From NCBI RefSeq assembly GCF_030815975.1, contig NZ_JAUSXL010000002.1, positions 5,134,501 through 5,198,500 on the forward strand: 64,000 nt of DNA. The letters run 5' to 3'. How positions within the stretch are numbered: position 1 is the stretch's first letter; each line of letters opens with the position of its first letter. Shown here piece by piece: positions 1 to 64,000 of this stretch. A program made the position numbers and the translations under genes. Below the pieces are notes generated by a model that worked only from the letters and a program-made list of their open reading frames with translations, made no database searches and had not been told where the DNA came from. The DNA is from Variovorax paradoxus (GTDB lineage Bacteria > Pseudomonadota > Gammaproteobacteria > Burkholderiales > Burkholderiaceae_C).

Positions 1-64
1 GCTCGGCCCAGAAGGCCTCGGGCGCATCGACAGACTGGCGATAGAACTCTTCGTAGCGGCTCAT
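1..64 (-). CDS. prpE: propionyl-CoA synthetase, first 21 codons (partial)
   Basis: Only the N-terminus is inside the window; the gene runs off the left edge. The visible protein begins MSRYEEFYRQSVDAPEAFWA, which resembles the start of propionate-CoA ligases of the AMP-forming acyl-CoA synthetase family. These enzymes activate propionate to propionyl-CoA. A good ribosome binding site (AGGAGA) lies 9 bases before the ATG. An acetyl-CoA synthetase cannot be excluded from so little sequence. The shared operator-like motif upstream links it to the methylmalonyl-CoA operon later in the window and favours the propionate reading. Confidence 0.65.
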   Translation of the reverse strand, partial: MSRYEEFYRQSVDAPEAFWAE

Positions 65-113
65 CTGGATATGTCTCCTGTTATTCGTCCGGCCCTGGCG
101 GCATCGCCAAAAC

Positions 114-131
114 TGAATTCATAATTATGGA
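114..131. promoter_or_regulatory. AT-rich motif upstream of prpE, shared with the mutase/gntR promoter region
   Basis: The plus strand reads TGAATTCATAATTATGGA. The minus strand of 45685-45702, between the methylmalonyl-CoA mutase and a GntR-family regulator, reads TGAATTAATAATTATGGA, 17 of 18 identical. The core ATAATTAT is palindromic. In this GC-rich sequence such a match is unlikely by chance. It is 50 bases upstream of the prpE start, a reasonable operator position. Binding by the GntR protein at 45731-46378 is inferred. Confidence 0.55.
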
Positions 132-200
132 GACCGATCTTGCAGCAAGCTGACGGCCGGAACAATCCGGCCGAGCCCTGCGATGCTCCGCCGATTCCGG

Positions 201-803
201 CTATCGAATCAGCGTGAGCAGCTCGTCAAATGCGGGGTGCTCCGCAGTGCGCAGCCACTCGAAGCCGACCATCTCGGTCGTCACGAGTTCGGCCCCGGCA
301 CCGGCCAGCCGGTCGAAGGCGGCGTCGCGGTTGCGCTCGGTGCGCGAACTGCAGGCATCCGTGACGACCCAGACTTCGAACTCGTCTTCGAGCAAGTCGA
401 GCGCGGTCTGCAGCAGGCAGACGTGGGCTTCGCAGCCGGCGATCACGATGGAATTGCGCTCTTCGGCTGCCGCAGCAGGCTTCTGCAGATGCTTGGGCAG
501 GCTGCGGGCATTGCCTTGCGGCGCCTTCGCCGGCGCGCGCAGCCATTCGCCGAGGCCCTCTTCCACGCCGCTGAAATGCATCTTCGACAGCGTGCGCTGG
601 CACAGCGCGCGGATGTCGGGCAGGTTCTCGCCCAGCTTGGAGGGATTGTGTTCGGTGCCCCACACCGGCAGCTGGAACAGCTGCGCCATCTTGCCGAGCC
701 GCACGGCGTTCTGCGCGACCGCCTCGCCCTCGAAGATCGCCGGCATCAGCCGCGCCTGGTAGTCGACCAGAACGAGTTGGGAGAGCGAGGCGTCGAGCAG
801 CAT
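201..803 (-). CDS. isochorismatase-family cysteine hydrolase
   Basis: A 200-residue protein of the isochorismatase-like fold. The expected catalytic triad is present: Asp14 (LVLVDYQ), Lys74 (LSKMHF) and Cys129 (EAHVCLLQ). The family includes YcaC-like and nicotinamidase-like hydrolases acting on amide or enol-ether bonds; the substrate here cannot be told from sequence. An Ala/Pro/Lys-rich stretch at about residues 91-117 looks like a surface insertion before the strand carrying the catalytic Cys. It is cytoplasmic, with no signal peptide, and lies upstream of prpE on the same strand with a 136-base gap, so co-transcription is uncertain. Confidence 0.8.
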   Translation of the reverse strand: MLLDASLSQLVLVDYQARLMPAIFEGEAVAQNAVRLGKMAQLFQLPVWGTEHNPSKLGENLPDIRALCQRTLSKMHFSGVEEGLGEWLRAPAKAPQGNARSLPKHLQKPAAAAEERNSIVIAGCEAHVCLLQTALDLLEDEFEVWVVTDACSSRTERNRDAAFDRLAGAGAELVTTEMVGFEWLRTAEHPAFDELLTLIR

Positions 804-936
804 GAACAGTGTCTTTCAGGTATCGGTTGAACTGGGCTGAACCGTACCACCGAAAAGATCGGATTGTCCGGACTCGATGGCCGCGGCGCGTCGCAGAAGC
901 GGCCGTCCGCATCGCGGCGCCCCTAGACTCCGGGGC

Positions 937-1731
937 ATGCGGATCTTTTCGACCCGGCGCCATTTCACGGCCCTGAGCCTTTGCGCGGCGCTTGCGGCCA
1001 CGGGCTGCGGCGGCCTGCGCGCGGCCAGGGCGCCGCTGGACATCACGCTCGAAAAGAGCAACTGCACGCCGAACGCCGACACGCTGATCGTGATGCTCCC
1101 CGGCGCGCATTCGCGCCCGGAGGAGTTCGTGCGCGAAGGCTTCGTCGATGCCTTGAACGAGAACAGGCTCGCGGTGGACGTGATGCGGGTCGATGCGCAC
1201 CTGGGCTACTACAACGACAAGACCATCCTCGATCGGCTGAGCCGGGACGTGATGGCGCCGGCGCGCAGCCAGGGCTACAAGGCGATCTGGATCGTCGGCA
1301 TCTCGATCGGCGGCTTCGGCGCACTGCTCTACGCGCAAACCCACCCTGGCGAACTCGCAGGCCTCGTCGCCATTGCGCCCTATCTCGGGGAACGCACGCT
1401 CGGCACCGACATTGCCAATGCCGGCGGCCTCGCCCGCTGGACCGGACCGCTGGGCAATCCGCCGGGCAGCAACCCGCGAGCACCGAACGAGACACAGCTG
1501 TGGCAGTGGCTGCGCGGCTACGTCGGCGCCACCGCCACGTACGGCCCGCGGCCGCCGCTCTATCTGGGCTATGGCGTCGACGACCGCTTTGCCTTCAATC
1601 AGCGACTCCTGGCGGCCGCGCTGCCTGCGGACCGGGTCTTCACCACCGAGGGCGGCCACGACTGGCCCGAGTGGACGCGGCTCTGGCGCCGCATGCTGCC
1701 GACCTTGCCGCTGCCGGGCTGCCCCGGCTGA
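937..1731 (+). CDS. alpha/beta hydrolase, probable lipoprotein
   Basis: 264 residues from the ATG at 937. An in-frame ATG at 877 exists, but the later start puts a signal sequence directly at the N-terminus. Residues 1 to about 25 form an Arg-rich n-region and hydrophobic core ending in a Cys (AATGC), so a lipid-anchored product is likely. The nucleophile elbow GISIGG and a late GHDW histidine segment fit an alpha/beta hydrolase with a Ser-Asp-His triad. Substrate unknown. It stands alone, divergent from the isochorismatase-like gene and convergent with the sugar dehydrogenase, with only 12 bases separating the stop codons. Confidence 0.7.
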   Translation: MRIFSTRRHFTALSLCAALAATGCGGLRAARAPLDITLEKSNCTPNADTLIVMLPGAHSRPEEFVREGFVDALNENRLAVDVMRVDAHLGYYNDKTILDRLSRDVMAPARSQGYKAIWIVGISIGGFGALLYAQTHPGELAGLVAIAPYLGERTLGTDIANAGGLARWTGPLGNPPGSNPRAPNETQLWQWLRGYVGATATYGPRPPLYLGYGVDDRFAFNQRLLAAALPADRVFTTEGGHDWPEWTRLWRRMLPTLPLPGCPG

Positions 1732-1743
1732 AAGCGGCCCGCC

Positions 1744-2874
1744 TCAGTTCGGCCGCAGGCGCAGCAGCTTGCCGTCGGATTCGTCGGTCAGCACATAGAG
1801 CAGGCCGTCCGGCCCCTGCTTCACATCGCGAACGCGGGCCCGGCCATCGGCCAGCAGCTTGTGCTCGGCCACCACCTTGCCATCCTTCAGTTCGATGCGG
1901 TCGAGATAGCCGAACTTGAGCGATCCCACGAACAGGTTGCCCTTCCATGCCGCACCGTAGCGGTCGCTGGTCAGGAAGGCCATGCCCGAGGGCGCAATCG
2001 ACGGCACCCAGTAGTGCAGCGGCTGTTCCATGCCGTTCGTTGCCGTGAGCCCCTCGCCGATCTTCCCGCCGCCGTAGTTCTCGCCGTAGGTGATCACCGG
2101 CCAGCCGTAGTTGCGGCCGGCCTGCGGAATGTTGATCTCGTCGCCGCCCTGCGGGCCGTGCTCGGTCATCCAGAAGCGGCCATCGGGCGCGAGCGTCGCG
2201 CCCTGCCCGTTGCGGTGGCCATAGCTCCATATCTCGGGCAGCGCGCCCGGTCTGCCGACAAAGGGGTTGTCCCTGGGCGCCCCGCCGTCCTTGGCGATGC
2301 GCACCACCTTGCCCAGGTGGTTGTCGAGCTTCTGCGCATCTTCCTTGCGGCTGAAGCGGTCGCCCAGCGTGAGAAACAGCGTGCCGTCGCGCGCCTCGAC
2401 GATGCGGCAGCCGAAATGGTTGCGGCTGGCCACCTTGGGTTGCTGGCTGAAGATGATCCTGAGGTTTTCGAGCCGCGCACCGTCGGCCGAAAGCTGCGCG
2501 CTTGCCAACGCCGTGCTGTTGGCCGAACCGCCCGCCTCGGGTTCGGAGAAGCAGAAGTACAGCGTGCGGTTCTTCTCGAAGCCCGAATCGGCCAGCACGT
2601 CGAGCAGGCCGCCCTGGCCGCCGGCGGCAATGGCGGGCAGGCCGGCAATGGGCGCGCCGACCTTGCCGTCGGCCGCGATCAGCCGCAGCCGGCCGGGGCG
2701 CTCGGTGACCACGAAGCGCCCGTCCGACAGGAAAGCCAGGCCCCAGGGGTTCTCCAGGTCCGACGAAATGGTTTCCGGCCGTATCTGCGCCATGGCGAGC
2801 CCCCAGGCGGCCAGTGCCATGACAACAACAGTCTTCCCAATGACGCACAGCGTTTCCTGAGTTCGCAGGTTCAT
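1744..2874 (-). CDS. PQQ-dependent soluble aldose sugar dehydrogenase (YliI-like)
   Basis: 376 residues with an N-terminal signal peptide (hydrophobic stretch VVVMALAAWGLAMA), so periplasmic. The protein has the six-bladed propeller features of the glucose/sorbosone dehydrogenase family: ENPWGLAFLSDGRFVVTERP at the start, the NHFGCRI histidine, YGHRNGQG and TEHGPQGGDEIN, which carry the usual catalytic and PQQ/Ca contacts. Members oxidise aldoses to lactones and pass electrons to PQQ. No PQQ synthesis genes are in the window, so the cofactor must come from elsewhere. The gene is divergent from the NlpC/P60 gene across a 241-base AT-richer gap. Confidence 0.85.
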   Translation of the reverse strand: MNLRTQETLCVIGKTVVVMALAAWGLAMAQIRPETISSDLENPWGLAFLSDGRFVVTERPGRLRLIAADGKVGAPIAGLPAIAAGGQGGLLDVLADSGFEKNRTLYFCFSEPEAGGSANSTALASAQLSADGARLENLRIIFSQQPKVASRNHFGCRIVEARDGTLFLTLGDRFSRKEDAQKLDNHLGKVVRIAKDGGAPRDNPFVGRPGALPEIWSYGHRNGQGATLAPDGRFWMTEHGPQGGDEINIPQAGRNYGWPVITYGENYGGGKIGEGLTATNGMEQPLHYWVPSIAPSGMAFLTSDRYGAAWKGNLFVGSLKFGYLDRIELKDGKVVAEHKLLADGRARVRDVKQGPDGLLYVLTDESDGKLLRLRPN

Positions 2875-3079
2875 GTCTTTTCCGGGTAGTTACAGCGATC
2901 TTGACGCGAAATGGGGTTCGAAACCAGGCTGTTCGCGTCGCGGCGAGGAGTACGAAAGTTCACTTTCGCCCGATCGCTTATGGATCATAAAGATCGGCCG
3001 TTACATTTTTTCTTCGCTCGAATCAAAAAAATTCAAACAAATCAAAGACTTGAGGATACATTCGCCAATTCGGATGAGG

Positions 3080-3108
3080 TTGACATAACCACGCGTCATC
3101 AATATCCT
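3080..3108 (+). promoter_or_regulatory. sigma-70-type promoter, probably giving a leaderless mRNA
   Basis: TTGACA at 3080-3085 and TATCCT at 3103-3108 are separated by exactly 17 bases. The ATG of the following gene is at 3116, seven bases beyond the -10 element, where transcription would normally begin. There is no ribosome binding site in between. The start codon is well placed because a clear signal peptide begins at it. A leaderless transcript is therefore inferred. Confidence 0.65.
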
Positions 3109-3115
3109 ACGCGCC

Positions 3116-3703
3116 ATGCGTTTTTTCGTCCTACCTGCGTCCCTCCTGTTTGCCGTCGCCGTCCAGGCCGCCCCCCAACAGGACCGAACCGACGACGAAC
3201 TGGCCCGGTTGCTTGCCGACAAGGGCATCATCGGACAACTCAGGCAGGTTCGCCAAACCGTCGCCGAACGAACTTCCGACCTTGTGGTCACCGCCATCGG
3301 CTTCCTCGGGGTTCCCTACCGCCGTGGCGGCAACTCGGCCGAATCCGGTTTCGATTGCAGCGGCTTCGTTCGCGCGATGTATAACCAGACGCTCGGCCAT
3401 GTGCTGCCGCGCCGCGCCGAGGAGCAGGCCGCAGCCACCGAGAAGATCGACCCGAGCCAGCTCAAGCCCGGCGATCTCGTCTTCTTCAACACCATGCGCC
3501 GCACCTTCAGCCATGTCGGCATCTATGTCGGCGAAGGCAAGTTCATCCACTCGCCGCGCACGGGCGCCCAGGTGCGCGTGGAAGACATGAACGGCAGCTA
3601 CTGGAGCCGCCGCTTCGACGGCGCACGCCGCGTGCTCGGCGGCACACAGAACGAAGACGTGAAGGCCGCAGCCGCGGCGGCCGCGACCCACACCGGCAAC
3701 TGA
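3116..3703 (+). CDS. NlpC/P60 family (C40) cell-wall peptidase
   Basis: 195 residues. An N-terminal signal peptide (MRFFVLPASLLFAVAVQA) points to export. The NlpC/P60 domain occupies about residues 55-170 with the catalytic Cys81 in GFDCSGFV, His133 in FSHVGIYVG and a second polar position near His145. Such enzymes hydrolyse peptide bonds in peptidoglycan stems, often gamma-D-Glu to diamino acid. The C-terminal tail is Ala-rich and probably disordered. The gene is monocistronic, starting from a strong promoter with no leader and ending at a bidirectional terminator at 3732-3760. Confidence 0.88.
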   Translation: MRFFVLPASLLFAVAVQAAPQQDRTDDELARLLADKGIIGQLRQVRQTVAERTSDLVVTAIGFLGVPYRRGGNSAESGFDCSGFVRAMYNQTLGHVLPRRAEEQAAATEKIDPSQLKPGDLVFFNTMRRTFSHVGIYVGEGKFIHSPRTGAQVRVEDMNGSYWSRRFDGARRVLGGTQNEDVKAAAAAAATHTGN

Positions 3704-3731
3704 GCCGCCTGCCCGTTCCCGAATCCGGACG

Positions 3732-3760
3732 AAAAAAATCCCGCCGCGGCGGGATTTTTT
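3732..3760. terminator. bidirectional intrinsic terminator
   Basis: An A-run, the palindromic stem ATCCCGCCGCGGCGGGAT and a T-run give an intrinsic terminator that works on both strands. It lies between the convergent NlpC/P60 gene and lpdA and closes the pyruvate dehydrogenase operon. Confidence 0.88.
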
Positions 3761-3780
3761 GTGGCCGGTCGATCAGGCGA

Positions 3781-5622
3781 TCAGGCAGCCTTCTTGGCCG
3801 GCGGCAGATCGGTACAGGTGCCGTGCGCCACCTCGGCCGCCATGCCGATGCTCTCGCCCAGCGTCGGATGCGGATGGATGGTCTTGCCGATGTCGATCTC
3901 GTCCGCGCCCATCTCGATGGCCAGCGCGATCTCGCCGATCATGTCGCCGGCATGCGTGCCGACGATGCCGCCGCCCAGGATGCGGTGGGTCTCGGCGTCG
4001 AACAGCAGCTTGGTAAAACCTTCGTCGCGGCCGTTGGCGATCGCTCGGCCCGAAGCGGTCCACGGGAAATGGCCCTTCTTGATCTTGATGCCTTCGGCCT
4101 TGGCCTGGTCTTCGGTGAGGCCGACCCACGCCACCTCGGGGTCGGTGTAGGCCACGCTCGGGATCACGCGGGCGTTGAAGGCGGCGCTCGAGAGTTCCTT
4201 GTCGCCCTTCTGCTCGCCGGCAATCACCTCGGCCGCCACATGCGCCTCGTGCACCGCCTTGTGCGCCAGCATCGGCTGGCCCACGATGTCGCCGATGGCG
4301 AAGATGTGCGGCACGTTGGTGCGCATCTGGATGTCGACCGGGATGAAGCCGCGGTCGCTCACCGTCACGCCGGCCTTCTCGGCGCCGATCTTCTTGCCGT
4401 TCGGGCTGCGGCCCACGGCCTGCAGCACCAGGTCGTACAGCTGCGGCTCCTTCGGTGCCTGCTCGCCCTCGAAGGTGATCTTGATGCCCTCCTTCGTGGC
4501 CTCGGCGCCGACCGTCTTGGTCTTGAGCATGATGTTGTCGAAGCGCGGTGTGTTCATCTTCTGCCAGACCTTCACCAGGTCGCGGTCGGCGCCCTGCATC
4601 AGGCCGTCGAGCATTTCGACCACGTCGAGGCGCGCGCCCAGCGTGGAATACACCGTGCCCATTTCGAGGCCGATGATGCCGCCGCCCAGGATCAGCATGC
4701 GCTTGGGGTCGGTGCCCATCTCGAGCGCGCCGGTGGAATCGACCACCCGCGGGTCCTTCGGCATGAACGGCAGGCTGACCGACTGCGAGCCGGCCGCGAT
4801 GATGGCGTTGCGGAACTTGACGGTCTGCTTCTTGCCGGTCGTGTCCCAGCTGGTGCCCGAGGTTTCCTCGACCTCGAGGTGGTACGGGTCGATGAAGTTG
4901 CCGACGCCGCGCAGCACCGTCACCTTGCGCATCTTGGCCATGGCCGTGAGGCCGCCGGTGAGCTTGCCCACCACCTTGTTCTTGTGGCCGAGCAGCTTGG
5001 CGCGGTCGACCGTGGGTGCTGCGAAGCTCACGCCGAGGTCGGCGAAGTGCTTCACTTCATCCATGACCGAGGCCACGTGCAGCAGCGCCTTCGACGGGAT
5101 GCAGCCGACGTTCAGGCACACGCCGCCGAGCGTGGCGTAGCGTTCGATCAGCACCACCTTGAGGCCGAGGTCGGCCGCGCGGAACGCGGCCGAGTAGCCG
5201 CCGGGGCCGGCACCGAGCACGACCACGTCGCATTCGACATCGACCTTGCCGCCATAGCTCGACACGGGCATGGGCTTGCTCCCTCCCCCGCTGGGGGAGG
5301 GGGGGCGGGGCGGGGGCACGGCGGCGCTCGCCTGCGCGGCAGCCGCCGGTGCGGGCGCGGCAGGTGCCGCGGCAGCCCCGGCCCCATCGACTTCCAGCGT
5401 CAGCACCACGGAGCCTTCCTTGACCTTGTCGCCGACCTTGACGGCCAGCGACTTCACCACGCCGGCCGCCGAGGATGGAATCTCCATCGAGGCCTTGTCC
5501 GATTCGACCGTGATCAGCGACTGCTCGGCCTTGACCGTGTCGCCGACATTGACCAGCACCTCGATCACCGCGACTTCGTCGAAGTCGCCGATGTCGGGCA
5601 CCTTGATTTGTTGTTCGCTCAT
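3781..5622 (-). CDS. lpdA: dihydrolipoyl dehydrogenase (E3) with N-terminal lipoyl domain
   Basis: 613 residues, longer than the usual 470 because a lipoyl domain is fused at the N-terminus (residues 1-80, lipoyl lysine Lys43 in [10 protein letters not shown]). An Ala/Pro linker (about 80-125) leads to the flavoprotein body: the FAD-binding [14 protein letters not shown], the redox disulfide [13 protein letters not shown], and the C-terminal HPHPTLGE His-Glu pair. It re-oxidises dihydrolipoyl groups on AceF using NAD. It is the last gene of the aceE-aceF-bph-lpdA operon; its ATG overlaps the preceding stop by 4 bases. The linker contains a translated copy of a GC-rich palindromic element. Confidence 0.95.
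5278..5315 (-). repeat. GC-rich palindromic element inside the lpdA linker
   Basis: On the coding strand CCCTCCCCC, AGC and GGGGGAGGG form a perfect 9-base-pair hairpin followed by GAGCAAG-like sequence. It is read in frame as the Pro/Gly/Ser stretch at residues about 103-118 of LpdA. It closely resembles the element in the aceF linker (CCCTCTCCCCAG-AGGGG-GAGGGAGCCAG). A common mobile or repeat origin is inferred. Confidence 0.5.
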
Positions 5623-6212
5623 TTGGACACTTTCAGTTTGAGTGTGAGAACGTCGACCGGTGGGGCCGAATTGCGATCGAATTCGCAGGCGGCGGCAATG
5701 CCTGCCTCCGCCACGTCGCGCGAGCTGCGCGACTTGATGTCATAGGCCGCGTGCATGGCGCCGAGCGCAAAGCCGCGTCCCGAGCCGATGGCCCAGAACT
5801 GCTTGAACTCGAACACCTCGCGGTAGCTGTAGATGCCGTAGATGCCGCTCTGGTTGGCCATCAGCATCGTGAACTGGCTCGACTCGTAGGGCTCGTGCTC
5901 GTCTTCCTTGGTCTGCATGAAGAACGAGTCCTTCAGCACCGGATGCAGCAGCGTGAAGGTGCGGAAGATCTCGTGCTTGCTGCCGAACAGCAGCGCCTCG
6001 CGCGGCTGCGCGGCCAGCGCATGCTGCAGCACCAGGAAGTGCGCAGCGGCGCCGGCCACGGCAAAAAGGCTCTGCCCCGCCGCGTCTTCGATGGTGAAGA
6101 TCTTCTGGTTCGCCTCGGCGCGGTGCGAAAGCCGCGTGTCGCCGAAGGTCACCAGGGAATCGGCCGCCATCGTGACCTGGCCGCCTTTGCGGACGGCCAC
6201 TACCGTGGTCAT
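5619..6212 (-). CDS. proteasome-like Ntn hydrolase, BPH type (HslV-related), inside the pdh operon
   Basis: 197 residues beginning [19 protein letters not shown], matching HslV-type beta subunits in which Met removal exposes a catalytic Thr1. Thr1, Asp17 (AADS) and a GSG loop (WAIGSGRGF) are present; by ungapped alignment Lys33 is Ala, but Lys36 (NQKIF) is a likely equivalent after a short insertion. The family fits the betaproteobacterial proteasome homologue BPH, reported as a double-ring peptidase. An in-frame ATG farther upstream is less likely because it would bury the Thr and overlap aceF extensively. The gene overlaps both aceF and lpdA by 4 bases (ATGA), so it is translationally coupled to the pyruvate dehydrogenase subunits. 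No unfoldase partner is adjacent. Confidence 0.82.
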
Positions 6213-7894
6213 AGCAGGATTCGACGGTAGTCCGCGAGCACTTGCCCAAGGTAGGCGTTGAAGCGCGCGGCCAGGGCACCATCGATCACGCGGTGGTCGT
6301 ACGACAGCGACAGCGGCAGCGTCAGGCGCGGCACGAACTGCTTGCCGTCCCACACCGGCTTCATCTGGCCCTTGGAGAGGCCGAGGATGGCCACTTCGGG
6401 GGCGTTGATGATGGGCGTGAAGTGCGTGCCGCCGATGCCGCCGAGCGAGCTGATCGAGAAGCAGCCGCCCTGCATGTCGGCCGAGCCGAGCTTGCCGTCG
6501 CGCGCCTTCTTGGCGAGTTCGCCCATCTCGGCGCTGATCTGCAGGATGCCCTTCTTGTCGGCATCCTTGAGCACCGGCACCACGAGCCCGTTGGGCGTAT
6601 CGGCCGCGAAGCCGATGTTGTAGTACTGCTTGTAGACCAGCTGGTCGCCGTCGAGGCTGGCGTTGAAGTCGGGGAACTTCTTCAGCGCCGCCACCACCGC
6701 CTTGATCACGAAGGCCAGCATCGTCACCTTGACGCCCGACTTCTCGTTCTCCTTGTTGGTGGAGACGCGGAAAGCCTCGAGTTCGGTGATGTCGGCTTCG
6801 TCGTTGTTGGTGACGTGCGGAATCATCACCCAGTTGCGGTGCAGGTTGGCGCCGCTGAGCTTCTTGATGCGCGACAGGTCCTTGCGCTCGACCGCGCCGA
6901 ACTTCGCGAAGTCGACCTTGGGCCAGGGAATGAGGCCCAATGCCGCACCATCGGTGCCGCCGCCGGCCGGCGCCTTGGCCGCCGAGGCCTTGGTGCTGGC
7001 CTGGCCGCTCATCACGGCCTTGGTGAAGCCCTGGACGTCTTCCTGCGTGATGCGGCCCTTGGGACCGGAGCCCTTGACCTCTTCGAGCGGCACGCCGAGT
7101 TCGCGGGCGAACTTGCGCACCGAGGGCGAGGCGTGCGGCAGGTTGCCGGTGGGCGCGGCCGTCGGCTCGTGCGCCGCCGGTGCGGGCGCGCCCGCACCCC
7201 GGCCCTCTTCCGCAGCGGCGGGAGCGGGAGAGGAAACGGGGGCCGCAGCGGCCGGGGGACTGGCTCCCTCGCCCCTCTGGGGAGAGGGCTGGGGTGAGGG
7301 GCCGGCGGCGGTCGAACCTTCCAATATCGCGATCAGGTCGCCGATGTTGACCGTGTCGCCGACCTTGACCTTGAGTTCCTTGAGCACGCCGGCCGCCGAC
7401 GACGGAATTTCCATCGAGGCCTTGTCCGATTCCACCGTGATCAGCGACTGGTCGGCCGCGATCGTGTCGCCGGGTTTCACGAGCAATTCGATGACCGAGA
7501 CATCCTTGAAGTCGCCGATGTCCGGCACCTTGACCTCGACCGGACCCGAGGCGGCCGGTGCGGCCGCGGGGGCAGGCGCCGCTGCGGCTGGCGTTGGCGC
7601 GGCGGCTGCGGGAGCCGCAGCGGGCGCGGCGGCCGGCGCTGCTGCAGCACCCGCTTCCTCGGCCTCGAGCACCAGCACCACCGAGCCCTCCTTCACCTTG
7701 CCGCCGACCGCGACCTTGATCTCCTTGACCACACCGGCGGTCGACGACGGAATTTCCATCGACGCCTTGTCCGATTCGACCGTGATGAGCGACTGCTCGG
7801 CCTTGACCGTGTCGCCCACCTTCACGAGCACCTCGATCACCGCGACTTCATCGAAATCGCCGATGTCCGGCACCTTGACTTCCACTGCTGCCAT
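6209..7894 (-). CDS. aceF: pyruvate dehydrogenase E2, dihydrolipoyllysine acetyltransferase
   Basis: 561 residues. Two lipoyl domains (lysines at 43 and 158, each in [12 protein letters not shown]), separated by an Ala/Pro linker; a second long linker (about 194-250); a peripheral subunit-binding domain (about 253-290, [14 protein letters not shown]); and the acyltransferase core with the catalytic [15 protein letters not shown] near the C-terminus. It forms the core of the complex that turns pyruvate into acetyl-CoA. It follows aceE by 54 bases and its stop overlaps the BPH-type gene by 4 bases. The second linker appears to be built partly from translated copies of a palindromic repeat. Confidence 0.96.
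7190..7303 (-). repeat. palindromic repeat copies translated within the aceF linker
   Basis: At 7259-7303 the coding strand has CCCTCACCCCAGCCCTCTC followed by CCCAGAGGGGCGAGGGAG, giving residues about 198-214. A second, degenerate copy at about 7191-7243 supplies the EEGRGAGAP segment. The first is nearly identical to the element in the lpdA linker and resembles short CCCTCTCCCC/GGGGAGAGGG palindromes that are common between genes in proteobacteria. Both lie in flexible linker, where an in-frame insertion would be tolerated. Confidence 0.5.
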
Positions 7895-7948
7895 ATCGTT
7901 TGTCTCCCGCCGTGAGGCGCCGTTCGTTCGTTGGTTGTTGATTGATGT

Positions 7949-10663
7949 TCAGGCGTAAAGCGGGTTGACCTTGTCGACATTGATGCCGTACTTCTTGATC
8001 GCCTCGACCACCTTGGCCACCGGCACCGTGCCGTCTTCGCTCAATGCCTTGAGCGCAGCCACCACGATGTAATGGCGGTTGATTTCGAAGTGCTCGCGCA
8101 GCTTGTTGCGGAAGTCGCTGCGGCCGAAGCCGTCGGTGCCCAGCACCTTGTAGGTGCGGCCCTTCGGGATGAAGGGGCGGATCTGTTCCGCATAGGCCTT
8201 CATGTAGTCGGTCGATGCCACCACCGGACCGGTCGTGGGCGCGAGCTGCTCGGCCACGAAGGACACGCGCGGCGCCTGGTCCGGGTGCAGCAGGTTCCAG
8301 CGGTCGGCGTCCTGGCCATCGCGCGTGAGCTCGTTGAAGCTAGGGCAGCTCCACACGGAAGCCGAGATGCCCCAGTCCTTTTCGAGCAGCGCTTGCGCCG
8401 CAAAGCTCTCGCGCAGGATCGTGCCGCTGCCCAGCAATTGCACGGTGGGCGACTTGGCCTTCAGCGCAGGGCCCTGCTTCGACAGGTACATGCCCTTGAT
8501 GATCTGCTCTTCGGTGCCGGGCTGCAGGCCGGGCATCGGGTAGTTCTCATTGAGCAGCGTGAGGTAGTAGTAGACGTTGTCCTGCTTCTCGACCATGCGC
8601 TTGAGGCCATGGTGCAGGATCACGCCCACTTCGTGCGCGAAGGTCGGGTCGTAGCTCACGCAGTTCGGGATGGTGTTGGCCAGGATGTGGCTGTGGCCGT
8701 CTTCGTGCTGCAGGCCTTCGCCGTTGAGCGTGGTGCGCCCCGAGGTGCCGCCCAGCAGGAAGCCGCGCGCCTGCATGTCGCCGGCCGCCCAGGCCAGGTC
8801 GCCGATGCGCTGGAAGCCGAACATCGAGTAGTACACGTAGAACGGCACCATGATGCGGTTGTTCGTGCTGTACGAGGTGGCCGCGGCGATCCAGCTGGAC
8901 ATGCCGCCGGCTTCGTTGATGCCTTCCTGCAGGATCTGGCCGGCCTTGTCTTCCTTGTAGTACATGACCTGGTCCTTATCGACCGGGGTGTACTGCTGGC
9001 CAGCAGGGTTGTAGATGCCGATCTGGCGGAACAATCCTTCCATGCCGAAGGTCCGGGCTTCGTCCACCAGGATGGGAACGACGCGCGGGCCCAGCGCCTT
9101 GTCGCGCAGCAGCTGCGTGAGGAAGCGCACGTAGGCCTGCGTGGTCGAGATCTCGCGGCCTTCGGCCGTGGGCTCCATCACCGACTTGAAGGTTTCGAGC
9201 GAGGGGACCGTGAAGCTCTCGTCGGCCTTGGTGCGGCGGTGCGGCAGGTAGCCGCCCAGCGCCTTGCGGCGCTCGTGCAGGTACTTCATTTCCGGCGTGT
9301 CGTCGGCCGGCTTGTAGAAAGGCAGTTCGGCGATCTTGCTGTCCGGAATCGGGATGTTGAAGCGGTCGCGGAAGGCCATGATGTCTTCGTCGCTGAGCTT
9401 CTTGGTCTGGTGGACGTTGTTCTTGCCCTCGCCGATCTTGCCCATGCCGAAGCCCTTGACCGTCTTGATCAGGAGCACCGTGGGCTGGCCCTTGTGCTTC
9501 ACGGCCGCGTCGAAGGCCGCATAGACCTTCTGCGAGTCGTGGCCGCCGCGGCGCAATTGCCAGATGTCGTCGTCGCTCATCTTGGCAACCATCTCGAGCG
9601 TGCGCGGGTCGCGGCCGAAGAAGTGCTTGCGGACATAGGCGCCATCGTTGGCCTTGAAGGCCTGGTAGTCGCCGTCGTTGGTTTCCATCATGATCTTGCG
9701 CAGCGCACCTTCCTTGTCGCGCGCGATCAGCGGATCCCAGCCGTTGCCCCAGATCAGCTTGATGACGTTCCAGCCCGAGCCGCGGAATTCGCCTTCGAGC
9801 TCCTGGATGATCTTGCCGTTGCCGCGCACCGGTCCGTCCAGGCGCTGCAGGTTGCAGTTGATGACGAAGATCAGGTTGTCCAGGCCTTCGCGCGCTGCCA
9901 GGCCGATGGCGCCCAGCGATTCGACTTCGTCCATTTCGCCGTCGCCGCAGAACACCCAGACCTTGCGGTTTTCGGTGTTGGCGATGCCACGGGCGTGCAG
10001 GTACTTGAGGAAGCGGGCCTGGTAGATGGCCATCAGCGGGCCAAGGCCCATCGAGACAGTCGGGAACTGCCAGAACTCGGGCATCAGCTTCGGATGCGGG
10101 TAGCTGGAAAGGCCCTTGCCGTCGACTTCCTGGCGGAAGTTGAGCAGTTGTTCTTCGCTCAGGCGGCCTTCGAGGTAGGCGCGGGCATAGATGCCGGGCG
10201 AGACGTGGCCCTGGATATAGAGGCAGTCGCCGCCATGGTTTTCGCTCTCGGCATGCCAGAAGTGGTTGAAACCGGCGCCAAACATGTTCGCCAGCGAGGC
10301 GAAGGAGCCGATGTGGCCGCCGAGGTCGCCGCCTTCGGGCGGATGCAGGCGGTTGGCCTTGACCACCATCGCCATCGCGTTCCAGCGCATGTAGGCACGC
10401 AGGCGCTCCTCGATCTCGAGATTGCCGGGGCAGCGCTCTTCCTGGTCGGGCTCGATGGTGTTGACGTAGGCGGTATTGGCAGAGAACGGCTTGTCGATGC
10501 TGTGCTGCCGCGCATGTTCGAGCAGCTGCTCGAGAAGAAAGTGGGCCCGTTCAGGTCCCTCGCTCTGGATGACGGAGGACAGTGCGTCCATCCATTCACG
10601 GGTTTCCTGGGCGTCCGCGTCGTTCGCGGCCGAGCCGAACAGGTTCTCGGGATTTGCCGACAT
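7949..10663 (-). CDS. aceE: pyruvate dehydrogenase E1 component (homodimeric type)
   Basis: 904 residues, close to the 887 of E. coli AceE. The thiamine diphosphate motif runs from VFCGDGEMDEVES to INCNLQRLDG. The protein decarboxylates pyruvate and transfers the acetyl group to lipoyl groups on AceF. It is the first gene of the operon, with ribosome binding site AGGAGA 8 bases before the ATG. Its promoter must lie in the 204-base gap shared with the divergent sensor kinase; that gap has an AT-rich double palindrome (10732-10750). Confidence 0.97.
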   Translation of the reverse strand: MSANPENLFGSAANDADAQETREWMDALSSVIQSEGPERAHFLLEQLLEHARQHSIDKPFSANTAYVNTIEPDQEERCPGNLEIEERLRAYMRWNAMAMVVKANRLHPPEGGDLGGHIGSFASLANMFGAGFNHFWHAESENHGGDCLYIQGHVSPGIYARAYLEGRLSEEQLLNFRQEVDGKGLSSYPHPKLMPEFWQFPTVSMGLGPLMAIYQARFLKYLHARGIANTENRKVWVFCGDGEMDEVESLGAIGLAAREGLDNLIFVINCNLQRLDGPVRGNGKIIQELEGEFRGSGWNVIKLIWGNGWDPLIARDKEGALRKIMMETNDGDYQAFKANDGAYVRKHFFGRDPRTLEMVAKMSDDDIWQLRRGGHDSQKVYAAFDAAVKHKGQPTVLLIKTVKGFGMGKIGEGKNNVHQTKKLSDEDIMAFRDRFNIPIPDSKIAELPFYKPADDTPEMKYLHERRKALGGYLPHRRTKADESFTVPSLETFKSVMEPTAEGREISTTQAYVRFLTQLLRDKALGPRVVPILVDEARTFGMEGLFRQIGIYNPAGQQYTPVDKDQVMYYKEDKAGQILQEGINEAGGMSSWIAAATSYSTNNRIMVPFYVYYSMFGFQRIGDLAWAAGDMQARGFLLGGTSGRTTLNGEGLQHEDGHSHILANTIPNCVSYDPTFAHEVGVILHHGLKRMVEKQDNVYYYLTLLNENYPMPGLQPGTEEQIIKGMYLSKQGPALKAKSPTVQLLGSGTILRESFAAQALLEKDWGISASVWSCPSFNELTRDGQDADRWNLLHPDQAPRVSFVAEQLAPTTGPVVASTDYMKAYAEQIRPFIPKGRTYKVLGTDGFGRSDFRNKLREHFEINRHYIVVAALKALSEDGTVPVAKVVEAIKKYGINVDKVNPLYA

Positions 10664-10731
10664 GCTTGTCTCTCCTTTAGGGCTGTGGCTGTAATTTAGT
10701 GCGCTCTTCGATCACCGCGCGGGAGTTTCTC

Positions 10732-10750
10732 ATAGAAATACTTCTATTTC
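10732..10750. promoter_or_regulatory. overlapping palindromes in the aceE / sensor-kinase intergenic region
   Basis: Two perfect interlocked inverted repeats are seen: ATAGAA-ATAC-TTCTAT (10732-10747) and GAAATA-CTTC-TATTTC (10735-10750). They lie in the AT-richest part of the gap, 70-87 bases upstream of aceE. They could bind a dimeric regulator of the pdh operon or of the kinase operon. Which protein binds is unknown. Confidence 0.4.
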
Positions 10751-10867
10751 AAATGGTGCATGAAGATTTCTTAATGTGATATTTTGGAAACAAAGTCGCC
10801 CGCGTCGGAATCAATGGCACTGCGGCCCTCTGTCCTTGGCGCAGGGGCCATCACCTAAACTCGCAGG

Positions 10868-13408
10868 ATGCCTTTTTCCTCTCCGCTGGCGGTTGCCCGC
10901 AGCGCCGTGAATGCGTCTCCGCTCTCGTGGTGGCGCCGCTGGTGGCGCCAGCAAACGCCGGTGCTGCAAGACGCGGTCGCCATGCTGGCGCCGATCGCGG
11001 CGGTGCTGCTGTTTCTGGCCGCCATCGTTTCGGCGTTCTGGTATTTGCGCACCGAGGAAGTCGAGCGCGAGCAGGAGTCCGTGCGCAGGGACGTCGAATA
11101 CGCGCAGCAGCGCATGCGCCTGCGCCTACTCGAGCGCCAGGAACAGCTGATGCGCATTGCGCGCGACGCCTCGAATCGCGAGATCGACCCGGTCGAATTC
11201 GCGAGCCGCGCGGAATCGCTGGTGAGCCAGTTCCCGGAACTGCAGACCGTCACCTGGATCGACGACAGGCGCCGCTTCAAGGCCGGCTATTCGGCGCCGA
11301 GCGTGCATCCCGCGCAGCAGCACCTGATCGGCGACGTGCTGCGCCCGGGCGACGTGGAAAGCAACTACGCCCTGGCGCGCGAACTGCGCCAGCCGGTTTT
11401 CTCCCAGCCGGCGGCGGGCGGCGATCCGGCGGCGATGCTGCAGCTGCACATCCCCCTCTTCGACCAGGGCCTGTTCGCGGGCGTGGTACTGGGCGAGTTT
11501 TCGGTCGATGGCCTGCTGCGCTACGGCATGCCGTCGGAAGTGCAGGCGCGCTATGCGGTCTCGCTGCTCGACGCCAAGGGCAATGTGCTCGCGGGCAATA
11601 CGGTCAACCTGAGGGAAAGCGGCAGGCGGCTCCTCCCCTGGCCCGAAAGAACCAACGAGTACGAGGTGCCGGTTTCGCCCGTCGGCAATGCGCTGGTGCT
11701 GCGCGCCCAGGCCTACCGCACTTCGCAGGGGGTGGTCGGCAACGGCCTGTTCTGGCTGGTCTGCGCGCTCAGCGTGCTGACCAGCTGGATGCTGATCGGC
11801 ACCTGGCGCCACACCCGGCGGCGCCAGCAGGCCCAGCAGCGGCTGGTCGCCGAGACCAACTTCAGGCGCGCGATGGAAAACTCCATGCTCACCGGCATGC
11901 GCGTGCTCGACCTGCAGGGCCGCATCACCTACGTGAATGCCGCCTTCTGCGCGATGACGGGCTGGAGCGAAGCCGAGCTGGTGGGCCAGTCGCCGCCCTT
12001 CCCCTACTGGCTCGAATCGGACCGCGAAGTCATGAACGAGCGGCTCGAGGAAGAACTGCACGGACGCGCACTGCCGGGCGGCTTCCAGGTGCGCGTGAAG
12101 CGCAAGAACGGCAGCGTGTTCAACGCCCGGCTCTATGTGTCGCCGCTGATCGACGCGCGCGGCCACCAGACCGGCTGGATGACGTCGATGACCGACATCA
12201 CCGAGCCCACGCGCATTCGCGAGCAGCTGTCGGCTTCGTACGAGCGCTTCACCACGGTGCTCGAAGCACTCGATGCCGCCGTGTCGGTCGCGCCCATCGG
12301 CAGCGAGGAATTGCTGTTCGCCAACAAGCTGTACCGGCTCTGGTTCGGCTCCGACACCGTGGGCCACCTGGGCATGGTCGCGCAAGCCGGCGTGCCCGCC
12401 TCCAATGCGCACGACGAGGGCCTGGACGACGTCGACCCGTACGCCGGCCTGCCGATCGACACCCTGACCGCCGCGCAGGCGGCCAACAACGAGATCTTCG
12501 TGCCGCACCTGGGCAAGTGGCTCGAAGTGCGTTCGCGCTACCTGACATGGGTGGATGGCCGGCTCGCCCAGCTGGTGATTGCCACCGACATCACGCCGCG
12601 GCGCGACGCCGAGGAGCAGGCCGCCGCGCAGGCCGACCGCGCCCAGGCGGCGAGCCGGCTGATCACGATGGGCGAGATGGCATCGAGCGTGGCGCACGAA
12701 CTCAACCAGCCGCTCACGGCCATCACCAACTACTGCAACGGAATGATGTCGCGCATCAAGGGACAGGCCATCGACACCGAGGCGCTGCTCGCGGCACTGG
12801 AGAAAACCTCCAAGCAGGCGCAGCGCGCGGGGCAGATCATCCAGCGCATCCGCTCGTTCGTGAAGCGCAGCGAGCCCAACCGCACAGCCGCCGACGTGTC
12901 CACCATGGTCAGCGAAGCGGTCGAACTCGCGGGCATCGAGCTGCGGCGGCGCAACGTGCGGCTCAACCACTACGTGGCCGCGCGGCTGCCGGTGGTGCAG
13001 GTGGACCCGATCCTGATCGAGCAGGTGATGGTCAACCTGCTGAAGAACGCGGCCGAGTCCATCGACATTGCCGAGCGACCGCTCGCGCGCCGCAGCGTCG
13101 AACTGCGCGTGCTGCCCAAGGTGATCGAGGGCCACAACGCCATCGAGTTCTCGGTGCAGGACACCGGCAAGGGCCTGGCCCCCGAGGTGATGGACCGGCT
13201 GTATGAAGCCTTTTTCTCTACCAAGCCGGAAGGCATGGGCATCGGTTTGAACCTCTGCCGCACCATCGTCGAGTCCCATCGGGGCAGGATGCAGGCGGAG
13301 AACATCTACAATGGTCCGGATGTGATCGGATGCCGTTTTTCCTTCTGGATTCCGGTGTTGGACGCTCCCAGTTCCGTAGCAAGCGACGAGGCAAAGGTAC
13401 CTGCATGA
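10868..13408 (+). CDS. membrane sensor histidine kinase with PAS domain
   Basis: 846 residues. A membrane segment at about residues 40-60 and another at about 290-310 enclose a periplasmic sensor region; a PAS domain follows (about 330-450, with RITYVNAAFCAMTGWSEAEL), then a second PAS-like region. The HisKA box is SSVAHELNQPLTAITNYC and the ATPase domain has NLLKNAAES, DTGKGL and GMGIGLNLC. Architecture resembles DctB/FixL-type kinases. The stop overlaps the response regulator start by 4 bases. It is divergent from aceE, which suggests, but does not prove, a role in sensing a carbon source related to pyruvate. The ligand is not evident. Confidence 0.88.
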   Translation: MPFSSPLAVARSAVNASPLSWWRRWWRQQTPVLQDAVAMLAPIAAVLLFLAAIVSAFWYLRTEEVEREQESVRRDVEYAQQRMRLRLLERQEQLMRIARDASNREIDPVEFASRAESLVSQFPELQTVTWIDDRRRFKAGYSAPSVHPAQQHLIGDVLRPGDVESNYALARELRQPVFSQPAAGGDPAAMLQLHIPLFDQGLFAGVVLGEFSVDGLLRYGMPSEVQARYAVSLLDAKGNVLAGNTVNLRESGRRLLPWPERTNEYEVPVSPVGNALVLRAQAYRTSQGVVGNGLFWLVCALSVLTSWMLIGTWRHTRRRQQAQQRLVAETNFRRAMENSMLTGMRVLDLQGRITYVNAAFCAMTGWSEAELVGQSPPFPYWLESDREVMNERLEEELHGRALPGGFQVRVKRKNGSVFNARLYVSPLIDARGHQTGWMTSMTDITEPTRIREQLSASYERFTTVLEALDAAVSVAPIGSEELLFANKLYRLWFGSDTVGHLGMVAQAGVPASNAHDEGLDDVDPYAGLPIDTLTAAQAANNEIFVPHLGKWLEVRSRYLTWVDGRLAQLVIATDITPRRDAEEQAAAQADRAQAASRLITMGEMASSVAHELNQPLTAITNYCNGMMSRIKGQAIDTEALLAALEKTSKQAQRAGQIIQRIRSFVKRSEPNRTAADVSTMVSEAVELAGIELRRRNVRLNHYVAARLPVVQVDPILIEQVMVNLLKNAAESIDIAERPLARRSVELRVLPKVIEGHNAIEFSVQDTGKGLAPEVMDRLYEAFFSTKPEGMGIGLNLCRTIVESHRGRMQAENIYNGPDVIGCRFSFWIPVLDAPSSVASDEAKVPA

Positions 13409-14037
13409 GTTTGATTCCGAAGAAGGGCACTGTCTATGTCGTCGATGACGACGAAGCCGTGCGAGATTCGCTGCAATGGCTGCTCGAGGGCAAGGACTAC
13501 AGGGTTCGCTGCTTCGATTCGGCCGAGTCCTTTCTCTCGCGATACGACCCGCGCGAAGTCGCCTGTCTGATCGTCGACATCCGAATGGCCGGCATGACCG
13601 GCCTCGAGCTGCAGGACCGGCTGATCGAACGGCGCTCCCCGCTGCCCATCGTGGTGATCACCGGCCACGGCGACGTGCCGATGGCGGTCGACAGCATGAA
13701 GAAAGGCGCCATGGATTTCATCCAGAAGCCTTTCAACGACGAAGAGCTCGTCACGCTGGTCGAGCGCATGCTCGAGCATGCGCGCGGAGCCTTCACCCAG
13801 CACCAGCAGTCGGCCAGCCGCGATGCGCTGCTGTCCAAGCTCACCGGCCGCGAGGCCCAGGTGCTCGAGCGCATCGTCGCCGGCCGCCTGAACAAGCAGA
13901 TTGCCGACGACCTCGGCATCAGCATCAAGACGGTCGAGGCGCACCGCGCCAACATCATGGAAAAGCTCAACGCCAACACCGTGGCCGATCTGCTCAAGAT
14001 CGCGCTCGGGCAGGCGGCGCCAGCGGCCAAGGCCTGA
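13405..14037 (+). CDS. FixJ/NarL-type response regulator
   Basis: 210 residues from the ATG at 13405, which overlaps the kinase stop (ATGA). The receiver domain (about 8-125) shows the acidic pair [10 protein letters not shown], the phospho-acceptor Asp in [10 protein letters not shown], and [10 protein letters not shown] and FIQKPF segments. A LuxR-type helix-turn-helix follows ([36 protein letters not shown]). It is the partner of the kinase just upstream. Targets are unknown; the divergent aceE operon is the nearest candidate. A terminator follows at 14080. Confidence 0.92.
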
Positions 14038-14079
14038 CCGAACGCCCGGCTATCCCCCCGATAGCAACGAATGTCCCCC

Positions 14080-14103
14080 ACGCCTGCGCAAGCGGGCGTT
14101 TTT
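14080..14103 (+). terminator. intrinsic terminator between the response regulator and folD
   Basis: The stem ACGCCTGC / GCGGGCGT (one G-T wobble) with loop GCAA is followed by a T-run at 14099-14103. It ends the two-component operon. The run ends only 19 bases before the folD ATG, so it also sits inside the region where a folD leader would be. Confidence 0.78.
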
Positions 14104-14122
14104 ACTTGGAAAATCGAAACCG

Positions 14123-14974
14123 ATGACCGCCCAACTGATCGACGGCAACGCCCTCGCCAAAACCATTCGCGCCGAGGTTGCCGGCCGCACCGCCGCGCTG
14201 AAGGCCCGTGGCGTGAACCCGGCCCTTTCCATCATCCTCGTGGGCAGCGATCCGGCCAGCCAGGTCTACACCAGGCACAAGGTCAACGACAGCACCGAAA
14301 CCGGCCTCGCGGCCACGCTCGAAACCTACCCGGCCGACATGAGCGAAGCCGAGCTGCTGGAGCGCATCCGCGCGCTCAACGACGACCCCAAGGTACACGG
14401 CATCCTGGTCCAGCTGCCGCTGCCCAAGCACATGGACAGCCAGAAGGTCATCGAGACGATATCGCCCGCCAAGGACGTGGACGGCTTCCACGTGGCCAGC
14501 GCCGGCGCGCTCATGACCGGCGCGCCGGGCTTCTGGCCCTGCACGCCGTATGGCTGCATGAAGATGCTCGAATCCATCGGCTACGAGCTGCGCGGCAAGC
14601 ATGCGGTGGTCATCGGCCGCAGCAACATCGTCGGCAAGCCGATGGCCATGATGCTGCTCGCCAGGAGCGCCACCGTGACCATCTGCCACAGCGCCACGCA
14701 AGACCTCGGCGCCCTCACGCGCCAGGCCGACGTGATCGTCGCCGCGGTGGGCAAGCGCAACATCCTGACCGCCGACATGGTGAAGCCCGGCGCGGTCGTA
14801 ATCGACGTGGGCATGAACCGCAAGGAAGACGGCAAGCTGGCCGGCGACGTCGATTTCGACGCTGTCAAGGAAGTGGCCGGCTGGATCACCCCCGTACCTG
14901 GTGGCGTGGGCCCCATGACACGCGCCATGCTGCTCCTCAACACCCTTGAAGCCGCGGAACGCGCCGCAAATTGA
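14123..14974 (+). CDS. folD: bifunctional methylenetetrahydrofolate dehydrogenase / cyclohydrolase
   Basis: 283 residues, the normal FolD length. Signature segments include YTRHKVNDS with the catalytic Lys, [13 protein letters not shown], the NADP-binding [17 protein letters not shown], and the C-terminal [15 protein letters not shown]. It interconverts 5,10-methylene-, methenyl- and 10-formyl-tetrahydrofolate in the cytoplasm. The start at 14123 follows GAAACCG with little Shine-Dalgarno character and lies directly after a terminator, so its promoter is not obvious. The M3 peptidase gene follows with a 5-base gap and is probably co-transcribed. Confidence 0.96.
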
Positions 14975-14979
14975 TTTCC

Positions 14980-17040
14980 ATGACCAACCCCCTCCTCGAC
15001 TTCAAAGATCTCCCGCTGTTCGACCGCATCGAGCCCAGGCACGTCGCGCCCGCGGTCGACATCCTGCTGGCCGAGGCCGAGGCGGCGCTGCAGACCGTGA
15101 CGGCCGCCGGCTTTCCCGCCGACTGGAATGCGATCTCCAAGGTGCTCGACGTGGCGTCCGAGCGCTTCAGCCGGGCCTGGGGCGCCGTGGGCCATCTCAA
15201 CGCGGTGGCCGACACGCCAGAGTTGCGCGCCGCCTACAACGAGGCGATGCCGCGCGTGACCGCCTTCTGGACCCGCCTGGGTTCCGACGAGCGCCTGTAT
15301 GCCAAGTACAAGGCCATCGACGTGGCCACCCTCAACCCCGAGCAGCGCCAGGCGCACAAGAATGCCGTGCGCAACTTCGTGCTCGGCGGCGCGGAACTGC
15401 AGGGCGACGCGAAGAAGCGTTTTGCCGACATCCAGGAGCGCCAGGCCGAACTGAGCCAGAAATTCAGCGAGAACGCGCTCGACGCCACCGACGCCTTCGC
15501 GTACTACGCGCAGCTGGGTGAACTCGACGGCGTGCCCGAAGACGTGGTGAGCGCGGCCCGCGCGGCCGCCCAGGCCGAGGGCAAGGACGGCTACAAGCTC
15601 ACGCTCAAGATGCCCTGCTACCTGCCCGTGATGCAATTCGCCAGGAGCAGCGCGCTGCGCGAAACGCTCTACCGCTCGTACGTCACACGCGCCAGCGAAC
15701 TCGGCGATCCGGCCTTCGACAACACGGCATTGATCAACGAGATCCTCGCGCTGCGCGAAGAAGAAGCCAGGCTGCTCGGCTACAGGAATTTCGGCGAACT
15801 CTCGGTCGTGCCCAAGATGGCCGAGTCGCCCGAGCAGGTGATCAAGTTCCTGCGCGATCTCGCGGCCAAGGCCAAGCCGTATGGCGAACGCGACCTGGCC
15901 GACCTGCGCGCCTTCGCCTCGGAACAGCTGGGCATCGCCGATCCGCAGGCGTGGGACTGGAGCTACATCGGCGAGAAACTGAAGGAAGCGCGCTATGCCT
16001 TCAGCGAGCAGGAGGTCAAGCAGTACTTCCCGGCGCCCAAGGTGATGGCCGGCCTGTTCAAGATCGTCGAGACGCTGTTCGAGGTGTCCATTCGCCGCGA
16101 CAGCGCGCCCACGTGGCACCCGAGCGTCGAGGTCTACCGTATCGAGCGCCAGACGGCCGAAGGCAGCCAGAAGGTCGGCCAGTTCTACCTCGACCCGTCC
16201 GCGCGCGCCGCCAAGCGCGGCGGCGCCTGGATGGACGACGTGCGCGCGCGCTGGCTGCGCCCGGACGACGGCGTGCTGCAAACGCCGGTGGCGCAGCTCG
16301 TGTGCAACTTCGCGAGCGGCGTCGACGGCAAGCCGCCCCTGCTCACGCACGACGACGTGACCACCCTCTTCCACGAGTTCGGCCACGGCCTGCATCACAT
16401 GCTCACGCAGGTGAACGAGCGCGACGTGTCGGGCATCAGCGGCGTCGAGTGGGACGCCGTCGAACTGCCGAGCCAGTTCATGGAAAACTTCTGCTGGGAG
16501 TGGGACGTGCTGCGTCACATGACGGCCCACGTCGACACCGGCGAGCCGCTGCCGCGCGCCCTGTTCGACAAGATGACGGCCGCCAAGAACTTCCAGAGCG
16601 GCCTGCAGACGCTGCGCCAGATCGAGTTCTCGCTGTTCGACATGCTGCTGCACACCGAATACCAGGCCGCCACCGCGCAGCCGGGCGGCGTGCTCGCGCT
16701 GCTGGGCAAGGTGCGCACCGAGGTGGCCGTGATGCCTTCGCCGCCTTTCAGCCGCACGCCGAACACCTTCAGCCACATCTTCTCGGGCGGCTACGCGGCC
16801 GGCTACTACAGCTACAAGTGGGCCGAGGTGCTGAGCGCCGACGCCTATGCCGCCTTCGAGGAAACCGTGGGTGCCGACGGCCAGCCGAACATCGAAACCG
16901 GCCGCAGGTACCGCCAGGCCATCCTCGAAGCCGGCGGCAGCCGCAGCGCCATGGATTCGTTCAAGGCTTTCCGCGGCCGCGAGCCCCAGCTTGATGCGCT
17001 GCTGCGACACCAGGGCATGGCGCAGGCCCAGCCCGCTTGA
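14980..17040 (+). CDS. prlC: M3 family oligopeptidase A
   Basis: 686 residues from the ATG at 14980. A TTG at 14971 would overlap folD and has no advantage. The zinc motif HEFGHGLHH (HExxH) lies in LFHEFGHG, with the downstream Glu ligand in the segment around VEWDAVELPSQFMENF. No signal peptide: a cytoplasmic oligopeptidase that degrades short peptides, including cleaved signal peptides in E. coli. Length and motifs match OpdA/PrlC. Confidence 0.93.
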   Translation: MTNPLLDFKDLPLFDRIEPRHVAPAVDILLAEAEAALQTVTAAGFPADWNAISKVLDVASERFSRAWGAVGHLNAVADTPELRAAYNEAMPRVTAFWTRLGSDERLYAKYKAIDVATLNPEQRQAHKNAVRNFVLGGAELQGDAKKRFADIQERQAELSQKFSENALDATDAFAYYAQLGELDGVPEDVVSAARAAAQAEGKDGYKLTLKMPCYLPVMQFARSSALRETLYRSYVTRASELGDPAFDNTALINEILALREEEARLLGYRNFGELSVVPKMAESPEQVIKFLRDLAAKAKPYGERDLADLRAFASEQLGIADPQAWDWSYIGEKLKEARYAFSEQEVKQYFPAPKVMAGLFKIVETLFEVSIRRDSAPTWHPSVEVYRIERQTAEGSQKVGQFYLDPSARAAKRGGAWMDDVRARWLRPDDGVLQTPVAQLVCNFASGVDGKPPLLTHDDVTTLFHEFGHGLHHMLTQVNERDVSGISGVEWDAVELPSQFMENFCWEWDVLRHMTAHVDTGEPLPRALFDKMTAAKNFQSGLQTLRQIEFSLFDMLLHTEYQAATAQPGGVLALLGKVRTEVAVMPSPPFSRTPNTFSHIFSGGYAAGYYSYKWAEVLSADAYAAFEETVGADGQPNIETGRRYRQAILEAGGSRSAMDSFKAFRGREPQLDALLRHQGMAQAQPA

Positions 17041-17070
17041 TGCGGGCCTGAAGCTTGCGATACTCGGGCG

Positions 17071-17715
17071 ATGCATTCGATCCACAAGAAATCCCCCTTG
17101 CATCGCCTGTCCGGCGTCGCCCTGCTGCTGATCGCCGCAGGCGCGATGGCCCAGCCGATCTACCGCAATGTCGACAAGAACGGCAAGGTCACCTTCTCGG
17201 ACCGCGCGCCTACCGCAAGCACGGAACCGGCCGCAGCACCGCAGGCGGGCATCACGCCTGCGGCCAACGCCGGCCTGCCCTACGAGTTACGGCAAGTGGC
17301 ACAGCGCTACCCAGTGACCCTGTACAGCAGCGAGGAATGCGCGCCCTGCGGCACGGCCCGTTCACTGCTCGTCACGCGCGGCATTCCGTTCGAGGAGCGC
17401 ACCGTCAAGAGCAACCAGGATGTCGAGGCGCTGCAGCGCCTGAGCAACCAGTCCTCGCTGCCACTGCTGACGATCGGCTCGCAGCAACTCAAGGGTTACT
17501 CGGACGCCGAATGGTCGCAATACCTGGACGCCGCGGGATATCCGAAGAGCAACAGCCTGCCCGCCGGCTACCGCAATCCGCCGGCCCGGCCCCTGGTTGC
17601 GCTGCAACCGGCGCCCGCCGCACGCGAGCCCGCGCAGCCGGCGCCTGCACCGCAGCAGCCCACGCCTGCCCCCAGCGGTCCGAGCCCGAGCAACCCGGCG
17701 GGCATCAAGTTCTGA
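17071..17715 (+). CDS. exported DUF4124/glutaredoxin-like protein
   Basis: 214 residues. A signal peptide (LSGVALLLIAAGAMA) precedes a DUF4124-type segment (QPIYRNVDKNGKVTFSDRAP, about 28-48), then a glutaredoxin-like domain (about 70-150) with the redox motif CAPC in LYSSEECAPCGTARSLL and the cis-Pro region SSLPLLTI. The tail is Pro/Ala/Gln-rich and probably disordered. A periplasmic thiol-disulfide role is inferred; an exported glutaredoxin is unusual because glutathione systems are mainly cytoplasmic. Its stop is followed by a terminator, and it is convergent with rpiA. Confidence 0.78.
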   Translation: MHSIHKKSPLHRLSGVALLLIAAGAMAQPIYRNVDKNGKVTFSDRAPTASTEPAAAPQAGITPAANAGLPYELRQVAQRYPVTLYSSEECAPCGTARSLLVTRGIPFEERTVKSNQDVEALQRLSNQSSLPLLTIGSQQLKGYSDAEWSQYLDAAGYPKSNSLPAGYRNPPARPLVALQPAPAAREPAQPAPAPQQPTPAPSGPSPSNPAGIKF

Positions 17716-17724
17716 TACCCAGCC

Positions 17725-17752
17725 GCCGCCGGCTACAGCTGGCGGCCTTTTT
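17725..17752 (+). terminator. intrinsic terminator between the glutaredoxin-like gene and rpiA
   Basis: GCCGCC-GGCT-ACAGCT-GGCGGC forms a long stem with a small loop, followed by CTTTTT. It ends transcription from the plus strand directly before the rpiA stop codon at 17755. Confidence 0.75.
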
Positions 17753-17754
17753 CT

Positions 17755-18486
17755 TCAGTCGAACTGCATCGTCTGCACGCCCGAGGGCGTGCCCAGCAGG
17801 CACACGTCGGCCTTCTGGTGGGCAAACACGCCGACCGTGACCACGCCGGGCCACTGGCTCACTTCGGATTCGAAGGCGAGCGGATCGCTGATCTGGAGCC
17901 CCGTCACGTCGACGATGTGCTGGCCGTTGTCCGTCACGAGCGGCAGGCCGTCTTTCTCACGCACCTGCGCGATGCCGCCCATGGCTTCGAACTGCCGCAT
18001 CACGCGGCGCGCCGCCATCGGAATCACCTCCACCGGCAGCGGAAAGGCACCGAGCGTGCCGACCAGCTTGGAGACATCGGCAATGCAGACGAAGCGCCGC
18101 GACTGCGCCGCGACGATCTTTTCGCGTGTGAGCGCTGCACCGCCGCCCTTCACCATGAAGCCGTGGTGGTCGATCTCGTCGGCGCCGTCGATGTAGACGC
18201 CGAGTTCCTCGACCTCGTTGCTGTCGAACACCGGAATGCCCAAGGCGCGCAGGCGTTCGGTCGACGCCACCGAGCTGGACACCGCTCCCCTGATCTGGTC
18301 CTTGATCGTGGCCAGGGCGTCGATGAACTTGTTCACGGTGGAGCCGGTGCCCACGCCGACGATTTCATCCTTCACCACGTAGGCCAGCGCGGCGCGGCCG
18401 ACCTGCGCCTTGAGCTCGTCCTGGGAGATGGCGCCCGCGCCGTTTGCGGCGCCTGAGGCGGAAGAAGGGGAAACGGGTGCAGTCAT
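17755..18486 (-). CDS. rpiA: ribose-5-phosphate isomerase A
   Basis: 243 residues from the ATG at 18486, which has AAGGATT upstream; an ATG at 18507 adds seven residues and is less well placed. RpiA features include [41 protein letters not shown] (Asp and Lys of the active site) and VLPIEVIPMA-like [12 protein letters not shown]. It interconverts ribose 5-phosphate and ribulose 5-phosphate in the pentose phosphate pathway. The first 20 residues are a low-complexity Ala/Ser/Gly extension. It is divergent from pyrD, with only 40 bases between the start codons. Confidence 0.95.
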
Positions 18487-18526
18487 CGCGGAGAATCCTT
18501 GGCTCATTGAAGCCGAGAATTATCCG

Positions 18527-19606
18527 ATGCCCCTGCTCCCCTCTTCGCTCTACGGCCTGGCCCGGCCCTTTCTGTTCGGCTTCGACCCGGAGCATGCCCA
18601 CGAACTCACGCTCGACGCGCTGGCCCGCACGCAGAACACGCCGCTGGCATGCGCCTATGCCGCGCCGCGCGTCGATGATCCGGTCACGCTCGCGGGGCTG
18701 GAATTTCCCAACCGCGTGGGCCTGGCCGCCGGGCTCGACAAGAACGCCCGCTGCATCGACGCCTTTGCCGCCATGGGCTTCGGCTTCGTCGAGGTCGGCA
18801 CGGTGACGCCCAAGGCGCAGCCGGGCAACCCCAAGCCGCGCATGTTCCGCCTGCCCCAGCGCGATGCGCTCATCAACCGGCTCGGGTTCAACAATGAAGG
18901 GCTCGCTGCCTTCCTCGCCAACGTGCAGAAGGCGCGCTTCCGCAAAAACGGCAGCGGCGGCGGCAAGAAGCCGATGCTGCTCGGACTCAACATCGGAAAG
19001 AACGCCACCACGCCGATCGAAAGAGCGGTGGACGACTACCTGGCCTGCCTGGATGGCGTGGTCCCGCATGCGGACTACGTGACCATCAACATCTCGAGCC
19101 CCAACACCGCCAACCTGCGAACACTGCAGAGCGACGAGGCGCTCGACGCCCTGCTGGGCGCCATCGCCGAGCGCCGCCATGCGCTGGCCGAACGCAACCG
19201 CCGGCGCGTGCCGCTGTTCGTGAAGATCGCCCCTGACCTGGACGAGCGCCAGGTTGCCGTCATCGCCGCCACGCTGCAGCGCCACGGCATGGATGGCGTG
19301 ATCGCCACCAACACCACGCTGGCGCGCGAGGCGGTCGCCGGCCTGCCGCACGCCGACGAAGCAGGGGGGCTCTCGGGCGCACCCGTGCGCGAGGCAAGCA
19401 ACCGGGTGATCTCGCAGCTGCGCGCGGCGCTGGGGCCGGGCTTTCCGATCGTGGGGGTGGGTGGCATCCTGAGCGCGGCCGATGCCAAGGCCAAGATTGC
19501 CGCGGGCGCAGACGTGGTGCAGATCTACACAGGCCTGATCTACCGCGGCCCGGCGCTCGTGCGCGAGGCGGCGCAGGCGTTGCTGCAGAGTCGCAGCGCC
19601 GCCTGA
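18527..19606 (+). CDS. pyrD: dihydroorotate dehydrogenase (quinone), class 2
   Basis: 359 residues from the ATG at 18527. An upstream in-frame start would run through the divergent rpiA start. N-terminal helices ([22 protein letters not shown]) are typical of membrane-associated class 2 enzymes that pass electrons to quinone. FMN and active-site segments include [31 protein letters not shown] with the catalytic Ser, and [28 protein letters not shown]. It catalyses the fourth step of pyrimidine synthesis. It is convergent with the YqjE-like gene. Confidence 0.96.
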
Positions 19607-19638
19607 GCCTTCGCTTCTTCGCTTCTCTCCGCTTCCTC

Positions 19639-20361
19639 TCAGCGCATGCGCCAGAGTACCGGCGCAATGAAGGCGGCCCAGCGCAACAGCCGCCTGGGAC
19701 GGATCACCACCACGGCCACCGCGGCGGCAACGCCGGTGGCCACGGGGTGCTCACGGGCAATGCGCAATGCCGCAGCGGCAGCCGATTCATCCGCCGGCGG
19801 TGCTTCGGAAGAAGCACCCGTTGCACCACCGGGCTGCACCGGCCGCGCGCCCTGCATCGTGGCAATGCGTTCGCGCTGGCGCTCCATGCGCGCGAGCAAT
19901 TCTTCGCGCGTGGCAGGCCGCGGGGGTCGCGGCGCTTCTTCGTCCTGGTCGGGATCCTTGCCGAGCCCGAAGCTGTCCTGGACCCAGGCCCAGTCGCGTT
20001 CGAATTCGTGGCGCGCCGGGATGAAGCTGTTCGAGGCATTGCGAAGGGTCAGGAACAGGCCCAGCGCCGCGCCCAGCCAGAGCAGGATCCAAACGCCGGC
20101 CACTGACCACGCCGCCGCGATGCGGTGCGGGGTTTCCCAGAAATGCACCACCACCGCCATCGACAGCAATGCCACCGCCACCGTGGTCAGGCCGAGCACG
20201 GCCACCACCAGCACGAGCATCAGCTTGAGGCGCTGCTTCTCGTCCTCCCACGCCATGCGCAGGAGCTGAACGCGGTCTTCGGCGGCCAGCGCGCCTTCGG
20301 CCGCAGCGATCCGCAGCCGCCGCAGACGGGCATCGAGCCCGAACAGGGACAGCAATCTCAT
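19639..20361 (-). CDS. YqjE-like phage-holin-family membrane protein
   Basis: 240 residues. Two hydrophobic segments (about 48-72, LMLVLVVAVLGLTTVAVALL, and about 82-106, SVAGVWILLWLGAALGLFL) match the phage-holin-3_6/YqjE family. A charged, Pro-rich region with predicted helix follows, and a third hydrophobic stretch near the C-terminus (about 205-222). Together with the DUF883 gene upstream (51-base gap) it repeats the E. coli yqjD-yqjE pair, which is membrane-bound and stationary-phase linked. The C-terminal extension is longer than in E. coli YqjE. Exact role unknown. Confidence 0.75.
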   Translation of the reverse strand: MRLLSLFGLDARLRRLRIAAAEGALAAEDRVQLLRMAWEDEKQRLKLMLVLVVAVLGLTTVAVALLSMAVVVHFWETPHRIAAAWSVAGVWILLWLGAALGLFLTLRNASNSFIPARHEFERDWAWVQDSFGLGKDPDQDEEAPRPPRPATREELLARMERQRERIATMQGARPVQPGGATGASSEAPPADESAAAAALRIAREHPVATGVAAAVAVVVIRPRRLLRWAAFIAPVLWRMR

Positions 20362-20412
20362 GCGCCGACTCCGGTTCGGCGAGCAACGATGCGGCGGCGG
20401 CTTGCGTTCAGG

Positions 20413-20709
20413 TCAGCGGCGGCCAAGCAGCAGGCCCACCAGCACGCCGACGGCCAGCGCGGCGCCGGCAATCTGCCACGGTTCGTCGTGGGCGTAGGCG
20501 TTGGCAGTGTTGGCCGCTTCGCGGGCCTTCTTGGCGGCCAGCTTGCTCTTCTCCGCAGCAAGCTCGCGCGCAATGGCGAGCTTGGTGTCGATGCGCTGGC
20601 GCAGCGCCTTGATGTGGGGAACCGAATCGAGGTCCTTGCTGGCCAGCACGCCACGCACGTCGCTTGCGATGTCTTCGGCTGCCGCTTCAATATTGTTGGA
20701 TGCACTCAT
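20413..20709 (-). CDS. DUF883 (YqjD/ElaB-type) membrane-anchored protein
   Basis: 98 residues from the ATG at 20709, which has a strong ribosome binding site (GGAGGAAAG). The body is an amphipathic, Lys/Ala-rich helix. The C-terminus is a short glycine-containing membrane segment ending in an Arg pair (AGAALAVGVLVGLLLGRR), the YqjD/ElaB signature. In E. coli such proteins bind ribosomes at the inner membrane in stationary phase; that is family knowledge, not shown here. It heads a two-gene operon with the YqjE-like gene. TGCA-rich repeats lie upstream (20804-20830). Confidence 0.82.
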   Translation of the reverse strand: MSASNNIEAAAEDIASDVRGVLASKDLDSVPHIKALRQRIDTKLAIARELAAEKSKLAAKKAREAANTANAYAHDEPWQIAGAALAVGVLVGLLLGRR

Positions 20710-20803
20710 TGGAATCTTTCCTCCGTGATGACACCGGCACCGCGCCGGCGGCTTCACGCCAGCAAATGGCGTGGTGTCATGTTACAGGCACAAAAGCCCC
20801 TCA

Positions 20804-20830
20804 TGCACTGCAGTTATGCAGACTTCTGCA
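20804..20830. repeat. TGCA-rich palindromes upstream of the DUF883 gene
   Basis: TGCACTGCA at 20804-20812 is followed by TGCAG-ACTT-CTGCA (20817-20830), a perfect 5-base inverted repeat. They lie 95-121 bases upstream of the DUF883 start and also just beyond the 3' end of the FAD oxidoreductase gene. They may be an operator; no binding protein can be assigned. Confidence 0.3.
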
Positions 20831-20858
20831 CGCGATGGCCCCTGTATTGCGTCCGCCG

Positions 20859-21962
20859 TCAGCCTGACGCGAGCATGCGCTCGACGTGGCGCCCGATGGC
20901 CAGGCTGCTCGTGAGCCCGGGCGACTCGATGCCGAAGAGATTCACCAGGCCCCGCACCCCATGCGATTGGGGCCCGTCGATCATGAAGTCGCGCGCCGGC
21001 TCGTCCGGGCCCGAGATCTTGGGCCGCATGCCCGCGTAGCCGGGAATCAGTGCCCCGTCGGGCAGCGCGGGCCAGTACTTTCGCACTTCGGCGTAGAAGC
21101 CGTTGCCGCGCGCCGGATCCACCACCAGGTCATCGGCCGATTCCACCCATTGCACATCGGGCCCGAACTTGGCTTGCCCGCCCAGATCGATCGTCAGGTG
21201 CACACCCAGTCCGCCAGGCTCGGGCACCGGATAGACGAGGCGTGTGAATGGCGCGCGCCCCGACAGCGTGAAATAGCTGCCCTTGGCAAAGTACGCGGTG
21301 GGCACGGCGGCTTCCGGCAGTCCTTCGAAGCGGCGGGCCAGATCGGGCGCAAGCAGGCCGGTTGCATTGACCACGGTATTGCAGCGCAGCGCCGTTCCGT
21401 CTTGCGCTACCAGGACGATAGCGCCCTGGCCGCACTCCGCACGGGCGATGGGCGATTTCAGTGCCAGCATGCCGCCCGCGTTCTCCAGGTCGCCGAGCAG
21501 GCTCAGCATCAGCGCATGGCTGTCGACGATGCCGGTGCTCGGCGAATGCAGGGCCGCCACGCAATGCAGTTGCGGCTCCATGGCCATGGCCTGCTGCGCG
21601 GTCAGCAGCACGAGGTCGTCGACACCGTTGGCGGCCGCCTTGGCGCGGATGACTTCGAGCTGGGCCACCTGCTCTGCCGAGGTCGCCACGATGAGCTTGC
21701 CGCAGCGCTGGTGGGGCACGCCGCGCTCTGCCGCATAGGCATAAAGCGCCGCCTTGCCCTCGACGCAAAGCCTGGCCTTAAGTGAGCCCTGCGGGTAGTA
21801 GATGCCCGCATGAATCACCTCGCTGTTGCGCGAACTGGTGCCGGTGCCAATGGCACCTTCGGCTTCCAGCACAACCACCTCCCGGCCCGCGAGCGCCAAG
21901 GCGCGCGCCACGGCCAGCCCCACTACACCGCCGCCGATGACGGCGCAATCGAATTCATCCAT
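20859..21962 (-). CDS. FAD-dependent oxidoreductase, L-2-hydroxyglutarate oxidase-like
   Basis: 367 residues. The N-terminal dinucleotide motif is [21 protein letters not shown], followed by VVVLEAE, then [22 protein letters not shown], which is characteristic of the LhgO/L2HGDH branch of the DAO family. The C-terminal FAD segment contains RPKISGP and [16 protein letters not shown]. It probably oxidises L-2-hydroxyglutarate or a related 2-hydroxyacid and reduces the quinone pool. The gene stands alone on the minus strand. Confidence 0.85.
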
Positions 21963-21994
21963 GGCGCGAGCTTAGCGCGGCTCGCGCGGCGAAT

Positions 21995-22117
21995 TCAGGA
22001 CGAGGTGGGAGGCGGCTCGGGATCGGTCGGCTCGTCCGGCGGCGTGCTCGGCCCTTCGTCGGGCTCCACAGGCAGATCCGGCGTGACCGGGGTCGGAAGA
22101 TCGGGATGGGTGGCCAT
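21995..22117 (-). CDS. small proline-rich acidic protein, 40 residues
   Basis: A short reading frame starting ATG at 22117 with a strong ribosome binding site (AAAGGAGAG) six bases upstream. The protein starts MATHPDLPTPVTPDLPVEPD and ends EPTDPEPPPTSS; about 35 percent of residues are Pro, and it is acidic with no hydrophobic segment, so it should be unfolded. The good translation signal, a stop codon at the natural end and clean placement between two genes argue for a real gene. Function unknown. It lies 32 bases upstream of the FAD oxidoreductase and could be co-transcribed with it. Confidence 0.6.
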   Translation of the reverse strand: MATHPDLPTPVTPDLPVEPDEGPSTPPDEPTDPEPPPTSS

Positions 22118-22245
22118 GGTGCTCTCCTTTCCCCGGTTCTATGCCATGGGTTCAGGAACGCAGCCGGTGCGTGGCGGCAGTTGGCGTCAGCACGAGCCGA
22201 CAGGTGCGCGTCGATATTCGGCGCCGCAGGAAGTGGCCCGGAAAA

Positions 22246-22280
22246 CAAAAAAGCGACCTGGACAATCCAAATCGCTTTTA
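22246..22280 (-). terminator. intrinsic terminator downstream of tRNA-Val
   Basis: On the minus strand AAAAGCGA-TT-TGGA, loop TTG, TCCA-GG-TCGCTTTTTT forms a long stem with one small internal loop, then a T-run. It lies 12 bases after the tRNA 3' end and ends that transcript. Confidence 0.85.
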
Positions 22281-22291
22281 TCTTGGGAAAT

Positions 22292-22366
22292 TGGTGGGCG
22301 GTGGAGGTTTCGAACCTCCGACCCCAGCAGTGTGAATGCTGTGCTCTACCCCTGAGCTAACCGCCC
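22292..22366 (-). tRNA. tRNA-Val (CAC)
   Basis: 75 bases including an encoded CCA. The cloverleaf is complete: acceptor GGGCGGT/ACCGCCC, D-stem GCTC/GAGC, anticodon stem CAGCA/TGCTG with loop TTCACAC (anticodon CAC, reading GTG), T-stem GGAGG/CCTCC with TTCGAAA. It is a single-gene unit with its own terminator. Confidence 0.96.
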
Positions 22367-22428
22367 TTTCAACCCTTGGCACCGCGCGTGCAGTGCCTTG
22401 GAATTAATCGCGTTGCGCGAAGCCTTCG

Positions 22429-22437
22429 ATTATGCCA
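22429..22437 (-). promoter_or_regulatory. probable extended -10 promoter of tRNA-Val
   Basis: The minus strand reads TGGCATAAT about 63 bases before the tRNA 5' end, matching an extended -10 element (TGn-CATAAT). A -35 hexamer is not clear. It lies just beyond the dnaQ stop codon. Confidence 0.45.
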
Positions 22438-22444
22438 CAGCATT

Positions 22445-23152
22445 TCAGCCGTTTTGCCGGAACAGCGTGCGTCCGTTGCTGGATTTGTCGAGCTGCGACA
22501 ACACCGCTTCGTGCGCCGCGAGCTCCTGCTCGGCCGCCATGATCACCGGCAGCTCGAACTGGCTCAGGTCGATGGCCACCACCGTGGTGCCCTGTGCCGG
22601 CTCGTTGGAGGCCACGTCGATCAGCAGCGCATCCTGGCCGCGCGTGAGGTTGATGTACACGTCGGCCAGCAGCTGCGCATCAAGCTTGGCGCCGTGGAAG
22701 GTGCGGTTCGAGCGATCGACGCCGAAGCGGTCGCACAGCGCATCGAGCGAGTTGCGCTTGCCCGGGTAGACCAGCTTGGCCATGGCCAGTGTGTCGGTCA
22801 CCTCGCCGACGAAGCTGCGCAGCGGCGGCAGGCCGGCCAGCTCGAGCTCCTTGTTGAGAAAGCCGACGTCGAAGGCCGCGTTGTGGATGATCAGCTCGGC
22901 GCCGCGCAGATATTCGACGATGTCGTTGGCCAGCGTGGCGAACTTCGGCTTGTCGCGCAGGAAATCGGTCGTGAGGCCGTGCACCTTGAGCGCGTCCTCA
23001 TGGCTCTCGCGCTCGGGATTGAAGTAGATGTGCAGGTCGTTGCCGGTGAGCTTGCGCGCGAAAAGCTCCACGCAGCCGAGCTCGATGACGCGGTCGCCGT
23101 TCTCGGCGGAAAGGCCGGTGGTTTCGGTGTCGAGGACGATCTGGCGCGACAT
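22445..23152 (-). CDS. dnaQ: DNA polymerase III epsilon subunit (proofreading exonuclease)
   Basis: 235 residues from the ATG at 23152, whose A shares a base with the ferredoxin stop. The three DEDDh exonuclease motifs are present: VLDTETTGL (Exo I), HNAAFDVGFL (Exo II) and HGAKLDAQLL with the catalytic His and Asp (Exo III). The length fits DnaQ (243 in E. coli), including a C-terminal tail for binding the alpha subunit. It is the last gene of the isc transcription unit, so its expression may follow that of the Fe-S genes. Confidence 0.95.
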   Translation of the reverse strand: MSRQIVLDTETTGLSAENGDRVIELGCVELFARKLTGNDLHIYFNPERESHEDALKVHGLTTDFLRDKPKFATLANDIVEYLRGAELIIHNAAFDVGFLNKELELAGLPPLRSFVGEVTDTLAMAKLVYPGKRNSLDALCDRFGVDRSNRTFHGAKLDAQLLADVYINLTRGQDALLIDVASNEPAQGTTVVAIDLSQFELPVIMAAEQELAAHEAVLSQLDKSSNGRTLFRQNG

Positions 23153-23490
23153 CAGTGATTTTCCTTCGCGTGGTTGATCGAGTATTTGGGAATCTCGATC
23201 GTCACATCTTCCTGCGCCAGGATCGCCTGGCAGCTGAGGCGCGATTGTGGCTCCAGGCCCCAGGCGCGGTCGAGCAGGTCTTCCTCGCCTTCCTCGGCCT
23301 CGTTCAGCGAATTGAAGCCCTGGCGCACCACCACGTGGCAGGTGGTGCAGGCGCAGCTCATCTCGCAGGCGTGCTCGATGTTGATGTGGTTGTCGAGCAG
23401 CGCCTCGCAGATCGAGGTGCCGGCCGGCGCCGTGATCTCGGCGCCTTGCGGGCAATACTCGGGATGCGGATAGATCTTGATGGTGGGCAT
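23152..23490 (-). CDS. fdx: [2Fe-2S] ferredoxin of the ISC system
   Basis: 112 residues from the ATG at 23490. Cluster-binding cysteines are in EHACEMSCACTTCHVVV (C-X5-C-X2-C) and a fourth in RLSCQAIL. This adrenodoxin-type ferredoxin supplies electrons for cluster assembly on IscU. It follows hscA by 7 bases, the classical isc operon position, and touches dnaQ. Confidence 0.95.
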   Translation of the reverse strand: MPTIKIYPHPEYCPQGAEITAPAGTSICEALLDNHINIEHACEMSCACTTCHVVVRQGFNSLNEAEEGEEDLLDRAWGLEPQSRLSCQAILAQEDVTIEIPKYSINHAKENH

Positions 23491-23497
23491 GTTGTTC

Positions 23498-25354
23498 TTA
23501 GAGGGATTCGAGCTTGCGGCCGGAGAGTGCTCGCGCAATGCCCGCGTTCATGCGCTGGGCAGCGAAGGCTTCGGTGTCGTTCGCCAGCGCCTTGGTGGCG
23601 CCTTCGATGGCCGCGGCATCGTCGCCTTTGGCGGCTTCGCGCAGCTTCGCCATCGACGCATCGATGACTGCGCGCTCTTCTTCGCTCAGCAGATCGCCGT
23701 CCGCATCGAGCGCGCTCTGCGTGGCAAGCAGCATGCGCTCGGCATCCACGCGCGCCTCCACCAGCGCGCGCGCCTGCATGTCCTGCTGCGCGGTGGAAAA
23801 GCTCTCCTGCAGCATGGTCGCGATCTGGTCGTCCGAGAGCCCGTACGAAGGCTTGACCGTCACGCTGGCCTCCACGCCGCTTCCCTGCTCCTTGGCGCCG
23901 ACACTCAGCAAGCCATCGGCATCGACGGTGAAGGTCACGCGGATGCGCGCCGCACCCGCCGCCATCGGCGGGATGCCGCGCAGCGTGAAGCGCGCCAGGC
24001 TGCGGCAATCGGCGACCAGGTCGCGTTCGCCCTGCACCACATGCAGCGCAAGAGCGGTCTGCCCGTCCTGGTAGGTGGTGAAGTCCTGCGCCATCGCGGT
24101 GGGAATGGTCTGGTTGCGCGGCACGATGCGCTCGACCAGTCCGCCCATGGTTTCGATGCCCAGCGACAGCGGGATCACGTCGAGCAGCAGCAGATCACCC
24201 GCACCGTTGTTGCCGGCCAGCTGGTTGGCCTGGATGGCGGCGCCGAGCGCCACCACTTCGTCGGGGTTCAGGTTGATGAGCGGCTCGCGGCCGAAGAACT
24301 CGGCGACGGCGCGGCGGATCTGCGGCATGCGGGTGGAGCCGCCGACCAGCACGATGCCCTGCAGATCATCGGGCTTGAGCTTCGCGTCGCGCAGCGCCTT
24401 GCGAACCGCTGCGATCGTGCGGTCGGTGAGCGCTTTGGTGGCGGCATCGAAATGCGCGCGCGCCAGATCGAAGCGGGCGGGGCCGCCGGCAAGCTCGGCG
24501 TGGAACGCCACGGAGTCGGCGTCGGTCAGCGCCTCCTTGGCCGCACGGGCCGCCACCAGGACGGCGGCCCTGTCGGCGTCGCTGCCCACCTGCAGGCCGG
24601 TTTGCGCGAGCACGAAATCGGCGAGCGCGTGGTCGTAGTCGTCTCCGCCCAGGGCCGAGTCGCCGCCCGTGGCAATGACCTCGAACACGCCCTGCGTGAG
24701 CCGCAGGATCGAGATGTCGAAGGTGCCGCCGCCCAGGTCGTAGACGGCGTAGACGCCTTCGCTCCCGTTGTCCAGGCCGTAGGCAATGGCCGCGGCCGTG
24801 GGCTCGCTGATCAGGCGCAGCACGTTGAGGCCGGCGAGCTGCGCGGCGTCCTTGGTGGCCTGGCGCTGGCCTTCATCGAAGTAGGCCGGCACGGTGATGA
24901 CGGCGCCGTAGAGCTCATCGTCGAAGGTGTCTTCGGCGCGGTAGCGCAAGGTGGCCAGGATCTCGGCGCTGATCTCCACCGGCGACTTGATGCCCGCGGC
25001 CGTCTGCACCTTGACCATGCCGCCCTCGTCCACCAGACGGTACGACATCGACGCGCGGTTCGCGATGTCGGCCAGCCCGCGGCCCATGAGCCGCTTGACC
25101 GAGGTGATGGTGTTCGCGGCATCCTGCGCGCGCGCGGCGAGCGCATCGAAGCCGATCTGGCGCCGCTCCGTGTCGAGGTAGCGCACGGCCGAAGGCAGGA
25201 TCACGCGGCCCTGGTCGTCCGGCAGGCATTCGGCCACGCCGTTGCGCACCGCGGCCACCAGCGAATGCGTGGTGCCGAGGTCGATGCCCACGGCAATGCG
25301 GCGCTGATGCGGGTCGGGCGCCTGGCCGGGTTCGGAAATTTGAAGAAGAGCCAT
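23498..25354 (-). CDS. hscA: Fe-S assembly Hsp70 chaperone HscA
   Basis: 618 residues, the usual HscA length. The ATPase domain has [12 protein letters not shown], the phosphate loop [14 protein letters not shown] and [11 protein letters not shown]; the substrate-binding domain has [13 protein letters not shown]. HscA binds the LPPVK loop of IscU and, with HscB, releases the assembled cluster. It sits between hscB and fdx with 6- and 7-base gaps, so translation is tightly linked. Confidence 0.97.
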
Positions 25355-25360
25355 AACGGA

Positions 25361-25879
25361 CTATTGTCCCAACTGATCGAATTTGGCTTCGACGTCCTGT
25401 CCGAAGCGCTCAATGAACATGAGGGCTCTCACCTGCTGCGCGGCGGCCGGGTAATCGCCCTTTTCGTCGATCAGCCAATCGAGCGACGACAGCGCCCGGG
25501 CACGCCCGGCCTCGACTTCGGCCTGCAGCTGCGCGACCGCGGCAATGTCGTGAGCATCGTCGAGCGCTTCGCGCCATTCCATCTGCTGCATCAGGAAATC
25601 GGGCGGCATCGCGGTGTTGTTCTCGGCGTTCAGCGGTGCACCGTTGAGTTCGCAGATGTAGCTGGCCCGCCGGATCGGATCCTTGAGCCGCTGGTAGGCC
25701 TCGTTGATGCGCACCGACCACTGCATGGCCACGCGCTGCGCCGCAGCCCCCTGCGCGGCGAAGCGGTCCGGATGCGCCTCGCGCTGCAGCTCTTTCCAGC
25801 GCGCGTCGAGTGCGGCACGGTCCTGCGCGAAGGTCGCGGGGACGGCGAACAGTTGAAAGTCGGTGTCGTTCAGGTTCAT
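25361..25879 (-). CDS. hscB: Fe-S assembly J-domain co-chaperone HscB
   Basis: 172 residues from the ATG at 25879. The J-domain carries the HPD motif (AHPDRFAAQG), and the C-terminal three-helix region for IscU follows. An in-frame ATG at 25903 would add eight residues but lies in the loop of a terminator-like hairpin. No Shine-Dalgarno sequence is seen before 25879; the bases upstream are the T-run of that hairpin. HscB delivers IscU to HscA and stimulates its ATPase. Confidence 0.93.
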   Translation of the reverse strand: MNLNDTDFQLFAVPATFAQDRAALDARWKELQREAHPDRFAAQGAAAQRVAMQWSVRINEAYQRLKDPIRRASYICELNGAPLNAENNTAMPPDFLMQQMEWREALDDAHDIAAVAQLQAEVEAGRARALSSLDWLIDEKGDYPAAAQQVRALMFIERFGQDVEAKFDQLGQ

Positions 25880-25885
25880 GGCAAG

Positions 25886-25916
25886 AAAAAACCGCCAGCA
25901 CATGACATGGTGGCGG
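25886..25916 (-). terminator. intrinsic terminator or attenuator inside the isc operon, before hscB
   Basis: The minus strand reads CCGCCA, a 13-base loop, TGGCGG and then six T, six bases before the hscB ATG. Structurally this is a complete intrinsic terminator placed between iscA and hscB. It could lower hscBA-fdx-dnaQ expression relative to iscRSUA. An attenuation mechanism is inferred only. Confidence 0.65.
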
Positions 25917-25942
25917 CTGTGGTCGCTGTCAGCGACGGTGCA

Positions 25943-26266
25943 TCAGATGCGAAAGCTTTCCCCGCAGCCGCAACGGTCGCGCTCGTTCGGATTGATGAAC
26001 TTGAAGCCTTCGTTCAGGCCTTCGCGCACGAAGTCGAGCTGCGTGCCGTCGATATAGGCCAGGCTCTTGGGGTCGACGAGCACCTTCACGCCGTGGTCTT
26101 CGAACACCACGTCTTCAGGCGCGAATTCGTCCACGTACTCGAGCTTGTAGGCCAGGCCGGAGCAGCCGGTGGTCTTCACGCCCAGCCGCACGCCCACGCC
26201 CTTGCCCCGTTTGCCGAGGTAGCGGGTGACGTGGCGCGCAGCGGCTTCGGTCAGCGTAACGGCCAT
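25943..26266 (-). CDS. iscA: A-type Fe-S carrier IscA
   Basis: 107 residues with the three conserved cysteines in [10 protein letters not shown] and CGCGES near the C-terminus. A-type proteins carry nascent Fe-S clusters to target enzymes. It begins one base after the iscU stop, and a terminator-like hairpin follows its stop before hscB. Confidence 0.95.
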
Positions 26267-26267
26267 G

Positions 26268-26687
26268 TCAGTGGACTGCCGAGGGCTCGGCTTCTGCCGC
26301 CTTGGCGCCGTGCTTGGCCTTGTAGTCGCTCACGGCGGCCTTGATGGCGTCTTCGGCCAGGATCGAGCAGTGGATCTTGACGGGCGGCAGCGCCAGTTCT
26401 TCGGCGATCTGCGCGTTCTTGAGTGCCGCGGCTTCGTCGAGCGTCTTGCCCTTGACCCATTCGGTCACGAGCGATGACGAGGCAATGGCCGAGCCGCAGC
26501 CATAGGTCTTGAAGCGCGCGTCTTCGATCACGCCGGTTTCCGGATTGACCTTGATCTGCAGCTTCATGACGTCGCCGCAGGCCGGCGCGCCGACCATGCC
26601 GGTGCCGACCGAGTCGTCGCCCTTTTCGAAGGAGCCGACGTTGCGGGGATTTTCGTAGTGGTCGATGACCTTGGATGAATATGCCAT
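26268..26687 (-). CDS. iscU: Fe-S cluster scaffold IscU
   Basis: 139 residues. The three cluster cysteines are Cys37 (GAPACGDV), Cys64 (TYGCGSA) and Cys107 (IHCSIL), with Asp39 nearby, and the HscA recognition loop LPPVKIHCS is intact. IscU receives sulfur from IscS and builds [2Fe-2S] clusters. A short Ala/Lys/Glu tail extends beyond the E. coli protein. Confidence 0.97.
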
Positions 26688-26716
26688 GGTGTACCTCTCA
26701 AACTTTGTTCAATGCG

Positions 26717-27937
26717 TCAGTGGGCCGACCACTGGATCGTGCTGATGTCGACGCCGTCCTGGAACATCTCCCACAGCGGGCTCAACTCGCGCAGCTTGGC
26801 AACGTTGTGCTTGATGGTCGAAATGGCGTAGTCGATTTCTTCTTCGGTCGTGAATCGGCCGATGGTCATGCGCAGGCTGCTGTGGGCCAGTTCGTCGCTG
26901 CGGCCCAGGGCGCGCAGCACATAGCTGGGCTCGAGGCTGGCCGAGGTGCAGGCCGAACCCGACGACACCGCCAGGCCCTTGATGCCCATGATCAGCGACT
27001 CGCCTTCGACGTAGTTGAAGCTCATGTTCAGGTTGTGCGGCACGCGGCGCTCGAGGTCGCCGTTGATGAACACCTGTTCGACATCCTTCAGGCCGTTCAG
27101 CAGACGCTGCTGCAGGCGGCGCGCATGAGCGATATCGTCTTTCATCTCGAGCTTGGCGATGCGATACGCCTCGCCCATGCCGACGATCTGATGCGTGGGC
27201 AACGTGCCCGAACGCATGCCGCGCTCGTGACCACCACCGTGCATCTGTGCTTCGAGCCGAATGCGCGGCTTGCGACGCACGTACAGCGCGCCGATGCCCT
27301 TGGGGCCGTAGGTCTTGTGCGAGGCGAGGCTCATCAGGTCGATGGGCAGCTTCGTGATGTCGATGTCGACCTTGCCGGTGGCCTGGGCCGAATCGACGTG
27401 GAAGATGACGCCCTTTTCGCGGCAGGCATTGCCGAGCGCGACCACGTCCTGGATCACGCCGATTTCGTTGTTCACGAACAGCACGCTGGCCAGGATGGTG
27501 TCGGGGCGAATGGCGGCCTTGAACTTCTCAAGGTCGACAAGGCCGTTTTCCTCGACGTCGAGGTAGGTGACCTCGAAGCCCTGGCGCTCGAGTTCGCGCA
27601 TGGTGTCGAGCACGGCCTTGTGCTCGGTCTTCAGGGTGATGAGGTGTTTGCCCTTGCCCTTGTAGAACTGGGCCGCGCCCTTGAGCGCGAGATTGATCGA
27701 CTCGGTCGCACCCGACGTCCACACGATTTCGCGAGGATCCGCACTGATCAGGTCAGCCACCTGGCCGCGCGCCTTCTCGACCGCCTCTTCAGCCTCCCAG
27801 CCCCAGGCATGGCTGCGCGACGCCGGGTTGCCGAAATGCTCGCGCAACCAGGGGATCATGGCATCGACCACGCGCGGGTCGACCGGCGTGGTGGCGCCGT
27901 AATCGAGATAGATCGGGAAATGAGGAGTGACGTCCAT
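26717..27937 (-). CDS. iscS: cysteine desulfurase IscS
   Basis: 406 residues from the ATG at 27937; an upstream in-frame start would add 36 residues of different character. The protein begins with the IscS-type [12 protein letters not shown]. The PLP lysine is in [11 protein letters not shown] and the persulfide cysteine loop is [21 protein letters not shown]. It supplies sulfur to IscU and to tRNA thiolation. It lies 76 bases after iscR and 29 before iscU. Confidence 0.97.
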
Positions 27938-28013
27938 GGCTGGCTCGGGCTGGCGTGGGGTTGTTTCGTTGATCTGGGCTTCTGGTGGCAGCGCCCGAAG
28001 GCGCTCCACGGCT

Positions 28014-28550
28014 TCAGGACTTCGCGAAGGCGTTGCCGAGGGCAAACACCGAGTTGGGCGCGTTCACGCGAATCGGCTTGACCACCGGCTGCGCGGAAAT
28101 GGCGCGCTTGACGACCGGCTTGTTCTCGATCTGCACGCCCTTGGCGATCTGGTCGTCGACCAGCTTCTGCAGCGTGACGGAATCGAGGAACTCGACCATG
28201 CGCTGGTTCAGCGAGGCCCAGAGCTCGTGCGTCATGCAGCGGCCGGCTTCGCCGAGGCAGTTTTCCTTGCCGCCGCATTGCGTGGCATCGATGGGCTCAT
28301 CGACGGAAACAATGATGTCTGCGACGGTGATATCCGCAGCCTTGCGGCCGAGGCTGTAGCCGCCGCCAGGGCCGCGGGTCGACTCGACCAGCTCGTGGCG
28401 GCGCAGTTTGCCGAACAGCTGTTCGAGATACGACAACGAAATCTGCTGCCGCTGGCTGATCGCAGCCAGCGTGACCGGACCGGTATTCTGGCGCAGCGCC
28501 AGGTCGATCATTGCTGTGACCGCAAAACGGCCTTTGGTAGTGAGACGCAT
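28014..28550 (-). CDS. iscR: Fe-S responsive regulator IscR
   Basis: 178 residues from the ATG at 28550. The Rrf2 winged helix starts [18 protein letters not shown] and contains [17 protein letters not shown] with [11 protein letters not shown]. The [2Fe-2S] ligands Cys92, Cys98, Cys105 and His108 are present ([17 protein letters not shown]). Holo-IscR represses its own operon; apo-IscR loses that activity, so isc rises when clusters are short. A matching type 1 box overlaps the promoter upstream (28689-28713). The C-terminal tail is longer than in E. coli. Confidence 0.96.
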
Positions 28551-28688
28551 CGCAAGCTCCTTCAAGTGCTTACCGTTGAAATGACACCGTGGCCCAGGGC
28601 CGCGGTGACTTCGTCTCCGCCCTGCCCGACCCCCTGGCGCTGGTGAACCAGCCGGTGGGATCGGTTCTTCATCGCGAAGTTCTTTTTT

Positions 28689-28717
28689 GTTGTTGAGTAT
28701 TTCGGTCAAGTATAGCA
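28689..28717 (-). promoter_or_regulatory. isc operon promoter with overlapping type 1 IscR box
   Basis: On the minus strand an extended -10 element TGC-TATACT (28709-28717) overlaps a 25-base sequence from 28713 to 28689 that follows the E. coli type 1 IscR consensus at about 20 positions, with half-sites ATACTTGAC and TACTCAAC. No good -35 hexamer is seen, as expected for an extended -10 promoter. Bound IscR would block RNA polymerase. Confidence 0.72.
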
Positions 28718-28782
28718 GAAGGCCCTGGAGTCTGCTCGGGTAAACCCCTGCGGAAACCGCTTGAAGAACCCGGAATCCCGGC

Positions 28783-30901
28783 CTACGACGGCAGGATCGC
28801 GATATTGTCCCCGCCGGAGGCGCCAAAAGCCTGCTCCCGCAGCAGCGCCAGCTGGTCGCGCACCCGCGCCGCCTTCTCGAATTCGAGATTGCGGGCGTGC
28901 TCCATCATGAGCTTTTCGAGCCGCTTGATCTCGCGGGCGATGTCCTTTTCGCTCATGTCCTCGACCTTGGCGCGCTCCAGGTCCAGCTTGGCCATTTCCT
29001 TGCCGGTCTTTTCGCTGTAGACGCCGTCGATCAGGTCGCGCACCTGCTTGACGATGCTGCGCGGGGTGATGCCATTGGCCTCGTTGTGGGCAATCTGCCG
29101 GGCGCGGCGGCGCTCGGTTTCGCCAATGGCCTTCTTCATCGATTCGGTCATCCGGTCGGCATAGAGGATGGCCTTGCCGTTCAGGTTGCGGGCCGCGCGG
29201 CCGATGGTCTGGATCAGCGAGCGCTCGGCGCGCAGGAAGCCCTCCTTGTCGGCATCGAGAATGGCGACCAGCGACACCTCGGGAATGTCCAGGCCTTCGC
29301 GCAGCAGGTTGATGCCCACCAGCACGTCGAAGCTGCCCAGCCGCAGGTCGCGCAGGATTTCCACCCGCTCGACGGTGTCGACATCGCTGTGCAGGTAGCG
29401 CACCTTCACGCCGTTGTCGCTCAGGTAATCGGTCAGCTGCTCGGCCATGCGCTTGGTGAGCGTGGTGATCAGCACGCGTTCGCTCTTCTCGACGCGGATG
29501 CGGATCTCGCCCAGCACGTCGTCGACCTGGTGCGTGGCGGGGCGCACCTCCACCTCGGGGTCGATCAGGCCGGTCGGCCGGACCAGCTGCTCGACGACAT
29601 TGCCCGAATGGTCTTTTTCGTACTGCGCCGGCGTGGCCGAGACGAAGATCGCCTGCCGCATGCGCTTTTCGAATTCTTCGAACTTGAGCGGCCGGTTGTC
29701 CATTGCCGAGGGCAGCCGGAAGCCGTACTCGACCAGCGTGGTCTTGCGCGCCCGGTCGCCGCTGTACATGGCGTTGAGCTGGCCGATCATCTGATGGCTC
29801 TCGTCGAGGAACATCAGCGCGTCCTTCGGCAGGTAGTCCGTGAGCGTGGCCGGCGGCTCGCCCGGCGCGGCGCCCGACAGGTGGCGCGAGTAGTTCTCGA
29901 TGCCCTTGCAGTGGCCGATCTCTGCCAGCATCTCCAGGTCGAAGCGGGTGCGCTGCTCCAGGCGCTGCGCCTCCACCAGTTTGCCCTGGCTCACAAATTC
30001 CTTGAGCCGCCCGGCCAGTTCGATCTTGATGGTTTCGACCGCGCCCAGCACCTTGTCGCGCGGCGTCACGTAGTGGCTCGACGGGTACACCGTGAAACGC
30101 GGGATCTTCTGGCGGATGCGGCCTGTGAGCGGGGTCGAACAGCTGCAGCGTCTCGATCTCGTCGTCGAACAGCTCGATGCGGATGGCCAATTCGCTGTGC
30201 TCGGCCGGAAACACGTCGATGGTGTCGCCGCGCACACGGAAGGTGCCGCGCGAAAAGTCCTGCTCGTTGCGGGTGTACTGCATGCGGATCAGCCGCCCGA
30301 TCACGTCGCGCTGGCCGATCTTGTCGCCCACCCGCATGATGAAACGCATCTGCGTGTAATCCTCGGGCGTGCCGATGCCGTAGATGGCGCTCACCGTGGC
30401 CACGATGACCGTGTCGCGCCGCTCCAGCACGCTCTTGGTGGCCGACAGCCGCATCTGCTCGATGTGCTCGTTTATCGACGAGTCCTTTTCGATGAACAGG
30501 TCGCGCTGCGGCACGTAGGCCTCGGGCTGGTAGTAGTCGTAGTAGCTCACGAAGTATTCCACCGCGTTCTTCGGGAAGAACTCGCGGAATTCACTGTAGA
30601 GCTGCGCCGCCAGCGTCTTGTTGGGCGCGAACACGATGGCCGGGCGGCCCAAGCGCGCAATCACGTTGGCCATGGTGAAGGTCTTGCCCGACCCCGTGAC
30701 GCCCAGCAGCGTCTGGAACACCTCGCCGTCGAGCACGCCCTCGACCAGCCCGTCGATGGCCTTCGGCTGGTCTCCGGCCGGTGGGTAGGGCTGGAAAAGT
30801 TCGAAAGGCGAACCGGGGTATTTGATGAATTCGCCCTGCTTGGCCGGACCGATCGGGTCCAGTTTCTTCAGGTCTGCTATGGCTTCGTTGTTCTCTGGCA
30901 T
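28783..30901 (-). pseudogene. uvrB: excinuclease ABC subunit B, interrupted by a one-base frameshift
   Basis: The start is the ATG at 30901 ([13 protein letters not shown]) and the end is TAG-type stop at 28783. Frame 1 covers residues 1 to about 256, with Walker [14 protein letters not shown] and the beta-hairpin [15 protein letters not shown]. After a run of four G on the plus strand (30131-30134) the reading moves to another frame, which carries the helicase motifs DESHQMIG and IGRAARN and the C-terminal UvrC-binding helices. Removing one C from the run restores an intact protein of 705 residues with [12 protein letters not shown]. Everything else looks intact, so either a recent mutation or a sequence error is likely. 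UvrB verifies damage in nucleotide excision repair. Confidence 0.85.
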
Positions 30902-30943
30902 GGCTGTTCCCGACAGGTGGCGATGGCACCGGTAAAATTCAAG

Positions 30944-30976
30944 GCAACCGGAAAGCATAAAGCCTCCTCCGGTTGC
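30944..30976 (+). repeat. inverted repeat in the aminotransferase leader
   Basis: GCAACCGG (30944-30951) and CCGGTTGC (30969-30976) form a perfect 8-base stem with a 17-base loop, 30 bases before the aminotransferase ATG. It may be an operator or an mRNA leader hairpin. A weak promoter (CCGACA, 17 bases, TAAAAT) precedes it at 30910-30938. Confidence 0.4.
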
Positions 30977-31006
30977 AGCGAAGCTTTCATCCCAAAGGAC
31001 CTTTCC

Positions 31007-32203
31007 ATGTCTATGTTCACCGCGGTCGAAATGGCACCGCGCGACCCGATCCTCGGCCTCAACGAGCAGTTTGCAGCCGATACCAACCCCAACAAGGTCA
31101 ACCTCGGCGTGGGCGTCTACTACGACGACAACGGCAAGCTGCCGCTGCTCCAGTGCGTTCAGGCGGCCGAACAGAACATGATGAAGGCGCCGACCGCGCG
31201 CGGCTACCTGCCGATCGACGGCATCGTGGCATATGACAACGCGGTCAAGGGCCTGGTCTTCGGCGCCGACAGCGAGCCCGTGCAATCGGGCCGCGTGGCC
31301 ACCATCCAGGCCATCGGCGGCACCGGCGGCCTCAAGGTCGGCGCCGACTTCCTCAAGAAGCTCAACCCCAAGGCCAAGGTGCTGATCAGCGACCCGAGCT
31401 GGGAAAACCATCGCGCCCTGTTCACCAATGCGGGCTTCGAGGTCGACAGCTACCCCTACTACGATGCGGCCAAGCGCGGCGTGAACTTCGACGGCATGCT
31501 GTCCGCCCTGAATGCGGCGCCGGCCGGCACCGTCGTCGTGCTGCACGCCTGCTGCCACAACCCGACCGGCTACGACATCACGTCCGAGCAGTGGGACCAG
31601 GTCGTCGCCACGGTCAAGGCCAAGGGCCTGGTGCCCTTCCTCGACATGGCCTACCAGGGCTTCGGCTATGGCCTGAAAGAAGACGGCGCGGCCGTTGCCA
31701 AGTTCGTCGATGCGGGTCTGACCTTCTTCGTCTCGACCTCTTTCTCCAAGAGCTTCAGCCTGTATGGCGAACGCGTGGGCGCTCTCTCGGTACTGTGCGA
31801 AAGCAAGGAAGAAGCCGGCCGCGTGCTGTCGCAGCTCAAGATCGCGATCCGCACCAACTACAGCAACCCGCCGATCCACGGCGGCGCCGTGGTGGCCGCG
31901 GTGCTCGGCAACCCCGAGCTGCGCGCCCTGTGGGAAAAGGAACTCGGCGAAATGCGCGTGCGCATCAAGGCCATGCGCCAGAAGCTGGTCGACGGCCTGA
32001 AGGCCGCGGGCGTGAAGGAAGACATGAGCTTCATCACCACGCAGATCGGCATGTTCAGCTACTCGGGCCTCAACAAGGACCAGATGGTGCGCCTGCGCAA
32101 CGAGTTCGGCGTGTACGGCACCGACACCGGCCGCATGTGCGTGGCGGCGCTCAACAGCAAGAACATCGACTACGTCTGCGCGTCGATTGCCAAAGTCGTT
32201 TAG
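31007..32203 (+). CDS. aromatic/aspartate aminotransferase (class I, TyrB/AspC type)
   Basis: 398 residues from the ATG at 31007, with AAAGGAC upstream. The PLP-binding lysine is in [16 protein letters not shown] and the conserved Asn/Asp/Tyr region in [11 protein letters not shown] and [12 protein letters not shown]. The phosphate-contact region is IGGTGGLK. This family moves amino groups between aspartate or aromatic amino acids and 2-oxoglutarate. Sequence alone does not separate AspC from TyrB. It is divergent from uvrB. Confidence 0.93.
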
Positions 32204-32216
32204 GTGACGGCAAAAG

Positions 32217-32250
32217 TGTGAAGGAATCCGACTTCGAGAATTCCTTCACA
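32217..32250. repeat. perfect 11-base inverted repeat after the aminotransferase gene
   Basis: TGTGAAGGAAT (32217-32227) and ATTCCTTCACA (32240-32250) are perfect complements with a 12-base loop, 14 bases after the stop codon. There is no T-run, so it is not a canonical intrinsic terminator. It may stabilise the mRNA 3' end, help Rho-dependent termination, or act as an operator for phaZ. Confidence 0.5.
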
Positions 32251-32330
32251 TCCTGGGCCAGAAACAACCCTTGCGGCGGTGTTGATGTAGGGGTTAGGCC
32301 CCCCTTCAACCCGACAAATGCGCTGATATA

Positions 32331-32341
32331 TTGCACTGCAA
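32331..32341. promoter_or_regulatory. candidate PhaR operator upstream of the PHB depolymerase
   Basis: TTGCA-C-TGCAA is a perfect palindrome 21 bases before the phaZ ATG. The PHB regulator PhaR recognises TGC/GCA-containing palindromes in front of phasin and related genes in other species, so PhaR control is a reasonable inference. The position would suit a repressor. Confidence 0.4.
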
Positions 32342-32361
32342 CATTCACTCCAAGACCAGCC

Positions 32362-33777
32362 ATGCTTTATCAACTCTACGAAGCCCAGCGTTCCCTGATG
32401 GAACCATTTTCGGACTTCGCCCAAGCAGCTTCCAAGCTTTATGGCCAAGGCGCGGTGTGGGGCCAGTTGCCCATGGCGCAGCGCATGGCGGCAGGCTATG
32501 ACCTGCTCTATCGCCTCGGCAAGGACTACGAGAGGCCGGAGTTCAACATCAAGTCCGTCAAGGTCGAGGGCGAAGACGTGGTCATCCAGGAGGTCGTCGA
32601 GCTCGACAAGCCTTTCTGCGAACTGCGCCGCTTCAAGCGCTTCACCGACGAGCCGCACATCCTCAAGACGCTCAAGAGCCAACCCGTGGTGCTGATCGTG
32701 GCGCCGCTGTCGGGCCACTACGCCACGCTGCTGCGAGACACGGTGCGCACCATGCTGCAGGACCACAAGGTCTACATCACCGACTGGAAGAATGCGCGTC
32801 TCGTGCCCATGTCGGAGGGCGAGTTCCACCTCGACGACTACGTCAACTACGTGCAGGAGTTCATCCGCCGCCTGCAGGCCGAGTACGGCAACTGCCACGT
32901 CGTGAGCGTGTGCCAGCCGACCGTGCCGGTGCTGGCGGCCGTCTCGCTGATGGCCACCCGCGGCGAGCCGCTGCCCCTCACCATGACGATGATGGGCGGC
33001 CCCATCGACGCGCGCAAGTCGCCCACCGCGGTGAACAACCTCGCGATGAACAAGAGCTTCGAGTGGTTCGAGAACAACGTGATCTACCGCGTACCGCAGG
33101 GCTTCCCGGGTGAAGGCCGCCGCGTGTATCCGGGCTTCCTGCAGCACACGGGCTTCGTGGCCATGAACCCCGACCGCCACGCCTCGAGCCACTACGACTA
33201 CTTCAAGGACCTCATCAAGGGCGACGACGCCAGCGCCGAGGCCCATCGCAAGTTCTACGACGAGTACAACGCCGTGCTCGACATGGACGCCGATTACTAC
33301 CTCGACACCATCCGCACCGTGTTCCAGGAATTCGACCTGGTCAACGGCACCTGGGATGTCAGGAACCCCAAGGGCCAGATCGAGCGCGTGCATCCGCAGG
33401 ACATCCATTCGGCCGCGCTGCTGACCATCGAAGGCGAACTCGACGACATTTCGGGCTCGGGGCAGACCGAGGCTGCGCACAGCCTGTGCACCGGCATTGA
33501 CGACGCGCAGCGCGAACACTACGAAGTCAAGGGCGCGGGCCACTACGGCATCTTCAGCGGCCGCCGCTGGCGCGAGCTGGTCTACCCCAAGGTACAGAAG
33601 TTCATCGCGGCCCACGACCAGCCCCAGCGCCGCGCCGGTGCACGCGAAAGCCTGCCGGCCGAAGACCGGATCAAGCCGGGGCGGAACACGGCGGCCGTTG
33701 CAGCCGCGAAGAGCGCCAGAGCCGGGAAGGCGGTGGCGGCGGCCCCCGCCAAGAAGCCCGCGGCACGCAGGAAGTGA
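32362..33777 (+). CDS. phaZ: intracellular polyhydroxybutyrate depolymerase
   Basis: 471 residues. The catalytic Cys184 lies in HVVSVCQPTVPVLAA, matching Cys183 of the Cupriavidus PhaZ; the Asp (GELDDISGSGQT) and His (GAGHYGIFSGRRW) of the triad follow. There is no signal peptide, consistent with degradation of native PHB granules in the cytoplasm. The C-terminus (about 440-471) is an Ala/Lys/Arg-rich tail resembling the basic tails of granule- or DNA-associated PHB proteins. A PhaR-like palindrome lies upstream, and the RnfB-like gene overlaps its stop. Confidence 0.92.
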   Translation: MLYQLYEAQRSLMEPFSDFAQAASKLYGQGAVWGQLPMAQRMAAGYDLLYRLGKDYERPEFNIKSVKVEGEDVVIQEVVELDKPFCELRRFKRFTDEPHILKTLKSQPVVLIVAPLSGHYATLLRDTVRTMLQDHKVYITDWKNARLVPMSEGEFHLDDYVNYVQEFIRRLQAEYGNCHVVSVCQPTVPVLAAVSLMATRGEPLPLTMTMMGGPIDARKSPTAVNNLAMNKSFEWFENNVIYRVPQGFPGEGRRVYPGFLQHTGFVAMNPDRHASSHYDYFKDLIKGDDASAEAHRKFYDEYNAVLDMDADYYLDTIRTVFQEFDLVNGTWDVRNPKGQIERVHPQDIHSAALLTIEGELDDISGSGQTEAAHSLCTGIDDAQREHYEVKGAGHYGIFSGRRWRELVYPKVQKFIAAHDQPQRRAGARESLPAEDRIKPGRNTAAVAAAKSARAGKAVAAAPAKKPAARRK

Positions 33778-34409
33778 ACGGACTGGCCGCACGCATCCAC
33801 GATGCACTGCCGCAGACGCAGTGCACACGTTGCGGCTACCCCGATTGCGCAGGGTATGCACAAGCCGTGGCTGACGGCCAGGCGGGCATCAACCAGTGCC
33901 CGCCCGGCGGCGCCGAAGGTGTTGCCAGGCTGGCGCGGCTCACCGGCCGCGAGGCGCAGCCGCTCGACCCGCAGTTCGGCACCGAAGGGCCGCGCGCCAT
34001 GGCGGTCATCGACGAGGCGTGGTGCATCGGCTGCACGCTCTGCCTCGATGCCTGTCCGACCGACGCCATCGTGGGCATCAACAAGCGCATGCATACCGTG
34101 ATCGAAGCGCACTGCACCGGTTGCGAGCTCTGCATTCCGGTCTGCCCTGTCGATTGCATCTCGCTCGAGGTCGAGACGCCGGGCCGCAGCGGCTGGCAGG
34201 CCTGGTCGCAGGCACAGGCCGAGGCTGCGCTGCAGCGCTACAAGCTGCATGGCGAGCATCGCCGTGCCGACAAGCACAAGGGCAAGGAAGAAGCGCCCGC
34301 CATCGCCGAACCGCAGGCCGCCGACACGCGCAAGCGATCCATCGTCGAAGCCGCGCTGGCGCGTGCCCGCGCCGCCTCGCAACACCGCCCACCCGCCGCC
34401 AAGCCATGA
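33774..34409 (+). CDS. RnfB-like 4Fe-4S ferredoxin, solitary
   Basis: 211 residues from a GTG at 33774 that overlaps the phaZ stop (GTGA). No in-frame ATG lies near. The N-terminal Fe-S domain has CTRCGYPDCAGYAQAVADG with NQCPPGG; two ferredoxin-type 4Fe-4S clusters follow (CIGCTLCLDACP and CTGCELCIPVCP). The N-terminal membrane helix of true RnfB is absent and no other rnf/rsx gene is nearby, so this is probably a soluble ferredoxin. The C-terminus is charged and helical. Its stop overlaps the LysE gene by 4 bases. Confidence 0.82.
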   Translation: MNGLAARIHDALPQTQCTRCGYPDCAGYAQAVADGQAGINQCPPGGAEGVARLARLTGREAQPLDPQFGTEGPRAMAVIDEAWCIGCTLCLDACPTDAIVGINKRMHTVIEAHCTGCELCIPVCPVDCISLEVETPGRSGWQAWSQAQAEAALQRYKLHGEHRRADKHKGKEEAPAIAEPQAADTRKRSIVEAALARARAASQHRPPAAKP

Positions 34410-35044
34410 CCCTCGACACCCTGTTCATCTACGTCGTCGCCTCGCTCGCCCTGGCCGTGATTCCCGGCCCGACGATGCTGCTGGCGCTGTCCAATGGCAT
34501 CGACGGCGGCATGCGGCGCGCGAGCTGGGGCATTGCCGGCGCGTCGCTCGGGAGCGTCACGCTGATCGCGGTGGTCGCGCTCGGACTCGGCTCGCTGCTG
34601 GCCGCATCGGAACTGCTCTTCAACGCGATTCGCGTGGCGGGTGTCGCCTACCTGGTCTGGCTCGGCGTCAAGCTGTGGCGCAGTGAGGCGACCGACCTCG
34701 GCGCGGCGCTGGCCAAGTCCGCCATCGAGGTTCGCCCGCATGGCCGGGTCGCGCTCATGCGCAGCCTGCTGGTGGCGCTGTCGAACCCCAAGACGGTGCT
34801 GTTCTTCGCCGCTTTCCTGCCGCAGTTCATCGACATCGCCAAGCCGCAGGGCGCGCAGTACCTGCTGCTCGGCTCGATCTTCGTGGCGCTCGACACCTGC
34901 GTGATGCTGGCTTATGCGGCCGCCGGCACGCAGGCCGTGCGCTGGCTCTCGCGCCGCGGCCTCAAGGCGCTGAACCGCAGCTGCGCGGCGGGCATGTGGC
35001 TGCTGGCGGCCACGCTGGCTTTCTGGCGCCGCCCGGGCGCCTGA
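34406..35044 (+). CDS. LysE/RhtB family exporter
   Basis: 212 residues from the ATG at 34406, overlapping the upstream stop (ATGA). Five to six hydrophobic segments and the family signature near the N-terminus (VIPGPTMLLALSNGIDGG) identify the LysE/RhtB superfamily, inner-membrane exporters of amino acids or homoserine lactone-like solutes. NPKTVLFFAAFLPQFID is also typical. Substrate unknown. It is convergent with the EamA gene. Confidence 0.88.
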   Translation: MTLDTLFIYVVASLALAVIPGPTMLLALSNGIDGGMRRASWGIAGASLGSVTLIAVVALGLGSLLAASELLFNAIRVAGVAYLVWLGVKLWRSEATDLGAALAKSAIEVRPHGRVALMRSLLVALSNPKTVLFFAAFLPQFIDIAKPQGAQYLLLGSIFVALDTCVMLAYAAAGTQAVRWLSRRGLKALNRSCAAGMWLLAATLAFWRRPGA

Positions 35045-35056
35045 ACGGCGCGGGGT

Positions 35057-35983
35057 TCAGCTCTCTTGCGTCTTCTGCGGACGCTTGAACAGCAGCAGCA
35101 GAACACCGGCCAGCACGACGGCCACCGCGTACCACTCGAAGCGCGTGACGGTCTCGTTGGCAATCCATACGCCCAGCAGCATCGCGATCACCGGATTGAC
35201 AAAGGTGTAGCTCGCGGCCAATGCAGCGGGCGCCTTCGCGAGCAGCACCATGTAGGCGTTGAACGCGATCAGCGAGCCGAACACCACGAGGTACAGCCAG
35301 GCCGCAGCGGCCTCGGGCTGCGGCGGCCACACCAGCTGCTCGCCGGAGATCGCCGCGAGCACCAGCAGCACGACGCCGCCGCAGATCATTTCGCTTGCAA
35401 AGCCCATCGCGCCGGGCGCGAGCGGCAGGCTGCGCTGGCTCAGCACGCTGCCCATCGACCAGCAGACGCAGGCAATCGAAATCGCCACCAGTCCCGCGGG
35501 CGACGACTGGAAGCCGCTGCCTTGCGTCAGCATCAGAACGCCCACGAGGCCGAGCGCAATGCCCATGGCTTCCATGCGCGTCGGCTTCACGCCCCAGATC
35601 AGGTTGAGCAATGCGATCAGCAGCGGCACCACCGCGATGAAGGCCACCACCAGCCCCGAGCCGATCGACACTTCGGCATGGGCCGTGCCGCCCATGCCGC
35701 CGCCCAGCATCAACGCGCCGACCACGAGGGCATTGCGCCACTGCACCCGCGAGGGCCAGGCGGCGCCGCGCCAGCGCATCCAGGCGGCGAGCAGCGCGCC
35801 CGCGAACAGAAAGCGCGAGCCCATCTGGAGGAACGGTGCAAAGCTGATCAGCGCGTACTTGATCGCCAGATAAGTCGAGCCCCAGACCACCCATGTGGCG
35901 GCCAGGCAAAGCCACAGCAGCGGCGGCAGTGCAGCGCGTGCGGAACCGGGCGCGGCTTGGGCGGGGGATGCGAGAGTGGGCAT
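35057..35983 (-). CDS. EamA/DMT-family transporter (YedA-like)
   Basis: 308 residues from the ATG at 35983. Ten hydrophobic segments in two EamA repeats are seen, with the conserved WVVWGSTYLAIKYAL at the first helix and NPVIAMLLGVWIANETVT in the second half. Members export amino acids or other metabolites across the inner membrane. It is divergent from the Lrp-type regulator (117-base gap), which makes it the likely target of that regulator. Confidence 0.87.
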   Translation of the reverse strand: MPTLASPAQAAPGSARAALPPLLWLCLAATWVVWGSTYLAIKYALISFAPFLQMGSRFLFAGALLAAWMRWRGAAWPSRVQWRNALVVGALMLGGGMGGTAHAEVSIGSGLVVAFIAVVPLLIALLNLIWGVKPTRMEAMGIALGLVGVLMLTQGSGFQSSPAGLVAISIACVCWSMGSVLSQRSLPLAPGAMGFASEMICGGVVLLVLAAISGEQLVWPPQPEAAAAWLYLVVFGSLIAFNAYMVLLAKAPAALAASYTFVNPVIAMLLGVWIANETVTRFEWYAVAVVLAGVLLLLFKRPQKTQES

Positions 35984-36019
35984 GGCGGGTCTCTGTCTTG
36001 TTGGTATTGGAACGCCGTC

Positions 36020-36051
36020 CATGGTATGAAAGCGATCCTTTCGCAACCATG
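36020..36051. promoter_or_regulatory. imperfect palindrome between the EamA and Lrp-type genes
   Basis: CATGGT...GAAAG, a CGATC centre and CTTTC...ACCATG form a 32-base near-palindrome (arms match at 11 positions with one spacer difference). It sits midway between the two divergent start codons. Lrp/AsnC regulators often bind and autoregulate at such sites; binding is inferred. Confidence 0.45.
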
Positions 36052-36100
36052 CATATCTCATGGTTCTTTCCGTTTCGTACCGTCGATTTGAAGGAGTTGC

Positions 36101-36598
36101 ATGGACTTCACCTTGAACCCCGCGCTGGATGCCCATGACACCCGCATCCTGGCCGAACTGCAGGGCGATGCGCGGCTCACCATGGCCGAACTCGGCCGCC
36201 GCGTGCACCTGAGCCAGCCGGCCGTGACCGAACGCGTGAAGAAGCTGGAGGCCGCGGGCGTGATCAGCGGCTACCGCGCAACCGTGAACCTCGGCAAGCT
36301 CGGCTATGGCATTCGCGCGATTATCCGCGTGGGCCGCGCCGACTATGCGCGCGTGGTGGAGCTGGTGCAGCAGACGCCCGAATGCGTCAATGCCTACAAC
36401 GTGACCGGCGACGACAGCTGGATATTGGAGATCGCCGTCATCGACGTGAGCCACCTCGATGCGGTCGTGACCAAGTTCTGCATCCTCACAGAGACGGCCA
36501 CCTCGATCATCCTGAACCCGGCGCGCGAGCACCAGCCGATGCTGCCGCCTCAGCGTTCGGACGTCAGGCCGCCGATCAGGAAAGTGCTCAACGCGTAG
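36101..36598 (+). CDS. Lrp/AsnC family transcriptional regulator
   Basis: 165 residues with AAGGAG seven bases before the ATG. The N-terminal helix-turn-helix spans about residues 10-60 ([40 protein letters not shown]) and the RAM ligand-binding domain follows (about 70-150). It probably responds to an amino acid and controls the divergent EamA transporter and itself. Its last 11 bases overlap the convergent VOC gene. Confidence 0.9.
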
Positions 36599-37076
36599 CG
36601 GCCAGCGCGCTGAAGGCCGCCACCACCTCGGGCGGCGCCTGCACCATCTCGATCAGCACGCCCTCGCCCGCGATCGGAAACTGGTCGTTCGCCTTCGGAT
36701 GCAGAAAGCAGATGTCGAAGCCCGCCGCGCCCTTGCGGATGCCGCCGGGTGCAAAGCGCACGCCCTGCGCGGTGAGCCACTCGACGGCCTTGGGCAGGTC
36801 GTCGATCCACAGGCCCACATGGTTGAGCGGCGTCGCGTGAACGGCGGGTTTCTTCTCGGGGTCGAGCGGCTGCATCAGGTCGACCTCGACCTTGAACGGC
36901 CCGCTGCCCATCGAACAGATGTCCTCGTCGACGTTCTCGCGCTCGCTCTTGAAGGTACCCGTGACTTCGAGCCCCAGCATGTCGACCCAGAGCTTCTGCA
37001 GACGCAGCTTGTCGGGCCCGCCGATGGCGATCTGCTGGATGCCCAGCACCTTGAAGGGGCGTGCCGTGGCAGTCAT
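36588..37076 (-). CDS. VOC-family protein, probable methylmalonyl-CoA epimerase
   Basis: 162 residues from the ATG at 37076, overlapping the bioB stop by 4 bases. Two beta-alpha-beta-beta-beta VOC modules are seen: [21 protein letters not shown] and, in the second, [28 protein letters not shown] with FDICFLHPK and GVLIEMVQ. The second module closely follows methylmalonyl-CoA epimerases. The first module has Gln-Ile where an HIG-type metal ligand is common. It is the last gene of an operon that otherwise supplies every step from propionyl-CoA to succinyl-CoA and lacks a named epimerase. A general glyoxalase-family function is the alternative. Confidence 0.72.
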
Positions 37077-38119
37077 GCGGAGCAACCTTCCGGCTGCTCC
37101 TGCACCTGCCGCGCATTGAGGCCGAGCTTGCGCAGCAGCACCGTGTCGGCTTCGACGTCGGGATTGCCGGTCACGAGCAGCTTGTCGCCGTAGAAGATCG
37201 AATTCGCGCCGGCCATGAAGCACAGGGCCTGCACCGCGTCGCCCATCTGCTGGCGGCCTGCCGACAGGCGCACGCGCGCGGTCGGCATGGTGATGCGCGC
37301 GACCGCGATCATGCGCACGAAGTCGAAGGGATCGACCGGCTCCGAATCGGCCAGCGGCGTGCCCGGCACGCGCACCAGGCTGTTGATCGGCACCGACTCC
37401 GGATAAGGATTCAGGTTGGCCAGCTGCGCGATCAGCCCCGCGCGGTGCACCGGCTGCTCGCCCATGCCGACGATGCCGCCGCAGCACACGCTGATGCCGG
37501 CGCTGCGCACATGGGCCAACGTGTCGAGCCGGTCCTGGTAGGTGCGCGTGTCGACCACGTCGGTGTAGTACTCGGGCGCGGTGTCGAGGTTGTGGTTGTA
37601 GTAGTCCAGGCCCGCGGCCTTGAGCTGGTGCGCGTGGTGCGGCTCCAGCATGCCGAGCGTGGCGCAGGTCTGCAGGCCCAGCCCCTTCACGGCCTCGACC
37701 AGCACCGCCACCTTCTCGACGTCGCGGTCCTTCGGCGCACGCCATGCGGCACCCATGCAAAAGCGCGTGGCGCCGGCGTCCTTGGCGGCCTGTGCGGCGC
37801 GCACCACCTCGTCGACCTCCATCAGCTTCTGCGCCTTCACGCCGGTGTCGAACTCGGCCGACTGCGGGCAATAGCCGCAGTTCTCGGGGCAGCCACCGGT
37901 CTTGACCGAGAGCAGCGTCGCGAGTTCGATGTCGCCTTCGGGGAAGTGCTGGCGGTGCACCGTCTGCGCCTCGAACAGCAGGTCCATCAGCGGCTTGTCG
38001 AGCAGCGCCTGAATCGCCTCGACCGTCCACGGGCCTTGCGGTGCCGCGGCCTTGGCCGGCCGGTGCAGTGTGACAGGCGCCGAGATGGGAACTTCAATAA
38101 AAGGAGCGGAGGTCGTCAT
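37073..38119 (-). CDS. bioB: biotin synthase
   Basis: 348 residues from the ATG at 38119; an upstream in-frame start would run through the dispersed repeat. The radical-SAM cysteines are in [13 protein letters not shown] (CxxxCxxC), and further family segments are [19 protein letters not shown] and [13 protein letters not shown]. It inserts sulfur into dethiobiotin. The other bio genes are not here; its place between pccA and the VOC gene fits a need for biotin on the carboxylase. Confidence 0.95.
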
Positions 38120-38153
38120 ATCAGTGGGACTTTCATAACTGCGCGAAGCGTTG

Positions 38154-38256
38154 CCTGTTCGGGAAACACCGCGGAACCGGCTTCGCCGGGCCGCAGGTGT
38201 TGCCCCCGGAAGGGGGTTGGAGAAGCGACACGAAGTGCGCGAAGCCTGGGGGTGAG
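38154..38256 (-). repeat. dispersed intergenic repeat, copy B (after pccA)
   Basis: Read on the minus strand, this stretch is about 80 percent identical to 46380-46482 on the plus strand; both contain CTTCGCGCACTTCGTGTCGC, a CCCCC-GGGGG hairpin with GGCAACACC, and a CCGG-CGG-AGCCGG hairpin. It starts three bases after the pccA stop codon, in the sense direction of that gene. Confidence 0.8.
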
Positions 38257-38258
38257 CT

Positions 38259-40307
38259 TTATTCAAACTCCAGAATGATTTGATCGACGGCGAGCGATTC
38301 GCCCTTGTCCGCCGAAATCTTGCCGACCACGCCGTCCTGCGTGGCGAACAGCACGTTTTCCATCTTCATGGCCTCGATCACGGCCAGCTTCTCGCCGGCA
38401 CGCACCTGCTGGCCCGGCTGCACCGACACCTCGACCAAGAGGCCCGGCATCGGCGACATCAGGAACTTGCTCAGGTCCGGCGGCGCCTTGTAGGGCATCA
38501 GTTCGAGCAGGCGCGCGCCCCGGGGCGACAGCACCATCGCCTCGACCTGCGTACCGTCGTGCGACACGCGCAGCGCCAGCGGGTTCCTGCCGGCTCCGCG
38601 CTCGACCTGTGCGGTGAAGGGCCGGTCGTTGACCATGCCTTGCACGCGGATGGCGCCGAGCGCAAAGCCGCTGTCGATCTTGTAGTTTTTTTCGCCCACG
38701 GCCACGGCGCTGGCGCCGGTCTTGCCGTGGAAGTCGGTGACCGACACCGGATGGTGCACATGCTTGCCCTCCGGCCCGAGCTCCACCACCACGAACTGCT
38801 CGCCCACCTTCACGCCGTGGCCTTCGAGCTGTCCGCTGATGCCCGAGGCGCGCGCACGATAGCGGCGGTGCACATAGGCCGCGAGCGCGATCAGGAACGA
38901 AGGATCGGCGTGCGGCACGTCTTCGGCATGGAAGCCCTTGCCGTAGTGTTCGGCGATGAAGCCGGTATTGAAATCGCCCGCCACGAACTTCGGATGCGCG
39001 AGCAGTGCGGCCTGGAACGGGATGTTGCTGCTGATGCCGCGGATCACGAAGCCATTGAGCGCCTCGCGCATGCGGGCAATCGCATGCTGCCGATCCTTGC
39101 CGTGCACGATGAGCTTGGCGATCATCGAGTCGTAGTACATCGGGATCTCACCGCCGTCGTACACGCCGGTGTCCACGCGCACACCGTTCAGGTGCTCGGT
39201 ATCGCTCGCGAACATGGTCTCGGCCGGCGGCTGGAACTTCACCAGGCGGCCGGTCGAAGGCAGGAAGCTGCGGAACGGATCTTCGGCATTGATGCGGCAT
39301 TCGATGGCCCAGCCGTTGCGCTGCACCTGGGCCTGCGTGAGCGGCAGTTCCTCGCCGGCCGCCACGCGGATCATCAGTTCGACCAGGTCGAGCCCCGTGA
39401 TGCATTCGGTCACCGGGTGCTCCACCTGCAGCCGGGTGTTCATCTCGAGAAAGTAGAAGCTCTGGTCCTTGCCGACCACGAACTCCACCGTGCCCGCGCT
39501 CTGGTACTTCACGGCCTTGGCCAGTTGCACCGCCTGCTCGCCCATGGCCTTGCGCGTGGCCTCGCTGATGAAAGGTGAAGGCGCCTCCTCGATCACCTTC
39601 TGGTGACGCCGCTGGATCGAGCATTCGCGCTCGTTCAGATAGATGACGTTGCCGTGCGAATCGCCCAGCACCTGGATCTCGATGTGGCGCGGCTCCTCGA
39701 CGAACTTCTCGATGAACACACGGTCGTCGCCGAAGCTGTTGCGTGCCTCGTTGCGGCACGACGTGAAGCCCTCGAAAGCCTCCTTGTCGTTGTAGGCCAC
39801 GCGCAGGCCCTTGCCGCCGCCGCCGGCCGAAGCCTTGATCATCACCGGGTAGCCGATGTCCATGGCGATTTCGACGGCGCGCTCGGCGGTCTCGATGGCG
39901 TCGTTCCAGCCGGGAATGGTGTTGACCTTGGCCTCGTTCGCGAGCTTCTTGGAGGCGATCTTGTCGCCCATGGCCGCGATCGAATAGTGCTTCGGCCCGA
40001 TGAAGGCGATGCCCTCTTCCTCGACCCTGCGCGCGAAGGCTTCGTTCTCCGACAGGAAGCCGTAGCCCGGGTGCACGGCCTCGGCGCCGGTCTTCTTGCA
40101 GGCTTCGATGATGCGGTCGGCCTGCAGGTAGCTCTCGCGGCTCGGCGCGGCGCCGATGTGCACAGCCTCGTCGGCCAGTTCGACGTGGCGGGCTTCCTTG
40201 TCGACGTCGGAATAGACGGCGACGGTGAGGATGCCCATCTTCTTGGCGGTCTGGATGACCCGGCAGGCGATTTCCCCGCGATTGGCGATCAGGATTTTCT
40301 TGAACAT
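38259..40307 (-). CDS. pccA: propionyl-CoA carboxylase alpha subunit (biotin carboxylase and BCCP)
   Basis: 682 residues. The biotin carboxylase domain (about 1-450) has [20 protein letters not shown], the ATP-grasp loop [14 protein letters not shown] and [15 protein letters not shown] middle domain links to the C-terminal biotinyl domain with the biotin lysine in [11 protein letters not shown]. Operon context with pccB and methylmalonyl-CoA mutase indicates propionyl-CoA as substrate; acetyl- or methylcrotonyl-CoA are alternatives. It carboxylates biotin for transfer by PccB. It lies 18 bases after pccB. Confidence 0.93.
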
Positions 40308-40325
40308 ATTGTTGTCCTGCGTTCC

Positions 40326-41870
40326 TCAGAGCGGAATGTTCCCGTGCTTGCGCCACGGGTTCTCGAGCTTCTTCTCGCGCAGCATCACGAGCGAGCGGCA
40401 GATGCGCTTGCGTGTTTCGTGCGGCAGGATCACGTCGTCGATGTAGCCGCGGGCGCTGGCCACGTACGGATTGGCGAAGCGTGCCTTGTATTCCGCTTCG
40501 CGCGCGGCCAGCTTCTCGGGGTCGTTCTTGTCCTCGCGGAAGATGATCTCCACCGCGCCCTTGGCGCCCATCACTGCGATCTCGGCGCGCGGCCAGGCCA
40601 GGTTGACGTCGCCGCGCAGGTGCTTGGACGCCATCACGTCGTAGGCACCGCCGTAGGCCTTGCGCGTGATGACGGTGATCTTGGGCACCGTGCACTCCGC
40701 GTACGCGTAGAGCAGCTTGGCACCGTGCTTGATGATGCCGCCGTACTCCTGGCCGGTGCCGGGCATGAAGCCGGGCACGTCGACGAAGGTGACCACCGGA
40801 ATGTTGAAGGCATCGCAAAAGCGCACGAAGCGCGCGGCCTTGATGCTGCTCTTGATGTCGAGGCAGCCCGCCAGCACCAGCGGCTGGTTGGCCACGATGC
40901 CGATGGTCTGGCCTTCCATGCGCGCGAAGCCGATCACGATGTTCTTCGCGTAGTCGGGCTGCAGCTCGAAGAAGTCACCGTCGTCCACCACCTTGAGGAT
41001 CAGCTCCTTGATGTCGTAGGGCTTGTTCGGGTTGTCGGGCACCAGCGTGTCGAGCGAATAGTCGGGCCGGTCGGCCGGATCGCCCTGCCCGTTGTTGCCC
41101 AGGCGCACCGGCGGCTTTTCGCGGTTGCTGAGCGGCAGGTAGTTGTACAGGCGGCGCAGCATCATGAGCGCCTCGACGTCGTTCTCGAACGCCATGTCGG
41201 CCACGCCGCTGCGCGTGGTGTGGGTGACGGCGCCGCCGAGTTCCTCGGCCGTGACGCTCTCGTGCGTCACGGTCCTCACCACCTCGGGGCCGGTGACGAA
41301 CATGTAGCTGGAGTCCTTCACCATGAAGATGAAGTCGGTCATGGCCGGCGAATACACCGCGCCGCCCGCGCACGGGCCCATGATCATGCTGATCTGCGGC
41401 ACCACGCCCGAGGCCATCACATTGCGCTGGAACACGTCGGCATAGCCGCCGAGCGAGGCCACGCCTTCCTGGATGCGTGCGCCGCCCGAATCGTTAAGGC
41501 CGATGACCGGCGCGCCGACCTTCATGGCCTGGTCCATCACCTTGCAGATCTTCTCGGCATGCGCCTCGCTGAGCGCGCCGCCGAACACCGTGAAGTCCTG
41601 GCTGAACACGAACACGAGGCGGCCGTTGATCATCCCGTAGCCGGTGACCACGCCGTCGCCGGGAATCTTCTGCTCGGCCATGCCGAAATCGACCGAGCGG
41701 TGCTCGACGAACATGTCCCATTCTTCGAAGGTGTTGTCGTCGAGCAGGAGCTCGATGCGCTCGCGCGCCGTGAGCTTGCCCTTGGCGTGCTGCGCGTCGA
41801 TGCGCTTCTGCCCGCCGCCCAGGCGCGCCTGGGCGCGGCGCTTTTCGAGTTGTTCGATCAGTTCTTGCAT
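40326..41870 (-). CDS. pccB: propionyl-CoA carboxylase beta subunit (carboxyltransferase)
   Basis: 514 residues from the ATG at 41870. Crotonase-fold carboxyltransferase features include the oxyanion-hole segments [20 protein letters not shown] and [16 protein letters not shown] in the N-half and [28 protein letters not shown] in the C-half. The length fits PccB-type hexamers. It transfers carboxyl from biotin to propionyl-CoA, giving (S)-methylmalonyl-CoA. Confidence 0.93.
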
Positions 41871-41910
41871 GGTGTGCTTCCGAAGCTGTGGTCCTGAATT
41901 TCGTGTGTGG

Positions 41911-42963
41911 TCATGGCCGGGCGGTGATGGCGGCCGCCGCAAGCAGCTGGCGCGCCGCCGTCGATGCGGGCAGCGAGCCCTCTGCCACCTGCTGCGTGAG
42001 CTGCGGCAGCAGTTCGCGCACCTGCGCGTGCTGCCTGAAAGCCTGCTTGAGGCCAGCGTCGATGCGCTCCCACATCCAAGCGGTGGCCTGCTTTTCTCGC
42101 CGCTTTGCGAGTTTGCCGTTGGCCGTCTGCAGCGACTTGAACTGCATCACTGCCTCCCAGAATGCGTCGATGCCGGTGCCCGCCAATGCGCTGAGCTGCA
42201 GCACCCTGGGCAGCCAGAAGCGCACCTCCACGCCGCTGTGCGCGTCATGCACCGCATGCGCGTGGTCCGGGTTGCCCTGGTGGCCGAACAGGCGCAGGGC
42301 AGAGGTGATCTGCGCCTGCGCGCGCGTCGCGGCGTCCTTGTCGATGTCGGCCTTGTTGATGACGACCAGGTCGGCCAGTTCCATCACGCCCTTCTTGATC
42401 GCCTGCAGGTCGTCGCCCGCATTGGGCAGCTGCATCAGCACGAACATGTCGGTCATGCCGGCCACGGCAGTTTCGCTCTGGCCCACGCCCACGGTCTCGA
42501 CGATCACGATGTCGTAGCCCGCGGCCTCGCACACCAGCATGGCCTCGCGCGTCTTCTCGGCCACGCCGCCGAGCGTGCCGCTCGAGGGGCTGGGCCGGAT
42601 GTAGGCGCGCTCGTGCACCGAGAGCCGCTCCATGCGCGTCTTGTCGCCGAGGATGGAGCCGCCCGAGACGGTGGACGAGGGGTCGATCGTGAGCACCGCC
42701 ACGCGGTGGCCCTTGCCGATCAGCAGCAGGCCCAGCGTTTCGATGAAGGTCGACTTGCCGACGCCGGGCACACCCGAGATGCCAAGGCGAAACGAATTGC
42801 CGGTGCGCGGCAGCAGCGCGGTGAGCAACTCGTCGGCCTGGGCCCGATGGTCGGCGCGGGTCGATTCGAGCAGCGTGATGGCCTTGGCAATGGCGCGGCG
42901 CTGCGCCATGCCGTCCGATCCGGCGATCGCACGCTCCAGCGCAGCAGCTGGCTTGTTCAGCAC
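41911..42963 (-). CDS. meaB: MeaB-type GTPase, methylmalonyl-CoA mutase chaperone
   Basis: 350 residues from a GTG at 42963 that overlaps the end of the GNAT gene. The P-loop is [13 protein letters not shown], followed by [20 protein letters not shown] and the NKAD GTP motif ([11 protein letters not shown]). MeaB/ArgK proteins guard B12 loading and reactivate methylmalonyl-CoA mutase. The C-terminal helical dimerisation region is present. Its place between mutase and carboxylase genes supports the assignment. Confidence 0.94.
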
Positions 42964-43430
42964 GCGGCCTCCGAAGACACGCGCCAGCGGTAGTGCAGGT
43001 CGACGCCCTCTTCGCCTTCGAGCACGAAGCCGTGCCGCAGATAGAAGCGGTTGGCGTCGCTCTGCACGAGCGCGGTGAGCTTGATGTCCAGTAGCCGTTC
43101 GCGCGCCAGCGACTTGGCCCATTCGAGCACCCACTCGCCGATGCCCAGGCCCTGGAAGCCGGTGCGCAGGTAGAGATGGTCCAGGCGCAGCGCATCCGCG
43201 TCCTCGGGCTTGAGCGTGACGAAGCCGATGCGCAGCTCGCCGTCGAGCACGATGTGGTGCATGAAGGGCACGACAAAACCGGCCTGCAGCCGTTCGCGCG
43301 AGCGCGCGGGATCGAAGCGCCCCACGCGCTCCAGGCTGGGGCGCATCGCATCGACGCGCAGGGCCAGCATGGCCTCGAAATCGCCGGATTCCACCGGCTG
43401 CAGCGACAGCCGCGACAAGAGATCGCTCAC
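42957..43430 (-). CDS. GNAT-family N-acetyltransferase
   Basis: 157 residues from a GTG at 43430. The acetyl-CoA binding signature is [20 protein letters not shown], with the C-terminal [20 protein letters not shown] protein between mutase and meaB is not part of the known pathway; it may acetylate a protein or small molecule linked to propionyl-CoA stress, or be a passenger. Substrate unknown. It overlaps meaB by 7 bases and follows the mutase by 8. Confidence 0.83.
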
Positions 43431-43438
43431 GCCGCTTC

Positions 43439-45601
<2,163 letters not shown>

Positions 45602-45623
45602 GAGGGGCTCTGTTTCGCAGTGT

Positions 45624-45654
45624 CTTGCAGGGTAGTCGCAAATTCGCCTGCAAG
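45624..45654. repeat. inverted repeat in the mutase/gntR intergenic region
   Basis: CTTGCAGG (45624-45631) and CCTGCAAG (45647-45654) form a perfect 8-base inverted repeat with a 15-base spacer, 23-53 bases before the mutase ATG. TCTTGCAG also occurs upstream of prpE (138-145). It may be a second operator or a leader hairpin. Confidence 0.4.
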
Positions 45655-45684
45655 GATTTGCAAGCCGGCCGCGAGTCTAACCGA

Positions 45685-45702
45685 TCCATAATTATTAATT
45701 CA
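45685..45702. promoter_or_regulatory. candidate GntR operator shared with prpE
   Basis: The plus strand reads TCCATAATTATTAATTCA; its complement matches the motif at 114-131 in 17 of 18 positions. It is 29 bases upstream of the gntR ATG and 84 upstream of the mutase ATG, in a good position to control both and to give autoregulation. The AT-rich core is striking in such GC-rich DNA. Confidence 0.6.
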
Positions 45703-45730
45703 AACCCGTTTTTGCGGTACAGTCCGCCCC

Positions 45731-46378
45731 ATGTCCGCCGTCACTCTTACCCCGCGCGCCCTCTATGAAGAGGTGGCCGAACTGCTGCGCCAGCGGATCT
45801 TCCGCCGCGAGCTCGAGCCGGGCGGCTGGATCGACGAACTCAAGCTGGCCGAGGAATACGGCATCAGCCGCACGCCGCTGCGCGAAGCCCTGAAGGTGTT
45901 GGCGGCCGAAGGCCTGGTGACAATGAAGGTGCGGCGCGGCGCTTACGTGACCGAGGTGTCCGAGCAGGACCTGGCGGACGTCTACCACCTGCTCTCGCTG
46001 CTGGAGAGCGATGCGGCCGGCGTGGTGGCCGAGCGCGCCAGCGAAGCCGAGCGCGCGGAACTGAAGGCGCTGCACGCCGAACTGGAAGCGGCGGGCGCCC
46101 CCGGCAAGGAAGACCGCGAGCATTTCTTTGCGGTCAACGAACGCTTCCACATGCGCCTCCTGGCCATTGCCAACAACAAGTGGCGCGACCAGATGGTGGC
46201 CGACCTGCGCAAGGTGATGAAGCTCAACCGGCACAACTCGCTGCTGAAGGCGGGGCGCATCGCGGAATCGCTGGCCGAGCACCGGTCGGTGATGGCGGCC
46301 ATCGAGGCGCGCGACGCCGCGGGGGCCATGGCTCGCATGCGCGAGCACTTCAGGAACGGCCTGGAAGCCGCTGGCTAG
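45731..46378 (+). CDS. GntR-family regulator (FCD subfamily), likely propionate regulator
   Basis: 215 residues. The winged helix (about 10-75) shows LYEEVAELLRQRIFRRELEPGGWIDELKLAEEYGISRTPLREALKVLAAEGLV, and the FCD ligand-binding domain covers about 80-210. It is divergent from the methylmalonyl-CoA operon. FCD regulators bind small organic acids; a propionate-pathway metabolite is the inferred ligand, based on position and on the motif shared with prpE. A dispersed repeat follows its stop by one base. Confidence 0.85.
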   Translation: MSAVTLTPRALYEEVAELLRQRIFRRELEPGGWIDELKLAEEYGISRTPLREALKVLAAEGLVTMKVRRGAYVTEVSEQDLADVYHLLSLLESDAAGVVAERASEAERAELKALHAELEAAGAPGKEDREHFFAVNERFHMRLLAIANNKWRDQMVADLRKVMKLNRHNSLLKAGRIAESLAEHRSVMAAIEARDAAGAMARMREHFRNGLEAAG

Positions 46379-46379
46379 G

Positions 46380-46482
46380 CTCTCCCCCAGTCTTCGCGCA
46401 CTTCGTGTCGCTTCGCCAACCCCCTCGCCGGGGGCAACACCAGGGGACCGGCGGAGCCGGATCCTCGGTGTTCCACGAACAG
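46380..46482 (+). repeat. dispersed intergenic repeat, copy A (after the GntR gene)
   Basis: Same element as at 38154-38256, here on the plus strand. It follows the GntR gene stop codon immediately and in the sense direction, as copy B does for pccA. Contained hairpins are CCCCC-TCGC-CGGGGG and ACCGGCGG-AGCCGG. Such placement suggests a REP-like 3'-end element. Confidence 0.8.
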
Positions 46483-46502
46483 ATCCGGGGCGCCGCGAGG
46501 GC

Positions 46503-47288
46503 TCAGTCGGTGCTGACGGTTCCGGTTTCCCCGGAGATTCTCTGGGCGATTTCCAGGAGCTTGGAGGCTACGCGGCCGAGCATCATTTCCTTGGGCAGCA
46601 AGTAGGCGGGGCCGCCGCAGCTCACGCCGTAGCGCTCGCCGTGCGGACCATGCAGCGCGAAGCCGAGGGCATGGATGTGCGGGTGCCATTCGCCGAACGA
46701 GCTGCAATAGCCCAGGCGGGCGTATTCGTCGAGCCCGGCCAGCAAGCGGGGTTCGATGGAGGCCCAGTTCTCGCCGCTTTCCTGCCGAATCTGCTGGAGC
46801 ACCGTTGCCTGCTCGGCAGCAGGCAGCGCCGCAAGGGAAGCACGGCCCGCGGCCGAGGTGACCATGGTCATGCGCGTGCCGACCTCGAGGCGCGAGCTGA
46901 TCAGCACCGAGCGGGGGCGCAGCGAATCGATGACGACCATGTCGAGCTCGTCGCGCACCGCGACGTGCACGCTGGCGCCCGCAAACTCGGACAGCTCCGA
47001 CAAATAGGGTCGTGCCACCGTGCGCAGATCGAAATGACGGAGATAGCTGCTGCTCATGTCGAGCAGCGCCGGACCGAGGCTGAAGCGCTCGCTGTCCTGC
47101 GACTGCCGCAGGTACCCCGCGCCCACCAGCGTGGCCGTGAGGCGCGACACCGTGGCCTTGGGCAGGCCCGTGGTGTCGGCCAGCTCGCGATTGCTCATCG
47201 GCGCCGCGGCCATCCCGATGACCTTGAGCAAGGCCAGGCCCCTGCCGAGTGCGCCGACTTCTTCCTTGCTCCCCGCCGAGTCGTTCAT
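46503..47288 (-). CDS. IclR-family transcriptional regulator
   Basis: 261 residues from the ATG at 47288. The N-terminal winged helix (about 12-75) has LGRGLALLKVIGMAAAPMSNRELADTTGLPKATVSRLTATLV, and the IclR ligand domain follows, with PYLSELSEFAGASVHVAV and a Cys-containing GVSCGGP segment. No catabolic operon is directly attached; the upstream gene is dusA, 152 bases away. Targets unknown. Confidence 0.88.
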   Translation of the reverse strand: MNDSAGSKEEVGALGRGLALLKVIGMAAAPMSNRELADTTGLPKATVSRLTATLVGAGYLRQSQDSERFSLGPALLDMSSSYLRHFDLRTVARPYLSELSEFAGASVHVAVRDELDMVVIDSLRPRSVLISSRLEVGTRMTMVTSAAGRASLAALPAAEQATVLQQIRQESGENWASIEPRLLAGLDEYARLGYCSSFGEWHPHIHALGFALHGPHGERYGVSCGGPAYLLPKEMMLGRVASKLLEIAQRISGETGTVSTD

Positions 47289-47440
47289 GAATCGAAACCC
47301 TTGCTTATTGGTATTTCTTGATTCTTTAACAGAAAAGTTGGAAAGTTTCGTCCCCTTCCCAATCATTATCATTTTGGAACACTTGGCGTTGCTGGGCGGC
47401 GAAACCTTGCCGCCCGCAGCCCGGCACACGGCTCGCCCGG

Positions 47441-48442
47441 CTACGCCGCCTGCGCCACGGGCTCATGCGCCAGCGCCATCACCTCGTGCGGCGAGCACGC
47501 CTTCCGCCGGTGATCGCTCCAGACCTGGCGCCAGCGCCGTGCGCCGGGCAGGCCGTTGCGCAAGCCCAGCATGTGCCGCGCGATCGACGACCATGGCGTG
47601 CCGTGTTCGGCCGCCTCGCGGACCATGTAGTCGCACATCAGCGATTCGACGTCTTCGCGCGTGAGCGGCTGCGGCGCGGCGCCGTAGAACTGCGCGTCCC
47701 ACTCGGCCAGCCACCAGGGATTGTGGTAGGCCTCGCGGCCGACCATCACGCCGTCGAGCAGCCGCAGATGCTCATGCACCTGCGCGTTGGCCGAAATGCC
47801 GCCATTGATCGAGAAATTCAGCTCCGGGAACTCGTGCTTCAAACGGTGCACGAGTTCGTAGCGCAGCGGCGGAATCTCGCGGTTCTGCTTCGGGCTCAGG
47901 CCCTTCAGCCAGGCATTGCGCGCATGCACGATGAAGGTCTTGCAGCCCGCCTCGCTCACCGCACCGACAAAGTCGCGCACGAACTCGTAGCTCTCGATCT
48001 TGTCGATGCCGATGCGGTGCTTGACCGTGACCGGCAGGCGGGTGGCGTCGACCATGGCCTTCACGCAATCGGCCACCAGCGCCGGCTCGGCCATCAGGCA
48101 GGCGCCGAAAGCGCCGCGCTGCACGCGCTCGCTGGGACAGCCGCAGTTGAGGTTGATCTCGTCGTAGCCCCACTCTTCGCCGAGCCTGGCGCAATGCGCC
48201 AGGTCGGCCGGCTCGCTGCCGCCCAGCTGCAAGGCCACGGGGTGTTCTTCCACGTTGAAGCGCAGGTGCCGGGGGACGTCGCCATGCACCAGCGCACCGG
48301 TGGTCACCATCTCGGTGTAGAGCAGCGCATGGCGCGACATCAGGCGATGGAAGTAACGGCAATGGCGGTCCGTCCAATCCATCATCGGTGCAACCGAAAT
48401 GACTTTTTCTTTCAAATTCAACAGCTTGGCGCTTTCGTTCAT
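47441..48442 (-). CDS. dusA: tRNA-dihydrouridine synthase A
   Basis: 333 residues. FMN-barrel features include VAPMMDWTDRHCRYFHR at the start, the catalytic cysteine in LNCGCPSERVQRGAFGACLM, VKHRIGIDKIESYEF and NGGISANAQVHEHLRLLDGVMVGREAYHNPW. DusA reduces U20/U20a in tRNA. It lies 51 bases downstream of the transporter permease on the same strand. Confidence 0.95.
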   Translation of the reverse strand: MNESAKLLNLKEKVISVAPMMDWTDRHCRYFHRLMSRHALLYTEMVTTGALVHGDVPRHLRFNVEEHPVALQLGGSEPADLAHCARLGEEWGYDEINLNCGCPSERVQRGAFGACLMAEPALVADCVKAMVDATRLPVTVKHRIGIDKIESYEFVRDFVGAVSEAGCKTFIVHARNAWLKGLSPKQNREIPPLRYELVHRLKHEFPELNFSINGGISANAQVHEHLRLLDGVMVGREAYHNPWWLAEWDAQFYGAAPQPLTREDVESLMCDYMVREAAEHGTPWSSIARHMLGLRNGLPGARRWRQVWSDHRRKACSPHEVMALAHEPVAQAA

Positions 48443-48493
48443 ACAGATGGCCTTCAGCTGTAGTTTCTCATGCAGCGGCCGCCCGGGCGCGGC

Positions 48494-49333
48494 TCACCGC
48501 CCCATGAAGCGCCGGGCGACATAACTCCCGGCATCCACCAGGGCGACCAGCACGATCATGGCCAGCAGCACCGTGCCGGTCTCGCCCATCTGGAACAGGC
48601 CCAGGTGGAAGGCCAGCATCTGGCCCAGCCCGCCGGCACCGACCACGCCCAGCACGGCCGCCGCCCGGATGTTGTTCTCCCAACGGTAGAGCGCATAGCT
48701 CATCAGTTGCGGCAGCACCTGCGGCAGCGTCGCATAGAGGAACACCCGCCCTTCCGGCACGCCGCGCACGCGCAGGGCGAACGCCGGGCCCTGCGCCGCG
48801 TTCTCGATGCTTTCGGCGAACAAGCGCCCCAGCACGCCGGAGGTGTGCACCGCCAGCGCCAGCGTGCCCGCGAAAGGCCCGAGGCCGGCCGCGATCAGCA
48901 GCAGCGCGGCCCACATCAGTTCCGGGACGCTGCGCAGGGCGTTGAGCAGCAGCCGCGTCGGACCGCGCCAGCGCGCCGGATCGGCGGCGTGCAGCTTGCT
49001 CGCGGGCAGCGCGAGCAGCAGGCCGGCCACCACGGCCAGCAAGGTGCCGACCACCGACATCGCCAGCGTCTCGAGCGCGGCCGGCAGCAGCTTCTGCAGG
49101 AAGGCCGCGCCGAGGGCCGGCTTCGCGAGTTCGCCGGCGAAGCGGCCCATGCGGGCCAGCGACTCGGTCGAGAAGAAGCGCGCCCACTGCAGGTCGAGCG
49201 ACCAGAAGCTCGCGACCACCAGCGCCGCCAGCGCAGCGACCATCCAGCAGGCGCGGCAGCGCGCATCGAACAGCGGCGGCGGCAGCCGGTAGACCTCGTT
49301 GGCGGCGGATGACTTCGGTTCGGTCTTGGGCAT
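48494..49333 (-). CDS. PhnE-type ABC permease 1, probable selenium oxyanion importer
   Basis: 279 residues with about six hydrophobic segments and the BPD permease EAA-like loop (VRGVPEGRVFLYATLPQVLPQLMSY). Family: PhnE, inner-membrane subunit of phosphonate/phosphite-type importers. A second PhnE-like subunit is encoded just upstream (18-base gap), so the channel is probably a heterodimer. The operon begins with senA, which points to selenium transport rather than phosphonate. No C-P lyase genes are present. Confidence 0.82.
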   Translation of the reverse strand: MPKTEPKSSAANEVYRLPPPLFDARCRACWMVAALAALVVASFWSLDLQWARFFSTESLARMGRFAGELAKPALGAAFLQKLLPAALETLAMSVVGTLLAVVAGLLLALPASKLHAADPARWRGPTRLLLNALRSVPELMWAALLLIAAGLGPFAGTLALAVHTSGVLGRLFAESIENAAQGPAFALRVRGVPEGRVFLYATLPQVLPQLMSYALYRWENNIRAAAVLGVVGAGGLGQMLAFHLGLFQMGETGTVLLAMIVLVALVDAGSYVARRFMGR

Positions 49334-49351
49334 GTCGAGGCTCTCAGGCTC

Positions 49352-50188
49352 TCAAGCCAATGCGCGCCGCAGCCACGCGCTCAGCCGGTCGGTGGCGGCG
49401 ACCAGCAGCACGAATACGAGCAGCATGGTGCTGACCTCGGCGCCGTTGAACATCTTCATCGACGCATCCATCTGCTGGCCGAGCCCGCCCGCGCCCACGA
49501 AGCCGAGCACGGCCGACGAGCGGATGGCGCATTCCCAGCGGTAGACGGTGTAGCTGGTGAGTTCGCCCGCGTTCTGCGGCAGCAGCCCGTAGAAGAAGGC
49601 CTGGATGCGGCCCGCGCCGTTGCGCAGCAGTGTCTCGGTGGGATGGGCATCGCCGCTCTCCAGGATCTCGCCGTAGACCTTGCCCAGCATGCCGGCATAG
49701 GTCAGCGCGATCGCCAGCACGCCGGCCGTGACGCCCAGCCCGACCACGCGCACGAACACCAGCGCCCAGATGAGTTCCGGCACACTGCGCAGCACGATGA
49801 GCAGACCGCGCACCGAAAAGCGCAGCACTGCCGGCAGCGCCGCCATGCGGCCGGCCAGCCCGGAGATCGAGAGCGAGCGCACCGACAGCAGCGTGAGCGG
49901 AACCGCCAGCACCATGGCCAGCGTCAGCCCGGCGGTGGCGATGGCCACCGTGCGCCAGGTTTCCCGTGCCACCAGCGCCAGGAACTCCGCGTCCATGCGC
50001 GGCGGCACGAAGCCGGCCAGAAACCGCAGCGCCGGTTCCAGGCTGCCGGGCGCGAGCAGCAGCCAGGGCTTGAATTCGGCCAGCACGAGCATGGGCCACA
50101 GCACCACGGCCGCGGCCAGCAGCCAGAACACGCGGTGCGCCCAGGCGGGGTCGCGCTGCGCCGGTGTGCGTGACGGGACGGCGGCCAT
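49352..50188 (-). CDS. PhnE-type ABC permease 2, probable selenium oxyanion importer
   Basis: 278 residues. Hydrophobic segments near residues 22-42, 75-100 and 125-240 and a PhnE-like cytoplasmic loop (ESGDAHPTETLLRNGAGRIQAFFYGLLPQNAGELTSY broken over the membrane edge) mark it as the partner permease. It starts two bases after the phnC-like stop. The two permeases are recognisably homologous but differ in their N-terminal parts. Confidence 0.82.
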   Translation of the reverse strand: MAAVPSRTPAQRDPAWAHRVFWLLAAAVVLWPMLVLAEFKPWLLLAPGSLEPALRFLAGFVPPRMDAEFLALVARETWRTVAIATAGLTLAMVLAVPLTLLSVRSLSISGLAGRMAALPAVLRFSVRGLLIVLRSVPELIWALVFVRVVGLGVTAGVLAIALTYAGMLGKVYGEILESGDAHPTETLLRNGAGRIQAFFYGLLPQNAGELTSYTVYRWECAIRSSAVLGFVGAGGLGQQMDASMKMFNGAEVSTMLLVFVLLVAATDRLSAWLRRALA

Positions 50189-50190
50189 GG

Positions 50191-51009
50191 TCAGCGGCAG
50201 TGCATGACGACAGGACCCGCTTCGACAGGGCCCCGGTCAAGGACGCCGGCCTGCGCCGGCTCCTGTGCATACAGCTCGCGCAGCAAGGCGGGCGTCACCT
50301 GCGCGGTGGGCAGGTCGAAGGCCAGCGATCCGTCGCGCAAGCCGATGATGCGCGGAAAGTGCTGCAGCGCAAGCGGCACGTCATGCAGGGTGGCCACCAG
50401 CGTCGCCCCGCCGTCGCGCGCCCACTGCGTGAGGCTGTCCAGCGCCTGCCCGGCGCGGGCCGGGTCCAGCGCCGACAAGGGCTCGTCGACGAGCAGCAGC
50501 TGCGCCTCGGACAGCAGGCCGCGCGCCAGACCCACGCGCTGCCGCTCGCCGCCGGACAGGCGGTCCACGCGCGCGAAGAGCTTGTCCGCCATGTCGAAGT
50601 GCGCCAGCGCGGCGTCGGCCTGCGCGATGCCGGTCGGATAGAACAGGCTGCGCAGCGCCTGCCACAGCCCGATGCGCGGCAGCCGGCCGGCCAGCACCGC
50701 GGTCACCACGCGCTGGCGCGGCGGCAGCGGCGGCACCTGGGGCGCCAGGAACAGCCGGCCGCGCAGGCGCTGCAGTTCGCGCCGGGGCAGCCGCCACGGA
50801 TCGCGGCCGTCGAGTTCGATGCTGCCGGCCGCGGGCGCGAGCGCGCAGGCCATCAGGTGCAGCAGCGTCGTCTTGCCGGCGCCCGAAGGACCGATCACCG
50901 CGGCCTGCTCGCCCGCCGCCACGTGCAGGTTCAGTGCCCGCAGCGCGGCCGGCGCCGCGGCGGGGGCCGCCGGGTGCCGGCCGGACGCCGACCGCAGTTC
51001 GATGTTCAC
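50191..51009 (-). CDS. PhnC-type ABC ATPase, probable selenium oxyanion importer
   Basis: 272 residues with all ABC motifs: Walker A VIGPSGAGKTTLLH, signature LSGGERQRVGLARGL, Walker B LLLVDEPLSALDP and the H-loop in TLVATLHDVPLAL. It belongs to the PhnC branch by gene order. It energises import with the two permeases. An Ala/Pro-rich N-terminal insertion (residues about 10-24) is unusual but harmless to the fold. Confidence 0.88.
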   Translation of the reverse strand: MNIELRSASGRHPAAPAAAPAALRALNLHVAAGEQAAVIGPSGAGKTTLLHLMACALAPAAGSIELDGRDPWRLPRRELQRLRGRLFLAPQVPPLPPRQRVVTAVLAGRLPRIGLWQALRSLFYPTGIAQADAALAHFDMADKLFARVDRLSGGERQRVGLARGLLSEAQLLLVDEPLSALDPARAGQALDSLTQWARDGGATLVATLHDVPLALQHFPRIIGLRDGSLAFDLPTAQVTPALLRELYAQEPAQAGVLDRGPVEAGPVVMHCR

Positions 51010-51034
51010 CGGCTTCGCTCCTGCATCGCGCCGC

Positions 51035-51892
51035 TCAGTTCAGCAGGCCGGCGTTGCGCGCCGCGGCTTCGATGCCCTTGTAGTTCTCGGCGCGCGTTGG
51101 CACGAAGCGCGTGGCGCGCTGCAGCGCGAGGATGTCCTTGCCCTCGGCGGTGGCCGGGCTCAGCTCGACGAACGCGCGCACCAGCTGCTCGCGCCTGGCG
51201 GCCGGCATGTCGGCATGCACGGTCCAGTTGTAGTCGTAGTAGGCGGGCGTGGTGTAGAACACCCGCACCTTCACCGGATCGACCTTCTTGTCGGCCACGA
51301 GCTTGTCCCACACCGAGATGTTGAGCGCCCCGGCGTCCACCTTGCCCGATGCGACCGCGGCCACCGTGGCATCGTGCGCGCCAGAATAGGCCACGCGCTT
51401 GAGGTCGCGGTCGGGGTCGATGCCGGCCGCCAGCAGGAAGCTGCGCGGCATCAGGTGGCCCGAGGTGCTCGACTGCGAGCCGAAGCTCAGGTTGCGGCCC
51501 TTGAGATCGGCGAGCGAGCGGATGTCCGGATTCGTGGTGATGAAGACCGAGCGGAATTTCTCGTCTTCCTCGCGCTGCACCAGCGGCACCACCTTGCCGC
51601 CGGAACGATGGCTCGCCTGCACGAAGGTGAAGCCGCCGAGCCAGGCCAGGTCCACCTGCTTGTTGGCCAGCGCCTCGACGGCGGCCGCGTAGTCGGTGAC
51701 CGGCGTGAATTCAACCTTCACGCCCAGCTTGCGCTCCAGGTAGGCGGCCAGCGGCGCCGACTTGCGCGCCAGCTCGGTCGGCGACTCGTCGGGGATCGCG
51801 GTGATGCGGAACGTTTGTTGGGCCTGCGCGGCCACGGCACCAGCCAGCAGGGCCAGCGCCAGCACGAAGCGCGGCAAGACAGCAAATTTCAT
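51035..51892 (-). CDS. PhnD-like periplasmic binding protein, putative selenate/selenite binder
   Basis: 285 residues with a signal peptide (MKFAVLPRFVLALALLAGAVAAQA). The PhnD-type body includes TAIPDESPTELARKSAPLAAYL, VDLAWLGGFTFVQA, GSQSSTSGHLMPRSFLL and AYSGAHDATVAAVASGKVDAGAL. A clade of these binding proteins linked to selD has been annotated as putative selenate transporters, to my recollection; direct adjacency to senA here fits that clade. Phosphonate or phosphite are alternatives. It lies 53 bases downstream of senA on the same strand. Confidence 0.8.
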   Translation of the reverse strand: MKFAVLPRFVLALALLAGAVAAQAQQTFRITAIPDESPTELARKSAPLAAYLERKLGVKVEFTPVTDYAAAVEALANKQVDLAWLGGFTFVQASHRSGGKVVPLVQREEDEKFRSVFITTNPDIRSLADLKGRNLSFGSQSSTSGHLMPRSFLLAAGIDPDRDLKRVAYSGAHDATVAAVASGKVDAGALNISVWDKLVADKKVDPVKVRVFYTTPAYYDYNWTVHADMPAARREQLVRAFVELSPATAEGKDILALQRATRFVPTRAENYKGIEAAARNAGLLN

Positions 51893-51945
51893 GAAACTCC
51901 CGAAAAGCGAAGAACAAAGCGGGGATTAGACCGCAAGAGCCCGGT

Positions 51946-53205
51946 TCAACCGCCGGCGGCCCGGCTGCTGCGGAAGCCGGCGAAGACGTCGCGGCGGTGC
52001 GGCTCGAAGAAGTTGCGGTAGCGCGCATGCGCGAGCGCCGCCGAGGTGGCATGGCAGGCGCCGCGCAGCACCCGCCGGGTGCCGAACCACGGCGCCGAGT
52101 AGTCGCGGTAGGGATGGGGTGTGAAGCCCGGGTAGGGCTCGAACGGGCTCGAGGTCCATTCCCATACCCCCAATACCCGGCCCCAGGCGAAGCCCGGCAG
52201 CGTGAGCGCCGCGCACTCCCATTCGGCTTCGGTCGGCAGCCGCCGCCCGGCCCAGCGGCACCAGGCTTCGGCTTCGTGTGCGTTCAGGTGAACCGCTGCA
52301 TCGAGCGGGTTCAGCGGCAGCCAGCGGTCGCCATGCCGCTGCTGCCAGCCCGTGCCCGCCGCACGCAGATGGGCGGGCTGGCGCAGCGGCTGGCGCGCGA
52401 GCCAGTCGCGGCCCGCGTCGGACCACCACGCCGGGTTGTCGTAGCCGCCGCCTTGCACGAACGGCAGGAAGCGCGCCCAGCTCACGGGTTGCGCGTCGAT
52501 GCGCAGCGGCTCGATGGCCACGTCGTGCGGCAGCAGCTCGTTGTCGAACGCAAAGCCGGTGCCGGCCTCGGAACCCATGCGGAAACGCTGCGCCGGCAGT
52601 TCCAGTTCGGCATCCGCGGCCGGCTGCGGCGCAGGCCCGCCCTCGCGCAGCGCGATGCCCAGGCCCTCGGCCATGTAGGCCGCCGCTTCCGCATGCATGG
52701 CCTCGTGCAGGGCGACCAGGCGGAAGAAGTACAGCGCATCGTCATCCGCATCGGGCGGGAGCCCGTCCAGCAGTGCCAGCGTTTGCGCGAGCGTGCGTTC
52801 GAGGTAGCCGCGCGTGGCCTCGGCATCGGGTAGCGGGAGCGCCCAGCGGGTGCGGTGCGCCACGCGGCTGGAGTCGTACCAGGCGTCGGCCTGCGGCAGC
52901 AGCGAGGGCTCGCGCGCAGGGTCCGGCGCGCAGGCCACGCCCCGCGCGCGCTGCCGGTTGCGGCCGATCCACCATTCCTGGAACCAGGCCACATGGCCCA
53001 GCTCCCAGAGCGGCGGGTTGAGCTCGGGCGCGTAGTCGATGCCGGGATAGGCGTCTCCCAGCGCGGCCCGGAAGTCGTCCGCAAGATCGAGCGTGCGCTG
53101 CCGCGCGGCCAGCAACGCCGCGCGCACCGATGCCGGCGGCCCCGCGCGAAGCGCCAGCGCCTCGGGCGCCGCGGCCACGCTATAAACAGGCAATGTCGAA
53201 TCCAT
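51946..53205 (-). CDS. senA: selenoneine synthase SenA (EgtB-like non-haem iron enzyme)
   Basis: 419 residues in the EgtB pattern: an N-terminal DinB-like domain with iron-binding histidines His71 (LWELGHVAWFQ), His167 and His171 (LHEAMHAEA), and a C-terminal FGE/sulfatase-modifying domain (about 215-415; CRWAGRRLPTEAEWECAAL, WEWTSSPF, VLRGACHAT). SenA couples a selenosugar to hercynine on the way to selenoneine. The assignment rests on the direct neighbourhood of senB and selD; EgtB of ergothioneine synthesis is the alternative by fold alone. No EgtD (hercynine-forming methyltransferase) is in the window. The first 13 bases overlap the divergent senB. Confidence 0.88.
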   Translation of the reverse strand: MDSTLPVYSVAAAPEALALRAGPPASVRAALLAARQRTLDLADDFRAALGDAYPGIDYAPELNPPLWELGHVAWFQEWWIGRNRQRARGVACAPDPAREPSLLPQADAWYDSSRVAHRTRWALPLPDAEATRGYLERTLAQTLALLDGLPPDADDDALYFFRLVALHEAMHAEAAAYMAEGLGIALREGGPAPQPAADAELELPAQRFRMGSEAGTGFAFDNELLPHDVAIEPLRIDAQPVSWARFLPFVQGGGYDNPAWWSDAGRDWLARQPLRQPAHLRAAGTGWQQRHGDRWLPLNPLDAAVHLNAHEAEAWCRWAGRRLPTEAEWECAALTLPGFAWGRVLGVWEWTSSPFEPYPGFTPHPYRDYSAPWFGTRRVLRGACHATSAALAHARYRNFFEPHRRDVFAGFRSSRAAGG

Positions 53206-54185
53206 CGGTTGTCATCGTAAGCCCGGCACTGCCCGGCGCCAACAACGGCAACTGGCGCACCGCCCAGCGCTGGAAGGCCATGCTGTCGCCCACCTGCAGC
53301 GCACGCGTGGTGCAGCAATGGCCCGATGCAGCCGCGCCGGCCGACACCGTGATGCTGGCATTGCACGCGCGGCGCTCGGCCGATTCCATCGGGCACTGGG
53401 CGAAGGCCCACCCCGGCCGCGGCCTGGCCGTGGTGCTGACCGGCACCGACCTGTACCAGGACATCGGCAGCGATCCGCAGGCGCAGCGTTCGCTGCAGCT
53501 GGCGCAGCGCCTGGTCGTGCTGCAGGCGCTGGGCGCCCAGGCCCTGCCGCCGCAATACCGGGCCAAGGCGCGCGTGGTGTACCAGTCGACCTCCGCGCGC
53601 GCCGAACTGCCCAAGTCCGCACACCACCTGCGCGCGGTGATGGTCGGCCACCTGCGGCAGGTCAAGTCGCCGCAGACGCTGTTCGAGGCGGCGCGCCTGC
53701 TGTGCGGGCGCGAGGACATCCGCATCGACCACATCGGGGACGCGGGCGACGGCGGCCTGGGCGAGCTCGCGCGCTCGCTCGCAAGCGACTGCCCGGGCTA
53801 CCGCTGGCTCGGCGCCCTGCCCCATGCGCAGACCCGCCAGCGCATCCAGCGCGCCCACGTCCTGGTGCACACCAGCGCGCTGGAAGGCGGGGCCCACGTG
53901 ATCATGGAGGCGGTGCGCAGCGGCACGCCGGTGCTGGCGTCGCGCGTGCCCGGCAATGTCGGCATGCTCGGCGGCGACTACGCGGGCTACTTTCCGCATG
54001 GGGATGCCGCCGCACTGGTGGCGCTGCTCGAGGCCTGCCGCGCTGGCCAGCGTTCTAAAGACCGCGCAGCCGGCCTGCTCGATAGCCTGCGCACACAATG
54101 CGCGTTGCGCGCGCCGCTGTTCGACCCGAGGGCCGAACAGGCCGCACTGTTCCAACTCCTGAACGAACTCCAGCCACCACCATGA
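53193..54185 (+). CDS. senB: selenosugar synthase SenB (glycosyltransferase-like)
   Basis: 330 residues from the ATG at 53193. A GT-B fold is suggested by the N-terminal VVIVSPALPGANNGNWRTAQRW and the C-terminal HTSALEGGAHVIMEAVRSGTPVLASRVPGN nucleotide-sugar segment. SenB of the selenoneine pathway uses selenophosphate and a UDP-sugar to make the carbon-selenium bond of a selenosugar; this function is taken from family and context. TATAAA at 53181-53186 lies so close to the ATG that the mRNA may be leaderless. The stop overlaps selD by 4 bases. Confidence 0.88.
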   Translation: MSNPSVVIVSPALPGANNGNWRTAQRWKAMLSPTCSARVVQQWPDAAAPADTVMLALHARRSADSIGHWAKAHPGRGLAVVLTGTDLYQDIGSDPQAQRSLQLAQRLVVLQALGAQALPPQYRAKARVVYQSTSARAELPKSAHHLRAVMVGHLRQVKSPQTLFEAARLLCGREDIRIDHIGDAGDGGLGELARSLASDCPGYRWLGALPHAQTRQRIQRAHVLVHTSALEGGAHVIMEAVRSGTPVLASRVPGNVGMLGGDYAGYFPHGDAAALVALLEACRAGQRSKDRAAGLLDSLRTQCALRAPLFDPRAEQAALFQLLNELQPPP

Positions 54186-55255
54186 ACGCTGCCCTCCCGC
54201 AAGCCTCCGCCGCCGAGCCCCGCCTCACCTCGCTGTCGCATGGCGGCGGGTGCGGATGCAAGATCGCGCCCGGCGTGCTGTCGGAAATCCTCAAGGGCAC
54301 CGCGCGCATGCCGATGCCGCCCGAGCTGCTGGTCGGCATCGAAACGGCCGACGACGCGGCCGTCTACCAGCTCAACGACGAGCAGGCGCTGATCGCCACG
54401 ACCGACTTCTTCATGCCGATCGTCGACGATCCGTTCGACTTCGGCCGCATCGCGGCAACCAACGCGATCTCCGACGTGTATGCGATGGGCGGCAAGCCGA
54501 TCCTGGCGCTCGCCCTGGTCGGCATGCCGATCAATGTGCTCGGCACGGCGACCATCGCGCGCATCCTCGAGGGCGGCGAATCGGTGTGCCGGGCCGCAGG
54601 CATTCCGATCGCGGGCGGCCACACCATCGATTCGGTCGAAGCCATCTACGGGCTGGTCGCGCTCGGGCTGGTCCATCCGAAACGCGTCAAGCGCAATGCC
54701 GGCGCGAAGGCCGGCGACGTGCTGGTGCTGGGCAAGCCCCTGGGCGTGGGCATCCTGTCCGCGGCGCTCAAGAAGGAAGCACTCGACGCGGCCGGCTACG
54801 AACGCATGATTGCCACCACGACGCAGCTGAACACGCCGGGCCCCGAGCTCGCGGCGCTCGATGGCGTGCATGCGCTGACCGACGTGACGGGCTTCGGCCT
54901 GGCCGGCCATGCGCTGGAACTGGCGCGCGGCGCGGGCCTGTCGCTGGAAATCGGCTGGCGGCAGGTGCCCGTGCTGGAGGGGGTGCGCGATCTGGTGCAG
55001 TCGGGGCACGTCACCGGCGCTTCCGGCCGAAACTGGGCCGGCTACGGGTCCGACGTGGCGCTGCCGCAGAACTTCGCCGAGGAGGAGCGCGCGCTGCTCA
55101 CCGACCCGCAGACCAGTGGCGGACTGCTCGTTTCGTGCGCGCCCGAGACACTCGGCGAGGTATTGGCCATCTTCCGTCGGCATGGCTTCGACGACGCCGC
55201 AGTGATTGGCAGCGCCAGCCCGCAAGGCACCGGGGCGCGCCTGGTGATCCGCTGA
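54182..55255 (+). CDS. selD: selenide, water dikinase (selenophosphate synthetase)
   Basis: 357 residues from the ATG at 54182. The catalytic loop SHGGGCGCKIAPGVL has Cys24, Cys26 and Lys27, equivalent to Cys17, Cys19 and Lys20 of E. coli SelD. Further family segments are DDAAVYQLNDEQALIATTDFF, GRIAATNAISDVYAMGGKP, IAGGHTID and LTDPQTSGGLLVS. It makes selenophosphate from selenide and ATP, feeding SenB (in this cluster also called SenC) and perhaps selenoproteins or selenouridine elsewhere. No selA, selB or selU is in the window. Confidence 0.95.
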   Translation: MNAALPQASAAEPRLTSLSHGGGCGCKIAPGVLSEILKGTARMPMPPELLVGIETADDAAVYQLNDEQALIATTDFFMPIVDDPFDFGRIAATNAISDVYAMGGKPILALALVGMPINVLGTATIARILEGGESVCRAAGIPIAGGHTIDSVEAIYGLVALGLVHPKRVKRNAGAKAGDVLVLGKPLGVGILSAALKKEALDAAGYERMIATTTQLNTPGPELAALDGVHALTDVTGFGLAGHALELARGAGLSLEIGWRQVPVLEGVRDLVQSGHVTGASGRNWAGYGSDVALPQNFAEEERALLTDPQTSGGLLVSCAPETLGEVLAIFRRHGFDDAAVIGSASPQGTGARLVIR

Positions 55256-55418
55256 CGCGCTGGCGCGTGGGCCGCGCTGTCGAGGCCGCGGCTCAAGCCA
55301 CATCGCACTCTGAGGTTGTTCCGGAAGTCGCCCCGGTTGTCGCACCTGAACTGCCATTTCAGCCCGGCTGTCGCCTATCCTCGGACCCGCGTTCCAGCAC
55401 TCCAGAGAGACCCGTCCC

Positions 55419-56474
55419 TTGCCCTCGACCAAAGCATCCGCCCCCCTGCCCCGTCCGGCGACGATGGCCGATGTCGCCGCGCGCGTCGGCGTCTCGAAGA
55501 TGACGGTGTCGCGTGCGCTGAACCGCCGCACGGGCAGCGACCGGGCGACCTCGCAGGCGCTGCGCCAGCGCATCCTCGAGGCCTGCGAGGAGATGGGCTA
55601 CGTGATCGACCAGACCGCGCGCACCTTCTCCAGCAAGCGCTCGGGCTTCGTCGCGGTGCTGATTCCGTCGCTGAACAACTCCAATTTTTCCGAGACGGCA
55701 CAGGGCATCGCCGCCGCCCTGGAAGCGCGTGGACTGCAGCTGCTGCTGGGCTACACCGACTACCGCGTCGAGACCGAAGAGCGCCTGCTGCGCGCCATGC
55801 TCGCGCGCCGGCCCGAGGGCGTGATCCTCACGGGCGGCGCCCACACGCCCGCCGCGCGCGCCATGCTGCAGGCGGCCGGCGTGCCGGTGGTCGAGACCTG
55901 GGACCTGCCCGCCACGCCCGTCGAGCACACGGTCGGCTTCTCGAATGCGCAAGCCGCCGCCGCGATGGTGCGGCACCTGCATGGCCAGGGCTACCGGCGC
56001 ATCGCCTTCATCGGCGGCACCTCGAACCGCGACACGCGCGGCGCCGACCGGCAGCGCGGCTATGCCGAGGCGATCCGCGAACTGGGCCTGCCCGCCGGGC
56101 GCGTCATCAGCTTCGGGCAGCCGCCGATCTCCATGGCGCAAGGCGGCGAGGCCGTGGTGCAGCTGATCCGGCAATGGCCCGACGTGGATGCGGTGATGTG
56201 CGTGTCCGACCTCTCGGCCTTCGGCGCGCTGATGGAATGCCGGCGCCGCGGCTGGGACGTGCCGGGCCGCATCGCGATCGCGGGCTTCGGCGACTTCGAG
56301 GTGGCCCGCGCCTGCCACCCGCGCATCACGACCGTGGCGGTGGACTGCGTGGGCATGGGCTGGGCCGCGGGCGAATTGCTGCTGCGCGTGATCGACGGCG
56401 CGCGCGAAGGCCAGCGGCCGCCCGCGGAAACGGTGCTGATCCCGTTTCGCGTCGAGCAGCGCGAAAGCTCCTGA
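55419..56474 (+). CDS. LacI-family regulator, gluconate/idonate type
   Basis: 351 residues from a TTG at 55419; an ATG at 55464 directly before the helix-turn-helix is the alternative start. The DNA-binding domain is TMADVAARVGVSKMTVSRALNRR with the hinge following; the ligand domain (about 75-345) is periplasmic-binding-protein-like. It resembles GntR/IdnR of enterobacteria, and two operators of the TACCGGTA type lie nearby at 58569 and 58649, between the genes it most likely controls. Confidence 0.87.
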   Translation: MPSTKASAPLPRPATMADVAARVGVSKMTVSRALNRRTGSDRATSQALRQRILEACEEMGYVIDQTARTFSSKRSGFVAVLIPSLNNSNFSETAQGIAAALEARGLQLLLGYTDYRVETEERLLRAMLARRPEGVILTGGAHTPAARAMLQAAGVPVVETWDLPATPVEHTVGFSNAQAAAAMVRHLHGQGYRRIAFIGGTSNRDTRGADRQRGYAEAIRELGLPAGRVISFGQPPISMAQGGEAVVQLIRQWPDVDAVMCVSDLSAFGALMECRRRGWDVPGRIAIAGFGDFEVARACHPRITTVAVDCVGMGWAAGELLLRVIDGAREGQRPPAETVLIPFRVEQRESS

Positions 56475-56480
56475 GGCCGG

Positions 56481-57554
56481 TCAGGCCGCCGCGGCTTCCA
56501 CGCCGGTGTCGGCAAAATCGATCAGCACCTTCATCGCCTGCCTGCGGTCGCTCGCCAGCTCGAAGGCCTCGCGCGCCTGCAGCATCGGGAAGGTGTGCGA
56601 CACCACCGGCGACAGGTCCACGCGCCCTTCGTTGATGAGCCGCACCGCAAGCGCGAACTCCGCGTGGAAGCGGAACGAGCCGCAGATGCTGAGCTCCTTC
56701 GCCACCACCATGTTCTGCGGAATGCTCACGTCGCCGCCCAGGCCCAGCTGCACGACCACGCCGCGCGGGCGCATCACTTCGAGCCCGTCGCGCAGCGCGC
56801 GCTCGTTGCCCGAGCATTCGAGCATCACGTCAAAAGTGCCCTTGTCGGCCGAATAGCGCGACACCCAGGCCTTGTCCTCGGCAACATTGATGGCGTGGTC
56901 GGCGCCCATGGCGCGCGCAATGGCCAGCGGCTCGTCGACCACGTCGGTGGCGGTGATCTCGGCCGCGCCGTGCGCGCGCGCGGCTGCGATGGCCAGCACG
57001 CCGATGGGCCCGCAGCCCGACACCAGCACGCGCTTGCCCAGCAGCGGGCCTGCGCGCGACACGCCATGCAGCCCCACCGAGAACGGCTCGGCCAGCGCCG
57101 CCAGGCGCAGCGGCACGTGCTCGGCCACCTTCACGCACTGCGTGGCCTCGCACAGCAGCATGTTGCGGAACGCCCCCTGCACGTGCGGCATGCGCATGGC
57201 GCTGCCGTAGAAGCGCATGTCCAGGCACTGGTTGGGCAGGCCTTCGAGGCAGAACTTGCAGGCGCCGCATGGGCGGCTCGGGTTGACCGCCACCTTGTCG
57301 CCGATGCGCACGCTGTCAACGCCGGGCGCCGTGGCCACCACGGTGCCGGCCACTTCATGGCCCAGCACCATCGGCTCCTTGATGCGCACGGTGCCGAAGC
57401 CGCCGTTGTGAAAGTAGTGCAGGTCGGAGCCGCAGATGCCGCCCATGCCGACCTTCACCAGCACCTGGCCCGGGCCGATGTCTCCGGCGTCCTGTTCCTC
57501 CAGGCGCAGATCGTCGGGGGCGTGGATCACGAGGCACATGCAACGTAGACGCAT
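56481..57554 (-). CDS. L-idonate 5-dehydrogenase-like zinc alcohol dehydrogenase
   Basis: 357 residues from the ATG at 57554, which has GAAGGAAG eight bases upstream. Zinc ligands are in GICGSDLHYFHNG and GHEVAG; structural zinc cysteines in CGACKFCLEGLPNQC. The Rossmann segment is VLVSGCGPIGVLAIAAARAHGA. Family and neighbours (gluconate 5-dehydrogenase type gene, gnt-like operators) favour oxidation of idonate or a similar sugar acid at C5. It is convergent with the LacI gene and downstream of the 2-hydroxyacid dehydrogenase. Confidence 0.85.
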   Translation of the reverse strand: MRLRCMCLVIHAPDDLRLEEQDAGDIGPGQVLVKVGMGGICGSDLHYFHNGGFGTVRIKEPMVLGHEVAGTVVATAPGVDSVRIGDKVAVNPSRPCGACKFCLEGLPNQCLDMRFYGSAMRMPHVQGAFRNMLLCEATQCVKVAEHVPLRLAALAEPFSVGLHGVSRAGPLLGKRVLVSGCGPIGVLAIAAARAHGAAEITATDVVDEPLAIARAMGADHAINVAEDKAWVSRYSADKGTFDVMLECSGNERALRDGLEVMRPRGVVVQLGLGGDVSIPQNMVVAKELSICGSFRFHAEFALAVRLINEGRVDLSPVVSHTFPMLQAREAFELASDRRQAMKVLIDFADTGVEAAAA

Positions 57555-57575
57555 GATGTTTCTTCCTTCGGGCCG

Positions 57576-58529
57576 TCAGGCGACCGGGGTGACGAGGGGC
57601 TGGCCCGCGAAGTGGGCCTCGAGGTTGCGGCGCACCAGCTCGCCCATGGCGCGGCGCGTCTGCTCGGTGCCGCTGCCATGGTGCGGATGCAGCACCACGT
57701 TGTCGAGCGCCGCAAAGCGCGGGTCGATGCGCGGCTCGTTCAGGAACACGTCGAGCGCCGCGCCCGCGATGGTGCGCTGCTCGAGCGCCTGCAGCAGCGC
57801 GCCCTCGTCCACCGTGGTGCCGCGCGACACGTTCACGAGCCAGCCCTTGGGGCCCAGCGCCTGCAGCACCTGGGCATTTACGATGCCGCGCGTGGCCTCG
57901 CCGCCGGGCAGGATGACGATGAGCACGTCGCACCATTCGGCCATGGCCGCGAGGCTGCCGAAGTGGCGATGCGGGCTGTCTTCGCGCGCCGTGCGGCTGA
58001 AATAGCCCAGCTCCACGTCGAAGCCCGAGAGCCGCCGCGCGATGGTGCCGCCGATGCGCCCGAAACCCGCAATGCCGATGCGCTGGCCGAAGACCCGCGT
58101 GGCCAGCGGCATCGGGCCCTGGGCCCATTCGCCGCTGCGCACGAAGCGGTCGCCGGCCGGAATGCGCCGCTGCAGCGCCAGCGTGAGGCCCACGGCAAGG
58201 TCGGCCACGTCGCCGTTGAGCACGTCAGGCGTGTTGCTGACGCGGATGCCGCGCGCGCGGCAGGCCGCAAGGTCGATGCCGTCGGTGCCCACGCCATAGC
58301 AGGCGACCAGCTCCAGCCTCGGCAGCGATGCGATGAGCTCGGCGCTGGCACCCAGCTCGCCACGGGTTGCGACCGCGCGGATGTGCGGGGCGTGCTCGGC
58401 GACGAAGGCCTGCCGGTCCGGCGCCTCCCACCAGCGAAGCAGCGTGTAGCTCGCCTGCATCGGCACCATGTCCCATTCCGGATAGGGGCCGGGCATCAGC
58501 ACGTGCGGGGGTCTCGGGACAGCGGTCAA
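57576..58529 (-). CDS. D-2-hydroxyacid dehydrogenase (gluconate 2-/glyoxylate reductase type)
   Basis: 317 residues from a TTG at 58529 with AGGAG seven bases upstream; no suitable ATG lies near. The NAD(P) motif is GIAGFGRIGGTIARRL. Catalytic Arg (VNVSRGTTVDEGALL), Glu (DVFLNEPRID) and His (VVLHPHHGSGT) are present. It probably reduces a 2-keto sugar acid or hydroxypyruvate. It heads a two-gene unit with the idonate dehydrogenase, divergent from the gluconate 5-dehydrogenase type gene. Confidence 0.85.
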   Translation of the reverse strand: MTAVPRPPHVLMPGPYPEWDMVPMQASYTLLRWWEAPDRQAFVAEHAPHIRAVATRGELGASAELIASLPRLELVACYGVGTDGIDLAACRARGIRVSNTPDVLNGDVADLAVGLTLALQRRIPAGDRFVRSGEWAQGPMPLATRVFGQRIGIAGFGRIGGTIARRLSGFDVELGYFSRTAREDSPHRHFGSLAAMAEWCDVLIVILPGGEATRGIVNAQVLQALGPKGWLVNVSRGTTVDEGALLQALEQRTIAGAALDVFLNEPRIDPRFAALDNVVLHPHHGSGTEQTRRAMGELVRRNLEAHFAGQPLVTPVA

Positions 58530-58568
58530 GCGGAATCTCCTGCGGGATGGCGCGGATGCGCAAAAACG

Positions 58569-58580
58569 GATACCGGTAAC
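58569..58580. promoter_or_regulatory. gnt-like LacI-family operator, copy 1
   Basis: GATACCGGTAAC with a TACCGGTA core, 40 bases upstream of the 2-hydroxyacid dehydrogenase start. It resembles the gluconate/idonate operators of enterobacteria. An identical copy is 80 bases away. Confidence 0.68.
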
Positions 58581-58648
58581 TTTAACAGCGGCCGGGGCTA
58601 GCCCGACGGAAACTCTCACGAAGGTTTTCACCATTGACGATCAAACAA

Positions 58649-58660
58649 GATACCGGTAAC
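58649..58660. promoter_or_regulatory. gnt-like LacI-family operator, copy 2
   Basis: GATACCGGTAAC again, exactly 80 bases from copy 1 and 45 bases before the gluconate 5-dehydrogenase type gene. One operator per divergent promoter, or DNA looping between them, is plausible. Confidence 0.68.
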
Positions 58661-58704
58661 GTATTTGCATCGCCACCGCCCGCCCATCCTCCTGGAGCTC
58701 CGCT

Positions 58705-59466
58705 TTGAAACTGTTCGACCTGACCGGGCGCACCGCCCTCATCACCGGCTCCAGCAAGGGCATCGGCTTTGCGCTGGCTGCGGCACTGGGCTCGGCCGGC
58801 GCGCGCATCGTGCTCAACGCGCGCGATGCCGGCGCGCTGGAAGCCGCGCGCGACGCCCTGCGCGCCCGGGGCGTGGCGGCCGAGGCCATGGCCTTCGACG
58901 TGACCGACGCCGCCGCGGTGGAAGCCGGCGTGGCGCGCGTCGAGGCCGAGGTCGGCCCCATCGACATCCTCGTCAACAACGCGGGCATGCAGCACCGCGG
59001 TGCGTTCGCGGAGTTTCCGCTCGACGCCTGGCACAAGATCACCACCACCAACATCGACAGCGTGTTCTTCGTCGGCCGCTTCGTGGCGCAGCGCATGATC
59101 GAGCGCAAGCGCGGCAAGATCATCAATGTCTGCTCGGTGCAAAGCGAGCTGGGCCGCCCGGGCATTGCGCCCTACGCCGCCACCAAGGGCGCGGTGAAGA
59201 TGCTCACCAAGGGCATGGCGATCGACCTCGGCAAGCACGGCATCCAGGTCAACGGCCTGGGCCCGGGCTATTTCAAGACCGAGCTGACGCAGGCGCTGGT
59301 CGCCGACGAAGCTTTCACGGCATGGCTCTCCGGCCGCACGCCCGCCGGGCGCTGGGGCGACGTGGAAGAACTCGGCGGTGCGGCGATCTTCCTCGCGTCG
59401 GACGCATCGAGCTTCGTCAACGGCCACATCCTCTACGTGGACGGCGGCATCACCGCCAGCCTCTAA
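58705..59466 (+). CDS. SDR-family gluconate 5-dehydrogenase-like oxidoreductase
   Basis: 253 residues. The NAD(P) motif is ALITGSSKGIGFALAAALG; the catalytic Ser (INVCSVQSELG), Tyr and Lys (PYAATKGAVKM) are present, with NNAGMQHRG. The branch matches Gno/IdnO, which interconverts 5-ketogluconate and gluconate. It heads a plus-strand operon with the hydroxyacid dehydrogenase (2-base gap) and the small monooxygenase-like gene. Confidence 0.87.
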   Translation: MKLFDLTGRTALITGSSKGIGFALAAALGSAGARIVLNARDAGALEAARDALRARGVAAEAMAFDVTDAAAVEAGVARVEAEVGPIDILVNNAGMQHRGAFAEFPLDAWHKITTTNIDSVFFVGRFVAQRMIERKRGKIINVCSVQSELGRPGIAPYAATKGAVKMLTKGMAIDLGKHGIQVNGLGPGYFKTELTQALVADEAFTAWLSGRTPAGRWGDVEELGGAAIFLASDASSFVNGHILYVDGGITASL

Positions 59467-59468
59467 CC

Positions 59469-60368
59469 ATGTCCGCGCAGCCGGGCCAGCGCGTGGCCGT
59501 GATCGGCGTCGGCATCATGGGCTCGGCCATTGCATACCGCCTGCTCGAATGCGGCCACGCAGTGTGCGTGTTCGATCCCGATGCCGCCAGGGTCGCCACG
59601 ATGGAGCAGCTGGGCGCGCAGGCCGCCAGCAGCGCGGCCACCGCCGCGGCGGCGAGCGACTTCGTCATCACCAGCCTCAACTCGGCCGCGGTGCTGGAGC
59701 GCGCGCTCTTCGGCGAAGCCGGCGTGGCCGCCGCCGTGCCCGCGGATTCGCGCCGGCTGCTGATCGACATGTCGTCCATCGACCCGGTCTCCACGCGCCG
59801 GCTCGCGCAGTCGCTGCGCGAGCGCACGGGCATGGGTTTCGTCGATGCGCCGCTGTCGGGCGGCGCTCCCAAGGCCCTGGTCGGCCAGCTGACGGTCATG
59901 GCCGGCGGCAGCGAGGACGACGTGGCGCGCGCACACGCCGTGATGGACAGCCTGTGCGCCAACTACACCCGCATGGGCGAGAGCGGCGCGGGCCAGACCA
60001 CCAAGCTGGTCAACCAGCTCCTTTGCGCCATCGGCTTCCAGGCGGTGGCCGAGGCGGTGCGGCTGGCGGAGGCCGGTGGCGTCGATGCGTCGAAGCTGCA
60101 CACTGCGCTGGCCGGCGGCCGGGCCGACAGCAATATCCTGCGCGAGTTCGGCCCCAAGATGGCCGCGCGCGACTTCACGCCCACCGGACGCATCGACAAC
60201 ATGCTCAAGGACCTCGAGGCGGTGCAGGCCTTTGCACAGGGCGAGCGCCTGCCGCTGCCGCTGGCGGGTGCGGTCTCCGAGCTGCATCGCGCCTTCGTGG
60301 CGGCCGGCCTCGGGGCCGAGGACACGGCCGCCATGATGCGGCAGTTCAACGGCTACGCGCGCGACTGA
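59469..60368 (+). CDS. beta-hydroxyacid dehydrogenase (GarR/3-hydroxyisobutyrate type)
   Basis: 299 residues. The N-terminal Rossmann motif is VAVIGVGIMGSAIAYRLLECG; substrate-binding DAPLSGGAPKALVGQLTVMAGG and the catalytic Lys in TTKLVNQLL follow. The family includes tartronate semialdehyde reductase and 3-hydroxyisobutyrate dehydrogenase; a sugar-acid-derived semialdehyde is the likely substrate here. It follows the SDR gene by two bases. Confidence 0.85.
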   Translation: MSAQPGQRVAVIGVGIMGSAIAYRLLECGHAVCVFDPDAARVATMEQLGAQAASSAATAAAASDFVITSLNSAAVLERALFGEAGVAAAVPADSRRLLIDMSSIDPVSTRRLAQSLRERTGMGFVDAPLSGGAPKALVGQLTVMAGGSEDDVARAHAVMDSLCANYTRMGESGAGQTTKLVNQLLCAIGFQAVAEAVRLAEAGGVDASKLHTALAGGRADSNILREFGPKMAARDFTPTGRIDNMLKDLEAVQAFAQGERLPLPLAGAVSELHRAFVAAGLGAEDTAAMMRQFNGYARD

Positions 60369-60403
60369 AGCGCATATTGGCCATCCACAGAAAGAAGATC
60401 ACC

Positions 60404-60742
60404 ATGTTCATCCGTTGCGCGTTTTTCCGGGGCCGGGTCAAGCCCGGCATGGAAGAGGCTTTCGACCGGCACGTGCACGACAGGCTGGTGCCGCTCTGGA
60501 CCCGCTTTCCCGGCGTGCTCGAAGTGCGCGTGCTGCGGCAAATCGAAAGCGATGTGAGCGATCCCGAACTGGCCATGGTGCTGTCGACCCGCTATGCGAG
60601 CCGCGAAGACATCGCGCATGCGCTCGATTCACCGGTGCGCTACGAAAGCCGCGAGGTCTCCAGGCACCTGTTCGAGATGTTCGACGGCACGGTCTTTCAC
60701 ACGGTGTTCAGCGCCGAGGAATTTCCGCTCGCCAACCGCTGA
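60404..60742 (+). CDS. small dimeric alpha/beta-barrel protein (ABM/EthD-like)
   Basis: 112 residues, MFIRCAFFRGRVKPGMEEAF at the start and a conserved histidine near residue 23 (DRHVHDRLVP). Size and pattern fit the dimeric ferredoxin-like barrel group that contains antibiotic-biosynthesis-type monooxygenases, EthD and stress-responsive barrels. It may isomerise or degrade an intermediate of the sugar-acid pathway. Last gene of its operon, convergent with the DUF3830 gene. Confidence 0.65.
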   Translation: MFIRCAFFRGRVKPGMEEAFDRHVHDRLVPLWTRFPGVLEVRVLRQIESDVSDPELAMVLSTRYASREDIAHALDSPVRYESREVSRHLFEMFDGTVFHTVFSAEEFPLANR

Positions 60743-60763
60743 TGCGGCGCACGCTGCGCCGGC

Positions 60764-61174
60764 TCAGAGCAATTCGAACGCAATGTCCTGCGCACCCTGC
60801 CACAGCACCTTGTTGCCGAGGGCACGCAGCTGCTCCTTGCCTTCGACGATCGTCAGGAAGTGATTGCCCGCGAGCGGCCCCATCTTGCTGGCGAAGCTGC
60901 AGCTGCCGTAGGCCAGGATGATCTCGGTCTCGCTGTAGCCGCCGGGGTAGAACAGGATGTCGCCGACCGAAGGATGGCTCGTGTGGTTCTCGAACCCGAC
61001 GCCCAGTTCGAAGTCGCCCAACGGGATCCAGCAGCCTTCGCCGCTCCAGCGCACATGGATGATCTTCTGCCGGTAGGGCAGCAGCCTGGTGAACGCAGCG
61101 ACGGTGTTCGGTGCTTCCGGATTCGTTTCCGCGACGAAGCGCATGCCCGCCGCCTCAATGCCGATTCTTGCCAT
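60764..61174 (-). CDS. DUF3830 family protein
   Basis: 136 residues, no signal peptide or membrane segment. The sequence (RFVAETNPEAPNTVAAFTRLLPY, IHVRWSGEGCWIPLG, HPSVGDILFYPGGYSETEI) follows DUF3830, a small cyclophilin-like fold of unknown biochemical function often found beside ABC transporter and lyase genes. It is last in the minus-strand cluster with two DHDPS-type lyases and an ABC ATPase, 22 bases after the ATPase. Confidence 0.75.
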   Translation of the reverse strand: MARIGIEAAGMRFVAETNPEAPNTVAAFTRLLPYRQKIIHVRWSGEGCWIPLGDFELGVGFENHTSHPSVGDILFYPGGYSETEIILAYGSCSFASKMGPLAGNHFLTIVEGKEQLRALGNKVLWQGAQDIAFELL

Positions 61175-61196
61175 GAGAGATTGAAGTAAGGGTTGA

Positions 61197-61979
61197 TCAG
61201 TGCAGCAGCTGGCTCAGGAAAAGCCGGGTGCGTTCGTGCTTGGGGTTTGCGAAGAATTCCTGCGGCGCGGCCTGCTCGACGATGGCGCCCTGGTCCATGA
61301 AGATCACGCGGTTGGCCACCTGGCGCGCAAAGTTCATCTCGTGCGTCACCGACAGCATGGTCATGCCGTCGTCGGCGAGCGAGACCATGGTGTCCAGCAC
61401 TTCCTTGACCATCTCGGGGTCCAGCGCTGAAGTCGGTTCGTCGAACAGCATGACTTTCGGCCCCATGCACAGCGCGCGTGCAATGGCCACGCGCTGCTGC
61501 TGGCCGCCTGAAAGCTGCGACGGATACTTGTTGGCCTGCTCCGGAATGCGCACGCGCTCCAGGTACGACATGGCCACTTCCTTCGCCTGGCTGGGCGTGT
61601 ACTTCTTGCTCCACACCGGCGCGAGCGTGCAGTTCTCGAGGATGGTGAGATGCGGAAACAGGTTGAAGTGCTGGAACACCATGCCCACGTCTCGCCGCAC
61701 CGCGTCGATGCGCCGCATGTCGGCCGTGAGCTCGGCACGGTTCACCACGATCTGTCCCTGCTGGTGCTCTTCGAGCCGGTTGATGCAGCGCAGCAGCGTC
61801 GATTTTCCCGAGCCCGAGGGCCCGCAGATCACGATGCGTTCGCCGCGCTGCACTTCGAGATCGATGTCGCGCAGCACCTGGAAGTCGCCATACCACTTCT
61901 GCACGCCGATCATGCGGATGACGAGTTCGGCCCGGCCGTCGGCGGCTGGCGCGGGCGTGTTCGGTTGCAAGGCGCTCAT
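61197..61979 (-). CDS. polar amino acid-type ABC ATPase
   Basis: 260 residues. Walker [16 protein letters not shown], signature [16 protein letters not shown], Walker [14 protein letters not shown] and the H-loop [10 protein letters not shown] are all present. It belongs to the GlnQ/GltL/HisP branch that energises uptake of polar amino acids and related acids. No permease or binding protein is adjacent within the window; they may lie beyond the right edge. It starts 12 bases after the upstream lyase. Confidence 0.9.
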
Positions 61980-61991
61980 GGTGGGGATTCC

Positions 61992-62885
61992 TCAGGCGGG
62001 GGTGGTTTGGATCTGGAGGCCGAGCTCGTCGACCAGGCGCTTCGCGGCGGCGATGCCCTCGGGGCCCATCGGCAGGCGCGGCGGACGCGGCGCGCCGACC
62101 GGCAAGCCCATGGCCGCCAGCAATGCCTTGGTGCCCGCCACGTAGGACTGGCCGGCGACGAAGTCGATCATCGGAAAGTGCCTGAACGCCAGTGCGCGCG
62201 CTTCGGCCAGCTGGCCGGCCATGACGAGGTCGTACAGCCGCGCCATTTCGCCCGGCGCGCCGTTGGAAGGCACGGCCGCCCAGCCCACCGCGCCTTCGAC
62301 ATACGACTCGAAGCCCATGATGCCGCCGAACACCGCCATGCGGCCTTCGGACAGCCGCATGATGTCGCGCACGCGGGTCACTTCGAGCGTCGATTCCTTG
62401 ATGTAGCGGCAGTTGTCGATCTGCGAGAGCCGCGCCACCAGCGGCGGCTTCAGGTCGACGTTGGCGACGGCCGGATTGTTGTAGACCATGATCGGAATGC
62501 CGATGGCGTCCGAGATGGTTTTGTAGTGCAGGAACAGCTCGTCATCGGTGGGGGTGCAGTAGAAAGGCGGCAGCACCATCACGCCGTTGGCGCCTTGCGC
62601 CTCGGCGCGGCGGCTCAGGCGCACGGCGGCGCGCGTGTCTTCGGCGGTGGTGCCGATGAGCACCGGCACGCGGCCCGCGGCGCGGTCGATCACGGTCCGG
62701 GCGACGAGCGCGATTTCGTCGTCGGACATCGACATGAATTCACCCGTCGAGCCGAGCGGGATCAGGCCATGGATGCCGGATTCGATCTGCCAGTCGACAT
62801 AGCGCTCGAGGGTGGGTACGTCGACGTTGCCTTCGGCGTCGAAGGGCGTGACCATGATGGTGTAGGTGCCGCGGAAATCAGCCAT
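61992..62885 (-). CDS. dihydrodipicolinate synthase-family lyase 1
   Basis: 297 residues of the class I aldolase DapA/NanA superfamily. Schiff-base Lys in NCRYIKESTLEVTRV, Tyr in IMVYNNPAVANVD and the GSTGEFMSMS loop are present. True DapA is not expected in a catabolic cluster; more likely it cleaves or dehydrates a keto acid such as a keto-deoxy sugar acid or a hydroxyproline-like intermediate. It precedes the ABC ATPase and follows a second paralogue by 12 bases. Confidence 0.85.
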   Translation of the reverse strand: MADFRGTYTIMVTPFDAEGNVDVPTLERYVDWQIESGIHGLIPLGSTGEFMSMSDDEIALVARTVIDRAAGRVPVLIGTTAEDTRAAVRLSRRAEAQGANGVMVLPPFYCTPTDDELFLHYKTISDAIGIPIMVYNNPAVANVDLKPPLVARLSQIDNCRYIKESTLEVTRVRDIMRLSEGRMAVFGGIMGFESYVEGAVGWAAVPSNGAPGEMARLYDLVMAGQLAEARALAFRHFPMIDFVAGQSYVAGTKALLAAMGLPVGAPRPPRLPMGPEGIAAAKRLVDELGLQIQTTPA

Positions 62886-62897
62886 GGAATGGATCGT

Positions 62898-63851
62898 TCA
62901 AGAGGACGGGAAGTCGGAGTGGCCGCCACCCAGCAGGCCTGAGGCCAGCAGCGCCGCGCGGATGCGCGCCGTGTCGTCGGCCGGCACGGGCAGGAGCGGC
63001 GGGCGCGGGTCCGGATGGGGCAGCCGGCCGAGAAGATGCAGCGCCGTCTTCATGCGGTTGTGGGCGTCGAGCCAGGGCGCGCGGTAGAAGGCCCGGCACA
63101 GCGGCACCAGCCGCTCGTTGACCGCGCGTGCGGCGAGCAGGTCGCCGCGCGCGACGGCCTCGTGCAGCGCCACCAGCAGCCCGGCGGCCACGCTGCCCAG
63201 CCCCGAAAGAATGCCGTCCGCGCCATAGGCCAGCGAAGCGAACAGCCAGCTGTTGCTGCTGCTCAGCAGCGCGACGGGACGTGGCAGCGCGCGCAATGCC
63301 CGCAGGTTGTCCTCGTAGAGCTCGGGAATGTCGCTGCCCTCCTTCACCGCCACGATGGCCGGCACGTCCGTGCAAAGCTGCGCCAGTATGTCGGTCGAGT
63401 AAGCGAGGCCCGAGGCACGCGACAGCTGGAACAGCACGATCGGCAGGTTGTTCGCGGCGGCCACCTCGCTCACGAAGCGGCGGGCCATGTCGGGGCGCGC
63501 GCCCGCACCCTGCGCGAACACCGCGGGCGGAAACAGCAGCAAGGCCGAGGCTCCGGCCTGCGCCGCGTCGCGTGCCAACGCGCAGGCCCCGCGGGTGTCG
63601 TCGGCCACCACGCCGGCCACAACGGGCACCTGGCCGGCCGCGGCCACCGCCACCCGCACCACCTGGGCGCGTTCCGCGCGATCGAGCGATGTCGCTTCGC
63701 CCGCGTGTCCGTTGACCACCACCGCACGCACCCCGGGCGTGCCGGCGATGTCGCGCACATGGGCGGCCAGTGCGTCGTCGTCGACGCGGCCGTCCGGCAT
63801 GAAGGGGGTCAGGGTGGCGGGCCAGATGCCGCCGACTCCGGAGATGTGCAT
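62898..63851 (-). CDS. dihydrodipicolinate synthase-family lyase 2
   Basis: 317 residues from the ATG at 63851, which has AGGA five bases upstream; an ATG six bases earlier abuts the same site and a much earlier one lacks any signal. The Schiff-base Lys is in AIVAVKEGSDIPELY and a GHAGEATS loop is present, but the usual catalytic Tyr position reads Phe-Gln (IVLFQLSRASG), so its chemistry may differ from paralogue 1. First gene of the minus-strand cluster, behind LacI-type operators. Confidence 0.8.
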   Translation of the reverse strand: MHISGVGGIWPATLTPFMPDGRVDDDALAAHVRDIAGTPGVRAVVVNGHAGEATSLDRAERAQVVRVAVAAAGQVPVVAGVVADDTRGACALARDAAQAGASALLLFPPAVFAQGAGARPDMARRFVSEVAAANNLPIVLFQLSRASGLAYSTDILAQLCTDVPAIVAVKEGSDIPELYEDNLRALRALPRPVALLSSSNSWLFASLAYGADGILSGLGSVAAGLLVALHEAVARGDLLAARAVNERLVPLCRAFYRAPWLDAHNRMKTALHLLGRLPHPDPRPPLLPVPADDTARIRAALLASGLLGGGHSDFPSS

Positions 63852-63899
63852 GGCCATCCTGTTTGTAGCGTCGCGAAAGCCGCCAGTATGCAATAACGC

Positions 63900-63913
63900 T
63901 GGAAACGATTGCA
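63900..63913. promoter_or_regulatory. LacI-family operator upstream of lyase 2
   Basis: TGGAAACGATTGCA fits the LacI-family consensus TGNAANCGNTTNCA at every fixed position. It overlaps a 14-base perfect palindrome ACGATTGCAATCGT (63905-63918). It lies about 50 bases before the lyase 2 start. Confidence 0.6.
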
Positions 63914-63988
63914 ATCGTCGCCGACAATTCTGATCAACAATCAATTTCTTCTTGACCATTCACCTCTTGCAGAACTAGGATAAAAAAA

Positions 63989-64000
63989 TGCAATCGTTTA
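63989..64000. promoter_or_regulatory. second LacI-type operator, cut by the window edge
   Basis: TGCAATCGTTTA matches the first twelve positions of the same consensus; the expected closing CA would be just outside the window. It suggests a divergent gene or a second control point beyond the right end. Confidence 0.4.

Follow-up and report, generated by a model that had tools for sequence, protein, structure and literature searches.

The closest described counterpart of the locus analysed here is the sen cluster (senA-senB-senC) of Variovorax paradoxus DSM 30034, which encodes the same three enzymes. The reactions of SenA, SenB and SelD have already been published for V. paradoxus, and the parts of that literature available to us describe sen as a three-gene cluster and do not name an importer.

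Selenium is needed in traces and is toxic in excess, so its selection from among sulfur and phosphorus anions is a question of interest. According to the available parts of three papers (PMC13188914, 2026; PMC9312934, 2022; PMC11097638, 2024), a specific high-affinity importer for selenium has yet to be identified. A second described system of relevance is PhnDCE of Prochlorococcus and marine Synechococcus, whose binding protein PhnD1 was studied as a phosphite binder. The accessible portion of PMC5700983 states that the PhnD1 gene is unlinked to phosphite or phosphonate genes and unresponsive to phosphorus limitation, and calls the in vivo function of PhnDCE unknown. PhnD1 binds phosphite in the range of 50–120 nM vs. 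55–200 μM for tetrahedral phosphate, the latter being bound about a thousandfold more weakly (PMC8786288).

The window is a 64-kb stretch of DNA from a close bacterial relative of Variovorax paradoxus. Known genes for selenoneine lie in a seven-gene island at 48494–55255, and all seven reading frames claimed there by an earlier sequence-only reading were found in place. The minus strand holds PhnE-PhnE-PhnC-binding protein-SenA and the plus strand SenB-SelD. The distal PhnE-type permease (48494–49333, minus strand) scores 253 bits on TIGR01097 (cut-off 216.7); the proximal one (49352–50188, minus) scores 199.2 bits, below that cut-off, and passes the cut-off of PF00528. The PhnC-type ATPase (50191–51009, minus, GTG start) has TIGR02315 as its best NCBIfam model, with 176.4 bits against a cut-off of 266.1, and reaches 94.2 bits on PF00005, above the cut-off. 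They are followed by the periplasmic binding protein, a proposed selenite binder (51035–51892, minus), and by SenA (51946–53205, minus), which heads this strand, the spacings from SenA onwards being 53, 25, 2 and 18 bases. SenB (53193–54185, plus) and SelD, or SenC (54182–55255, plus), overlap by 4 bases. Both this overlap and the position of SenA at the head of the importer strand, as previously noted, are borne out by the coordinates.

The two divergent transcripts share a start region (53181–53205), where senA and senB, as annotated, share 13 bases at their 5′ ends; the real start of senA may lie somewhat downstream of 53205. A TATAAA element, read directly, stands 6 bases ahead of the ATG of senB and within the 5′ end annotated for senA. 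It recurs with equal spacing in three other Variovorax and in loci L106, L107 (Ramlibacter) and L061, and may serve as a promoter. A sigma-70 scan of 48300–55500 returned 0 promoter-like sites, and an Rfam scan of the 64-kb window returned one tRNA and nothing else.

Judged by curated NCBIfam score cut-offs, profile searches show the three enzymes to be selenoneine synthase (SenA), selenosugar synthase (SenB) and selenophosphate synthetase (SelD), as had been proposed. SelD scores 426.8 bits on TIGR00476 (cut-off 125), and its motif CGCK at residue 24, with Cys and Lys presumably in their functional roles, aligns with GCGCK of PDB 3u0o (328 bits). SenA scores 520.1 bits on NF041186 (cut-off 420) and matches PDB 8ryz over 419/419 query residues, the solved V. 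paradoxus SenA being a near-copy of it. It has H71, H167 and H171 (window numbering), invariant in 34 SenB-linked rows, which we take to be the iron-site histidines from their role in EgtB. SenB, with 429 bits on TIGR04348 (cut-off 300), is a near-copy of the solved SenB chains (PDB 8jjq/8fbx, ~681 bits) and carries K158 and, at 231, EGGAHV, the features by which SenB is recognised in the available part of PMC10891094. It is so improbable as to be negligible that SenA is instead an EgtB of ergothioneine synthesis and SenB a glycosyltransferase of the ordinary kind. SenA does share the EgtB fold and scores 242.2 bits on the EgtB model TIGR03440, but this is under the cut-off of 360, and SenB has both its profile score and its motifs. 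The sequence-only reading had named a grouping of SenA with EgtB as the case that would speak against it; in a tree of 51 rows SenA falls in the clade of SenB-linked SenA, split from six EgtB rows by a 100/100 branch. For this tree, membership of the "next to SenB" group was decided by exclusion; the window protein had one of its copies left out, and the G035 protein was included twice. An EgtB identity for SenA is thus ruled out by the profile scores and the tree. The island SenA is predicted to make selenoneine from hercynine and the selenosugar, a reaction published for V. paradoxus.

All seven genes occur in identical order on the V. paradoxus NBRC 15149 contig that codes for the crystallised SenA. 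Over its full length the island aligns with this contig at 94% DNA identity, and the match between the NBRC 15149 SenA and the solved selenoneine synthase covers all 416 residues. We take NBRC 15149 and DSM 30034 to be one strain. These are therefore known enzymes, in an arrangement that a characterised locus already has, so the suggestion that it goes beyond the known Variovorax locus did not hold. Compared with locus L102 (SenA 92%, SenB 94%, binding protein 99% identical), the island represents another genome of the genus. With the sen enzymes and their arrangement known, the importer is the interesting part.

The remainder of the genome agrees with an external source of hercynine, as the sequence-only reading had supposed: an egtB-egtD pair lies 1.45 Mb from the island, and EgtD encoded there is the supported source. 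Its remark that selA and selB are not nearby extends to the whole genome, in which a search found no selA and no selB over the cut-off (best 181.9 vs. 242.25). The genome has one SelD match, in the island, and a SelU (351 bits) at C2:559242–560159. With SelU present, selenoneine is not the sole SelD-dependent trait of this genome. Since the only detected selD must also supply selenophosphate to the distant selU, "self-contained" and "dedicated", the words used earlier for the pathway and its transporter, are too strong.

The binding protein belongs to NCBIfam family TIGR04553, a "putative selenate" ABC transporter binding protein (411.9 bits, cut-off 250); the accession itself was not found in the literature searched. 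Linkage was counted in 150 genomes from one family and in 299 of the phylum. Positions came from all over-cut-off rows for TIGR04553, SenB, SelD, SelA and EgtD and from 25 places for SelU; those of SenA were among the matches listed, to ~359 bits, with the EgtB row of the genome itself added, which makes the counts of SenA near SenB lower bounds (G019, whose SenA exists, is a known miss). In the family genomes, 46/67 TIGR04553 members that pass the cut-off have selD within 10 kb, vs. 1/83 for weaker PhnD-like matches among the matches listed (p 5e-21). TIGR04553 and SenB occur together in 44 of the 150 (p 2.6e-12). In the phylum sample, SelD is present in 22/24 genomes with TIGR04553 vs. 62/275 others (p 1.4e-11), and in 17/19 of those outside the family. 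It is this genomic linkage from which we infer that the importer moves selenium.

The partners of the importer vary among genomes: it adjoins sen, selD-selU, selA-selB or selD alone, another reason why it cannot be called dedicated to selenoneine. We inspected gene order at 40 selected loci, which are no random sample, and in three of the seven plasmid records. On a Sphaerotilus plasmid, selU, the importer genes and selD stand consecutively, and a Paracoccus plasmid copy has no annotated selenium gene within 8 kb. Two unannotated Staphylococcus records, at 26% identity, were seen among phage records. The association has exceptions. Among 53 SenB genomes, 9 are without TIGR04553 over the cut-off, and in 17 SenB has none within 10 kb; of 8 loci named in a genome scan by name, L106, L108 and L109 have no importer within the fetched flanks. 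For 10/67 importer genomes no SelD, SenB, EgtD, SelA or listed SelU lies within 10 kb. SelD is absent from 2/67, in assemblies 85% and 76% complete, and from G290 of the phylum sample, which is listed as 100% complete and has the binding protein. In that sample just 9/24 TIGR04553 members are within 10 kb of SelD.

The available part of PMC5700983 names ten residues of the PhnD1 phosphite pocket, and all ten are kept in the window protein. Such a pocket argues for a three-oxygen anion, while selenate binding by a TIGR04553 protein is a prediction of the family name. That name was given by curators, to an entry of the hypothetical equivalog type, and the solved structure of ArrX, which is more distantly related, contains arsenate. 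Selenate is tetrahedral, as is phosphate, which PhnD1 binds about a thousandfold more weakly (PMC8786288), and under the tyrosine cap the fourth position has room for hydrogen only, as given in the same portion of PMC5700983. Transport of selenate thus seems unlikely and, because the PhnD1-type pocket residues are kept, the ligand is probably selenite.

By itself the pocket, being that of a proven phosphite binder, is compatible with phosphite too, and the importer might carry this or another phosphorus oxyanion, its link to selenium genes being incidental. On a Burkholderia plasmid, a relative of 40% identity lies with a gene annotated as phosphonate dehydrogenase. It agrees at the STS, His, Asp-Tyr and Phe positions, which means that the two ligands cannot be told apart by the pocket. 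Phe113/Asp220, considered as a marker of selenium-linked vs. phosphite-linked proteins, was dropped, since this Burkholderia protein has both. The relative scores 221.2 on TIGR04553, however, under the cut-off of 250, and linkage to selD (46/67 vs. 1/83) disfavours the phosphite reading, which we regard as quite unlikely. Among the island neighbours examined, no phosphite dehydrogenase lies beside the importer, the partner expected of a PtxABCD system; the single 2-hydroxyacid dehydrogenase nearby (57576–58634) resembles hydroxypyruvate reductase-like proteins (338 bits) more than phosphite dehydrogenases (121 bits).

We therefore consider it likely that the island is a selenium acquisition and selenoneine locus whose importer brings in a selenium oxyanion, presumably selenite. 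The ABC importer (binding protein, two PhnE-type permeases and PhnC-type ATPase) would take the oxyanion into the cell, where cellular thiols or reductases would reduce selenite to selenide, a step for which the island has no gene. SelD would convert selenide to selenophosphate, SenB would join selenium to a UDP-sugar, and SenA, an iron enzyme, would place selenium onto hercynine from EgtD to yield selenoneine. The same selenophosphate pool would feed SelU for tRNA selenouridine. The island joins a solved selenium pathway to a candidate importer, and the TIGR04553 pumps are candidates for the dedicated selenium importer described as unidentified in recent reviews.

Comparison with the known binding proteins suggests a wider proposal. 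Hydrogen selenite is a pyramidal three-oxygen anion that retains its proton around neutral pH (pKa near 8). It would suit Asp220/D205, a ligand-binding residue tied to a protonated ligand in the available part of PMC5700983. TIGR04553 members would then be the missing dedicated high-affinity bacterial selenite importers, pluggable into sen, selU or selA-selB, and PhnDCE of Prochlorococcus and Synechococcus would be a selenite importer too, its phosphite binding being mimicry of hydrogen selenite; to this we give slightly less than an even chance. The PtxABCD phosphite systems share with the island a PhnD-superfamily importer with an STS-His pocket but, unlike it, are linked to phosphite dehydrogenase. 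PtxB of T. erythraeum (partial sequence) scores 138.6 on TIGR04553 and has Tyr and Gln where the family has Phe113 and Asp220. TIGR04553, a family named for selenate, for whose island member beside selD we propose selenite, also holds two crystallised marine cyanobacterial proteins of unsettled cellular role: PhnD1 of Prochlorococcus and of marine Synechococcus passes the cut-off of 250 with 301.6 and 337.6 bits (partial sequences), shares the pocket of the island protein and provides its nearest solved folds.

All seven genes proposed by the sequence-only reading were found, with identities taken from curated models. On the minus strand, SenA (51946-53205) is followed by a PhnD-like binding protein (51035-51892) of TIGR04553, the NCBIfam model for putative selenate ABC transporter binding proteins; both score over cut-off. 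Next come a PhnC-like ATPase (50191-51009), below the cut-off of its curated model, and two PhnE-like permeases (49352-50188 and 48494-49333), one over cut-off and the other below. The intergenic gaps from SenA through the last permease are 53, 25, 2, and 18 bases. SenB (53193-54185) and SelD (54182-55255), both over cut-off on the plus strand, have reading frames sharing 4 bases. The annotated senA and senB starts overlap by 13 bases (window 53181-53205). The sequence GCTATAAA lies 6 bases upstream of the senB ATG and is the same in Variovorax, Ramlibacter, and the sampled genome G035; in senA codons 1-27, the differences between Variovorax copies are mostly third-position. A bidirectional, near-leaderless promoter at 53181-53205 is possible, and the true start of senA is uncertain. 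Past the island, 55419-60368 holds a LacI/GntR-type regulator and idonate/gluconate-type dehydrogenase genes, apparently an unrelated sugar-acid catabolism cluster.

Beyond the profile scores, the enzyme identities were borne out by a tree of 51 SenA/EgtB-like proteins, in which six EgtB proteins found beside egtD split from 45 SenA-like ones on a 100/100 branch. The window SenA falls outside the EgtB group and clusters with five proteins, three from named Variovorax and two from Ramlibacter. SenB carries K158 and EGGAHV, given as its key residues in passages of PMC10891094, and SelD retains the CGCK motif.

The genome (6.09 Mb, 2 contigs, completeness listed as 99.98%) has egtD at C2:3735433-3736332 (418.8 bits), directly after an EgtB-clade gene and outside the island. 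Hercynine is therefore available from elsewhere, as had been supposed, and ergothioneine is probably also made by the cell. Whole-genome searches found no SelA and no SelB over cut-off. The description of the pathway as self-contained does not hold, since the only SelD match found in the genome is that of the island and must also serve SelU (C2:559242-560159); the island thus feeds no fewer than two selenium traits: selenoneine and the selenouridine of tRNA.

SenB is over cut-off in 53 of 150 family genomes. SelD is found within 10 kb of it in 49 of these genomes; the corresponding counts are 36 for the binding protein and 27 for EgtD. Binding protein, SenA, and SelD are all this close in at least 24, of which 14 also have egtD there and 10, including the window's own genome, do not. 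Anywhere in the genome, egtD occurs in 49/53 SenB-positive vs. 49/97 SenB-negative genomes. Of the eight named loci, L102, L103, L104, and L107 have the seven-gene order, egtD is inserted at L105, and no importer was found within the fetched flanks of L106, L108, and L109. The sen genes are not uniform across the genus, since in G122 (locus L075) a TIGR04553 importer adjoins selD, no SenB match appears in the genome at E 0.001, and the binding protein belongs to a distant clade (58% identity).

Several other loci bear SenA-like or SenB genes. A second SenA-clade protein of the window's own genome (L062:6749-8002; C2:309751-310968) scores 365.1 vs. the SenA cut-off of 420 and groups (100/100) with selD-adjacent SenA-like proteins of seven genomes that lack SenB. 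It has Arg in place of H171, the third histidine of the iron site, which six of the seven relatives have also lost. The NCBIfam SenA model may over-call selenoneine synthase, as judged from these residues, since five of the seven (G103, G129, G099, G132, G066) exceed 420. In all seven (with G109 and G053; loci L063-L069) selD and the SenA-like gene stand head-to-head, no SenB is over cut-off, and egtD is present somewhere; the pairs possibly represent another selenium trait. Three near-complete genomes, G021 (L072), G036 (L074), and G137 (L092), have SenB near SelD, with no SenA/EgtB match at 1e-60 among the matches listed and no EgtD at 1e-40. This occurrence of SenB without a selenoneine synthase suggests that the selenosugar feeds another end product. 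At L070 (G017) and L071 (G118), egtB, EgtB-clade by tree, and egtD adjoin selD without SenB.

The importer belongs with selenium genes generally, beyond selenoneine. TIGR04553 is over cut-off in 67 of the 150 family genomes, 44 SenB-positive and 23 SenB-negative, and is lacking in 9 SenB genomes (association p 2.6e-12). selD lies within 10 kb in 46/67 TIGR04553 genomes vs. 1/83 below-cut-off PhnD-like matches listed in the same search. The proposal of a transporter dedicated to the sen pathway fails, because members of the same family occur without sen genes beside selD and selU in some family genomes, between selU and selD on a Sphaerotilus plasmid, and inside a formate dehydrogenase-selA-selB cluster in G030 (L083). 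Proximity to SenB, mapped on a 46-protein tree of the binding proteins, changes at least 10 times, and well-supported branches make 5 of these changes unavoidable. Among 299 genomes of the phylum, TIGR04553 occurs in 24, with SelD in 22/24 vs. 62/275 of the rest; outside the own family, SelD is present in 17/19 and within 10 kb in 6/19. SelD was not found in two of these 24, G290 (completeness listed as 100%) and G406 (78%); in 10 of the 67 family genomes neither a selenium marker nor egtD lies within 10 kb of the binding protein among the matches listed, and a Paracoccus plasmid copy has no selenium marker annotated within 8 kb. In G058, a second PhnD-like protein (L082:6820-7656; 216.7 bits, below cut-off) stands in tandem ahead of the TIGR04553 protein and has lost the pocket histidine.

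The residues of the binding pocket do not distinguish selenite from phosphite as the ligand, and the case for selenium as the cargo rests on gene linkage. A Burkholderia plasmid protein with 40% identity, adjoining an annotated phosphonate dehydrogenase, has the Phe, STS, His, and Asp-Tyr positions in common; it scores 221.2 on TIGR04553, below cut-off. No phosphite dehydrogenase was found among the genes examined near the island: the 2-hydroxyacid dehydrogenase at 57576-58634 matches hydroxypyruvate reductase-like proteins at 338 bits vs. 121 bits for phosphite dehydrogenases and is surrounded by idonate- and gluconate-type genes. Passages of PMC5700983 describe Prochlorococcus PhnDCE as ubiquitous, unresponsive to P limitation, and unlinked to phosphite/phosphonate genes, and call its in vivo function unknown. 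Passages of PMC5029168 list three Prochlorococcus among orphan-SelD organisms and note an ABC ATPase encoded close to orphan selD. The literature searched yielded no mention of TIGR04553, of "selenate ABC transporter" together with SelD, or of selenite, phosphite, and substrate-binding protein together; selenite and PhnD occur together in two seemingly unrelated papers. The lead that lasts is the importer family, together with the ligand predicted for it.

The reading of the three enzymes is correct, and it was known before. PMC9814287, along with passages of PMC10702425 and PMC10891094, describes how SelD/SenC, SenB, and SenA lead to selenoneine; the passages on this pathway in the three sources mention no importer. 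The window SenB and SenA are near-copies of the crystallised V. paradoxus proteins. For V. paradoxus NBRC 15149 (L102), the alignment of SenA with PDB 8ryz covers all 416 residues and prints no mismatch. The contig of this strain has all seven genes in an order identical to that of the window island, and the two islands align over their whole length at 94.1% DNA identity. The window thus holds one more Variovorax copy of the sen locus already characterised.
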